From positions 1 to 37,465 of the IMG/VR virus record IMGVR_UViG_3300045044_000058: a stretch of 37,465 nucleotides of DNA; one strand, given 5' to 3'. Position 1 is the stretch's first letter; every line of letters starts with the position of its first letter. Both the position numbers and the translations under genes were made by a program. Under the pieces are notes generated by a model, which had not been told where the DNA came from, searched no databases, and saw nothing but the letters and a program-made list of their open reading frames with translations. Shown here one piece after another: positions 1 to 37,465 of this stretch. The DNA comes from a virus.

Positions 1-65
1 ACAAATTGACGGATCGGGAGCGGGAAGTCTTGAACCGCATCGCCCATGAAATGAACACGCTCTAG
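1..65 (+). CDS. 3' end of a small hypothetical protein (partial copy)
   Basis: Reading positions 3-65 gives the last 20 codons (KLTDREREV...MNTL) and a TAG stop. They are identical to the C-terminus of the complete 67-residue gene at 36674-36877. It is cut by the window edge, not truncated biologically, because the contig ends overlap. No function is recognised. Confidence 0.8.
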   Translation, partial: KLTDREREVLNRIAHEMNTL

Positions 66-68
66 GAA
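1..68. repeat. Terminal repeat, left copy (equals 36813-36880)
   Basis: The first 68 bases are identical to 36813-36880. At position 69 the copies diverge: here an endonuclease cassette follows, while the right copy runs directly into the next gene. This shows the contig closes on itself and carries two alleles of one locus. Confidence 0.9.
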
Positions 69-105
69 AAGCCAATAAAATCAGGGGTTCCAGCGCAATG
101 GAGAT

Positions 106-182
106 GGTAAAATGGTAGCGAGGCAACGAGTGGTGGAACACTCATCGCCTCTCACCAACACACGACCGTGGGAGGGTCGCAC
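106..182 (+). promoter_or_regulatory. Homing-endonuclease leader RNA, copy 1
   Basis: This is one of three copies of a ~76-nt leader that precedes endonuclease genes in this window. After the shared GGTAAAATGGTAGCGAGG block, hairpin 1 pairs GAGGC (120-124) with GCCTC (147-151) and GAGTG (128-132) with CACTC (139-143), closed outside by TGGT (113-116) with ACCA (154-157). Hairpin 2 pairs CGACC (163-167) with GGTCG (175-179). Its 7-nt loop GTGGGAG and the 3' arm hold the Shine-Dalgarno. The GTG start follows the second stem after 3 nt. The pairing is direct sequence observation supported by covariation with copies 2 and 3; a translational control role is inferred. Confidence 0.8.
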
Positions 183-818
183 GTGGCTACTGACCAAACT
201 ATCATTACGGCGCGAGAAGCTTTCGATACAGGTCTCACGCGTTACTTTACAGGCGTTCCGTGCCGCAATGGCCATATTGCAGAACGACGGACAAATGGCC
301 GTTCCTGCGTGGAATGCGCCAAAATCAATCACAAAAAGCATCGCGATAATCCAAAGGCTAAGGCGCGAACGCGTGAAAGCACTCAGCGTTGGCGAGAACA
401 GAATCGCGAAAAATATCGGGAATGGCAACGGCGCTATCGAAAAGGCAAGCGTACTCCACGTGTACGCAAGACGGTATCGCCAGCCGAATATCGGTTAAGA
501 CAAGATGGCAAATGGGTTCTTAGATACCACAAGATTCTTGAGAAGAGCGCTGGACGTCCCAAGCCGGATGCATGCGAAGTTTGCGGCGGAAAATCCAAGC
601 GAATCTGTTTTGACCACTGTCACAAATCGGGCAAATTTCGCGGATGGCTCTGCTATCCATGCAATACCGCTTTGGGTCTGTTGAAAGATTCCACGGCGAG
701 GTTCAAAGGCCTAATCCAATATCTGGAGAAACACAATGGCGCACATCACAGCGGACACGAGAAACAAACTGAAGTCCAGTCAGTTCGGCCTTCCGAGCCA
801 GCGGAAATATCCGCTTGA
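183..818 (+). CDS. HNH homing endonuclease, recombination endonuclease VII type (HEG1)
   Basis: The 211-residue protein has an N-terminal Cys/His block (YFTG-PC-NGH...CVEC), a basic helical middle and a C-terminal endonuclease VII-type zinc/HNH motif (CEVCGG...CFDHCHKSG-FRGWLCYPCN). This family makes double-strand breaks and often acts as a free-standing homing enzyme. I chose GTG 183 because it sits 3 nt after leader hairpin 2 and aligns with the MAT start of the HNH gene at 8941; an in-frame GTG at 168 lies inside the hairpin. The gene is absent from the other allele of this locus at the right end of the window. Its 3' end overlaps the next gene by 83 nt. Confidence 0.88.
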   Translation: MATDQTIITAREAFDTGLTRYFTGVPCRNGHIAERRTNGRSCVECAKINHKKHRDNPKAKARTRESTQRWREQNREKYREWQRRYRKGKRTPRVRKTVSPAEYRLRQDGKWVLRYHKILEKSAGRPKPDACEVCGGKSKRICFDHCHKSGKFRGWLCYPCNTALGLLKDSTARFKGLIQYLEKHNGAHHSGHEKQTEVQSVRPSEPAEISA

Positions 819-1491
819 TACGAAGGGCAGAGCAATCAATGCTAAAGCGCGGGCAACCCAGATGGTCGCAAAAGGCAAACTTTCAGCCGCAGCAGCAGCT
901 AAAGTAAAGGCGCGCGCCAATCGTAAACTCGGCAAGGCGAACAACGCCATCGGCACAGAGCAGAACTTGAATGCGGCCCGGCCCGGAATCAATCTGGCAG
1001 CTCTCGCGGCTGCCCGGCGCAGGCGTGCACTCGGCGGTGTCGCACAGCGGCTGCCGCGCTTCGGCGCTCCTGCGGTCGGCGTGACGCAGGATCTCAATGC
1101 CGCGAGCCTCCGTGGCAATCCGGATAACCGCAATCCGGCGACGCCATACCAGGAAGATTCCAACAACTGGAAGAGCACACCTTACACACAGCGAGGTAAG
1201 TGGATGAACAATTCACAAGGTACAGGCCGCGCCGACGAATCGGGCGACGGCAAGAGTTACAAAGGACAGCCGCAGTTTGGCGGTACGGAAGCGCCCAGTG
1301 CCAATAAGAAAGCACAACCGAAGTTCGGCGGCACGGAGAATGTGGGCAAGAGCTTCAAAGGCCAGGAGCAATTCGGCGGCACGGGCATGGGCAACGGCAA
1401 CGGACGCGGGAACGGCAATGGCGGATCGCGGCGCTATGCGAATGGATCAAGTTCGTTCGACTCTATGAAATCGATGATCCGCGATCATTAA
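736..1491 (+). CDS. Conserved phage protein with KYP...NAKARA motif and Gly-rich tail
   Basis: The 251-residue protein begins with a block (LKSSQF-LP--RKYP followed by AINAKARATQ and a basic helix) that I recall from many small phage proteins of unknown function. The C-terminal third carries FGGT repeats (QPQFGGT, QPKFGGT, QEQFGGT) and a GNGNG run, so it is probably disordered. The start codon lies inside HEG1, with a GGAG eight bases upstream. A second allele of the gene (36890-37465) has a clearly diverged N-terminal half but is identical from base 1168 on. This suggests flanking sequence was replaced together with HEG1 insertion. Confidence 0.7.
   Translation: MAHITADTRNKLKSSQFGLPSQRKYPLDTKGRAINAKARATQMVAKGKLSAAAAAKVKARANRKLGKANNAIGTEQNLNAARPGINLAALAAARRRRALGGVAQRLPRFGAPAVGVTQDLNAASLRGNPDNRNPATPYQEDSNNWKSTPYTQRGKWMNNSQGTGRADESGDGKSYKGQPQFGGTEAPSANKKAQPKFGGTENVGKSFKGQEQFGGTGMGNGNGRGNGNGGSRRYANGSSSFDSMKSMIRDH
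1168..1266. repeat. Terminal repeat, left copy (equals 37367-37465)
   Basis: Ninety-nine bases are identical to the last 99 bases of the window. Upstream of 1168 the two copies are only similar. Together with the 1-68 repeat it defines the overlap by which the contig closes into a circle. Confidence 0.9.
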
Positions 1492-1506
1492 TGATCTGAT
1501 GGAAGA

Positions 1507-2271
1507 ATGCCGGATGAAGAGCCAGGCGCACGGATGGCGGCCAAGCTCGCCCGCGGCGATGCCCATCGCGACATGCTCGAAGCGGCTCGTGAGCAGTGGC
1601 AGCAGGAGCGCTTTCGGGCCGTCCAGAATATCCGCGACAGTCTGGCGGAGCTCGGAGCGCACCTCGATGATATCGACGAGATAGAGCGCCATGCTCTTCA
1701 ACTACTCTCCATTGCCGAGGCCCCCAAAAAGCGGATTGCTGAACTAAAAGCAGAGAACAAGGCGCTTAAGACAGAAAACTCCGCACTGCGCCAAAAATGC
1801 GCTGCATTGGAACTACAAGAGCAGCAAGTCGAGGACGCGCGGAAGCTCAAAGCAGAACTGAGGCAGGCCCAAGCAGGTCTGGCTCAATTGAAGGATTTGG
1901 ATGATCTAAACGCTCAACTGAAAGAGTCCAGAGACACGGAAGCACGCCTGTATAAAGAACTGAACTGGTGGAGGGTCGAGACAGAGCGCTACAAGAATCG
2001 GGCGCCTGAAGAGATCCAGCAAGAGAAGCGCAATCTTTTGCAGGGGGTTCGGGAGGAACGGAAAAGAATCCAGGCTGACAATCAGCGTCTTTTACGGGAC
2101 GCGCGGATAGAAGCGCGGCGCATCGTAATGGATGCGCAAGAAGAACAACAGACGCGCACGCAATATTGGGACGAATTAAAAGTGCAGCGGAAGCAGAACG
2201 AAGCCTATTCGAAGAGAATCAGCGAATTGCAACAGGCGCTAAACGAAGCGCAACGTGTGAACGGACGATGA
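1507..2271 (+). CDS. Coiled-coil protein of unknown function
   Basis: The 254-residue product is almost entirely charged and helical. It has heptad-like stretches from about residue 75 onward (KRIAELKAENKALK, LRQKCAALELQEQQ, KAELRQAQAGL), and Gln, Glu, Arg and Lys dominate. There is no signal peptide or membrane segment. The ATG has GGAAG just upstream and lies 15 bases after the previous stop. It sits between the KYP-motif gene and the portal block, so a structural or assembly role is possible but unproven. Confidence 0.65.
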   Translation: MPDEEPGARMAAKLARGDAHRDMLEAAREQWQQERFRAVQNIRDSLAELGAHLDDIDEIERHALQLLSIAEAPKKRIAELKAENKALKTENSALRQKCAALELQEQQVEDARKLKAELRQAQAGLAQLKDLDDLNAQLKESRDTEARLYKELNWWRVETERYKNRAPEEIQQEKRNLLQGVREERKRIQADNQRLLRDARIEARRIVMDAQEEQQTRTQYWDELKVQRKQNEAYSKRISELQQALNEAQRVNGR

Positions 2272-2293
2272 TCGAAGAATTGGGAGAAGTCTA

Positions 2294-2350
2294 ATGCCCG
2301 CCACTTCAAAGGCTCAGAGACGCCTCATGGCAATCAGCGTGATTCCTGAG
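2294..2350 (+). pseudogene. Leftover 5' end of a DUF3008-like gene, cut by the LAGLIDADG insertion
   Basis: After a GGAGAAG ribosome-binding site the reading starts MPATSKAQRRLMAI. This parallels the start of the intact gene at 2907 (MPAVSRNQRKLMGL). The similarity then ends and the LAGLIDADG leader begins at 2360. The DNA of the two starts differs at many positions, so this is not a simple duplication. It looks like the original 5' end left behind when the cassette arrived with its own replacement copy. The frame stays open to 2554 but overlaps the endonuclease in another frame. Confidence 0.65.
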
Positions 2351-2359
2351 TCTTTTAGC

Positions 2360-2436
2360 GGTAAAATGGAAGCGAGGCCACAAGTGTTGGACGCACTTAT
2401 GACCTCTCACCACATACGGTCACAGGAGGACCGCAG
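2360..2436 (+). promoter_or_regulatory. Homing-endonuclease leader RNA, copy 3
   Basis: The same leader as at 106-182 and 8865-8940, here before a LAGLIDADG gene. Hairpin 1 pairs GAGG (2374-2377) with CCTC (2403-2406) and AAGTG (2382-2386) with CACTT (2394-2398), with outer TGG (2367-2369) and CCA (2410-2412). Hairpin 2 is CGGTC (2417-2421) with GACCG (2429-2433). The other copies have CGACC/GGTCG, so both arms changed together. The loop ACAGGAG carries the Shine-Dalgarno and ATG 2437 follows the stem after 3 nt. Confidence 0.8.
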
Positions 2437-2919
2437 ATGGCTACTCATATTCAAGCATCCCCCCAATACATTGCGGGGTTCTTCGATGGGGAAGGATACA
2501 TCACCCTACGTCGGAGTAATCGTTACACCAGAACAGCTGCCTCTTACCGCATAGTGATCGGTTTTACGAACAAGAGTAAGGCCATTCTTGAATTAATTCA
2601 GCAGCGCTATGGCGGCAGTATTTATCCGAAGGCGCGCCGCAACAAAGAAGTGCATGCTGCCGCATGGGAATTGAGCATATTCCGCAATGATGGTATTCAG
2701 TCATTTATGGCGGAAATAGGCCCTCACATCATCTTGAAAAGGCCGCAAGTCGATCTAGCGCTGGAATTTCTAGCCCTTGGGAAAGTCCAAATGGAAATGG
2801 TTGAAACACGCGGCAAGCGCTGGCCCATATTCAGGCCGGTCCCCGGGCAAATGGAACTGCGCGAGAGCTATAAATTGCGTTTGGGCGAATTGAACAGGAG
2901 GGGTCCATGCCCGCAGTAA
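2437..2919 (+). CDS. LAGLIDADG homing endonuclease
   Basis: The 160-residue protein opens with IAGFFDGEGYITL (residues about 12-24), a canonical LAGLIDADG helix ending in the acidic catalytic residues. A -GPHIILKRPQVDLALEFL segment typical of the single-motif, homodimeric enzymes follows. It starts with MAT like the HNH enzymes, which belong to an unrelated fold, and is preceded by the same leader RNA. It is inserted at the 5' end of a DUF3008-like gene and its last codons overlap the start of the restored gene by 13 nt. Its target is probably the 5' end of that gene. Confidence 0.88.
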   Translation: MATHIQASPQYIAGFFDGEGYITLRRSNRYTRTAASYRIVIGFTNKSKAILELIQQRYGGSIYPKARRNKEVHAAAWELSIFRNDGIQSFMAEIGPHIILKRPQVDLALEFLALGKVQMEMVETRGKRWPIFRPVPGQMELRESYKLRLGELNRRGPCPQ

Positions 2920-3113
2920 GCAGAAATCAGCGCAAATTAATGGGCTTGGCCGAGCACTCGCCCTCCGAAGTGTACGCCCGCAATAAAGCTGTGCTCGGCA
3001 TGACGAAGCAACAGCTCAGTGATTTTGCCTCAACGAAGGAGAAGAACCTCCCCAAAAAGAAGAAGCCGCTGCACGGCGCACTCGATGCCATCCGCAATCA
3101 CGGCAAAGACTGA
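2907..3113 (+). CDS. DUF3008-like small basic phage protein
   Basis: The 68-residue protein has the pattern M-P-A-x-S-x-x-Q---LMG at the start, then SPSEVY, and DFASTKEKNLPKKKK, which matches the DUF3008-type family as I remember it. Function is unknown. A strong AGGAGG lies seven bases before the ATG, inside the end of the LAGLIDADG gene. This copy appears to have arrived with the endonuclease cassette, since a second, diverged 5' end remains at 2294. Confidence 0.75.
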   Translation: MPAVSRNQRKLMGLAEHSPSEVYARNKAVLGMTKQQLSDFASTKEKNLPKKKKPLHGALDAIRNHGKD

Positions 3114-3306
3114 AGAGGCCATCCCTTGCGAAGAGCGGCCAACGCAGCACGTCGATGATTTGCGCCATGCGCTCGTGGAACTGGGCGCGTGCCTAATGGC
3201 AAAGCGGATCACGGCTCTGCGCGGCTGGCTGTACTGGGAGACAGAGGACGGCGAGAGCGGGTTTTATATGGCGTTGCCGCGCTCTGAAGATGGCCGAACT
3301 GATTGA
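3088..3306 (+). CDS. Small hypothetical protein
   Basis: A 72-residue reading (MPSAITAKTEEAIP...SEDGRTD) overlaps the previous gene by 26 nt and the next by 17 nt, as in a compact phage operon. The segment HVDDLRHALVELGACL looks helical and the rest is acidic. The start is uncertain: the frame is open back to an ATG at 3019, but that part lies inside the preceding gene. No family is recognised. Confidence 0.5.
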   Translation, partial: PSAITAKTEEAIPCEERPTQHVDDLRHALVELGACLMAKRITALRGWLYWETEDGESGFYMALPRSEDGRTD

Positions 3307-3478
3307 TTGGAATGTGCTGGCCTGCGCCGCCTATGAAGCTTACAGCGACATGCTGAACCATCAGGCCCATCTCAGTCTGCCGATGCCGGATTGGGACGAT
3401 TTGCCGCCGAAATACCAGGAAGCGTGGCGCGAAGTAGCGAAAGAAGTCTGCCGACGATATAGCGAAGCAGCAGCGTAA
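3290..3478 (+). CDS. Small conserved phage protein upstream of the portal
   Basis: The 62-residue protein has the pattern LACAAYEAYSDM...MPDWDDLPPKYQEAWR-VA. I recall this as a widespread short phage family of unknown function (Trp/Pro-rich, a helix with AY-Y). It ends three bases before the portal start, so the two genes are probably translated from one message. Confidence 0.65.
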   Translation: MAELIDWNVLACAAYEAYSDMLNHQAHLSLPMPDWDDLPPKYQEAWREVAKEVCRRYSEAAA

Positions 3479-3481
3479 CCA

Positions 3482-5770
3482 ATGCCTGACGAATCAGAAT
3501 ACGAATCGCTTGATATTCCGGAACAGGCCCGCTGGTGTTGGAAGCAGGCGATGGATGCCGAACATGAGTTTCGGCAGGAGTTCCGGAATCGCCTGAAATT
3601 TCGCGCTGGCAATGCCTATACATCGGATGAAACGGGTGGCGGACAGTGGAAGCCGGAAGACATCCAGATGCGCGGCAAGGACCGGCCGGCGGTCACGGTC
3701 AATCTGCTGGAGCAGCCGATTCAGCAGGTGATCAACGCCAATTTGCGGAACCGTCCCGGCGGCAAAGTCACACCGGCAGATGACGACGCGACACCGCAAG
3801 TAGCCGAATATCTGCAGGGCAGGATCAGACATATCGAGTACGCCTCTGACGCACAGGTCGCCTATGGAACCTGTATCGGCTACGTGGCTTCGGGCGGTCT
3901 CGGCTATGTCGGACTCACCATCGATTACGTTTCGCCGGATTCACTCGAGCAGGAAGTGAGGATCCGGTCGATTGACGATCCGGCCTGCTGGGCGATTGAT
4001 CCATCGGCAAAAGAACCGGACAAAAGGGATGCACGCTGGGCTATCGGCCGGCAGCGATTCAGCAAAGAGGAATTCCAGCGGCGCTGGCCGGATGCTCAAG
4101 TTGTCGATGCGAGCTGGTGGGGGATTGACAGCAAGTATAAGGATTGGGGGGATGAAGAGAACGTTTGGGTGGGCGAATACTGGAAGCTTAAGTTTAAGAA
4201 GCGCAAGCTGCAACGGTTTGCGAACGGGCAGACCGGCTTTACCGATGACAAGGATTTTCTGCGTTTGCTGCCGGCAGGAATACAGGCATTGCCGGGTAAC
4301 GGCAACAGCCGCGAGGTGGATTATCCCGTCGTGACGCAGTATCTGGTGAGCGGTGCCGAAGTGCTCGACGAGACGCCGTGGCCTGGCAAACGCATCCCGC
4401 TCTATGAAGTCACCGCCAACGAGTTTTATGCCGATGGCAAGCGGATCCGCAAGTCGCTCATCTCGGATGCCCTCGACAGCCAACGCACGTACAACTGTTC
4501 GGAATCCTTGAAACTTGAAGCGGTTGTCATGGCGCCGAAGCCGAAATGGGTGGCGAACGTGGCACAGCTCGAGGGTCACGAGCAGGAATGGAAGACAGCG
4601 AATACCTCGCAGGACAGCGTATTGTTCTATAACGGCACGCAGGACTCGCGCGGCAATCCGGTGCCGCCCCCGGACTGGAAAGTCTTCACACCGCCGGTAC
4701 AGGAATTCACCTTAGTCAGCAATCAGGCAAAAGAAGACGTAAAAGCCACGACTGGTTTCTTCGATCCGTCTCTAGGCGCGCTGAGTCAGGGCGATCGAAG
4801 CGGGAAAGCGATATTGGCTTTGCAGCAGCAGACAGGCATCGGCATCATTCACTACGCCGAAGCTCTAGCGCGCGCTCTTAAAGCGCTGTATCAGGATCTG
4901 ATCGAGATCGATGTGCAACTCACCCGGCAGGACGTACGTAAGCGGCGCATCGTGCATCCCGATGGGCGGCATGAGTTGGTGAAAGTGAATGACGATAGTC
5001 CCGGTGTGGCGAAGCCCATCATGCTCGGCAAGGGCCGCTACGAGCCGATCGTGAGCGTGGGGCCGAGTTATCAGACGCAGCGGGATGCTGCGTCCGATTT
5101 CATGGATACTATTGCCGAACATGACCCGCAGGGCTGGACGATGATCCGCGATCTGGCGGCACGCACGAAAGAGCCGGAACTCGGGCATTATGCCGATGAC
5201 ATCGCCACTCGCTGGCAGGCCGCGCTACCGCCGGGAATGGTGAGTCAGGATCCCACGATCGCGCCGCAGGTGGCACAGGCACAAGGGCAAATCCAGATCC
5301 TGCAGCAGCAGGTGCAGCAATTGCACCAAGTGATTCAGCAGAAGCAGGTCGAGGAACAAGGGAAATACAATCGCGAGATGGCGGTCGAACAGCAGAAGTT
5401 CCAGACGGAAGAGTTGAAAGCAGCCACGCAAATCAGAGTGGCGGAACTGAACGCACGTAATGATCAATTGCTCACAATGATGGACGCGCGTGTGAAGCAA
5501 CTCGAGGCGGCTGCGGATCGCTGGCAGGGACTTTTGCTGCAGGCGCAATCGCACGCGCACGCACAATCCCAGCAGGCGCATAAACACGCCCATGAAGCGG
5601 CAATTCTGGCACAGGAGCACGCGCACGCGATGCATAAAGCGGAGGCGCAATATGAAACCCAGGCCGAACAACCCATTCCATCTGGCGCAGACCTCGTTGA
5701 GGGTCCGATTCTCTCGGCCGCCGCACCCGAAGCAGGAGCAGGAGCCGGCGGCGAAGCCGCGACCAGCTAA
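3482..5770 (+). CDS. Portal protein, P22-like
   Basis: The 762-residue protein forms the dodecameric ring at the capsid vertex through which DNA enters and leaves. The N-terminal region (W-QA-DAE-EFRQEFRNRLKFRAG, then RPAVTVNLLEQPIQQVINANLRNRPGGKV) and the later DPSLGALSQGDRSGKAILALQQQ segment match P22-type portals, which are about 725 residues. The C-terminal ~180 residues are Gln-rich coiled coil, comparable to the P22 portal barrel. They end with an unusual His/Ala-rich stretch (HAHAQSQQAHKHAHEA, then EHAHAMHKAEAQ). The gene is followed by the two GYT/GYC-type small genes and the scaffold. Confidence 0.9.
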   Translation: MPDESEYESLDIPEQARWCWKQAMDAEHEFRQEFRNRLKFRAGNAYTSDETGGGQWKPEDIQMRGKDRPAVTVNLLEQPIQQVINANLRNRPGGKVTPADDDATPQVAEYLQGRIRHIEYASDAQVAYGTCIGYVASGGLGYVGLTIDYVSPDSLEQEVRIRSIDDPACWAIDPSAKEPDKRDARWAIGRQRFSKEEFQRRWPDAQVVDASWWGIDSKYKDWGDEENVWVGEYWKLKFKKRKLQRFANGQTGFTDDKDFLRLLPAGIQALPGNGNSREVDYPVVTQYLVSGAEVLDETPWPGKRIPLYEVTANEFYADGKRIRKSLISDALDSQRTYNCSESLKLEAVVMAPKPKWVANVAQLEGHEQEWKTANTSQDSVLFYNGTQDSRGNPVPPPDWKVFTPPVQEFTLVSNQAKEDVKATTGFFDPSLGALSQGDRSGKAILALQQQTGIGIIHYAEALARALKALYQDLIEIDVQLTRQDVRKRRIVHPDGRHELVKVNDDSPGVAKPIMLGKGRYEPIVSVGPSYQTQRDAASDFMDTIAEHDPQGWTMIRDLAARTKEPELGHYADDIATRWQAALPPGMVSQDPTIAPQVAQAQGQIQILQQQVQQLHQVIQQKQVEEQGKYNREMAVEQQKFQTEELKAATQIRVAELNARNDQLLTMMDARVKQLEAAADRWQGLLLQAQSHAHAQSQQAHKHAHEAAILAQEHAHAMHKAEAQYETQAEQPIPSGADLVEGPILSAAAPEAGAGAGGEAATS

Positions 5771-5813
5771 ACCGGAATCCACAACTATCGAATCCAGAAA
5801 GGAACTTATTCGT

Positions 5814-6041
5814 ATGGCAGTGACTTTAGGACAGATCGTCCAATTTCAGCCGAGAGATCCCAGCGAACCGGCGCGCGCCGCACTCGTGACGAACGTGCAT
5901 GAGGACGGCACCGCGGACCTGACTATCTTTAACGGCTACACGCTAGGCACCACGGATGCAACGAAGGTGGACTTTTCTGCGAGCGCCGCCTACGGCAAAG
6001 CCTCGCCGCTAGGAGCAACACCGGAAGCAGCAGAGGAGTAA
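5814..6041 (+). CDS. Small head-region protein, paralogue of the next gene
   Basis: The 75-residue product (MAVTLGQIVQFQPRD...) has an AAAGGAA ribosome-binding site and lies between portal and scaffold. Its core (LGQIVQF...RAALVTNVHEDGTADLTIFNGYTLGTTDA) aligns with the first 50 residues of the following protein (LGDTVNY...RAAVIIETHSDGTVDLRIFGGYCQSTTD). The two are therefore tandem paralogues of a small beta-rich domain. Function unknown. Confidence 0.7.
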   Translation: MAVTLGQIVQFQPRDPSEPARAALVTNVHEDGTADLTIFNGYTLGTTDATKVDFSASAAYGKASPLGATPEAAEE

Positions 6042-6491
6042 TTGGCGCAGCCGTTCTATCTCGGCGATACCGTCAATTATGCACCGCGGACGGCAGAGGT
6101 TGCCACGCGGGCGGCCGTCATCATCGAGACACATAGCGACGGCACGGTCGATCTGCGCATCTTTGGCGGCTACTGCCAGAGCACGACAGATATGCAGAAC
6201 GTGCCGCAGTCCGATTGGGGCGATCCCGGTACCTTCTTTTACCCTAAGGGCTCGAAAGGTGGCGACGTCCTCAAGACGCCGATGACCGCCACGGATACCA
6301 CGGTGAACTTGAACAATGGCACAGGCGATGCCGCCGTCAATGACTGGCTGGAAATCGAGCAGGAATATATGGTCGTCACGGCGGTCGTCAATCTAAAGAC
6401 CTTGACTGTGACACGCGGGCAAGGCGGATCGACAGCAGTCCCGCATGCGGCGGGCAGGCTGATCAAGATCGGCGTCGTGGCGCCCAGTTAG
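6042..6491 (+). CDS. Head-region protein with duplicated small domain plus beta-rich C-terminus
   Basis: The 149-residue protein starts with TTG immediately after the previous stop, with GAGGAG four bases upstream. The N-terminal half is a paralogue of the preceding 75-residue protein. The C-terminal half (VLKTPMTATDTTVNLNNGTGD...YMVVTAVVNLKTLTVTRGQGGSTAVPHAAG) resembles beta-rich modules common in phage head, neck or tail proteins, where an EYM-V and TVTRGQGGT pattern recurs. A decoration or completion role is possible. Confidence 0.7.
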   Translation: MAQPFYLGDTVNYAPRTAEVATRAAVIIETHSDGTVDLRIFGGYCQSTTDMQNVPQSDWGDPGTFFYPKGSKGGDVLKTPMTATDTTVNLNNGTGDAAVNDWLEIEQEYMVVTAVVNLKTLTVTRGQGGSTAVPHAAGRLIKIGVVAPS

Positions 6492-6503
6492 TAGTAAAAA
6501 TTT

Positions 6504-7391
6504 ATGGCAGAAGAAAGTCAAGCTACGATCTCCAACTTCGCTGAGTTCGAGGCCGCCGGCGGCAAGCTGAACGCGGCAGCGGAGCCAGCGGAGAAAGCTG
6601 CGGAACCAGTAGAAGCCGCAGCAGAAGCAACCGAAGCGCCTGCAGAGACGGAAGAGAAACCCGCCGCGGCACCAGAACAGAAACCGGCCAAGCGCAAATT
6701 ATCGCTCAGTGATGAGCACGCCAGACTACTAAAAGAGGTCACTGAACTCAGACGCGAGCGGCGGGAATTGCAGCAGCCGCCTCAGCCATCCCCGCCCATT
6801 CCTGCCGCTGCGCCTGACGACAAGCCGCCTGTGCGGCCGAAGTTATCGACGTTTCAGGGATCGCTCGAAGAATACGAAAAAGAAATCGACGCCTATGACG
6901 AGAAGATGCGCCAGTACCAGGCGCAGCAGTATGAAAAGCGCGAAGTGGCGAATCGCGCGAAGGCCGAGCAAGAGCGCATCACGCAGGCTTACGGCGCCCA
7001 ATTGGCGGACCACTTAAAAGCGCATCCCGATTACGACGCAGAAATTGCGCAGACGCCGATGTCGCCGCTGATGGTCGATATCGTGCTGCACGAAGGTCCG
7101 CAGCTTGGGCAAGCACTCATCGACAATAAGGAAGAAGCGCAGCGCATCTCGAATTTGCCGCGCGATTACCAGATCTTTGAGATGGGCCGCTTATCGGCAA
7201 GAGCCAATGGTCATGCTGCCGCAGTCGAAGCCGAAGCGGAAGCCGAAGCAGAGGAACGGCGGCCCGTGAAGGTGCCCGCAAAGCTCAACGCGACCGGTGG
7301 CAGTATGAAAGCGGCACCTAAAAACTTCGCACAGTGGGAAATCCAGCAACAGCAGGAAGAGATGGCCCGGCGGCAAAGATTTCGACGGTAA
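6504..7391 (+). CDS. Scaffolding protein
   Basis: The 295-residue protein has a very acidic, Ala/Glu/Pro-rich N-terminus (AAEPAEKAAEPVEAAAEATEA), a charged helical middle (ARLLKEVTELRRERRELQQP), and a C-terminal helix-rich part ending in a basic cluster (MARRQRFRR). This composition and the position between portal and coat genes match P22-type scaffolding proteins, which direct procapsid assembly and bind coat through a short basic C-terminal domain. There is no sequence-level catalytic motif, so the call rests on composition and synteny. Confidence 0.8.
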   Translation: MAEESQATISNFAEFEAAGGKLNAAAEPAEKAAEPVEAAAEATEAPAETEEKPAAAPEQKPAKRKLSLSDEHARLLKEVTELRRERRELQQPPQPSPPIPAAAPDDKPPVRPKLSTFQGSLEEYEKEIDAYDEKMRQYQAQQYEKREVANRAKAEQERITQAYGAQLADHLKAHPDYDAEIAQTPMSPLMVDIVLHEGPQLGQALIDNKEEAQRISNLPRDYQIFEMGRLSARANGHAAAVEAEAEAEAEERRPVKVPAKLNATGGSMKAAPKNFAQWEIQQQQEEMARRQRFRR

Positions 7392-7402
7392 TGATCGTGC
7401 CC

Positions 7403-7424
7403 GCTCAGAGCCGTTGATCTGAGC
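7403..7424 (+). other. Hairpin after the scaffold gene
   Basis: GCTCAGA (7403-7409) pairs perfectly with TCTGAGC (7418-7424) around an 8-nt loop. No U-tract follows, so it is not a classical terminator. It may be an RNA-processing or stability element between scaffold and coat. Confidence 0.4.
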
Positions 7425-7497
7425 ATCTTCAGTTTGAGACCACCTGTAAACGTCTCCTCTATCCGTTAAGCGATGCAGACCCGGAGACTGCGGAATG

Positions 7498-7532
7498 AAG
7501 TCAGTGACAATGCTGACTTTTAAGTTATTTTT
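7498..7532 (+). terminator. Terminator-like hairpin upstream of the coat gene
   Basis: AAGTCAG (7498-7504) pairs with CTGACTT (7513-7519) around an 8-nt loop and is followed by a T-rich tract up to 7532. The coat ribosome-binding site (GCAGGAG) and ATG 7559 come shortly after. It could be a partial terminator between head genes, or the 5' stem of a coat-specific message made from a promoter in the 167-nt gap. The stem is only 7 bp. Confidence 0.45.
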
Positions 7533-7558
7533 CTCGAACCGCAGGAGACTCCTAACTT

Positions 7559-8794
7559 ATGGCAAACACATGGTCTAACACGCAAGCAGTCTTGTGGAAG
7601 ACACTCGCCCGTTGGAAAAACAACCTGAAATTCGCCCGCAACGTCGATCAGACGTATTCGCAGGAATTCGGCCAAATCGTCGGCTCGCACAACAAGCCGG
7701 GCCAGACGATTCAGGTGCCCAAACCGCAGCGGTTTCAGGTCTACGCACAGCAGGCCGCGGTTTTCCAAGGCATCACCAATCTCACGACGCCGCTCACCAT
7801 GAGCACGCAGGCGCATGTGGCGTATCTGATCTCGAGCGCTGAGCGGTACTTAAACGCCGACCACATGTATGAACGCTATGGCAAGCCAGCCGCTGACGCA
7901 TTGAGTAACTACATCGATTACCAGGCGTTCTTATTCGCCACTAACACCACGCCGAACTTTGTCGGTACGCCCGGCGGCGGAGCGCCGACGTCGAACCAAA
8001 TCTACATCAACGCCGGCCCTGTGCTCGATAACTTCGATTGCCCGATGAATACCCAGGACCGCATGATGTTAGTCTCGCCGCAGATGATGGCAAATGCCGT
8101 CTATCAGGATCAAACGCTGTTCCACGCGAACCAAGAGATCGAGATGCAATACCGCACCGGCGCGGTCGGCGAAGCGCATGGTTTCCAGTGGTTCAAATCG
8201 CAGAATACGCCGACACAAACGGGGCCGACGTATGCGGGAACGCCGACCGTATCCGGCGCCGGCCAGACCGGTTCTACGCTCGCGACCACTGGCTGGACCA
8301 GCGGCACTTTGCCGCAAGGCTTCCGGTTCACCATTGGAAGCGGCGCGACAGGCGTGTTCACGGTCAATGCGCAATCCCGCCAATCGATCGGCGCATTGCA
8401 AAACTTCATCGTGACCTCCCCGGTGACCCTCGGCGCGGGCACGATCAACATCCCGGTCTATCCGCCAATGAATAGCACCGGGTCTTACCAAAACATCAGC
8501 CAGGCACCGCCAGCTGGCGCAGCGATTAACGGCTGGGTCGCAAGCGGCGTTACTGCGCCGATTGTAACCGGGCTGGCGTTTCATGAGAAGGCCTTCGCGG
8601 TCGTCTATGGAAAGCTCGACGTGCCAGATAAAGGCGTGATTGAGGCGTATGGCGACACGGACCCGGAAACCGGATGCTTCATGCGGTATATGATGTATTT
8701 AGATGGCGACAATGACAACTGGAAGGTGAGATGGGACATTCTGTTCGGTTATGGTGCTTTATACCCAGAATGGTCTGTAGTTGTTGCTAATTAG
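7559..8794 (+). CDS. Major capsid (coat) protein, P22-like
   Basis: The 411-residue product follows the scaffold and has the length expected of P22-type coat proteins (about 430). It lacks a signal peptide and has the typical N-terminal helix (LWKTLARWKNNLKFARNVDQ), followed by GQTIQVPKPQRF, LISSAERYLNADHMYERYGKPAADALSNYID in two parts, and MMLVSPQMMANAVYQ with E-EMQYRTGAVGEAHGFQWF. The middle (residues about 220-340) is Gly/Thr-rich, corresponding to an inserted surface domain. A strong AGGAG precedes the ATG. HEG2 is inserted just downstream. Confidence 0.85.
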   Translation: MANTWSNTQAVLWKTLARWKNNLKFARNVDQTYSQEFGQIVGSHNKPGQTIQVPKPQRFQVYAQQAAVFQGITNLTTPLTMSTQAHVAYLISSAERYLNADHMYERYGKPAADALSNYIDYQAFLFATNTTPNFVGTPGGGAPTSNQIYINAGPVLDNFDCPMNTQDRMMLVSPQMMANAVYQDQTLFHANQEIEMQYRTGAVGEAHGFQWFKSQNTPTQTGPTYAGTPTVSGAGQTGSTLATTGWTSGTLPQGFRFTIGSGATGVFTVNAQSRQSIGALQNFIVTSPVTLGAGTINIPVYPPMNSTGSYQNISQAPPAGAAINGWVASGVTAPIVTGLAFHEKAFAVVYGKLDVPDKGVIEAYGDTDPETGCFMRYMMYLDGDNDNWKVRWDILFGYGALYPEWSVVVAN

Positions 8795-8864
8795 CGACAA
8801 AAGTTAAAGTAAAAGATTGCATTGTCTGGTTACACAAAACATGTAGAAAACTGAAACCGAGAGT

Positions 8865-8940
8865 GGTAAGATGGTAGCGAGCCGAGAAGTATTTGTGTAC
8901 TCCTCGGCTCTGACCAGATACGACCGTAGGAGGGTCGCAC
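8865..8940 (+). promoter_or_regulatory. Homing-endonuclease leader RNA, copy 2
   Basis: This copy has the longest first hairpin. GAGCCGAG (8879-8886) pairs with CTCGGCTC (8903-8910) and AGTA (8888-8891) with TACT (8898-8901), inside TGGT (8872-8875) and ACCA (8913-8916). Hairpin 2 is CGACC (8921-8925) with GGTCG (8933-8937), with the loop GTAGGAG exposing the Shine-Dalgarno. ATG 8941 follows after CAC. Stem bases differ from copies 1 and 3 while pairing is kept. Confidence 0.82.
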
Positions 8941-9675
8941 ATGGCTACCGATATTCCATCAGAAACGCGCGCAATCATCACGCGCTACGAAGCAAAAAAG
9001 CGTGGACTTGCCCATTACTTCACCGGCAAACCATGCCCACATGGACACCTGGCAGAGCGCTCGGTTACGTACAAGGAATGCATGGAGTGCAGCCGGATAC
9101 GTTCGCAGAAGCGTTATTGGAACGATCCGGCGAAGGACAATGCACGTCGAAAGGCAACGCGACACGCTGATCCCGAGAAAGCAAGAGAAGCTAGCCGGAA
9201 AGCATCTGAGGCAAACCGGACAAAAAATGAGCAGAAGGTCTATGAGTACAACCGGGCTTGGAATTTAGCGCATCCGGAGACTGTTAAAGCTGCTAGGCTC
9301 CGTTGGGAGGAAAGGCACAAGCAACGGCTGCAAGACGACCCAGACTATGCGGACATTTGGAGAGAAAAGAACAAACAGAAGCAACGAAAGTTCAGAGAGA
9401 AAAAGGCAGCTCGTCCGAGACCAGACCATTGCGAGCTTTGCGGAAAACAATCCGAAGAGATCTGCTTTGATCACTGCCATCAGACCAATAGCTTTCGGGG
9501 CTGGTTATGCCACCAATGCAATCAGGCGCTCGGTTTGGCAAACGATTCGCCGGAACTCTTGCACAAGATGGCTCAGTATTTAGAGCAGCAGAAATTGGCA
9601 AATGATGAATCTCCTGATCTTTTACGGCGGATGGCGCAGTATCTCGAACAGCACAACGGAAAACTAATCGAATGA
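8941..9675 (+). CDS. HNH homing endonuclease, recombination endonuclease VII type (HEG2)
   Basis: The 244-residue protein is a relative of HEG1. It has N-terminal YFTGKPCPHGHLAERS...CMEC, a long basic helical linker rich in Lys/Arg (residues about 60-150), and C-terminal CELCGK...CFDHCHQTNSFRGWLCHQCNQALGL. After the nuclease domain a ~20-residue segment is duplicated (NDSPELLHKMAQYLEQ and NDESPDLLRRMAQYLEQ). It sits between the coat gene and the next virion gene, a frequent place for free-standing homing endonucleases, and carries the shared leader RNA. Confidence 0.88.
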   Translation: MATDIPSETRAIITRYEAKKRGLAHYFTGKPCPHGHLAERSVTYKECMECSRIRSQKRYWNDPAKDNARRKATRHADPEKAREASRKASEANRTKNEQKVYEYNRAWNLAHPETVKAARLRWEERHKQRLQDDPDYADIWREKNKQKQRKFREKKAARPRPDHCELCGKQSEEICFDHCHQTNSFRGWLCHQCNQALGLANDSPELLHKMAQYLEQQKLANDESPDLLRRMAQYLEQHNGKLIE

Positions 9676-9703
9676 TTCTCCCGGAACGGGAAGGGCGGCA
9701 GGC

Positions 9704-9721
9704 GCCTCGCTCCTCCGAGGC
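9704..9721 (+). other. Short hairpin in the gap after HEG2
   Basis: GCCTCG (9704-9709) pairs with CGAGGC (9716-9721) around a 6-nt loop, without a T-tract. It lies in the 112-nt gap before the next virion gene, which starts after an AGAGGAG site. It may mark the 3' edge of the HEG2 cassette. Confidence 0.3.
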
Positions 9722-9787
9722 CGTACCCACATGCAGCCGGCCGCTCTCCCCGCTTCCTGAGCGATAACCACAGAGGAGTGAATTCTT

Positions 9788-10165
9788 ATGGCAAATGAAT
9801 TCAGCGGCGGACGTGTCCGCACGAGCGGTTCGACGATGCTCGCGGTGCAGGAGTTTTTTGGGACGGAGCGCCGAAACGGAGATCGGATTCAGAAGTTGAA
9901 TCTCGGTCTAAGTGAGGACGACGAACTGCCGCCCTACGTCTATCAGGAATTCCCGAAGGCGCTCTACGGGCCGGACGGAGAAACGGCACTGGCGCGCAAT
10001 GCCGAGGAAGAACAGGCCAAACTGCGCGAAGGCTATTTCCCGACACTCGAGGCAGCGCTCGCGGCAGAGGAAGCGGCCTCGAGTTATACGGGCGAAGAGG
10101 AAGCACCAGAAACTCCGAGCGAGCGAGCACGCCGGGCGGCACACGCACGCTGGGGCAAAAAGTAG
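9788..10165 (+). CDS. Small virion-region protein, acidic
   Basis: The 125-residue protein lies between coat and gp4-like genes. It is acidic, with YVYQEFPKALYGPDGET near residue 50 and an alanine/glutamate-rich middle. It ends in SERARRAAHARWGKK, a short basic tail I recall from many unrelated small phage proteins. The YVYQEFPK-LYGP pattern is common in small phage proteins of unknown function in head operons. Strong AGAGGAG upstream. Confidence 0.65.
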   Translation: MANEFSGGRVRTSGSTMLAVQEFFGTERRNGDRIQKLNLGLSEDDELPPYVYQEFPKALYGPDGETALARNAEEEQAKLREGYFPTLEAALAAEEAASSYTGEEEAPETPSERARRAAHARWGKK

Positions 10166-11122
10166 ATGCCCACTACCACTTATCTCGATCTGATCACCCA
10201 AGCCGCCCAGGAACTCAATCTCATCACGCGGCTCGGTGGCATCGAAGACGTTACGATGAGCCAGTTTTTGCTGGACCGGCTCACGATGATGGTCGATAGC
10301 TGGAACGTCAAGCCGAGTTTGGTGCCTTGGTATCAGCAGCAGGTATTCAATCTCGTTCCCGGCCAGCAGTCCTACCTGATCGGGCCGAACGCGCCGGACT
10401 GGAACGCCCCGCGGCCGATCCGGCTCGATCCGAATGCTACGAACTTATTGCTCATCAACCCGACGACCGTGAATCCGCCTATGTCGATTGGCGGCTATTA
10501 TCCAGACACCATCACCGTGAACGGCATATCGCAGGGGCAGGCACCCTATCAGATCAACGTCAATAGCGCGATCGTAGGACGCTATCCTATCAGTCTTTTT
10601 GTGAATCAGGGACCGAGTTATCCCTATTCGGCAGCGACCACACCGCTGCGCATTCCGCTGAAAGTTTTGAGTGCTCAGAAATGGGCTAACATTACGCTGC
10701 CGACACTCACGATCACATTTCCGCAAGCCTGCTATCTTGACCGCTCTATAGTCGTCGGGACCAACTCAGTTACTGGGGCTGCCTACACCGCCACGCGCTT
10801 CTGGGTCTGGGGCGTGCCGACCACGGTCAACCAAATCGAACTGTTTTACTGGTACGCCCTCACGATCGGCAACCTGACCGATAACGTGAACGCCGCGCCG
10901 GGCTATTTCCGGGCCATGGTTCTGAATCTGGCGCTCGAGGTAGCGAGCTCGTTCGGCATCACGCCCTCGCCGCTCACGGTGCAGAACGCCCGCGATGCTC
11001 TGGGCAATATCCGCGAACTGAATGCACCGGACATGTCGATGGTGCAGCCGGATGCCGGCATGCCCGGCTCGCGGGCTAGCGGCTATCTAACGCGGGCGCA
11101 GTTCCTCTCCGGCGTTTTCTAA
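10166..11122 (+). CDS. gp4-like tail accessory factor / head completion protein
   Basis: The 318-residue protein starts right after the previous stop. YLDLITQAAQELNLI at the N-terminus, followed by LLDRLTMMVDSWNVKPSLVP and YWYALTIGNLTDNVNAAPGYFRAMVLNLALEVASSFG, matches P22 gp4-like proteins. These attach below the portal and lengthen the DNA channel. It is longer than P22 gp4 (166 residues) and has a beta-rich central insertion (residues about 80-200). The position before the gp10-like gene supports the call. Confidence 0.8.
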   Translation: MPTTTYLDLITQAAQELNLITRLGGIEDVTMSQFLLDRLTMMVDSWNVKPSLVPWYQQQVFNLVPGQQSYLIGPNAPDWNAPRPIRLDPNATNLLLINPTTVNPPMSIGGYYPDTITVNGISQGQAPYQINVNSAIVGRYPISLFVNQGPSYPYSAATTPLRIPLKVLSAQKWANITLPTLTITFPQACYLDRSIVVGTNSVTGAAYTATRFWVWGVPTTVNQIELFYWYALTIGNLTDNVNAAPGYFRAMVLNLALEVASSFGITPSPLTVQNARDALGNIRELNAPDMSMVQPDAGMPGSRASGYLTRAQFLSGVF

Positions 11123-11123
11123 C

Positions 11124-12587
11124 ATGCCCTTAAGCGATTTACCGGGCGCGATCGGCCCGAGCTATCTCGGCACCGCGATCGAAGCGGATGCGGAGCGCTG
11201 CGTGAATCTCATCGCCGAAAAGATCGAGGCCAACGGCAAAGCGAATTTCTACTACACAAAAGTGCCAGGGCTAAGTGCGCCGGTAGTCACGCTCGGCTCG
11301 ACGGGCGGCGTGCAGGCAGGCGTCTACATCAATGGCCGGCGCTTCTTCATTGTGGGTGATGCGCTCTGGGAGGTGACCGGATCCGCAACGCCGTTTTCGG
11401 CCGTGAACCGTGGCGCGGTCGGACCTCTCAGTGGGCAATATATTTACTATTCGATGGCCGTCAATATCCGCGGTAATCAACTCCTGATTGCCTCGAATAA
11501 CGTCACCAGCTTATTCGATCTCACCAGCAACACGTTTACGGCGAGCGTCACGACGCCGGAAGTCTTTCTTCAGGTGGATGAATGCGACGGTTATTTTCTG
11601 GGCCTCGCCGCTAGCGGCAATTTTTACATCAGTGCCTTTCAGAACGGTGCGAGTTGGAATGCGCTGAATTTTGCCTTCGAAGAGACGCCGGATTTGACGA
11701 TGGCATTCAAGGTGTGTAACCGGCGCTTGTGGATGTTCGGTTCGCAGCACATCGAGCTCTATGTCGATTCGGGCGATCCGAATTTTCCGTTTACGCGGGA
11801 CCAGAGCGTTTACGTCGAAGGCGGCGCTTATCGGAATAGCCTAGTGATCGCGGATAACACCATCTTCGGGATTGCGGTCAATGCCGGCGGCGCCAGCTGG
11901 GCGTTCCGGCTCGAGGGCATTACGCCCAAACGCATCTCGACGCATGCCATCGAGACGTCCTGGCAGAAATATTCCACGGTGCGCGATATTATCCCCGTGG
12001 CCTATCAGGAGAACGGCCACACGATCCTTGTGTTCCATTTTCCGAGCGGAAACGCTAGCTGGGCGTATGACATTGCAACGGACCTCTGGAGTGAGCGCGG
12101 CGCCTGGAACAACTCAACGCAAGCATGGGATCGCGACTGGGGCGCAGTGCATATCTATGATGCCAACTTACAAATGCACTTAGTCGGTGATTACCGCAAT
12201 CAGAACATCTATCAGCAATCACAGCAATATTTTGATTTCAACGGTACGCCGATTTATTGGATGCGCCGCTTTCCCGGCGTGCAGACGGATCAGACGGGTG
12301 TCCTCTATGACTTAGTGCGGCTGATCCTGCAGACAGGTGTGAGCGGCACTCTGCCGGCGACGGTCTCGCCGACGGTCACGCTGCGCAAGAGTGATGATGG
12401 CGGCTATACCTGGTCCTCCAAATATGTGCAGACGGCCAATGTGGGCATCAGCGCAAATTACAACAAGCGCGTCGAATGGACGCAGTTGGGCTGGTCAACG
12501 GATCGCATCTTCGAGATTTCGGGACATGATCCGATACCGCTCGCGATTCTGGCGTTGAAAGGTTCCGTGCGGCCGTGTTTCACGTGA
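11124..12587 (+). CDS. gp10-like packaged DNA stabilisation protein
   Basis: The 487-residue protein is close to P22 gp10 in length (472) and follows the gp4-like gene as in P22. The start GAIGPSYLGTAIEADAERCVNLI, the KVPGL segment, and NRRLWMFGSQHIELYVDSGDPNFPF are the family's signatures as I recall them. gp10 plugs the tail hub after DNA packaging and connects gp4 with the tailspikes or fibres. The remainder is beta-rich, as expected for a hub protein. Confidence 0.85.
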   Translation: MPLSDLPGAIGPSYLGTAIEADAERCVNLIAEKIEANGKANFYYTKVPGLSAPVVTLGSTGGVQAGVYINGRRFFIVGDALWEVTGSATPFSAVNRGAVGPLSGQYIYYSMAVNIRGNQLLIASNNVTSLFDLTSNTFTASVTTPEVFLQVDECDGYFLGLAASGNFYISAFQNGASWNALNFAFEETPDLTMAFKVCNRRLWMFGSQHIELYVDSGDPNFPFTRDQSVYVEGGAYRNSLVIADNTIFGIAVNAGGASWAFRLEGITPKRISTHAIETSWQKYSTVRDIIPVAYQENGHTILVFHFPSGNASWAYDIATDLWSERGAWNNSTQAWDRDWGAVHIYDANLQMHLVGDYRNQNIYQQSQQYFDFNGTPIYWMRRFPGVQTDQTGVLYDLVRLILQTGVSGTLPATVSPTVTLRKSDDGGYTWSSKYVQTANVGISANYNKRVEWTQLGWSTDRIFEISGHDPIPLAILALKGSVRPCFT

Positions 12588-12594
12588 CACATTT

Positions 12595-13350
12595 ATGACC
12601 ATCTGGCAATATCAATCGCAAACGCCGTGGTCTCGCGAAGATGGGACACTTACTGATCAAAGCAGGCTGTGGCTGAATGCCTTATTCAAGACCGTGACCA
12701 CGCACGGGAATGGGCCGGTGCAGCTGGGCGGCGACCTCGGCGGCACAAATACAGCGCCGCTCGTGATCGGCCTGCAAGGGAAACCGGTCTCGAATATCGC
12801 GCCGGCAAACCAGCAGGTGCTGACGTGGGTGGCTGCTGATGCGAAATGGGAACCGAAGCCAGTCGGCACGGTCACGAGCGTGGGTCTCACCATGCCCGCA
12901 GAGTTCGCTGTGGGCGGATCGCCCATCACTACCAGCGGCACACTCGCCGTGACAAAGGCGACCCAAGCCCCCAATCAGGTATATGCCGGGCCAACGACCG
13001 GTGCCGCCGCAGCGCCTGCCTTCCGTGCGCTCGCGCAGGCGGATATGCCCACCGGGATCGCGCCGCAAGTGAATAGCGATTGGAACGCGGCAAGCGGCGT
13101 GGCGCAGATCTTGAACAAGCCGGCCACTGTCGTCACCAGCGTAGGTCTTGCGATGCCTGCGGAGTTCACGGTGGCGGGGTCGCCCGTGACGGCAGCGGGC
13201 ACCTTGACTGCCGCGAAAGCAACTCAGGCGGCGAATACCGTGTATGCGGGACCATCTACCGGAGCGGCAGCCGCGCCGACCTTTCGTGCACTCACCGCTG
13301 CGGATGTCCCGCAGGTCATTAAAGTGAACGGCACGCCAGTGGGTGTCTGA
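12595..13350 (+). CDS. Tail-fibre-like repeat protein
   Basis: The 251-residue protein contains two copies of a repeat: VTSVGLTMPAEFAVGGSPIT with TSGTLAVTKATQAPNQVYAG, and VTSVGLAMPAEFTVAGSPVT with AAGTLTAAKATQAANTVYAG. Each is followed by AAAAP-FRAL-ADxP. This module recurs widely in phage tail-fibre and adsorption proteins. The product is short and ends soon after the second repeat, so it may be a fibre stalk or adaptor rather than a full receptor-binding protein. Confidence 0.75.
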   Translation: MTIWQYQSQTPWSREDGTLTDQSRLWLNALFKTVTTHGNGPVQLGGDLGGTNTAPLVIGLQGKPVSNIAPANQQVLTWVAADAKWEPKPVGTVTSVGLTMPAEFAVGGSPITTSGTLAVTKATQAPNQVYAGPTTGAAAAPAFRALAQADMPTGIAPQVNSDWNAASGVAQILNKPATVVTSVGLAMPAEFTVAGSPVTAAGTLTAAKATQAANTVYAGPSTGAAAAPTFRALTAADVPQVIKVNGTPVGV

Positions 13351-13809
13351 ATGGCGCTCTCCTTCGAAACAACCTTCGATTACGACCTGGTGCGGCGTAT
13401 CCTCACCGAGCCTTCCATCTATGAAGGCATCCGCGATGATACGGCACCAGAGCCTGAGCAGTTCCAGCCAGAGAAGAATCCGCGGCTGCATTATATCCTG
13501 GTGCGCGACAGTGGCGAGATCTTAGGTCTGTTCGTTTGCGTCTTGCATAATCTCGTTTGCTGGGAGGCGCATACTTGTCTATTGCCGCACTGCCGCGGGC
13601 GTAGAGCACTCGAGGTTTATCGCGAAGGCATGCGCTGGCTCAAAGCGCATACCAGTTGCCGCAAAGTAATCGGATCCATCCAGCCGGAAAATAAGGCGGC
13701 GCTCTGGATCAGTTTGCGCAGCGGTCTTACTAAGTTCGGAATAAATACCAAGTCCATCCTGGTTCATGGCGAGTTACGCGACCAGATACTTGTAGGTAAG
13801 GAGTTATAA
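13351..13809 (+). CDS. gp14-like (DUF2824/GNAT-fold) head-ejection protein
   Basis: The 152-residue protein starts right after the preceding stop. The region ILVRDSGEILGLFVCVLHN...CWEAHTCLLPHCRGRRALEVYREGMRWL...KVIGSIQPENKAALWI resembles an acetyltransferase fold and the P22 gp14 family, which precedes the ejection proteins gp7, gp20 and gp16 in P22-like phages. Whether it has enzyme activity is not known for this family. Confidence 0.75.
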   Translation: MALSFETTFDYDLVRRILTEPSIYEGIRDDTAPEPEQFQPEKNPRLHYILVRDSGEILGLFVCVLHNLVCWEAHTCLLPHCRGRRALEVYREGMRWLKAHTSCRKVIGSIQPENKAALWISLRSGLTKFGINTKSILVHGELRDQILVGKEL

Positions 13810-13810
13810 C

Positions 13811-15025
13811 GTGGGAGGCATCGCGCAGGGAATTGGCACCGGCGTTGCCGGCGTAGCGCAAGCGGCGGCTACGAAATCCGCCGCAACCACGGAAGCGAAT
13901 GCGGCGCGCTACGCGGCGCAGCAGCAGTACCAGGCGGCGCAGAATGCGCTCAATCTACAGCAAAACGTCTTCAATCAACAGCAGCAGAATATCGCACCCT
14001 GGCTACAGGCTGGCACTGGGGCGCTCTCGCAACTCACGGCAGGAACGCAGCCCGGCGGCATCTTTGGGCAGCAGCAGTATCCAACGTTTCAACCCACCGG
14101 CGCCGCGCAAGCCGCCCTGCAGCCGGCGGCCTTCACTCCTACGGGCGCAGCGCTTACCGCCGTACAGCCCGGAACGTTCCAGGCACCGACGGCCGAAGAA
14201 GCCGCGGCCATGCCCGGCTATCAGTTCGCCTTCAATCAGGGTTTAGAGGCCTTGCAGCGGTCGCAGGCGGCGACCGGAATCACCGGGGGCGCTGCCGCGA
14301 AAGCCGCCGAGCAATACGGGCAGGGACTAGCCTCGACTAACTATCAGAACGCCTATAATCAAGCACTGAATACTTACACCACGAACCAAGCCGCAGCACA
14401 GAATGCCCTGGCTGCGCAGCAAGGACTGTATGGATTAGGACAAAATGTCGCGCAGCAGGCGCTCACTGGACAGACTGGAGTGTACGGCACGCAGTACGAT
14501 GTCCAGCGGCAATTACTGTCTGATTACTACAATCGCCTGGCAGGACTCTCGGGCACCGGACAGACAGCGGGGCAGAACCTCGCCACGGCAGCGGGCGCCT
14601 ATGGCACGGGTGCGGGCAATCTGCTCACCGGCATGGGTGCGGTCCAGGCTGGCGGGACGATGGGTGCGGCGCAGGCGGGCGCGGCGGGCACGCTCGGCCT
14701 GGGACAGGCCTTCGGAAATCTCGCGACCGGATTAGGGCAGGCTTTTGGCTCACCGACCGGACAACGAAATGCGCTCTTACAGTCCTACCAAGCGCAGCCG
14801 CAGTTGGGGTCTTCGCCGGGGTTGCCGGGCCAGGGCGTCATCAGTCCATATTCCTCGCCTATGGCCTCTCTCGGGACCACGGGCGGGATTCAGTTGCCGT
14901 CAAGCTACAACTATTACTATCCGCAATCAGTCGCGGCCACGGGCGGCGTACAGCTCGGTTTGCCGAGTTCCTCCTACAATTACGGACCAGCCGGCCCTCC
15001 GCCCGAAGGCGGGCAATACGGGTAA
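13811..15025 (+). CDS. gp7-like DNA transfer (ejection) protein
   Basis: The 404-residue protein is Gln/Ala/Gly-rich. It has an N-terminal glycine-rich hydrophobic stretch (GGIAQGIGTGVAGVAQAAA), a helix (ARYAAQQQYQAAQNALNLQQN), PWLQAG-GAL, and many GLYGLGQN-like segments. This composition and its place after the gp14-like gene fit a P22 gp7-type ejection protein, released into the host envelope during infection. It starts with GTG one base after the previous stop. The C-terminus is low complexity (SYNYYYPQS, SSYNYGPAGP). Confidence 0.75.
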   Translation: MGGIAQGIGTGVAGVAQAAATKSAATTEANAARYAAQQQYQAAQNALNLQQNVFNQQQQNIAPWLQAGTGALSQLTAGTQPGGIFGQQQYPTFQPTGAAQAALQPAAFTPTGAALTAVQPGTFQAPTAEEAAAMPGYQFAFNQGLEALQRSQAATGITGGAAAKAAEQYGQGLASTNYQNAYNQALNTYTTNQAAAQNALAAQQGLYGLGQNVAQQALTGQTGVYGTQYDVQRQLLSDYYNRLAGLSGTGQTAGQNLATAAGAYGTGAGNLLTGMGAVQAGGTMGAAQAGAAGTLGLGQAFGNLATGLGQAFGSPTGQRNALLQSYQAQPQLGSSPGLPGQGVISPYSSPMASLGTTGGIQLPSSYNYYYPQSVAATGGVQLGLPSSSYNYGPAGPPPEGGQYG

Positions 15026-15031
15026 CCCATC

Positions 15032-16759
15032 ATGGCTCTCGATCCTTCCCTCCTGATTCCCAACACAGGCCTGCTGCAGTCGATCGCCAATCCGCCGGCG
15101 CCGCCCACCCCATTTCAGCAGCAAGAAGCCGCGCTACGCCTGCAGAGCGCCCGGACGCAGGCGCAGACCGCGCAATTGGAATTGCAGCAGCAACAGCGGG
15201 CACTCCAGGCGCAGCAGGCGCAGGATATCGCTATGCGCAATGCAATTACGATCGCGCCTGATGGTTCCACGCAGTTTAATACACAAGGAGTCTCGAAAAG
15301 CCTAAGCGATCAAGGCTTCGGTCATCTGGTTCCTGGTCTCGTCGAGACCATGAACAAAGCGAATCAAACCATTGTTGACTACAACAAAAGCAAAGCGGAT
15401 TTAGCCGAGAAACAAAACGATCTTGGCGGATTCATCGCGAACGGAATCCAGCAGCACTTCACGCCAGATTCGCTCATTACGGGCGCCACCATGCTCGGCA
15501 AGCAAGGGATTCTTGATCAGGCACGGGTGAATCAGATCGTTCAGGATGTGCAAACAAATCAAAATGACCTCGCTTATTTGCATCAAACCTATGACCCGAT
15601 CCTGGTTCAGTTGGCAGGTAACTCGAAGGGTGTCCAGACTATGCGCGGCACGCTTCTGCGTGGTCAGGCCCAGATGGGTGAACTGGAACGCAAGCAGAAG
15701 TCAGATGCGGCCGCCGCCTTGGCTGGAGCCACGAACGATGCCGAATTCCAACAAAAGCTAAAAGATTTGCAGACCGCCGGAACGCCTGCTTCTGCGCTCA
15801 GCGAGTGGAGCGGCAAAACGTGGTCGCCAGATCTGCAGTTCGAACTGATGACACGGGACGCCCCAGCGGCACAGCGTGCTGACATGGCGATGACTTACGC
15901 TAGAAGCCATCTGTCCAGCTTATCGGCGGCAGCCCAGCAAGGCGGCGACGCCTGGAAGCAAGCCGTCGGCCGTCTTCCCAAGGCAGTACAGCCCATCTTT
16001 TCCGGTCTACCGCCACAGCCGACAACACAAGATGTTGAGCGCGCAGTGATGACACCGGCGGAACTCATTAAGGCGAATGCACCGCCAGCTGGCGGGGAAT
16101 CTGCGCAGTATATCGCGGACTATCTGCGTCGCAATCCGGGGAGGACCGTGCAGGATGCCGTGCGCCAGTATGCGATTGACAAGCAAGAGCCACAGCGTCC
16201 GCCGCAAGTCATCATGATGGTGCCGAATCAGCAAGGAGGCGCCACGGCCACCGTAGTGCGTCCAGGTACGACAGTCGCTCCCGGCGCAGTCACGGCAGCA
16301 GGCTACAACGCGCTGAATCTACCGACCTCTTCCACACGAACCATGATCGAAGCGGCGCCGGGAGTGCTCAATCTGGCCAATCGAATCGATAAAGAAATCG
16401 ACCAGCAGAAAGCCAGCCTCGGCCCTGCCGCCAGCCGCTGGAACGAATTTATGACCCGCAAGGTCGGCGCGCCGAATCCGGAATTTACCAAACTCGTGAC
16501 AGACACGGATCTGCTGACGACGCTGTTGATGCGCATGCATGTTGGAGCGCGTGGCGGCGAAGGAATGATGCAGCACTTCCAGAATCTACTCGCCACCGGC
16601 AAGCAATCGCCAGAAAACCTCAAGGCGGCACTCCAAGAGATCCGCCAGTACACACAGGACCGGATCAGTGAAGGGGCTAGCGTGGGAGCCATACGATCCG
16701 GAGGAGGGGCGGCGCCATCACCCAGCACGCGGCCACCACTGACCGAAATCTTCAAATAA
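15032..16759 (+). CDS. Ejection protein (gp20-like position)
   Basis: The 575-residue protein starts six bases after the previous stop. It has a long Gln-rich coiled coil near the N-terminus (LRLQSARTQAQTAQLELQQQ) and a helical remainder. It occupies the place of P22 gp20 in the order gp14, gp7, gp20, gp16. No enzyme motif is visible. The next gene starts directly at its stop. The function call comes from synteny and composition. Confidence 0.65.
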   Translation: MALDPSLLIPNTGLLQSIANPPAPPTPFQQQEAALRLQSARTQAQTAQLELQQQQRALQAQQAQDIAMRNAITIAPDGSTQFNTQGVSKSLSDQGFGHLVPGLVETMNKANQTIVDYNKSKADLAEKQNDLGGFIANGIQQHFTPDSLITGATMLGKQGILDQARVNQIVQDVQTNQNDLAYLHQTYDPILVQLAGNSKGVQTMRGTLLRGQAQMGELERKQKSDAAAALAGATNDAEFQQKLKDLQTAGTPASALSEWSGKTWSPDLQFELMTRDAPAAQRADMAMTYARSHLSSLSAAAQQGGDAWKQAVGRLPKAVQPIFSGLPPQPTTQDVERAVMTPAELIKANAPPAGGESAQYIADYLRRNPGRTVQDAVRQYAIDKQEPQRPPQVIMMVPNQQGGATATVVRPGTTVAPGAVTAAGYNALNLPTSSTRTMIEAAPGVLNLANRIDKEIDQQKASLGPAASRWNEFMTRKVGAPNPEFTKLVTDTDLLTTLLMRMHVGARGGEGMMQHFQNLLATGKQSPENLKAALQEIRQYTQDRISEGASVGAIRSGGGAAPSPSTRPPLTEIFK

Positions 16760-18331
16760 ATGGCTGATGATCTAACAAGCCAAATCCAACAAGCCCGAAG
16801 CGCTGGCTATTCGGATGACGATATCGCCGCGTTCCTGGCACAGAAGCGCCCCGACTTGGCTCCCAAAATCACAACGGCGCGCAGCCACGGCTACAATTCC
16901 GGCGAGATCATCGCTTTTCTAAGCAATGCACCGACTACTTCTCCCGTACAGCCTACTGAATTCGAGCAAATGCTCAACACGGCACCACAAGGCGTGAGTG
17001 GGCCGCTGGCGCTTGCTTACGGTGTCGGCACCGGTGCGATCAAAGGCACATTGTCCACAGGCGAGAGCATTGAAGATATCATCCGCCGCCAGAGTGGACA
17101 ACCAGAGACACTCACGCCGGAGCAGCGCCAGTGGCGTACTGTGCCCAGCATTCCCGGCCAAGGCACCGGAAAATTCCTCGAGCAGACGGCCGAATTTGTG
17201 GCCCCAAGTACTCTCGTCGGTGCGGGAATGGAGCGTCTGGGACTGCCGGTAGCGGCTCGCATGGCGGGGCAGTCCGCCATCGGCGGACTCGTCAGCGGTG
17301 CGCAATCCGGCGGCGATCCAACGAGTATGCTCATCGGCGCCGGCCTAGGCGGCTTCGGCGAAGGCGCGGGCGCGACAATCGGCAGAATCCGAGCACTTGC
17401 GAATGCTCCGCTAGTGGCGAATCTCGCCAATTACCGCGATGCGTTTGCGGCTGTGCCGACTCAACTGCGCACCGTGACGGAAGCGATGCCCACGCTGCAG
17501 AAGTACGGCATTGCTCCTGAGAAGTCGTTAGTGGAAATGCAGACCGCACTGAAGCCGCAGATTCAGCAATTGGGCGATCAGTTGGATGCACTCGAAAAGG
17601 GTGGCGTGGGCGATAAGACCATGCCGGCAAAAGATGTACTCCAAAACCTAGACCAGCTGCGGGCGCGTTACGTGACCTCGACCGGGCAGATTCCAGCGGA
17701 GAACGAAGGCATCGTCAAGACGATCACCAAGCAGATGCAAGATGTAAGAAACGAGACGGACGCCAACGGAAATATCAGCTATCGAGACCTACGCACGTTC
17801 CGCGATTCCATGAATCGGAAGACGAATTGGCTGAACCCGGACCAGGACATTTACAACAGCTTGGGGAACATCTTCCGCGGCGGCATGGAACAGGTCGAGC
17901 CTGGCGTAGCAGAGTTAAATCGGGACTATTCGCGCCTAGCACGACTTGATGCCATTGCAGACAAAAACACTGAAATGGGCCGTGGTAGCCTGCCGGCGCG
18001 CTTTCAGCAGCAAATAGAGAAAGCGACAGCGCCAATCGTGGGGCAGCAGATGGGTGCTGAACTAGGAGGTCTGGTGCCTCTTCCAGGCGCGCGCTTTGCG
18101 GGCGGAGTCATCGGCAGGTATGCTTATCCCAAGCTCAGCGTGCCGGTCTACACGGCCTTGAAGAACGCAGCCGATCAAGGTCTTTTAGACCGAATGACCG
18201 AACCGTGGAAACGAGGGTTGCAGAGCGCTCTGCAAATGGGCGACGACATCGGTGTGCTGCGACTACTGAAAGCAGCCCCTATCAGCGTGCCTTCGACTTT
18301 AGTGGCGCAAACGCGGCGACAAGCACCCTGA
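16760..18331 (+). CDS. Ejection protein (gp16-like position)
   Basis: The 523-residue protein starts at the base after the previous stop. The N-terminus carries two copies of a short helical repeat (IQQARSAGYSDDDIAAFLAQ and ITTARSHGYNSGEIIAFLS), then glycine-rich hydrophobic segments at about 150-220 (GLPVAARMAGQSAIGGLVSGA, MLIGAGLGGFGEGAGATIG) that could insert into membranes. The C-terminal half is helical. This fits the last of three ejection proteins; no lytic transglycosylase motif was found. Confidence 0.65.
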   Translation: MADDLTSQIQQARSAGYSDDDIAAFLAQKRPDLAPKITTARSHGYNSGEIIAFLSNAPTTSPVQPTEFEQMLNTAPQGVSGPLALAYGVGTGAIKGTLSTGESIEDIIRRQSGQPETLTPEQRQWRTVPSIPGQGTGKFLEQTAEFVAPSTLVGAGMERLGLPVAARMAGQSAIGGLVSGAQSGGDPTSMLIGAGLGGFGEGAGATIGRIRALANAPLVANLANYRDAFAAVPTQLRTVTEAMPTLQKYGIAPEKSLVEMQTALKPQIQQLGDQLDALEKGGVGDKTMPAKDVLQNLDQLRARYVTSTGQIPAENEGIVKTITKQMQDVRNETDANGNISYRDLRTFRDSMNRKTNWLNPDQDIYNSLGNIFRGGMEQVEPGVAELNRDYSRLARLDAIADKNTEMGRGSLPARFQQQIEKATAPIVGQQMGAELGGLVPLPGARFAGGVIGRYAYPKLSVPVYTALKNAADQGLLDRMTEPWKRGLQSALQMGDDIGVLRLLKAAPISVPSTLVAQTRRQAP

Positions 18332-18388
18332 TCACGAAGGCAGCCAAGGCCGGACCAACGGATGGATGGGCGGCTAAGAAATTTCTCA

Positions 18389-18577
18389 TCAATACTTCCT
18401 CATGCGGGAGCCGAACGCAACATAACGATAGATCACCCGAACCACCAGCCCTGCAAGAAGCGGTGCGATGGCGAACCAGAAAACTGGATACGAACTTCCC
18501 GGCGTGCTCCACTGCGATAAAAAGCAAACGGCCGCGAACCAGATCAGCGACAGCACAAACCACAATCTCGTCAGCAT
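18389..18577 (-). CDS. Small membrane protein with two predicted TM segments
   Basis: The 62-residue product has two hydrophobic segments: LWFVLSLIWFAAVCFLS and FWFAIAPLLAGLVVRVIY. A basic C-terminus follows (SRMRKY). It lies two bases after the stop of the upstream leftward gene and is probably co-transcribed with it. A role in lysis or the envelope is possible, but nothing specific supports it. Confidence 0.6.
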   Translation of the reverse strand: MLTRLWFVLSLIWFAAVCFLSQWSTPGSSYPVFWFAIAPLLAGLVVRVIYRYVAFGSRMRKY

Positions 18578-18579
18578 GT

Positions 18580-18873
18580 TTATCTCAAATTCTCCGGCGG
18601 GATGCGGTCGATGAGCGAACGGATAGCTGCAACTAGATCGTCAATGCGCTCGCATTGCTTGTCGATCCGCAAGCCGCGCTCAGCTTCCGTCTTCACGAAT
18701 TCGTCAAAGCGCTTGCCCTGTTCCTTCATGGCCTCGCGCAGATCGTCCATATGGCCCTGCGTGAGCACCTGCCAGGTCCGCATGGCTTTAAATTCCGCTT
18801 CGTGATGTTCGATCATCCTGAGCATGATGCGCTCGATCTTGTCGAGGCGCGTCCCGTTCGGATCGTTGTCCAT
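18580..18873 (-). CDS. Small coiled-coil protein
   Basis: The 97-residue, highly charged helical protein (RLDKIERIMLRMIEHHEAEF, EQGKRFDEFVKTEAERGLRID) resembles the short coiled-coil proteins often paired with small membrane proteins in phage genomes. It is transcribed leftward, against the surrounding virion genes. Confidence 0.6.
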   Translation of the reverse strand: MDNDPNGTRLDKIERIMLRMIEHHEAEFKAMRTWQVLTQGHMDDLREAMKEQGKRFDEFVKTEAERGLRIDKQCERIDDLVAAIRSLIDRIPPENLR

Positions 18874-18944
18874 ATTTGATTAAACCCGTTTCGTTCTAGC
18901 AATCCCTTCCCAAAAACACCTGAAACATCGAGGAAAAACGCCGT

Positions 18945-19052
18945 ATGAATCCGATCACCGTAAACGGCCAGGACGCAGCAGTGACACCGCTTGCCGGTGC
19001 CGCCGTGAATTACAACCAGACACCAGGGCACTCGTTTAAGGAGCTTCTATGA
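18945..19052 (+). CDS. 35-residue hypothetical protein translationally coupled to the next gene
   Basis: ATG 18945 opens a 35-codon frame (MNPITVNGQDAAVTPLAG...HSFKELL) whose stop overlaps the ATG of the next gene as ATGA. A GAGGA lies upstream. The size and overlap suggest a genuine small gene, but there is no homology evidence. Confidence 0.45.
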   Translation: MNPITVNGQDAAVTPLAGAAVNYNQTPGHSFKELL

Positions 19053-19522
19053 GTACCGTTAATTTCAACGACACCACGCCCGCCGCGCCGACCTATGTGG
19101 CAAATGTCAAATTTCAATCGGACGCGAGCGGCAACATCAGCGCTTACTATCCGGGCGCGCTTTGGCAGAACTGGACGCTCAGCGTCATTCCCGGCGGCAG
19201 CATGACTATTACTACGGGGCCGACCGTCGATTACGCCAAATGGGTGCAGGAAGGGCATTCGCTGCGCTTGCTGCTGCGCTTCGCGGCCACCTTCGGCGGC
19301 ACTGCCAACAGCGCCATTTTTCTCGGCTTCCCGGCATTCGTGCCGAGCGACAACTTCATCTATACGGGCTATGGCTTTTTCAGCAGCACGGGCGCGGGTG
19401 CGGGCCCGCTTATGGTACAGATGCAGCAAGGAGTCGGCTTCACCGTGAATCTTACGACTGGGAGCAACTATACTTTGGGCACGTCCTATACCTTCACCGT
19501 GGGCGGCAATTATCCGGTTTAG
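19049..19522 (+). CDS. Beta-rich virion protein, possibly fibre/decoration
   Basis: The 157-residue product is Gly/Thr/Phe-rich with predicted beta strands (MTITTGPTVDYAKWVQEGHSL, FVPSDNFIYTGYGFF) and no signal peptide. TAAGGAG precedes the start. It lies after the ejection genes at the end of the rightward late block, where P22-like phages carry tailspike or accessory proteins. I do not recognise the family. Confidence 0.6.
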   Translation: MSTVNFNDTTPAAPTYVANVKFQSDASGNISAYYPGALWQNWTLSVIPGGSMTITTGPTVDYAKWVQEGHSLRLLLRFAATFGGTANSAIFLGFPAFVPSDNFIYTGYGFFSSTGAGAGPLMVQMQQGVGFTVNLTTGSNYTLGTSYTFTVGGNYPV

Positions 19523-19527
19523 CGGCA

Positions 19528-19746
19528 TCAGTGTGCTTTCAGGCGCAGTTCGAGCGCCACCTCGACCGTTGCGCCGCTGCGATGGGCGGTAAAGGAACGC
19601 CACGCATGTTCGAGCTTCCGGCAAGTCTCCGCGACAGCCGCATCGAATGCCGCTTGGTCTTTCGGCAGCGTGATCGTCCATTCCTGTTTTATGTCAAATT
19701 GGGCTTCAAGCGAGATCGGGTGGATGTTCGTATAGTCCGTGCTCAC
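19528..19746 (-). CDS. Small hypothetical protein
   Basis: The 72-residue product starts at GTG 19746 (M-STDYTNIHPISL) with AAGGAAG upstream. I prefer this start because it forms a GTGA overlap with the stop of the preceding leftward gene. It contains a beta-like segment (IKQEWTITLPKDQAAFDAAV) and a C-terminal VEVALELRLKAH. It runs convergent to the gene ending at 19522 with only five bases between. Function unknown. Confidence 0.55.
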   Translation of the reverse strand: MSTDYTNIHPISLEAQFDIKQEWTITLPKDQAAFDAAVAETCRKLEHAWRSFTAHRSGATVEVALELRLKAH

Positions 19747-19904
19747 GGCTTCTTCCTTTCCACATCGGTGATGCGCTTGTCCTGCTCCTGCTGGATCTTG
19801 TTCCATTCCTTTAGATCCTTGTTAACTTGAATGAGCTTGCCAATCTGCTCATTATTCGACTCGCTGCTTTTAAGCAGGAATTCCAATCGTTCATCTATGG
19901 TCAT
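19743..19904 (-). CDS. 53-residue coiled-coil protein
   Basis: ATG 19904 opens a frame MTIDERLEFLLKSSESN...ITDVERKKP. The pattern (short helix LEFLLKSSES, then a charged heptad region) is one I recall from very small phage proteins of unknown function. The stop overlaps the next leftward start as GTGA. It is shorter than most automatic cut-offs. Confidence 0.6.
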   Translation of the reverse strand: MTIDERLEFLLKSSESNNEQIGKLIQVNKDLKEWNKIQQEQDKRITDVERKKP

Positions 19905-19905
19905 G

Positions 19906-20508
19906 TCAGGACTTCTTTTTCTTTGCGGGACTATTGGCGCGCGCGATCCGCAACAAGTGCATTCGTGCCCAAGCCGAGAGCGACAGACTTTCCTGGTCAG
20001 CCAGTTCGGTCAAGACAGCTTTGTCCTCAGCGCCGATGCGCACTTTTAGCAAATCCTCCTTAATCGTCGTCAGTTGCCGATTGACTAAGTCACAACCGCA
20101 ATTTAAATAGTGTCTGATCCATTTCGCTTCGGCTTCGAAAGGAGTTTCATCTATGAAAACGTTTTGTATTAGCCGCATAGTAATGTCCCATCCGAACTTC
20201 ACGCGATGAGTGCGGAGACGCTCGGGAGGATTGGTCGTTTGGCCAACATAAAAGATCTCTTTTTCAGCATCAAGCAAAACATAAATTGCATATCGCGGCT
20301 TAAGCCAATTTACTTCTGATCTGTCGCTTTCCGCTTTTTCCTGGGAGCTTGGGCGGCTCGTCTCGCCCGTTCCGTCCGCTGTTCCGGTGTCAAGTTCTCC
20401 CAGGCCTTCGCGCCACCCTTCTTGCCCCCCTTGGAACCCTGTTTCTTGAAGAACTCCAAGACCTCGGGCGGCATGCTCATTTTCTTCTTCGCCATTGATA
20501 GATAGCAT
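19906..20508 (-). CDS. GIY-YIG nuclease with RHH-like C-terminus; start unclear
   Basis: The conserved part (from about 20300 leftward) has AIYVLLDAEKEIFYVGQTTNPPERLRTHR, a GIY-YIG catalytic core, then EAKWIRHYLNCG. A C-terminal VRIGAEDKAVLTELADQ...SLSAWARMHLL may be a ribbon-helix-helix-like DNA-binding tail. There is no ATG, GTG or TTG between the GIY motif and the long overlap with the KGG gene. The only in-frame starts (20508, 20535) lie upstream of, and read through, that gene in another frame. Either the start is non-standard, translation arrives by frameshift, or the gene lost its 5' end. It is a candidate homing endonuclease. Confidence 0.6.
   Translation of the reverse strand: MLSINGEEENEHAARGLGVLQETGFQGGQEGWREGLGELDTGTADGTGETSRPSSQEKAESDRSEVNWLKPRYAIYVLLDAEKEIFYVGQTTNPPERLRTHRVKFGWDITMRLIQNVFIDETPFEAEAKWIRHYLNCGCDLVNRQLTTIKEDLLKVRIGAEDKAVLTELADQESLSLSAWARMHLLRIARANSPAKKKKS
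20310..20495 (-). CDS. Small basic KGG-repeat protein
   Basis: The 61-residue protein reads MAKKKMSMPPEVLEFFKKQG then SKGGKKGGAKAWENLTPEQR and RTERARRAAQAPRKKRK. The pattern EfFKKQGSKGGKKGG-A-W-NLTPEQRTERARRAAQA is a widespread short bacterial/phage family, with KGG motifs that may bind DNA. It is the first gene of a leftward unit from the divergent region at 20.5 kb. The GIY-YIG reading frame overlaps it entirely. Confidence 0.7.
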   Translation of the reverse strand: MAKKKMSMPPEVLEFFKKQGSKGGKKGGAKAWENLTPEQRTERARRAAQAPRKKRKATDQK

Positions 20509-20548
20509 AACCCTCTCTTGTACATAGTACCTCATGCAAAATAAATTT

Positions 20549-20582
20549 GCAAGACCCCCTTGCGTTCAAGACGGGGTCTTGC
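20549..20582. promoter_or_regulatory. Perfect 10-bp inverted repeat in a divergent promoter region
   Basis: GCAAGACCCC (20549-20558) and GGGGTCTTGC (20573-20582) are perfect complements. Inside, CTTG and CAAG pair around CGTT, so the RNA could form a long hairpin with a 2-nt bulge. It lies between the leftward KGG gene and the rightward gene at 20595. It could be an operator or, read leftward, a terminator followed by an A/T-rich tail. Confidence 0.45.
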
Positions 20583-20594
20583 TAGGATTGAGTC

Positions 20595-20780
20595 ATGAAG
20601 AAATTAATCCTATGTGCCGCACTGCTAGCCGCCACGGCTTTTGGCTATTACGAGGTCCACTGCGTTTATCACGATTACGCTTACTGTTCCCCTACCGGCC
20701 AGTACAAATTTGTGGGCATCCATCAGTTTCAGAAGTATCACTGCACTTGCGGCGATGATGTTTGGGTGCGCGAGTACTAA
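20595..20780 (+). CDS. Small secreted Cys-rich protein
   Basis: The 61-residue product has a signal-peptide-like start (MKKLILCAALLAATAFGYYE), and the mature part contains four cysteines in YEVHCVYHDYAYC and YHCTCGDD. Probably exported or periplasmic. It is the first gene of the rightward early block. Function is not recognised. Confidence 0.6.
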   Translation: MKKLILCAALLAATAFGYYEVHCVYHDYAYCSPTGQYKFVGIHQFQKYHCTCGDDVWVREY

Positions 20781-20790
20781 GGAGATGGCG

Positions 20791-21144
20791 ATGGCACACA
20801 AATACTGCTCTTTCGGACGCCCCACTGACTGTGACGGCGAAATGCTCGAATGCGTCCGCTGCGGCGATGAGGTTTGTGAGCTGCACATAGATGCTGATCT
20901 GTGCCTGGCGTGCCAGATCGAGCGCACTAGAGAAGAGAGGGCGCGCGAAGTCGGCGGCATCCTGACGCGCAAGCAGTGGGATCTGTTCTGCGGCGCCATC
21001 TCGATCGCCCGGACGCTAACCAACTCCAAGATCGTAGACTGCAAGGTCGCCAACTGGCCCGCCACGATGTACGAACAGTGGGCCGTTGAAGTGGAGGCAG
21101 CTCGTGAAGCGCTGATCGCCATCAACCAGCGGGAGGCGGCATAA
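20791..21144 (+). CDS. Zinc-ribbon-like small protein
   Basis: The 117-residue protein has CVRCGDEVCELHIDADLCLAC near the N-terminus, a likely Cys-rich zinc site, followed by a charged helical region. I prefer ATG 20791 because AAGGAG lies six bases upstream; ATG 20785 would directly abut it. The stop overlaps the next start. Confidence 0.6.
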   Translation: MAHKYCSFGRPTDCDGEMLECVRCGDEVCELHIDADLCLACQIERTREERAREVGGILTRKQWDLFCGAISIARTLTNSKIVDCKVANWPATMYEQWAVEVEAAREALIAINQREAA

Positions 21145-21530
21145 TGAGCCGTCTCTATCAAGAGTGCCCTGAGCTGTTTCCGTGGGTCGAGGAAACGGCG
21201 CGCCAGATCGAGATCGACTACAACCCGGATTTCCAGAGCTTCTTTCGCGAGCAGGAACGATTGCAGCAGCAATGCACGTGCAAGTATGACGGCGGCTACG
21301 GCGACGACGGCCGCGAATACCGCCGCACGCCGAAGTACGGCTGCCCGACGCACCGCGTCGAGGATTGGGAAAACGGCGTGCTGTTCTGCCCGAACTGCGC
21401 GAAGGACGCCAGCTTCACGGAGCATGAAACGGATACCGAAACCTGGCTGACGTGCGACCGCTGCGGCAAGCAGACCGACGATGCCGAGATCGAAAAAGCA
21501 AACAAGATAGAGGAAAATAAAAGTGAGTAG
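21144..21530 (+). CDS. Protein with two putative zinc ribbons
   Basis: The 128-residue acidic protein contains [21 protein letters not shown] and [11 protein letters not shown]. These are paired Cys motifs consistent with zinc binding. It overlaps the previous stop by one base and the next gene by eight. It belongs to the recombination/early gene block. Confidence 0.6.
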
Positions 21531-22491
21531 TACCGCACTGCAACCCATGCCCGAGACGCACGTCGTCGCCTTCAGCCGCGATCAGATCGAACTGCTGAAA
21601 ACGACCGTCTGCCGCGGTTCGACCGACGACGAATTTAAATTGTTTTTGCAGGTCTGCAAGGCGAAACGCTTGGATCCGTTCTCCCGGCAGATTTACGCCA
21701 TCAAGCGCTCGGGCGTCATGACCCATCAGACGTCCATCGACGGATTCCGGGTGCTTGCGGAACGCAGCGGCAAATATGCCGGACAAAGCGCGCCCCAGTG
21801 GTGCGGCGCCGATGGCGCCTGGAAGGACGCCTGGCTTTCGGACAAGCCTCCGGCGGCCTGCAAGCTGTCTGTTTACCGGCACGATTTCGCGCAGCCACTG
21901 ACGCGCGTGGTGCGCTACAGCGAATACGTAGTGCCCAATAATCCGGTATGGCAAAAGATGCCCGCCGCGCAACTTTTAAAATGCGCTGAATCGCTGTGCC
22001 TGCGCGCCGCCTTTCCGGAAGAACTCAGCGGACTCTATTCCGCCGATGAAATGGAGCAGGCCGACAATCCACCGGATAGCGGCACGCCGAAGAAGCGGAC
22101 GATGGCCGCTATGCGCCGGGTGCCGCAACCCGAACCAATGCAGCCCTCCGACCCGATTGAGGTGACACCGATCCGCGAATCGGAGCCCGAACCTCCGGTG
22201 ACAGAAGAGACAGCCGGCGCGTATCGCGTACCGGGCGAATTGGAACTCAAAAACGGCCTACGCGAAGGATTAGAGACATTGCCCAAGATTTATAAGGCAT
22301 GGGCGGATCTGGAGCAGGACTATAGGCGTGCCGGCTGCGAAGGCATGTTTGCCGAAATCCGGACGCGCTTCTGGCCGGATCAGCCGGGCACCCGTACCGT
22401 GGCCCGTCTGCGCGGCGCAGTCATCATCGCCCAGCGCTGGAAGGATGATCATCTCGACTTTTGGCTCCAGCAGCCGGCGGAGGCCGAGTAG
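21523..22491 (+). CDS. bet: Bet/RecT-type single-strand annealing protein
   Basis: The 322-residue protein starts with GTG 21523. The core [27 protein letters not shown]...[23 protein letters not shown]...[39 protein letters not shown] is diagnostic for the Bet/RecT family. These proteins anneal complementary strands during phage recombination, usually with an exonuclease. No exonuclease gene is seen next to it; the Hjc-like nuclease at 26 kb is not a substitute of that type. The C-terminal third is variable. Confidence 0.9.
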
Positions 22492-22703
22492 TGGAGCAAT
22501 ATATCGGCAATGCCGTCGTCGGGATTATCCTGCTGGTGCTCGGGTTCCTGCTCAATCAGGTCATACAGCAGCAATTCACCCAAATGAACTCCCGCTTCGA
22601 CTGCCTGGAAAACGAGCTCAAGTCCATCCGCGACATGCTGACCGGCAAAATCATCGATCATACCGACCGGTTGGTGCGGCTTGAAGAAAAGGACAAAAAG
22701 TAG
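22491..22703 (+). CDS. Small membrane-anchored coiled-coil protein
   Basis: GTG 22491 overlaps the preceding stop. The 70-residue product has one hydrophobic segment (IGNAVVGIILLVLGFLL) followed by a charged helix (SRFDCLENELKSIRDML, DRLVRLEEKDKK). An N-terminal anchor with a cytoplasmic or periplasmic coil is a common design of small phage proteins. Function unknown. Confidence 0.6.
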   Translation: MEQYIGNAVVGIILLVLGFLLNQVIQQQFTQMNSRFDCLENELKSIRDMLTGKIIDHTDRLVRLEEKDKK

Positions 22704-23251
22704 TGCCGGAACAAGCTACACTCGAGGAACGCGCGCCGGCCAAAGTCGAGGGTGAGCTCTCGATCACCCTCTCCGAAATGCTGGGCCTGCTCGGCCTGTG
22801 CGAAGAAACCGAAGACGCCGAGGCCGTCGCACGCCTGGAGCACCACGTCGAAGAGAATGTTCGCCTGGCCATCGCCGATAAGCTGCGCAAATACCAGAAA
22901 TTCTTTTCCTTTTGCGAGGCGCAGGCGGGGGAATGTGGTGCCGAAATCGACCGTCTGCGTGCTCGCAAAAGGGCACTCGAAGGGGCCAAAGACCGGCTGC
23001 GGAAATATCTGGCTCACGCCATGGAAATCCATCAGGTCAAACGGCTGGATGCCGGCACGGTGGTCTTCTCGCTGCGCGCGGGCGCGCGTTCGTTACAAAT
23101 CAATGACGAAGAATTAATCCCGTTCGAGTACAAAACCGAGCGGATTGTCGTGGATCTCGATAAAGCAGCCCTGAAGCGCGCGCTCGAGGCCGGCGAGGTG
23201 ATCGACGGCGCCGAGCTGGTCGTCGGCGATCCGTTTGTCGTAGTCAAGTGA
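22703..23251 (+). CDS. Gp157-like protein
   Basis: The 182-residue protein starts with GTG 22703 overlapping the previous stop. The two-part structure is a long helical region (DKLRKYQKFFSFCEAQAGECGAEIDRLRARKRALEGAKDRLRKYL, in pieces) and then LDAGTVVFSLR...LPFEYK-like...DKAALKRALEAGEVIDGAEL. This matches the siphovirus Gp157 family, linked to recombination or resistance functions and usually located next to Bet/RecT genes, as here. Confidence 0.8.
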   Translation: MPEQATLEERAPAKVEGELSITLSEMLGLLGLCEETEDAEAVARLEHHVEENVRLAIADKLRKYQKFFSFCEAQAGECGAEIDRLRARKRALEGAKDRLRKYLAHAMEIHQVKRLDAGTVVFSLRAGARSLQINDEELIPFEYKTERIVVDLDKAALKRALEAGEVIDGAELVVGDPFVVVK

Positions 23252-23252
23252 G

Positions 23253-23597
23253 TTAACGTCTGCCTTTGGGCAATTCCGGCAATTGCCAGATATCCGCTAA
23301 GAGATCCAAAGCATAACGCGTTTTGCCGGGTTGCCGTAGGTGGCGGATCAGCGCGTGCGTCCAAGCCCATTCGAACTCATCGCGCGGATCTTCGTGATGT
23401 ACTTCTCTTGGCGGTGGCTTTTCCTGGCCCTTCAATTGCCGCGCCAGTTTTTCGCGGAAGGCGGCAATGGCCCATCTGTTCATGGAGCCGACAGTGCGGC
23501 CAGCCGCCAGCACCAGAGCATGCAGCTCTGGATCGGGACGCACCATGATCGCGGCTTTCTTTTGGGCCACCCGTTCCCCTGAGGACATACTGCCCAA
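23253..23597 (-). CDS. Putative RHH-like DNA-binding regulator
   Basis: The 114-residue leftward protein has MVRPDPELHALVLAAGRTVGSMNRWAIAAFREKLARQL, which resembles a ribbon-helix-helix/Arc-type domain (strand, then two helices). It lies alone on the minus strand beside the largest gene-free region of the early area, as expected for a regulator of divergent promoters. No CI-like repressor is present elsewhere, so it is a candidate lysogeny regulator; this is inference. Confidence 0.55.
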   Translation of the reverse strand: MGSMSSGERVAQKKAAIMVRPDPELHALVLAAGRTVGSMNRWAIAAFREKLARQLKGQEKPPPREVHHEDPRDEFEWAWTHALIRHLRQPGKTRYALDLLADIWQLPELPKGRR

Positions 23598-23736
23598 TCG
23601 ATAGCAATGACTGCAAGCTTACAGTGGTCTAGTACTGTAGATGCTAGCTTAGTGTTTTCGATTTAGGCCGTTAATTACTGGTCATATATAATCTGCGGGT
23701 TTACAAAAAATCTTTGGGACTACGCCGAAATTGCGC

Positions 23737-23766
23737 TTGACACACTTCCGCGCCGACTGCAAAATC
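23737..23766 (+). promoter_or_regulatory. Candidate promoter in the divergent 266-nt gap
   Basis: The gap 23598-23863 holds no gene. TTGACA (23737-23742) is a perfect -35 box; a weak -10 (AAAATC or CAAAAT) follows at 17-18 bp. A separate TATAAT occurs at 23687-23692 without a good -35. The region would drive the rightward xis/int unit, and part of it the leftward RHH-like gene. Confidence 0.35.
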
Positions 23767-23863
23767 GTATACGTCCTTGCGAGATCTACTACTGCTAGTA
23801 CTCGCCAGGACGGGCATCGCTCCCCGTTGCCGATGCTTTGTATTTTCCAGGTGCAGGTGAAGT

Positions 23864-24136
23864 ATGTCCGTAGTGTGTCCGTCTGTGTTGACTGAATCCA
23901 CGCGGCGGTTCGAAATCAGCGAGCCAGAACTGCTCGAAGCCGTTCGCACGCAGAACCGCCTGCAGGATACCGCCAAAACACTCCGCGATTTAATTCTGCT
24001 CCTGATCGCAGACGTTTCGGATCCCCAGCTCTCGCCGCTGCGATTGGCCGATGTCTGGGACGAATTCTCCGAACTCGAGCGCCAGCTCGACACGCAGTGC
24101 GAACGATTGATCCGGATCACGCAGCGACCGTCATGA
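23864..24136 (+). CDS. Small helical protein of the integration module
   Basis: The 90-residue protein (MSVVCPSVLTESTRRFEI...LERQLDTQCERLIRITQRPS) is predicted helical, with acidic and leucine-rich segments. The stop overlaps the next start (ATGA). It is the first gene of the rightward unit leading to excisionase and integrase. No family is recognised. Confidence 0.5.
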   Translation: MSVVCPSVLTESTRRFEISEPELLEAVRTQNRLQDTAKTLRDLILLLIADVSDPQLSPLRLADVWDEFSELERQLDTQCERLIRITQRPS

Positions 24137-24222
24137 CAGTGGAATTTATTTGCTATCTCGCGATGGTGCTGCTGGCGGTGGTGGGACTGAGCTTATTATT
24201 CGGGCCGCGCTGGAGAGGCTGA
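24133..24222 (+). CDS. 29-residue single-TM peptide
   Basis: ATG 24133 overlaps the previous stop as ATGA and opens MTVEFICYLAMVLLAVVGLS followed by LLFGPRWRG. It is almost entirely one hydrophobic helix with a basic end. The tight coupling suggests a real small gene. Confidence 0.5.
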   Translation: MTVEFICYLAMVLLAVVGLSLLFGPRWRG

Positions 24223-24226
24223 AATT

Positions 24227-24499
24227 TTGAATTACCAGGAATCGCATGAACAGCGGGAACTTTTGCGGCGCATCCTTGCGGTGCTGGAACAGATCCGCGA
24301 TGGGCAACCATTGCAGCGGAAACCTCCTCAGCGGCTGCTCGCACGCCAGGAAGCGGCTGAATATCTGCATTGCTCGGAAGGCACCATCGACAATCTGGTC
24401 ACGCAGGGCAAGCTGCATCCGACGCGCTTCACGCGCTTTCCGCTGTTCGACATCCAGGAGTTGGACCGGCTCATCGAAGAAAGTAAACTGGCCAGTTAA
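24227..24499 (+). CDS. Excisionase-like HTH protein
   Basis: The 90-residue protein starts at TTG 24227 (LNYQESHEQ...) with GAGAGG upstream. The C-terminal half reads RLLARQEAAEYLHCSEGTI, DNLVTQGKLHPTRF, FPLFDIQELDRLIEES. This is the winged-helix HTH_17/excisionase pattern (A-EAAEYL--S-GTI, L-P-RF, F---EL--LI). Directly upstream of the integrase, it probably directs excision or regulates int. Confidence 0.75.
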   Translation: MNYQESHEQRELLRRILAVLEQIRDGQPLQRKPPQRLLARQEAAEYLHCSEGTIDNLVTQGKLHPTRFTRFPLFDIQELDRLIEESKLAS

Positions 24500-24507
24500 A
24501 CTAGTCG

Positions 24508-24571
24508 GGAGGCCGCACCGCGATCTGATCCATCGCGGGAAAGGTTTCATCTCGTCGCCTGCGCGGCCTCC
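24508..24571 (+). promoter_or_regulatory. Nested hairpins in the integrase leader
   Basis: GGAGGCCGC (24508-24516) pairs with GCGGCCTCC (24563-24571). Between them CCGCGAT (24518-24524) pairs with ATCGCGG (24532-24538). TAAATTTTG and then the ACAGGAGA ribosome-binding site of the integrase follow. The structure could attenuate transcription or control integrase translation. Confidence 0.5.
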
Positions 24572-24599
24572 TAAATTTTGACGAGAACAGGAGACGAGA

Positions 24600-25748
24600 A
24601 TGAGCAAACCCAAGCGCTCTTACGGCAAGGGCAGCGTGCGCGAGCGTCGACCGGGACATTGGCAACTGCGTTATGACGGTCAATCCAAAATGGCCGCCGT
24701 CCGCACGCAACGGCAGGCGGAAGACGAACTGGCCAAATGGAAGACGGAAATGGATGATACGCCCCCACTCAGTCTCAGCATGAATGATCTCTTCGATGAC
24801 TACCGCGCCGAATACCTCCGGAAACAGAACACGGATATTGAGCATGTCGATCATCGGTTGAAACATCTGCGGCCTGCGATTGGCGGTATGGATCCGCGGC
24901 TGTTCAAACAGCGGGATATGGACCGTTACGCCGCCGCGCGCCTACAGGAATTGACGCATCTGGGAACGCTGACCAGCGTCAGCACGATCAATCGCGAGAT
25001 TGCCGTCGTTTCCGCCTCGATGCGATTAGCCGCGGAGGAATTGCACCGCATCGTGCGCTTCAAGAAGTATCCCGAGGAGAAGTTTATCCGCCAGGGCCTC
25101 GTCTCGCCGGAACTCTACCGCCAGATGCTCTACGAGCTCGCCGATCACGTGAAGCCGTTTTGGGTACTTTCCTATTACACTGGCGTCCGCAAGGGAGAGC
25201 TACTTCTGTTGCGCTGGGACTGGCTGGATTGGGAACAATGGCTGATCCGCGTGCCGCCCTTCTTTCAGGGCGAGCGCATCACCAAGAACGGCAAGCCGCA
25301 TCTGATTCTGCTCTACTGCGCCGAAATGCGCGAAACCATCAAGTTCGCCTGGCAGCGGCGCGATCCGGCGAATCCCTGCCTGTTTCAACGTAACGGCGAA
25401 TGCGTCAAAAGCTTCCGCACGGCGTTTGAGGAAGCCCGTCGGCGCTGCAGCCAGCCAGACCTGATTTTCCACGATCTGCGCCGCACGGCCGCCCGCAATA
25501 TGCGCCGCCACGGGATCTCCGAAGAGGTGGCGATGAAGATCGGCGGCTGGTGTACGCCCGCCATTTTCCGCCGCTACCGCATTCTGGACGAAATGGAGCT
25601 GGTCGAAGCCGGCCAGCACCTGGCGCGCGTCATCGACGGGAGTGCAGAAAAATATTTGTCAACAACATTTGGCCCAGAGTTGGCCCGAGACGAGCCATCC
25701 CATCCTTCAGGGCCCGATTTAAGTAATGAACCCAAGCTAAAGCAATGA
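24600..25748 (+). CDS. int: Tyrosine recombinase (phage integrase)
   Basis: The 382-residue protein has an N-terminal DNA-binding region starting with SYGKGSVRERRPGHWQLRYDG, a core-binding helical domain, and a catalytic domain. The catalytic residues are visible: R in TGVRKGELLLLRW, K in TKNGKPH, H-x-x-R in HDLRRTAARN, G-x-W in KIGGWCTPAIF and Y in RRYRILDE. It recombines attP with attB. The attP with tRNA-Leu sequence lies directly downstream and a 27-nt repeat is embedded in its 3' end. Structured leader upstream. Confidence 0.92.
   Translation: MSKPKRSYGKGSVRERRPGHWQLRYDGQSKMAAVRTQRQAEDELAKWKTEMDDTPPLSLSMNDLFDDYRAEYLRKQNTDIEHVDHRLKHLRPAIGGMDPRLFKQRDMDRYAAARLQELTHLGTLTSVSTINREIAVVSASMRLAAEELHRIVRFKKYPEEKFIRQGLVSPELYRQMLYELADHVKPFWVLSYYTGVRKGELLLLRWDWLDWEQWLIRVPPFFQGERITKNGKPHLILLYCAEMRETIKFAWQRRDPANPCLFQRNGECVKSFRTAFEEARRRCSQPDLIFHDLRRTAARNMRRHGISEEVAMKIGGWCTPAIFRRYRILDEMELVEAGQHLARVIDGSAEKYLSTTFGPELARDEPSHPSGPDLSNEPKLKQ
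25661..25687 (+). repeat. 27-nt direct repeat flanking attP, copy 1
   Basis: AACAACATTTGGCCCAGAGT and the following TGGCCCG recur at 25917-25943 with one mismatch. This copy lies in the integrase coding sequence. Each copy contains two TTGGCCC-like boxes in tandem. The pair brackets attP at 256-bp spacing, as integrase arm-type sites would. Confidence 0.65.
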
Positions 25749-25760
25749 AAGGATTTGTTC

Positions 25761-25830
25761 TGGTGCCGAAGGAGGGAGTTGAACCCTCATGTTTCGCTTG
25801 AAACGCGGGATTTTGAGTCCCGTGCAGGTG
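25761..25830 (-). other. attP: attP core: 3' part of tRNA-Leu(CAA)
   Basis: Read on the minus strand this is the 3' two thirds of a class II tRNA: anticodon stem CGGGA/TCCCG with loop CTCAAAA (anticodon CAA), a long variable arm (GTTTC-AAGC-GAAAC), the T-arm GAGGG-TTCAACT-CCCTC, acceptor CTTCGGC, discriminator A and encoded CCA. The D-arm is only partly present and no 5' acceptor strand complementary to CTTCGGC exists. It is therefore not a tRNA gene but the segment that restores the host gene after integration. It lies 12 bases beyond the integrase stop. Confidence 0.85.
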
Positions 25831-25916
25831 CTTCTCGGTGTGTCTCGGTGGGACTAAATAATTGAAAATTCATACAACGCATCCTACCGAGCAGCACCGA
25901 ATCATACCGAGCCACA
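25831..25916. repeat. Clustered ACCGAG boxes beside attP
   Basis: On the minus strand ACCGAGA occurs twice (around 25833-25849). On the plus strand ACCGAGC, ACCGAAT and ACCGAGC follow (25885-25914). The opposed short boxes next to attP are candidate integrase or excisionase binding sites. Confidence 0.4.
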
Positions 25917-25943
25917 AACAACATTGGGCCCAGAGTTGGCCCG
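25917..25943 (+). repeat. 27-nt direct repeat flanking attP, copy 2
   Basis: Second copy of the repeat at 25661-25687, one mismatch (T to G in the first box). It lies between attP and the Hjc-like gene, outside any coding region. Confidence 0.65.
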
Positions 25944-25993
25944 CGCGCGCTTGACCCTCTGCGCCTTCGGCATTACAACAAGACTTCGATATT

Positions 25994-26416
25994 ATGCCGG
26001 AAGTTGTAGCAGCCACCACACGCGAGAGAACCAAGATAGCCGAGCGAGCCACGCGAACTGAGAGGACCAAAACTCCGGAGCGAGCCACCTCAAAAGAGAG
26101 CACCACGGGAAATGAGCGTACGAATGGCCGCATCAACGCCAAACGTAAGGGGAGCCGCGCGGAGCACCGCTCCATCAGGCTCCTCGAATCCTTAGGTTAT
26201 TCCTGTACGCGCGCCGCCGGCTCACTCGGCGCTTGGGACGTGATCGGCGTCGGTTCCACCGATTTCGTCCTAGTGCAAGTCAAAAGTAACGATCCTCCTG
26301 GACCGGCTGAGCGAGAATCCCTGCGCAATTTCGTCGCACCGCCCAACGCCAAAAAGCTCATTCACATCTGGAAGGATCGCCAGCGCACTCCCGACGTTAG
26401 AGAACTCGGAGTCTGA
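25994..26416 (+). CDS. Hjc-like PDDEXK resolvase/nuclease with an array-encoded N-terminus
   Basis: The 140-residue frame has two parts. Residues about 9-42 are translated 18-nt repeats (ERTKIAERATRT, ERTKTPERATSK). From about residue 45 it is a Holliday-junction-resolvase-like domain: KRKGSRAEHRSIRLLESLGYS, then RAAGSLGAWDVIGVGSTDFVLVQVKS, with the E, D and xVxVKS residues expected for the PDDEXK core. No in-frame start lies between the array and the domain, so the array is either translated or has displaced the native start. It is followed two bases later by the replication-type gene. Confidence 0.75.
   Translation: MPEVVAATTRERTKIAERATRTERTKTPERATSKESTTGNERTNGRINAKRKGSRAEHRSIRLLESLGYSCTRAAGSLGAWDVIGVGSTDFVLVQVKSNDPPGPAERESLRNFVAPPNAKKLIHIWKDRQRTPDVRELGV
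26006..26119 (+). repeat. 18-nt repeat array 3 (5 units)
   Basis: Units begin at 26024: GAGAGAACCA, GAGCGAGCCA, GAGAGGACCA, GAGCGAGCCA, GAGAGCACCA, each followed by an 8-nt spacer. A degenerate entry box (AGCAGCCA plus 8 nt) precedes them and the array exits through GAAATGAGCGT. The same entry and exit forms bound arrays 1 and 2 at 33.6-35.6 kb. No transposase gene is next to this copy. Confidence 0.85.
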
Positions 26417-26418
26417 TT

Positions 26419-27075
26419 ATGCCCAATCGAGTCATTCGCCAAGGAATTCTCACCAGTTCTCGCGTCAATGCGTTGTCTCTGGGAGCTGAGTTGTTTTACC
26501 GGCGCCTCATGAGCGTGGTCGATGACTACGGTCGCCACGAGGCAGATCTCTCGCTGCTGCGCGCTGCCGTATTCCCGCGCCGTCTACACGAGGTCACTGA
26601 GGTGCAAATCAAGCAGTGGCTGCAGGAATGCACCACGGGTGATCGGCCGCTGATTACTTTGTATTACGTCGCCACAGAAAACTACCTCGTTATCAACAAC
26701 TTCAATCAGCGGCTGCGCAGCATGAAAAGCCGCTGCCCGTCCCCTGACAGCCCTCTGCCCGCCCATGGACAGCCGAATGGCGGTCACGTGCCTGTCAGCG
26801 GGCAGGCAGCCGACAGTCAGACGTCCCCCCCGCGCGCGGAAACCGAATCTGAATCCGAATCTGAAACGAATCGAATAACCCCCCCCTTGCCCCCCCCTTG
26901 CGAAAAGGGGGGGGAACAGGCAAATAGGCCAACCGCTACCTCGATCCGCTCTCCGCGAAAGCGTGCCGGTCCGGTCGACTTCGTGGAACTCCGTAAACAA
27001 AACGCCAGAAAAGAATTCACCCGCCGAATGCTGGAGGACCTGGAAGATGAACAACGAAAAATTCACGGATCGTGA
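26419..27075 (+). CDS. Phage replication-type protein
   Basis: The 218-residue protein begins PNRVIRQGILTSSRVNALS, LGAELFYRRLMSVVDDYGR, then ADLSLLRAAVFPRR. I recall this N-terminal domain from phage replication initiation or DnaT-like proteins. The middle is Pro/Ser/Glu-rich linker, including a run of ES repeats and the homopolymer stretch at 26879-26914; the C-terminus is basic. The next gene overlaps its last 29 bases. Confidence 0.7.
   Translation: MPNRVIRQGILTSSRVNALSLGAELFYRRLMSVVDDYGRHEADLSLLRAAVFPRRLHEVTEVQIKQWLQECTTGDRPLITLYYVATENYLVINNFNQRLRSMKSRCPSPDSPLPAHGQPNGGHVPVSGQAADSQTSPPRAETESESESETNRITPPLPPPCEKGGEQANRPTATSIRSPRKRAGPVDFVELRKQNARKEFTRRMLEDLEDEQRKIHGS
26879..26914. repeat. 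C8-TTG-C8-TTGCGAAAA-G8 palindromic tract inside a gene
   Basis: Eight C, TTG, eight C, TTGCGAAAA and eight G form a strong hairpin and three slippery homopolymers within the linker of the replication-type protein. The frame continues through it (PPLPPPCEKGG). It may be a small inserted palindromic element, and length errors here would shift the reading frame. Confidence 0.6.
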
Positions 27076-27496
27076 TCTCGAAAAAGCTTGCGAGGATTTG
27101 GCGCTCCTGCGCTATTGGACCCCCGATATGCCTGCCCCCGTGATGCATTTCCTTGCGCAAATCTGCCCACATCGCCAAGCCCTTCAGTGGCTCGTCGCCG
27201 AATTGGTCAACCGCATCGGCTACTGGCCCGGCTCCGCCGAAGTCCGCGGCCTACTCTGCACCCGCTATAACGCCGCCGACGGCATCGACCAGTGGTGCAG
27301 TCTGCCGGGCTATCGCGCTGAAGACTGCGAGGCCCGCTATCTCGAACGCCATGAACAGCGCAAAGCACAGGAGAAAGCCGGCGGCTATGTCGGCGATGAA
27401 GTGCAGCGCAAAATCCGCGAAATAGCCGAACGGAAGAAACTCCCGCCCGGCAAGGAACCTGGATCTAGTAGTGGCGGCTCACAAGCGGTGAACTGA
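27047..27496 (+). CDS. Replication-region hypothetical protein
   Basis: The 149-residue product starts MNNEKFTDRDLEKACEDLAL within the end of the previous gene, with GGAAG upstream. IGYWPGSAEVRGLLCTRY and the charged C-terminal helix (LERHEQRKAQEKAGG, IREIAERKKLPPGKE) are visible. It resembles proteins that follow replication initiators in phages, but no specific function is recognised. Confidence 0.6.
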   Translation: MNNEKFTDRDLEKACEDLALLRYWTPDMPAPVMHFLAQICPHRQALQWLVAELVNRIGYWPGSAEVRGLLCTRYNAADGIDQWCSLPGYRAEDCEARYLERHEQRKAQEKAGGYVGDEVQRKIREIAERKKLPPGKEPGSSSGGSQAVN

Positions 27497-27497
27497 G

Positions 27498-27710
27498 ATG
27501 GCGACCCATCAACGTTCGCTACCCTTCGACGAGCCCACCACCCCCGCGAAAATCGGCTGGGCCGAGATTGTGGCGGCCGCGCCCGACAAGCCGTTTCACC
27601 GCGGCCTGCTGCTCGAGACGGCGCTGCGCCAGTTGCACCGCGAAGGCAAGCCGCACGATGCCAACGAGTGTCCCGAGTGCCGGAAGCAGAAAGCGGAGCT
27701 CGCCGGATGA
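27498..27710 (+). CDS. Small hypothetical protein with CPEC motif
   Basis: The 70-residue product (MATHQRSLPFDEPTTPAKIG...) ends with NECPECRKQKAELAG, one Cys pair. It begins two bases after the previous stop and its stop overlaps the next ATG. First member of a chain of six tightly overlapping small genes leading into the methyltransferase. Confidence 0.6.
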   Translation: MATHQRSLPFDEPTTPAKIGWAEIVAAAPDKPFHRGLLLETALRQLHREGKPHDANECPECRKQKAELAG

Positions 27711-27934
27711 CCGCGCAAACGGTCCTGCTCGCCCTGCTCGCGCGCCATCCGCTGACCCGCTGGCAGGTCTGGCTGAAGCTGCACCGCTACAACGACGCGA
27801 ATGGAATCGCCCGCAGCCTGCCGGCGCGCGACGTGATCGCCGCGATCGACGAAGCGATTCAGCAGCGGCTGGTGTACGAGCACGAGGGCGAGCTGCACTT
27901 GTGCGTATCGCCGGCGATCCGGAGAAGCGCATGA
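27707..27934 (+). CDS. Small winged-helix-like hypothetical protein
   Basis: I chose ATG 27707 because it forms the ATGA overlap used throughout this operon. The 75-residue product (MTAQTVLLALLARHPLTRWQVWLKLHRYND...) has a helix-rich start and ends with EHEGELHLCVSPAI, resembling a small winged helix. Not assigned to a family. Confidence 0.55.
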   Translation: MTAQTVLLALLARHPLTRWQVWLKLHRYNDANGIARSLPARDVIAAIDEAIQQRLVYEHEGELHLCVSPAIRRSA

Positions 27935-28035
27935 CGGCGCTCGTTCTCTCCGAGTTCGGCTTGGCGGTGCTGGTCTTCGTGGCGATCGGCTTTGCGATTC
28001 TGGCGTGGATCGCCTGGACGGAGCGCAAGCGATGA
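27931..28035 (+). CDS. 34-residue single-TM protein, tandem copy 1
   Basis: MTALVLSEFGLAVLVFVAIG followed by FAILAWIAWTERKR: one hydrophobic helix and a basic end. It overlaps both neighbours as ATGA. The next gene is a paralogue with the same length and the same end (ILAWIA-W-ERKR). Confidence 0.6.
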   Translation: MTALVLSEFGLAVLVFVAIGFAILAWIAWTERKR

Positions 28036-28136
28036 CGACGCACTGGTCGACACTCGACATCACGGCGCTGGTGGCTGGCTGGTTGGCTATCGGCATTCTG
28101 GCGTGGATTGCCTGTTGGATCGAGCGCAAGCGATGA
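28032..28136 (+). CDS. 34-residue single-TM protein, tandem copy 2
   Basis: MTTHWSTLDITALVAGWLAI followed by GILAWIACWIERKR, a paralogue of the preceding 34-residue protein. Both begin and end in ATGA overlaps. A holin-like or regulatory membrane peptide role is conceivable; nothing proves it. Confidence 0.6.
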   Translation: MTTHWSTLDITALVAGWLAIGILAWIACWIERKR

Positions 28137-28357
28137 CGAACGAACTGCGCGGAATCCTGAAAGCGGCTCGCCGCGATGGCGCGGTGTTACATGGAACGTG
28201 TTGGGGCATGCGGCGCAATGGAGCGCCGTGGCGGTATCGGCTGGTATTGCAGGATCGCGCACAACAGCGGCTATGGTCACGATCGATGGACTGGCCGGAG
28301 TATCTTGAGGCGGTCAGCTACTGGATGAGCCTTGAGCACAGGAGAAAAGCGGCGTGA
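28133..28357 (+). CDS. Small hypothetical protein upstream of dcm
   Basis: The 74-residue basic protein starts at ATG 28133 (MTNELRGILKAARRDGAVLH...) in an ATGA overlap and ends in a GTGA overlap with the methyltransferase start. It is rich in Trp and Arg (RRNGAPWRYRLVLQDRAQQRLW). Unknown function. Confidence 0.55.
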   Translation: MTNELRGILKAARRDGAVLHGTCWGMRRNGAPWRYRLVLQDRAQQRLWSRSMDWPEYLEAVSYWMSLEHRRKAA

Positions 28358-29061
28358 CCTTCGGCAGCCTCTTCAGCGGTATTGGCGGCCTCGATCTCGG
28401 GCTCAAACGCGCTGGCTTCGAGTGCCGCTGGCAGGTCGAGATCGATGAGTTCTGTAGAAAACTACTGAGCAAGCATTGGCCCGAGGTGCCGAAATATGGC
28501 GACATCACGAAATGTTATGGCACTGAAGATTTACGCGGATCGTGCCGCACGGACAAGCCCAAGCTTGGATGGGACGAAAGGATGAATGGAAAACTAAGAA
28601 AGCTCACGTCGGAACAAGCCGAAAATGCAGTATGCCTTTACAATTTGGGACTGTCTTTGCAGCACATCGCCGACTTCTACGAAATATCTCGCCAGGCAAT
28701 GTGGGATTTGTTGCGGCGACGCACGAAGATGCGCTCTCAACAGCGATATGGCGCAGAGAATCATTTTTACCGCTCTGGAAAAACTGCAGATGATCATGCT
28801 CAAAACCTGATTGAGGAAGCGGTCGAAAAAGGACTGATAAAGCGCAAGATGATATGTGAAACATGCGGCGATGAACCGGCAAAATTCAAAGACGGCAGAA
28901 CGGGCATACAAGCCCATCATTGCGACTACAACAAGCCATTGGAGGTGATGTGGCTATGCCAGAAATGCCATCACGAATGGCACAAGACGAATCGGGCAAT
29001 CCCCAAGGAGGTGCGACAGGAACTCACGGCGGCAGATATGCTCGCTGGCGGGTTCCCGTAG
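28354..29061 (+). CDS. N-terminal part of a cytosine-C5 methyltransferase with an in-frame HNH insertion
   Basis: The frame starts at GTG 28354 with FGSLFSGIGGLDLGLKRAGF (motif I, AdoMet binding) and continues to YGDIT at about residue 52. It is then interrupted by an HNH endonuclease and resumes with LTAADMLAGGFP. It stops with TAG exactly before the catalytic cysteine of the GGFPCQ motif. The next bases (29066 on) encode CQDLSQAGKQQGF in the +1 frame after seven extra bases. As written, the methyltransferase cannot be made as one protein without frameshifting or bypass. Confidence 0.8.
   Translation: MTFGSLFSGIGGLDLGLKRAGFECRWQVEIDEFCRKLLSKHWPEVPKYGDITKCYGTEDLRGSCRTDKPKLGWDERMNGKLRKLTSEQAENAVCLYNLGLSLQHIADFYEISRQAMWDLLRRRTKMRSQQRYGAENHFYRSGKTADDHAQNLIEEAVEKGLIKRKMICETCGDEPAKFKDGRTGIQAHHCDYNKPLEVMWLCQKCHHEWHKTNRAIPKEVRQELTAADMLAGGFP
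28513..29020 (+). mobile_element. HNH endonuclease insertion inside the methyltransferase gene
   Basis: ATG 28582 would start a free-standing enzyme: MNGKLRKLTSEQAENAVCLY, then a helix-turn-helix (LSLQHIADFYEISRQAMWDLL), ENHFYR, and the nuclease motif CETCGD...IQAHHCDYNKPLEVMW with LCQKCHHEWHK. It is more A/T-rich than the flanking methyltransferase DNA. It does not carry the shared two-hairpin leader; a weak GGCAC/GTGCC stem (28519-28546) lies ahead. The edges are approximate: they are set where methyltransferase similarity stops and resumes. Confidence 0.8.
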
Positions 29062-29108
29062 GACGTGCCAGGACCTCTCGCAAGCCGGAAAGCAGCAGGG
29101 ATTCCATC

Positions 29109-29915
29109 ATGACGACGGCACGCTCACTCGCAGCGGCTTGTGGTTTGAATTCGCCCGCCTTGTTGGGGAGCTTCGACCGCGATTCGTTCTTGCTGAGAAC
29201 GTCCCAGGGCTGCTTGTTCCAGGCGGAATATCCCGAGTGGTCGGAGAGCTGGCCCGACTTGGGTATGTGGGATGCTGGCGCTGTCTACGAGCTTCGGAGT
29301 TCGGAGCCAACCATCTCCGCAAGCGGGTCTTCGTTGTGGCCCACCGCGCAGACGACGGATGCAGCTTCGGCGGCGCGGCACACCACGCAAACGGGTATCA
29401 TGCATCCGGGTACGACACTGACGGACGCGATCCGGATGTGGGCTATGCCGCAAGCGCACGACCAGCATGCGGGGAATCCCGAGAGAGTGAACCGTTTCGG
29501 AACGGAGCACGGCGGACGGAACTTGGCGGACGACGTGACGCCGTGGAAGACGCCGCACGGCATGAGCAACCGGGATGCGAAGGGGAAAGTGGGCGGCTGC
29601 GGCGGCGGGGAGTTCGGGAAGCAGGCGAACCACTGGCCGACGCCCGATGTGCCGAACGGCGGCAGGACGCTCTCGCCCGAAGTGATTTGGCCGACGCCTT
29701 CGGCGCGCGACTGGAAATCGGAAACGGGCCTGGAGAATCGCACCGAACAGCATGCGCCGAACCTGAGCCAGTACGTTTACCTCACTTCGCTCCCGGACCC
29801 AGCGATCCCAGATGGCCCTGGATCCTGCGGGAGCGGCCCGACCTCGCACCGGCGCTTGAACCCGCGCTTCGTGGAGTGGCTGATGGGACTCCCGATTGGC
29901 TGGAGCGAACTCTGA
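29109..29915 (+). CDS. Second reading frame over the methyltransferase C-terminal half, with its own conserved-looking motifs
   Basis: From ATG 29109 a 268-residue frame runs to 29915 in a different phase from the methyltransferase. It contains FLLRTSQGCLFQAEY, WSESWPDLGMWDAGAVYEL and several WPT(P) motifs (SLWPTA, HWPTPDV, WPTPSARDWKS), and ends RLNPRFVEWLMGLPIGWSEL. I recall these as typical of C-terminal parts of phage methyltransferase-linked proteins. The same bases in the other frame encode equally typical methyltransferase motifs, so both frames appear real. This is either overprinting or two forms of one family. Confidence 0.5.
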   Translation: MTTARSLAAACGLNSPALLGSFDRDSFLLRTSQGCLFQAEYPEWSESWPDLGMWDAGAVYELRSSEPTISASGSSLWPTAQTTDAASAARHTTQTGIMHPGTTLTDAIRMWAMPQAHDQHAGNPERVNRFGTEHGGRNLADDVTPWKTPHGMSNRDAKGKVGGCGGGEFGKQANHWPTPDVPNGGRTLSPEVIWPTPSARDWKSETGLENRTEQHAPNLSQYVYLTSLPDPAIPDGPGSCGSGPTSHRRLNPRFVEWLMGLPIGWSEL

Positions 29916-30016
29916 GCAACCGCACGAAGCGCCTGTCGCGATTAGGCAACGCGGTGGTGCCGGATTGCGCTCAGTTCATGGGCGAGGCGATTGTGCGGTT
30001 TCTGGAGGACGCGTGA
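29138..30016 (+). CDS. C-terminal part of the cytosine-C5 methyltransferase
   Basis: The reading frame is open from 29066 (CQDLSQAGKQQGF); the first ATG is 29138. It contains RPRFVLAENVPGLL (ENV motif), FGANHLRKRVFVVA (motif VIII region), a long variable target-recognition part, and near the end LEPALRGVADGTPDWLERTL with RLSRLGNAVVPD (motifs IX/X). The enzyme would methylate cytosine in DNA, but its first half with motif I lies in another frame upstream. The stop overlaps the next GTG. Confidence 0.75.
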   Translation: MWFEFARLVGELRPRFVLAENVPGLLVPGGISRVVGELARLGYVGCWRCLRASEFGANHLRKRVFVVAHRADDGCSFGGAAHHANGYHASGYDTDGRDPDVGYAASARPACGESRESEPFRNGARRTELGGRRDAVEDAARHEQPGCEGESGRLRRRGVREAGEPLADARCAERRQDALARSDLADAFGARLEIGNGPGESHRTACAEPEPVRLPHFAPGPSDPRWPWILRERPDLAPALEPALRGVADGTPDWLERTLSNRTKRLSRLGNAVVPDCAQFMGEAIVRFLEDA

Positions 30017-30468
30017 ACGAAGACGAACGGTTGAAAGCTTTCGCCAAGCGCTATCGGCTCAAAGTACGGGAGGACGAATGCGGCGACGCGATTATTCCGG
30101 GACGGTTTCGCGGCGCGGATAACGGACGGCACCTGTACTTCGCAGGCGAGGAGTTATGCCTGATGGTCGTCGACGGCCTTGTTACGAAGCGAACCCGTTG
30201 GGAATCATTAGGTGCGCGCAAGTTATGGCTAGGGACGATCTCCGTTGGCATGCTGAACGCGAAGATGCGAAACGAGAAGGTGCAGGACGTAAAGGTCGAA
30301 GGCATTCCGGAGGCGAGTTACAAGCTAGCGATCCGGCTGGCCGGCTGCAAAGCCAAGCAGACACTTTCGCCGAAACAGCTGGAACGCAATCGGCGAGGTC
30401 TTGAGAAATTGCACGGAGACGCTTACAAGCCGGGTTCCGACGAGCGCGAATCGACGATCGGAGAGTAA
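30013..30468 (+). CDS. Hypothetical protein downstream of dcm
   Basis: GTG 30013 overlaps the methyltransferase stop (GTGA) and gives 151 residues (MNEDERLKAFAKRYRLKVRE...). A beta-like centre (DAIIPGRFRGADNGRHLYF, LCLMVVDGLVTKRT) and a basic helical C-terminus (AKQTLSPKQLERNRRGLEKL) are visible. The family is not recognised with certainty. Confidence 0.55.
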   Translation: MNEDERLKAFAKRYRLKVREDECGDAIIPGRFRGADNGRHLYFAGEELCLMVVDGLVTKRTRWESLGARKLWLGTISVGMLNAKMRNEKVQDVKVEGIPEASYKLAIRLAGCKAKQTLSPKQLERNRRGLEKLHGDAYKPGSDERESTIGE

Positions 30469-30469
30469 G

Positions 30470-30692
30470 TGACCCCTAACTACCACCCCGGACTTTTCCA
30501 CAGCCTTTGTAGGCTTAAAACTGCGTTTTTGCTGAACGGAGACGCGATGACTTAGCGGCACTTACTCGAGTTTCGGACTTCAGCGACTAGCTCATAAGTC
30601 GCTATGCTATTCGGAGGAATATTGTGTCTCGCGGGCGGAGTAACTTGCGCCGTTCGCAACTTACTCACCACTTACACACTTAGGAGACTACT
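30470..30692 (+). promoter_or_regulatory. Gene-free region before the Pro/Gly-rich gene
   Basis: The 223-nt gap contains a perfect 7-bp hairpin (AGCGACT 30582-30588 with AGTCGCT 30597-30603), several ACTTAC(T/A)C repeats just before the next gene, and an 18-codon GTG frame with a good GGAGGA site (from about 30624) that could be a leader peptide. No clear promoter boxes were found. Confidence 0.4.
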
Positions 30693-31169
30693 ATGTTAGC
30701 TTTGATTATTCCCATGAGCGGCGGCGAGCAATTGCCGATACCGCCCTATCCGCCCATTGCCGGCTACCCCGGCGGAGGACCTGTGTACCCGCCCATTGGA
30801 GCTTTCCCGCCCGGTCCGCCGGTTTATCCCGGAGGCGGCCCGGTTTACCCGCCCGTGGGTGTGCCGCCGGGACCTCCACTCTATCCGGGTGGTGGACCGG
30901 TCTATCCACCGATTGGTGTCCCGCCTGGCTATCCGGTCTATCCTGGGGGCGGACCCATCTATCCCCCGATAGGAGCGTTCCCGCCGGGACCGCCCGTGCA
31001 TGTGGGAGGGGGACCAGTGTTTCCGCAACCGCCGCCGCCCACGAAGCCCGAACAAACTCCCGGCATTCCGGTAGGAGACACCGGATGGACGCTGCAATTT
31101 ATCCGCGGCTACGGCTGGGTCTTGATTCCGCCGGAGGAACCGCCGCCCGCCGCTGGGCCGAAGAAATAA
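30693..31169 (+). CDS. Pro/Gly/Tyr-rich repeat protein
   Basis: The 158-residue protein is built from repeats of YPGGGPVYPPIG or -PVG followed by PPGPP(L/V). There are about six of them, then a PPPPTKPEQTPG linker and a conserved-looking end (GDTGWTLQFIRGYGWVLIPPEE). A TAGGAG ribosome-binding site supports this strand; an equally long antisense frame has no such site. Similar Pro-rich proteins accompany phage packaging regions; function unknown. Confidence 0.65.
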   Translation: MLALIIPMSGGEQLPIPPYPPIAGYPGGGPVYPPIGAFPPGPPVYPGGGPVYPPVGVPPGPPLYPGGGPVYPPIGVPPGYPVYPGGGPIYPPIGAFPPGPPVHVGGGPVFPQPPPPTKPEQTPGIPVGDTGWTLQFIRGYGWVLIPPEEPPPAAGPKK

Positions 31170-31200
31170 CACCTGTGCGGGTCGTGGGAAAATACTACTG

Positions 31201-31419
31201 ATGACCGATGCCGAAATCCAGCAGGCGTTTCAGCTGGTGCTGGAAATTCAGCAAACCATGACCCGCAACATGCAGGCCTTCCAGGAGAGTTTCCAGAAGC
31301 AACTAACACTCAACGACGGCATGCTCGAGCGGCACGCGCGCACAGAAGCGGAATTGACGGCGCTGCGGGAATTAATCGAGACCTATATCCGCGGACTCCG
31401 CAATGGCGGCGCGAGTTGA
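31201..31419 (+). CDS. Small coiled-coil protein
   Basis: The 72-residue helical protein (MTDAEIQQAFQLVLEIQQTM, FQESFQKQLTLNDGMLERHA) is charged and Gln-rich. It ends within the 3' end of the convergent leftward gene (overlap 31383-31419). Function unknown. Confidence 0.55.
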   Translation: MTDAEIQQAFQLVLEIQQTMTRNMQAFQESFQKQLTLNDGMLERHARTEAELTALRELIETYIRGLRNGGAS

Positions 31420-31577
31420 CGTAAAGGTGATGGCTCCGGTATGTTGAACTTCTCGCGTACTTCGTCAGCCGTTAGCGGCCTGCAGCCACACTGATGGCTT
31501 GGTTCAGCTAGTTCTGACCAGCAGTGTTCACCATCCCAGTAGGGACAATCGATGCTGATTGTTCTCTCAGGGGGCAT
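31383..31577 (-). CDS. Small Cys-rich protein, MPPE family copy 2
   Basis: The 64-residue leftward protein starts MPPERTISIDCPYWDGEHCW and continues HQCGCRPLTADEVREKF. Its first nine codons nearly repeat those of the upstream leftward gene (MPPEEKISI), both at DNA and protein level. It overlaps that gene by 11 nt. Confidence 0.5.
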   Translation of the reverse strand: MPPERTISIDCPYWDGEHCWSELAEPSHQCGCRPLTADEVREKFNIPEPSPLRQLAPPLRSPRI

Positions 31578-31818
31578 TTCTCTTGTCCCATTCGTTCACG
31601 GCTTTGTTTGCTGCCTGTAGCCTAGCCTCGCAGAGCGGGCAAACAAACTGCGGTTTCTGCATGCTGACTTCCCAAGTCTGGTCATCCCAATCTTTGCCGC
31701 AGAACGCTATACGTGATCCGGCAGGATAGAAATGAGAGTCGCCAAACCAGTGCGTGACCCAGAGATCTGTAGCCCTCGGGTCCGGTTTTTTGATGCTGAT
31801 CTTTTCTTCAGGGGGCAT
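31567..31818 (-). CDS. Small protein with CPLC motif, MPPE family copy 1
   Basis: The 83-residue leftward protein (MPPEEKISIKKPDP...) contains HWFGDSHFYPAG, RIAFCGKDW and FVCPLCEARL. These are Cys/His patterns compatible with a metal site. It shares its first nine codons with the next leftward gene. Confidence 0.55.
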   Translation of the reverse strand: MPPEEKISIKKPDPRATDLWVTHWFGDSHFYPAGSRIAFCGKDWDDQTWEVSMQKPQFVCPLCEARLQAANKAVNEWDKRNAP

Positions 31819-31832
31819 TTCTCAATCATCGG

Positions 31833-32102
31833 TCAGCGGTGATGTTCCGCCACATGAAGTTTGAGCGCGTTTTCAAAACGTTCGCCCAAGATGTCGATTT
31901 TCTTGTCCAGGGCATCGATCTTGGCGGAAACATTGATTTCCAATAGTTCGATGCGTTTGCTGAGGGTTGCTTCCAGTGTTTTCATTTCGGCGCGTAGCGT
32001 TTCTTTGGCTTCGTTGATACGGCTATTGCTATAAATCAGCGAGGAAATCGGGATGATGATAGCAAGGCAAGCGGTGAGCAATTGCGCATCTGTCAGTTGC
32101 AT
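31833..32102 (-). CDS. Membrane-anchored coiled-coil protein
   Basis: The 89-residue leftward product has one N-terminal hydrophobic segment (LLTACLAIIIPISSLIY) followed by a long charged coil (LRAEMKTLEATLSKRIELLE, AKIDALDKKIDILGERFENA). The design resembles small phage proteins of the xhlA/coiled-coil membrane type. It lies divergent to the terminase genes across a 155-nt gap containing TATAGT at about 32166. Confidence 0.6.
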   Translation of the reverse strand: MQLTDAQLLTACLAIIIPISSLIYSNSRINEAKETLRAEMKTLEATLSKRIELLEINVSAKIDALDKKIDILGERFENALKLHVAEHHR

Positions 32103-32257
32103 GCTTTCAGTCTAAAGTGTCTGTTTCGGCGAAATTCCCTAGCCGTCCCAGTACCTTTGCGTGTATAGTATTGGTAATTTGCGGCGATCGCGAGCCGCGT
32201 TACCAACTCTGCGCGGTTTTACCGCTGGAAAAGCTTCCAGCCTCCCACCTGGGCCGC

Positions 32258-32566
32258 ATGCCCGAATCGTCTCTAAAATCCAGTCGGATCGCCATTCTCA
32301 ATCCATTGCCGGGTGCGGCCCGTTCGCTCGGTTATGAGCATGCCAGACGCTATGTCAAGCAAGGGCGGGCGCAATGGGTGAACCGGGACGCTATCCGTTT
32401 CCTGCCGGAACATCACCGCCATCAGAGCGCGGAGCGTCTACTGCGCCAGCAGACCGCAGCCGGCTACGATGCGCGCGGCCTACTCACCATAGAGGAAATC
32501 AAACAAGTACCCGTAACGGGGGAAGCGGCGTTATTGCTGGTGAGACGAAGTGCAGTGCAGCGCTAA
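32258..32566 (+). CDS. Hypothetical protein upstream of the small terminase
   Basis: I chose ATG 32258 (MPESSLKSSRIAILNPLPGA). The 102-residue product has LGYEHARRYVKQGRAQWVNRDAIRFL, which looks like a small nucleic-acid-binding or RHH-type fold. It overlaps the small terminase by 17 nt, so the two are co-translated. An upstream ATG (32117) is possible but would cover the intergenic region. Confidence 0.5.
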   Translation: MPESSLKSSRIAILNPLPGAARSLGYEHARRYVKQGRAQWVNRDAIRFLPEHHRHQSAERLLRQQTAAGYDARGLLTIEEIKQVPVTGEAALLLVRRSAVQR

Positions 32567-32912
32567 ATCCTCGCGCACGGGGAAGCCGTGCAAACGGCAC
32601 GCCATCCCCGGCGGCACCGTGTGCCGGGTCCATGGCGGGAGTGCCCCGCAGGTGAAACAGAAGGCCGCCGAGCGCATTGCCTTTCTGAAGTGGAAAGCGC
32701 TCGAGCGGGTCGAATACTATATCGATCGGCCGAGCCAGTATCCGGTGCAGTCGTTTGCAGCCGCGAAAGACATTCTGGACCGCGATCCGGAAACGAGCGC
32801 CGTGCATAAGATCGAGGACGTGACGCCGGCTGACCGGATGACGCAGGACGAGCGGATGGCACGGATTCGGCAACTGGAAAAACAGCTGGGCAGGACGGAG
32901 CAGGTGCAGTGA
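32550..32912 (+). CDS. Terminase small subunit-like protein
   Basis: The 120-residue protein begins MQCSAKSSRTGKPCKRHAIP followed by GGTVCRVHGGSAPQVKQKAA. The C-x-A-x-S--TG-PC---A--G---C--HGGSAPQVK pattern is typical of small proteins directly upstream of phage large terminases and is often annotated as terminase small subunit. The C-terminus is helical. It starts with GTG and its stop overlaps the TerL start. DNA recognition is inferred from position. Confidence 0.7.
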   Translation: MQCSAKSSRTGKPCKRHAIPGGTVCRVHGGSAPQVKQKAAERIAFLKWKALERVEYYIDRPSQYPVQSFAAAKDILDRDPETSAVHKIEDVTPADRMTQDERMARIRQLEKQLGRTEQVQ

Positions 32913-33646
32913 CGGCGCAAGCGCAAAACGCCGCGCTCGCCGAAGAGTACGAGGAACTGCTCACTGCTGAGTGTAAATACCGCGAGCGCACGAAGATCGC
33001 ACGCTATTACCCCGATTCCGGGCCGTACCGCCGCGAACTCTATCCCAAGCATCTGCGCTTTTTCGCGCTCGGCAAAGAGTATCGGGAACGCATGTTGATG
33101 GCCGCAAATCGCGTGGGAAAATCAACCGTCGGCTGCTACGAAACCACCGTGCACGCCACGGGGCGTTATCCGGACTGGTGGGAAGGGAAGCGCTTCGAGC
33201 ATCCGATTTCTTGTATCGTGGCAGGCGACACGAACCTGACGACGCGCGACATTCTGCAGACGAAGCTGTTCGGCAAGTTAAGCCGCGCGCCGGGCGATTC
33301 GATCGCGGAAGCGGTCGGCTTGGGCACAGGCATGATGCCGTATGAATGTATTTTCCGCGCGACGCGCCGGCCAGGCTTGCCGGACGCGCTCGAGAGCGTG
33401 CTGATTCATCACGTTTCGGGTGGTTACTCGATGATCAAGCTGCGCTCCTTCGAGCAGGGGATTGAGGCGTTTCAAGGCACGGAAGAAGATCTGATCTGGC
33501 TGGACGAGAATTTCCCGCAAAACATCTATTCCGAGTGCATCACGCGCCTAATGACGACCGAAGGACATCTGCTTCTAACTTTCACGCCAATCCAGGGCGT
33601 CACCGCGGTGATCCGGGAGTTCATGGACAAGGCGTATCGGGGTTAA
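32909..33646 (+). CDS. terL: Terminase large subunit, ATPase half (split gene)
   Basis: GTG 32909 opens 245 residues containing LMAANRVGKST (Walker A-type), DLIWLDEN (Walker B with catalytic Glu) and LLLTFTPIQG (coupling motif). This is the packaging motor ATPase. The frame ends with TAA 18 codons after the coupling motif, where the linker to the nuclease domain should begin. The nuclease half resumes at 35595 after a 1.9-kb insertion. Whether two proteins assemble or the insertion is removed from RNA cannot be told. Confidence 0.88.
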   Translation: MTAQAQNAALAEEYEELLTAECKYRERTKIARYYPDSGPYRRELYPKHLRFFALGKEYRERMLMAANRVGKSTVGCYETTVHATGRYPDWWEGKRFEHPISCIVAGDTNLTTRDILQTKLFGKLSRAPGDSIAEAVGLGTGMMPYECIFRATRRPGLPDALESVLIHHVSGGYSMIKLRSFEQGIEAFQGTEEDLIWLDENFPQNIYSECITRLMTTEGHLLLTFTPIQGVTAVIREFMDKAYRG

Positions 33647-33650
33647 CAGG

Positions 33651-33981
33651 GCTGGGAGCCAGGGACGTGGAGAGAAACCATTGAAGTAGAGCGAGCCAAG
33701 AAGCCCGAGAGAACCATGGCGGTCGAGCGAGCCACTAATGCAGAGAGGACCAGAGGAGTCGAGCGAGCCAATCTCGTTGAGAGTGCCATGTGCAGAGAGC
33801 GAGCCAATTCTGGAGAGAGAACCATCGGAGATGAGCGAGCCAAGCTGGCGGAGAGAACCACGCAAGGGGAGCGAGCCAATTGCCCGGAGAGAACCAGAGT
33901 TCGTGAGCGAGCCACAATACCAGAGAGAACCAGGATCGATGAGCGAGCCAATACGCCAGAGAGTACCACTAGAATGAGCGT
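33651..33981 (+). repeat. 18-nt repeat array 1 (17 units)
   Basis: Alternating GAGAGnnCCA (A) and invariant GAGCGAGCCA (B) boxes, each with an 8-nt spacer, start at 33670 after a degenerate entry box (CTGGGAGCCA plus 8 nt) and end at 33975 before GAGCGTATG. Nine A and eight B boxes. The first A box has one extra A. Spacers of units 10-13 (AGCTGGCG, CGCAAGGG, ATTGCCCG, GAGTTCGT) reappear in the same order in array 2. Confidence 0.92.
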
Positions 33982-34788
33982 ATGTCTCTAACCTTAGACC
34001 CGATCTCCCGTTTATCCCGCGATCTGGCCCAGGCGGCCGTATCGCTGTCCATCCCCGAAGTGCGGTACTTAGTCGATGCCTACTATCTGATTCAGGCGAA
34101 CCGCATCGTCGCCTCGAATCAGATCCGGGCCTTGACTGAATCCGCGGAGCCGCACGAAGTCATCACCTGGCTCGCGCAACAGAATGACGTGCTCGAGAAC
34201 CAGATCAAGCGGGCGCTGGACCGCTGGACGGAGGGGCAGGAGCTCGGTGTCTGGTGCAAAGGCATCACGGGCATCGGGCCGGTGATCAGCGCCGGATTGA
34301 TGGCCCATATCGATATCGCACGCGCGCCGACGGTAGGCCATATCTGGTCGTTTGCCGGCTTGAATCCGGAGCAGAAGTGGGAGAAAAAAACCAAGCGGCC
34401 CTGGAACGCGCAGCTCAAAACCTTGTGTTGGAAGATTGGCGAATCGTTCGTCAAGGTGTCGGGGAATCCGAAGAGCACGTACGGGCGTCTGTACCGCGAG
34501 CGCAAGGAATACGAGGAACGGCGCAATGGCGCGGGCGAGTGCGCGCAGCAGGCGAGCGAGATTCTGAGCAATAAGAAATTCGGCAAGGACACCGAGGCCT
34601 ATAAGCATTTGAGTGCGGGGAAACTGCCGCCGGCACATGTTCACGCGCGTGCCAAGCGCTATGCGGTGAAGATCTTTTTAGCGCACTATCATGAGACGGC
34701 GTATCGGCTTCATTTTGGCACCGAACCCCCGAAGCCCTACGCGATTGCGATTTTGGGTCACGCCCATGAAATCGCGCAGGGAGCTTAA
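33982..34788 (+). CDS. IS110-like protein (Transposase_20 domain only)
   Basis: The 268-residue protein starts at the array exit (GAGCGT-ATG). Residues about 92-110 read GITGIGPVISAGLMAHID, a helix-hairpin-helix; then IWSFAGLNPEQKW, RPWNAQLKTLCWKIGESFVKVS, YGRLYRERKEYEE and RAKRYAVKIFLAHYHETAY. This is the Transposase_20 (IS116/IS110/IS902) type domain. The N-terminal RuvC-like DEDD domain of true IS110 transposases is not recognisable in the ~90-residue N-terminus. The stop codon lies in the entry box of array 2. Confidence 0.75.
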   Translation: MSLTLDPISRLSRDLAQAAVSLSIPEVRYLVDAYYLIQANRIVASNQIRALTESAEPHEVITWLAQQNDVLENQIKRALDRWTEGQELGVWCKGITGIGPVISAGLMAHIDIARAPTVGHIWSFAGLNPEQKWEKKTKRPWNAQLKTLCWKIGESFVKVSGNPKSTYGRLYRERKEYEERRNGAGECAQQASEILSNKKFGKDTEAYKHLSAGKLPPAHVHARAKRYAVKIFLAHYHETAYRLHFGTEPPKPYAIAILGHAHEIAQGA

Positions 34789-35585
34789 GCCACCACCGTA
34801 GAGAGAACCCAAAAGGCCCGAGCGAGCCAGATAAAGTGAGAGAACCAAATAAGGCGAGCGAGCCACAGCAGTAGAGAGAACCAAACTCCGAGAGCGAGCC
34901 ACTGACAGCGAGAGGACCAGGCGCAAGGAGCTTGAGCCAGTTCCAACGAGAGCACCAAGAACGAGGAGCGAGCCAATTGCCGAGAGAGAGCCACATTCCG
35001 CGAGCGAGCCATAAGCGCGGAGAGCACCATGAAGGTTGAGCGAGCCATGTTCGACGAGAGAACCAGGGTCGCAGAGCGAGCCAAGTCATAGAAGAGAACC
35101 AGATCCGGAGAGCGAGCCATCGAGGCCGAGAGAACCACGAGAAGCGAGCGAGCCAAGGACTTGGAGAGCACCAAGGATAGCGAGCGAGCCACAGGACCCG
35201 AGAGAACCAGGAAACGTGAGCGAGCCAGTTCCAACGAGAGCACCAAGAACGAGGAGCGAGCCATGAATACAGAGAAGCACCACAGATCATGAGCGAGCCA
35301 TTGAGAGTGAGAGCGCCAGAGTGAGCGAGCGAGCCATGTTGGCCGAGAGAACCATAATCGCCGAGCGAGCCAGAATGTCGAGAGAGAACCATTGGATGTG
35401 AGCGAGCCAAGCTGGCGGAGAGAACCACGCAAGGGGAGCGAGCCAATTGCCCGGAGAGAACCAGAGTTCGTGAGCGAGCCATTTTCGTCGAGAGAACCAT
35501 GGATGGTGAGCGAGCCACAGTCCTTGAGAGCACCATCGTCGAAGAGCGAGCCATTCCTTATGAGAGAACCACAGCGCATGAGCGT
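34781..35585 (+). repeat. 18-nt repeat array 2 (43 units)
   Basis: Forty-three units of alternating A and B boxes (22 A, 21 B) run from 34801 to 35579, after the entry box GAGCTTAAGCCA plus 8 nt and before GAGCGTTCC. Unit 8 has an entry-like box (GAGCTTGAGCCA), as if two arrays had fused. Units 8-9 and 24-25 share the spacers GTTCCAAC and AGAACGAG. Four units have one or two extra bases, so the reading phase shifts repeatedly; the repeat is conserved as nucleic acid rather than protein. Confidence 0.92.
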
Positions 35586-35594
35586 TCCTAAGCT

Positions 35595-36314
35595 ATGAGC
35601 CGAGCGTTAATCACTGCGACGTGGGATGATGTGCCGCATCTCACGCCGCAAGCCAAGGCCGACCTTCTAGCGAGTTATTTACCGCACGAACTGGAAGCGC
35701 GCACCAAAGGCGTCCCCTCCATCGGGCACGGCGCAGTCTATCCGCTCGGCCAGGATTCCTACACTTGCGATCCGTTCCCAATCCCGGCGCATTTTCCGCG
35801 CGCCTATGGGCTGGATGTCGGGTGGAATTGGACGGCAGCGGTATGGTGGGCCTGGGATCGCGAAAATGATCAGGACTGGATCTATCGGGAGTATCTGCGC
35901 GAGCAGGCACCGCCCGATATCCACGTGGCGGCGATCAAGGCGGCCGGCGACTGGATCCCCGGCTGCATCGATCCAGCAGCCAAGCAGCGCAGCCAGGTCG
36001 ATGGGCGCAATCTGCTCGCGGAATACGATTCGCTCGGGCTGAAGATGACGCTCGCCGACAACAGCGTGGAAGCGGGCGTCCTGCGCGTCTACCAGCGGAT
36101 GGCGGCCGGCAAGCTCAAAATTTTCCGCATCTGCACGAGGCTCTTAGAAGATCTGCGTTTCTATCATCGCGACGACTCGGGGCGCATTGTGAAGGAAGGC
36201 GACCACCTTGCGGACGCGATGCGCTATGTCTCGATGACCGGGCCACAGACCGCCAAAGTGAAAGTATTGCCGAAGCCGAACGGAGCGCTGCAGCGACAGT
36301 GGGCGTGGGGATGA
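35595..36314 (+). CDS. terL: Terminase large subunit, nuclease half (split gene)
   Basis: The 239-residue product starts MSRALITATWDDVPHLTPQA and continues ASYLPHELEARTKGVPSIG, GAVYPL, then RAYGLDVGWNWTAAVWWAWD (first acidic nuclease residue) and HLADAMRYVSMTGP near the end (last acidic residue). This is the RNase H-fold headful/packaging nuclease of terminase. The first ATG follows the array exit by few bases and lacks a clear Shine-Dalgarno. The ATPase half ends at 33646. Confidence 0.88.
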   Translation: MSRALITATWDDVPHLTPQAKADLLASYLPHELEARTKGVPSIGHGAVYPLGQDSYTCDPFPIPAHFPRAYGLDVGWNWTAAVWWAWDRENDQDWIYREYLREQAPPDIHVAAIKAAGDWIPGCIDPAAKQRSQVDGRNLLAEYDSLGLKMTLADNSVEAGVLRVYQRMAAGKLKIFRICTRLLEDLRFYHRDDSGRIVKEGDHLADAMRYVSMTGPQTAKVKVLPKPNGALQRQWAWG

Positions 36315-36318
36315 GCAC

Positions 36319-36519
36319 ATGACCGACAAAGAAAAATACGGCACGCTGACGGAGTCCGAGCTCGACGCGTTCGATCAGCAGGCGCGGCAATGTTTCGAAT
36401 CGAGTTTGCGGATGAGCCAGGCGCTACGCCAGGCGACGAAGAAAGAAACGGATCCTACGCCCGGATCGGAAGAAGCGAAGGCGGCGATCAGGGACGCGAT
36501 CAAGCAGGGAAACGAATGA
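36319..36519 (+). CDS. Small hypothetical protein downstream of terL
   Basis: The 66-residue acidic helical protein (MTDKEKYGTLTESELDAFDQ...) starts five bases after terL and overlaps the next ATG (ATGA). Function unknown. Confidence 0.6.
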   Translation: MTDKEKYGTLTESELDAFDQQARQCFESSLRMSQALRQATKKETDPTPGSEEAKAAIRDAIKQGNE

Positions 36520-36656
36520 TACCAGCGGTCCATTTAATCCTTTTAGCCTTCGCGTTCGTGCTATTCGTCTTGGCTGGTTGCAATATCTCGCATCCAAAGG
36601 TCAATCTGGGCTGGCTCGGCCTGGCGTTTTTGACGCTCGCCTTGTGGCTGCATTAA
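36516..36656 (+). CDS. 46-residue membrane protein
   Basis: ATG 36516 in an ATGA overlap gives MIPAVHLILLAFAFVLFVLA followed by GCNISHPKVNLGWLGLAFLTLALWLH, two hydrophobic helices joined by a short turn. The pattern AFVLFVLA-----P-VNLGWLGLAFL-L is a common tiny phage membrane protein family of unknown function. Confidence 0.7.
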   Translation: MIPAVHLILLAFAFVLFVLAGCNISHPKVNLGWLGLAFLTLALWLH

Positions 36657-36673
36657 CAGCTAGTACGAAATGA

Positions 36674-36877
36674 ATGAGACGAATCGCCGCGCTGGCGCTT
36701 TTATGGCTGCTGCCAGCGCGCGCCGGATTGTTCGATATGCGGCTGCATGTCTGGGCGAAGGTGATTACGCTGCACGGCGTCGAGTTATTGCTAGTCATTC
36801 GCGGTGCACCGCACAAATTGACGGATCGGGAGCGGGAAGTCTTGAACCGCATCGCCCATGAAATGAACACGCTCTAG
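36674..36877 (+). CDS. Small protein, complete copy of the gene cut at position 1
   Basis: The 67-residue protein starts MRRIAALALLWLLPARAGLF (hydrophobic, signal-like) and ends LTDREREVLNRIAHEMNTL. An alternative start is the ATG of MRLHVWAKVI. The last 65 bases recur at the left end of the window. Confidence 0.6.
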   Translation: MRRIAALALLWLLPARAGLFDMRLHVWAKVITLHGVELLLVIRGAPHKLTDREREVLNRIAHEMNTL

Positions 36878-36880
36878 GAA
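36813..36880. repeat. Terminal repeat, right copy (equals 1-68)
   Basis: Sixty-eight bases identical to the left end. After this point the right copy reads GGAAAATCT and ATG, the uninterrupted junction to the next gene. Confidence 0.9.
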
Positions 36881-36889
36881 GGAAAATCT

Positions 36890-37465
36890 ATGGCTGAATT
36901 ATCGACGGATACCCGTAATAGGCTCAAAAGTTCTCAATTCGCGTTACCTGCATCGAGAAAATATCCAGTTTTCGATCGGGCACACGCAGTCAATGCGAAG
37001 GCGAGAGCCACACAGCAAGTGAAAAAAGGCAAGTTGTCACCAGCAACAGCGGCCAAAATTAAAGCGCGTGGCAACCGCGTTTTAGGCAAGGCGAATAACA
37101 ACACCGGCACAGAGCAGAACCTGAATGCGGCCCGGCCCGGAATCAATCTGGCAGCGCTCGCAGCAGCGCGTCGGCGGCGGCAAGCAGCAGGGATGGCAGC
37201 GCGCGCCATAGCTCCGCGGCGTGCGATGATCGCAGGCGTTGTCCGGCCAACAGGTTTCGGCATGCCCGCGACGGGCGTGACCCAGGATCTGAATGCCGGC
37301 GCTGTGCGTGGTGGCAACCGGGACAATCTGAATCCGAACACGCCGTATCAGGAAGACATCAATTCTTGGAAGAGCACACCTTACACACAGCGAGGTAAGT
37401 GGATGAACAATTCACAAGGTACAGGCCGCGCCGACGAATCGGGCGACGGCAAGAGTTACAAAGGA
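36890..37465 (+). CDS. KYP-motif protein, endonuclease-free allele (cut by window end)
   Basis: The frame MAELSTDTRNRLKSSQFALP is open to the last base (192 codons). It matches the gene at 736-1491 throughout but differs at many positions and has small insertions until base 37367, where it becomes identical. A GGAAGG ribosome-binding site precedes the ATG, unlike the other allele where HEG1 occupies this place. Confidence 0.8.
   Translation, partial: MAELSTDTRNRLKSSQFALPASRKYPVFDRAHAVNAKARATQQVKKGKLSPATAAKIKARGNRVLGKANNNTGTEQNLNAARPGINLAALAAARRRRQAAGMAARAIAPRRAMIAGVVRPTGFGMPATGVTQDLNAGAVRGGNRDNLNPNTPYQEDINSWKSTPYTQRGKWMNNSQGTGRADESGDGKSYKG
37367..37465. repeat. Terminal repeat, right copy (equals 1168-1266)
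   Basis: The last 99 bases of the window equal 1168-1266, closing the contig through the endonuclease-free allele. Confidence 0.9.

What the first reader, a model, noticed from the sequence alone, without database searches (positions are those of the whole stretch)
33647..35594. IS110-like gene between two 18-nt repeat arrays splits the terminase large subunit
The terL ATPase half ends at 33646 and its nuclease half begins at 35595. Between them lie only array 1, a Transposase_20-domain gene and array 2. The arrays alternate a degenerate box GAGAGnnCCA and an invariant box GAGCGAGCCA at an 18-nt period, with unique-looking 8-nt spacers. Each array has the same entry (degenerate AGCCA box plus 8 nt) and exit (ATGAGCGT or close). 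This is not CRISPR, not a normal insertion sequence, and not known to me. The gene is essential for packaging, so the insertion must be tolerated by split-protein function, RNA splicing or DNA excision. IS110 elements use structured non-coding RNAs from their ends, so the arrays may be RNA or DNA substrates of the enzyme.
Basis: partly seen in the sequence, partly recalled or inferred. Interest (0 to 1): 0.92.

Follow-up and report, generated by a model that had tools for sequence, protein, structure and literature searches.

The report
RNA-guided TIGR-TasA cassette inside split terminase
A phage carries a recently described RNA-guided DNA-binding system (TIGR-TasA: short guide-RNA arrays plus one guide-binding protein) in the gap between the two genes of its DNA-packaging enzyme, and comparison with relatives shows that the enzyme was already two genes before the system arrived.

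Summary
The "IS110-like gene between two arrays" is a TIGR-Tas system (Faure et al. 2025, PMC12045711). The gene is a TasA, a stand-alone Nop domain whose predicted fold matches TasR and TasH best. The arrays are dual-repeat TIGR arrays with edge repeat GAGCGAGCCA, loop repeat GAGAGnnCCA, 8-nt spacers and 36-nt units, and with truncated edge repeats at both ends.

The cassette did not split terL. All seven nearest TerL relatives are split at the same hinge with own stop and start codons. One has only 7 nt between the halves; six carry unrelated small ORFs there, and none of the seven has a TIGR array there. Both halves evolve under purifying selection. A sister phage carries the same cassette elsewhere, next to an intact, unrelated terL. 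The cassette is therefore mobile cargo in an inter-gene slot.

The guides have no self-target; natural targets remain unproven. One duplicated guide matches HK97-type capsid genes exactly in 28 viral contigs, which is suggestive only. Phages with 97-98% identical tasA have almost completely different spacers. New member of a known kind.

The parts
32909..33646 (+). terL-N: terminase ATPase half as a gene of its own, Walker A (MAANRVGKST) and Walker B (DLIWLDE) present
   Evidence: Terminase_6N E 3.6e-16; phrog_31467 over residues 20-245; purifying selection
33657..33980 (+). TIGR array 1: 9 predicted tigRNA units, begins with 5'-truncated edge AGCCA, ends with 3'-truncated edge GAGCG
33982..34788 (+). 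tasA: stand-alone Nop-domain protein of 268 aa, no nuclease domain
   Evidence: Pfam Transposase_20; phmmer to TasR 9mty E 1.6e-13 and TasH 21kl E 2.8e-9, IS621 only 0.28; AlphaFold2 pLDDT 88.7; Foldseek top hits TasR/TasH E about 1e-7
34788..35584 (+). TIGR array 2: 22 predicted tigRNA units; two units shared with array 1, one unit present twice
35595..36314 (+). terL-C: terminase RNase H-like nuclease half with its own ATG
   Evidence: Terminase_6C E 2.5e-12; same ATG in all seven nearest relatives
26011..26118 (+). TIGR array 3: 3 predicted tigRNA units with the same repeats and truncated ends, 7.5 kb from tasA, read in frame by the start of ORF 25994-26416
32550..32912 (+). probable small packaging gene just upstream of terL (terS position); context only
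   Evidence: phrog_3678 (unknown function) E 3e-11; orthologs upstream of terL in relatives G003, G004, G007
24600..25748 (+). tyrosine integrase, shows that the phage is temperate; context
   Evidence: phrog_1 integrase E 4e-38
25761..25825 (+). probable attP: 65 nt resembling the end of a tRNA gene, between integrase and array 3
   Evidence: up to 89% identity in Acidobacteriota genomes; ARAGORN finds no complete tRNA in the window; the tRNA reading is from general knowledge

Best explanation
The insert is a TIGR-TasA system. The three arrays are most likely transcribed with the phage operon and cut in the middle of each edge repeat (GAGCG|AGCCA) into 36-nt tigRNAs of the form AGCCA-A8-GAGAGnnCCA-B8-GAGCG. 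TasA binds them as a dimer through its Nop domain. Each loaded complex would bind double-stranded DNA in which spacer A pairs with one strand and spacer B with the other (target A + 0-2 nt + reverse complement of B) and block it without cutting, since TasA has no nuclease. The targets are probably foreign DNA, such as competing phages or other mobile elements. The cassette is cargo in the intergenic slot of a terminase that was already encoded by two genes (ATPase, nuclease). Shown here: the anatomy, the protein's family and fold, the older terL split, the different location of a sister cassette, and the lack of self-targets. Inferred from the literature: tigRNA processing and guided DNA binding. 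Inferred by me: the non-self role (about 0.5).
For: Repeat layout, 36-nt unit, 8-nt spacers and truncated edges match the published TIGR definition. TasA is nearest to TasR/TasH by sequence and by predicted fold. IMG/VR relatives of the gene mostly have a 34-36-nt period array beside it, and the exact edge-N8-loop-N8-edge pattern occurs in 115 IMG/VR stretches; of the 70 contigs among the 80 listed, 59 carry TasA. terL: 44 of 114 tree rows are split, and the window's clade of 8 is entirely split with SH-aLRT 100. The empty site is L171, with 7 nt between stop and ATG. Differences per codon position 0.21/0.11/0.51 (N) and 0.13/0.09/0.45 (C) against L169 show constraint on both halves. Sister phage G001 has the cassette elsewhere and an intact unrelated TerL. 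No match of any guide in the own genome at up to 1 mismatch, and no excess over shuffled pairs at 2-3 mismatches.
Against: Expression, processing and DNA binding are not shown for this locus. The rho-independent terminator typical after published arrays is absent: arrays 1 and 2 run directly into the next start codon. The non-self role is not demonstrated; no confident natural target was found. A DNA- or RNA-level role in the phage's own cycle (integration, packaging) is not excluded.
Confidence: 0.87

Rival explanations
1. An IS110-type transposon inserted in terL, with the arrays as its bridge-RNA or DNA substrates.
For: The gene matches Pfam Transposase_20 and its fold is distantly like IS621 (E 1e-3).
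Against: No DEDD domain in the 268-aa protein; TasR/TasH score far better by sequence and fold; IS110 elements carry one bridge RNA, not alternating 18-nt arrays (PMC12045711); relatives have the terL split without any element.
Confidence: 0.03
2. The insert interrupts a single terL gene and is removed at RNA or DNA level (intron, intein, programmed excision) to give intact TerL.
For: The break lies at a domain hinge and the two halves together cover a whole TerL.
Against: Rfam finds no intron in 32000-37465. In L171 the halves are separated by only a stop codon, 7 nt and an ATG. All seven nearest relatives and many distant ones keep stop and start with unrelated ORFs between. A complete podovirus genome, MW202785.1, annotates two 'large terminase protein' genes.
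Confidence: 0.03
3. TIGR-TasA serves the phage's own cycle: guided regulation of its own genes, or a DNA-bending aid to its integrase.
For: Faure et al. propose integrase help as one possibility for TasA (PMC12045711); array 3 lies about 190 bp from the probable attP and near the integrase.
Against: No guide matches the phage's own 37 kb at up to 1 mismatch, and looser matches equal shuffled pairs; spacers turn over almost completely between near-identical phages, unlike guides fixed on conserved own sites. The window may lack a small part of the genome.
Confidence: 0.15
4. The arrays are protein-coding hexapeptide repeats (ER[AT]xxx) rather than RNA elements.
For: 18-nt periods leave long open frames, e.g. 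33716-33991, and array 3 is in frame in ORF 25994-26416.
Against: Units of 37 and 38 nt shift the frame within arrays 1 and 2; the repeats match TIGR edge and loop repeats; spacers vary freely.
Confidence: 0.02

Closest known systems
TIGR-TasA, dual-repeat array type (Faure et al. 2025, PMC12045711)
   Same: Stand-alone Nop protein; alternating edge and loop repeats of 10 nt; 8-nt spacers (16 nt in total, as stated for Salicola phage SpTIGR); 36-nt unit; truncated edge repeats at array ends; arrays up- and downstream of the gene; phage genome.
   Different: Sits between the two genes of a split terminase; 34 units where 5-15 are usual; no terminator after the arrays; a third mini-array lies 7.5 kb away.
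TasR and TasH (PDB 9mty, 21kl, 9w02 and others)
   Same: Same Nop domain by sequence and predicted fold.
   Different: No RuvC or HNH nuclease domain here, so no cutting is expected.
IS110/IS621 recombinases
   Same: Shared Nop-like RNA-binding domain (Pfam Transposase_20).
   Different: No DEDD domain, no bridge RNA, no transposon ends; the similarity is distant (E 0.28 by sequence, 1e-3 by fold).
Two-gene TerL as in podovirus ct2G2228 (MW202785.1)
   Same: ATPase and nuclease halves are separate adjacent genes.
   Different: There about 130 nt lie between the genes (no gene annotated in the gap), here 1.95 kb of TIGR-TasA.

Membership tests
TIGR-TasA | Solo Nop-domain protein related to TasR/TasH | tested here: met
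TIGR-TasA | Two distinct alternating 8-12-nt repeats with short spacers (about 9 nt; 8 in SpTIGR) | tested here: met
   10-nt edge and loop repeats, 8-nt spacers
TIGR-TasA | 36-nt unit; array begins and ends with truncated edge repeats | tested here: met
   all three arrays
TIGR-TasA | Array next to the tas gene and co-occurring with it in other genomes | tested here: met
   59 of 70 array contigs carry TasA
TIGR-TasA | Rho-independent terminator after the array (typical, not obligatory) | tested here: not met
   arrays 1 and 2 end 1-10 nt before the next start codon; no terminator-like site on the + strand at the array ends
TIGR-TasA | Processing to 36-nt tigRNAs bound by Tas | not testable with these tools
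   needs small-RNA sequencing
TIGR-TasA | tigRNA-guided binding of DNA with A and B on opposite strands | tested here: inconclusive
   binding itself cannot be tested here; the target search gave no confident target, one guide has a suggestive family of exact gap-0 matches
IS110 transposase | N-terminal DEDD (RuvC-like) catalytic domain | tested here: not met
   268-aa, almost all-helical Nop protein; Pfam hit is Transposase_20 alone
IS110 transposase | Single bridge RNA from the element's ends | tested here: not met
   three alternating-repeat arrays instead; Rfam: no hit
CRISPR-Cas | One repeat of about 25-40 nt with spacers of similar length and cas genes | tested here: not met
   repeat geometry; no cas-like hit among the window proteins scanned
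Self-splicing intron in terL | Group I or II intron RNA and a continuous frame after removal | tested here: not met
   Rfam none; own stop and start also in relatives with only 7 nt between

The most novel reading that the evidence does not exclude
Phage TIGR-TasA cassettes are fast-evolving guide repertoires against competing phages. Spacers turn over almost completely between near-identical phages, and the guide carried twice here (GTTCCAAC/AGAACGAG) is aimed at the conserved VPTSFY codons of HK97-type major capsid genes. This would be a first natural target class for TIGR systems.
Probability: 0.15. Interest if true: 0.82.

Novelty: new member of a known kind. Interest (0 to 1): 0.45.

Why it matters
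It settles what a strange-looking structure is and removes the puzzle of an essential gene broken by an insertion: the terminase is a two-gene enzyme whose gap is a repeatedly used cargo slot. It also bears on two questions left open by the TIGR-Tas discoverers, how arrays change and what they target. It provides sets of near-identical phages with almost unrelated spacers, a multi-array genome with a remote mini-array, and one candidate target family.

Tried and rejected
Self-targeting of the phage genome in four geometries: nothing at up to 1 mismatch, no excess over shuffled pairs at 2-3. Targets in about 2.4 Mb of related phage DNA: no excess (7 against 3-15). Pooled test of 299 guides from many TasA phages: real 140 against 77-122 shuffled for A.rcB, but 36 of the 140 come from loci fetched with one of these very guides, so there is no excess. 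Guides of the L003-L006 group against about 4.5 Mb: 46 against 44-70. IMG/VR scans of three duplicated guides plus one mispaired control: 36, 25, 55 and 42 stretches. Gap-0 matches make up 60 of 116 for real guides and 16 of 42 for the control, but this excess is largely one family of 28 capsid genes, so it may be a single chance event in an abundant family. No other guide hits those capsid contigs. In 396 Acidobacteriota genomes the capsid guide has 1 match and the AGCTGGCG guide 9, none showing a pattern. A match of the AGCTGGCG guide in contig L353 (tail gene) was judged chance. TasA has no match in the GenBank phage collection. Literature searches found no description of a TIGR cassette in a terminase and none of a two-gene TerL of this type, but only open-licence papers were searched.

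Full report
What is there. terL is present as two genes, 32909-33646 (Terminase_6N) and 35595-36314 (Terminase_6C), and between them lie only array 1, one gene and array 2. The alternating boxes are real: 50 box-N8-box pairs in the insert against at most 1 in 300 shuffles. A third array with the same boxes, entry and exit lies at 26011-26118, just downstream of the integrase and probable attP, and is read in frame by the start of a small ORF of unknown family.

What the parts are. Cutting the arrays in the middle of GAGCGAGCCA gives units of 36 nt: AGCCA-8 nt-GAGAGnnCCA-8 nt-GAGCG. There are 9, 22 and 3 of them; every array begins with AGCCA and ends with GAGCG. [quoted passage not shown]). 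The gene product (268 aa) is closest by sequence to TasR (E 1.6e-13) and TasH (E 2.8e-9), with IS621 at 0.28. Its AlphaFold2 model (pLDDT 88.7) matches eleven TasR/TasH chains before any IS110-type recombinase. It has no nuclease domain and is therefore a TasA.

Family context. Eighty IMG/VR relatives of TasA were fetched, and most carry a 34-36-nt period array beside the gene. The exact edge-loop-edge pattern of this window was found in 115 IMG/VR stretches. The 80 listed lie on 70 contigs (my count), of which 59 carry TasA; most of the 11 without it are short contigs or have the array at a contig end. Remote or dispersed arrays are not unique to this phage: G031 has one about 9 kb from its tasA, and several large phages have many. 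In genome assemblies, relatives occur in Acidobacteriota (including the isolate KBS 96), Halomonas and others, but in only 1 of 396 Acidobacteriota genomes sampled.

The terL question. In 159 loci (the window included) holding both halves of this TerL family, 94 are fused and 65 were called split at the hinge; a few of the 65 may be contig ends or frameshifts. In 21 loci at least 40 nt separate the halves. All seven nearest relatives are split, with the same ATG (MSRAL or MTRAL ...TATW). L171 has a stop codon, 7 nt and the ATG, while its close sister L172 has 427 nt of unrelated sequence there, and the others have 273-677 nt of small ORFs; none has a TIGR array at that place (on the larger contigs). 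A tree of 114 TerLs needs 15 changes between fused and split, at least 4 of them forced by well-supported branches, and the window's clade of eight is all split. Both halves show low divergence at codon positions 1 and 2 and high at 3, and the Walker motifs and nuclease domain are intact, so the two-gene enzyme is most likely functional. A sister phage (G001, major capsid 79% identical, TasA 80%, same repeats) carries its cassette between two other genes and has an intact, unrelated terL of 495 aa. The cassette and the terL split are therefore independent; the phage used an existing slot.

How it probably works. By homology, tigRNAs are released by a host RNase with TasA's help, and the complex binds DNA at A + rc(B) across both strands (PMC12045711). 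The A + rc(B) order is my deduction from the published cut positions (8-nt 3' overhangs). Because arrays 1 and 2 have no terminator and abut the start codons of tasA and terL-C, processing of the edge repeats would also cut the operon mRNA at these points; this is inference. There is no self-target, so regulation of the own genome is unlikely. In five contigs of one phage group (two of them identical) with 97-98% identical tasA, array content is almost wholly different, with a few shared blocks; the window and G001 share no spacer. Such turnover fits guides that follow changing foreign DNA, or neutral recombination, better than fixed own targets.

Targets. Random expectation is high for 16 nt in IMG/VR, so raw hits mean little. 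One guide, present twice in array 2, has 30 exact gap-0 matches, of which 28 are in one protein family, HK97-type major capsid proteins (identified by eye from the sequences), on the codons for VPTSFY. The largest cluster for a mispaired control was 5. Because that motif is conserved in an abundant family, one chance event could produce this, and no second guide hits the same contigs. I treat it as a lead.

Verdict. A new member of TIGR-TasA with an unusual address and a large guide set. The striking claim, an essential gene broken by an unknown element, does not hold; the recurrent two-gene terminase and the rapid spacer turnover are the parts worth following.

Noticed in passing
window 32909-33646 and 35595-36314; L089, L095-L098, L118, L136, L169-L174, L177-L181, L195-L197, L236-L246: This TerL family has been split into separate ATPase and nuclease genes many times (44 of 114 tree rows, 15 changes, at least 4 forced), with assorted small ORFs in the gap.
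   Followed up: yes
L003, L004, L005, L006, L007: Phages with 97-98% identical tasA have almost entirely different TIGR spacers with a few shared blocks, partly out of order: very fast array turnover.
   Followed up: partly
window 34935-34965 and 35223-35253; L402-L456: The duplicated guide GTTCCAAC/AGAACGAG matches HK97-type major capsid genes exactly in 28 viral contigs.
   Followed up: partly
window 26011-26118: A mini TIGR array of three units far from tasA, about 190 bp from the probable attP, in frame within ORF 25994-26416.
   Followed up: partly
L513, L517, L520 (one 56.8-kb contig); L531, L545, L560 (one 82.5-kb contig); L525, L548, L570 (one 116-kb contig): Large phages with several small TIGR arrays scattered over the genome, some on both strands.
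   Followed up: no
window 28354-30016: A C5 DNA methyltransferase gene appears interrupted: its N-terminal part is fused to an HTH and HNH-like stretch (28354-29061) and the rest seems to continue at about 29138-30016.
   Followed up: no
window 168-818, 8941-9675 and 2437-2919: Two endonuclease VII-like ORFs and one LAGLIDADG ORF, probable homing endonucleases.
   Followed up: no
window 736-1491 and 36890-37465: Two related genes (phrog_16160) near the two window ends; gene order in relatives suggests the window is a circularly permuted, nearly complete genome.
   Followed up: partly
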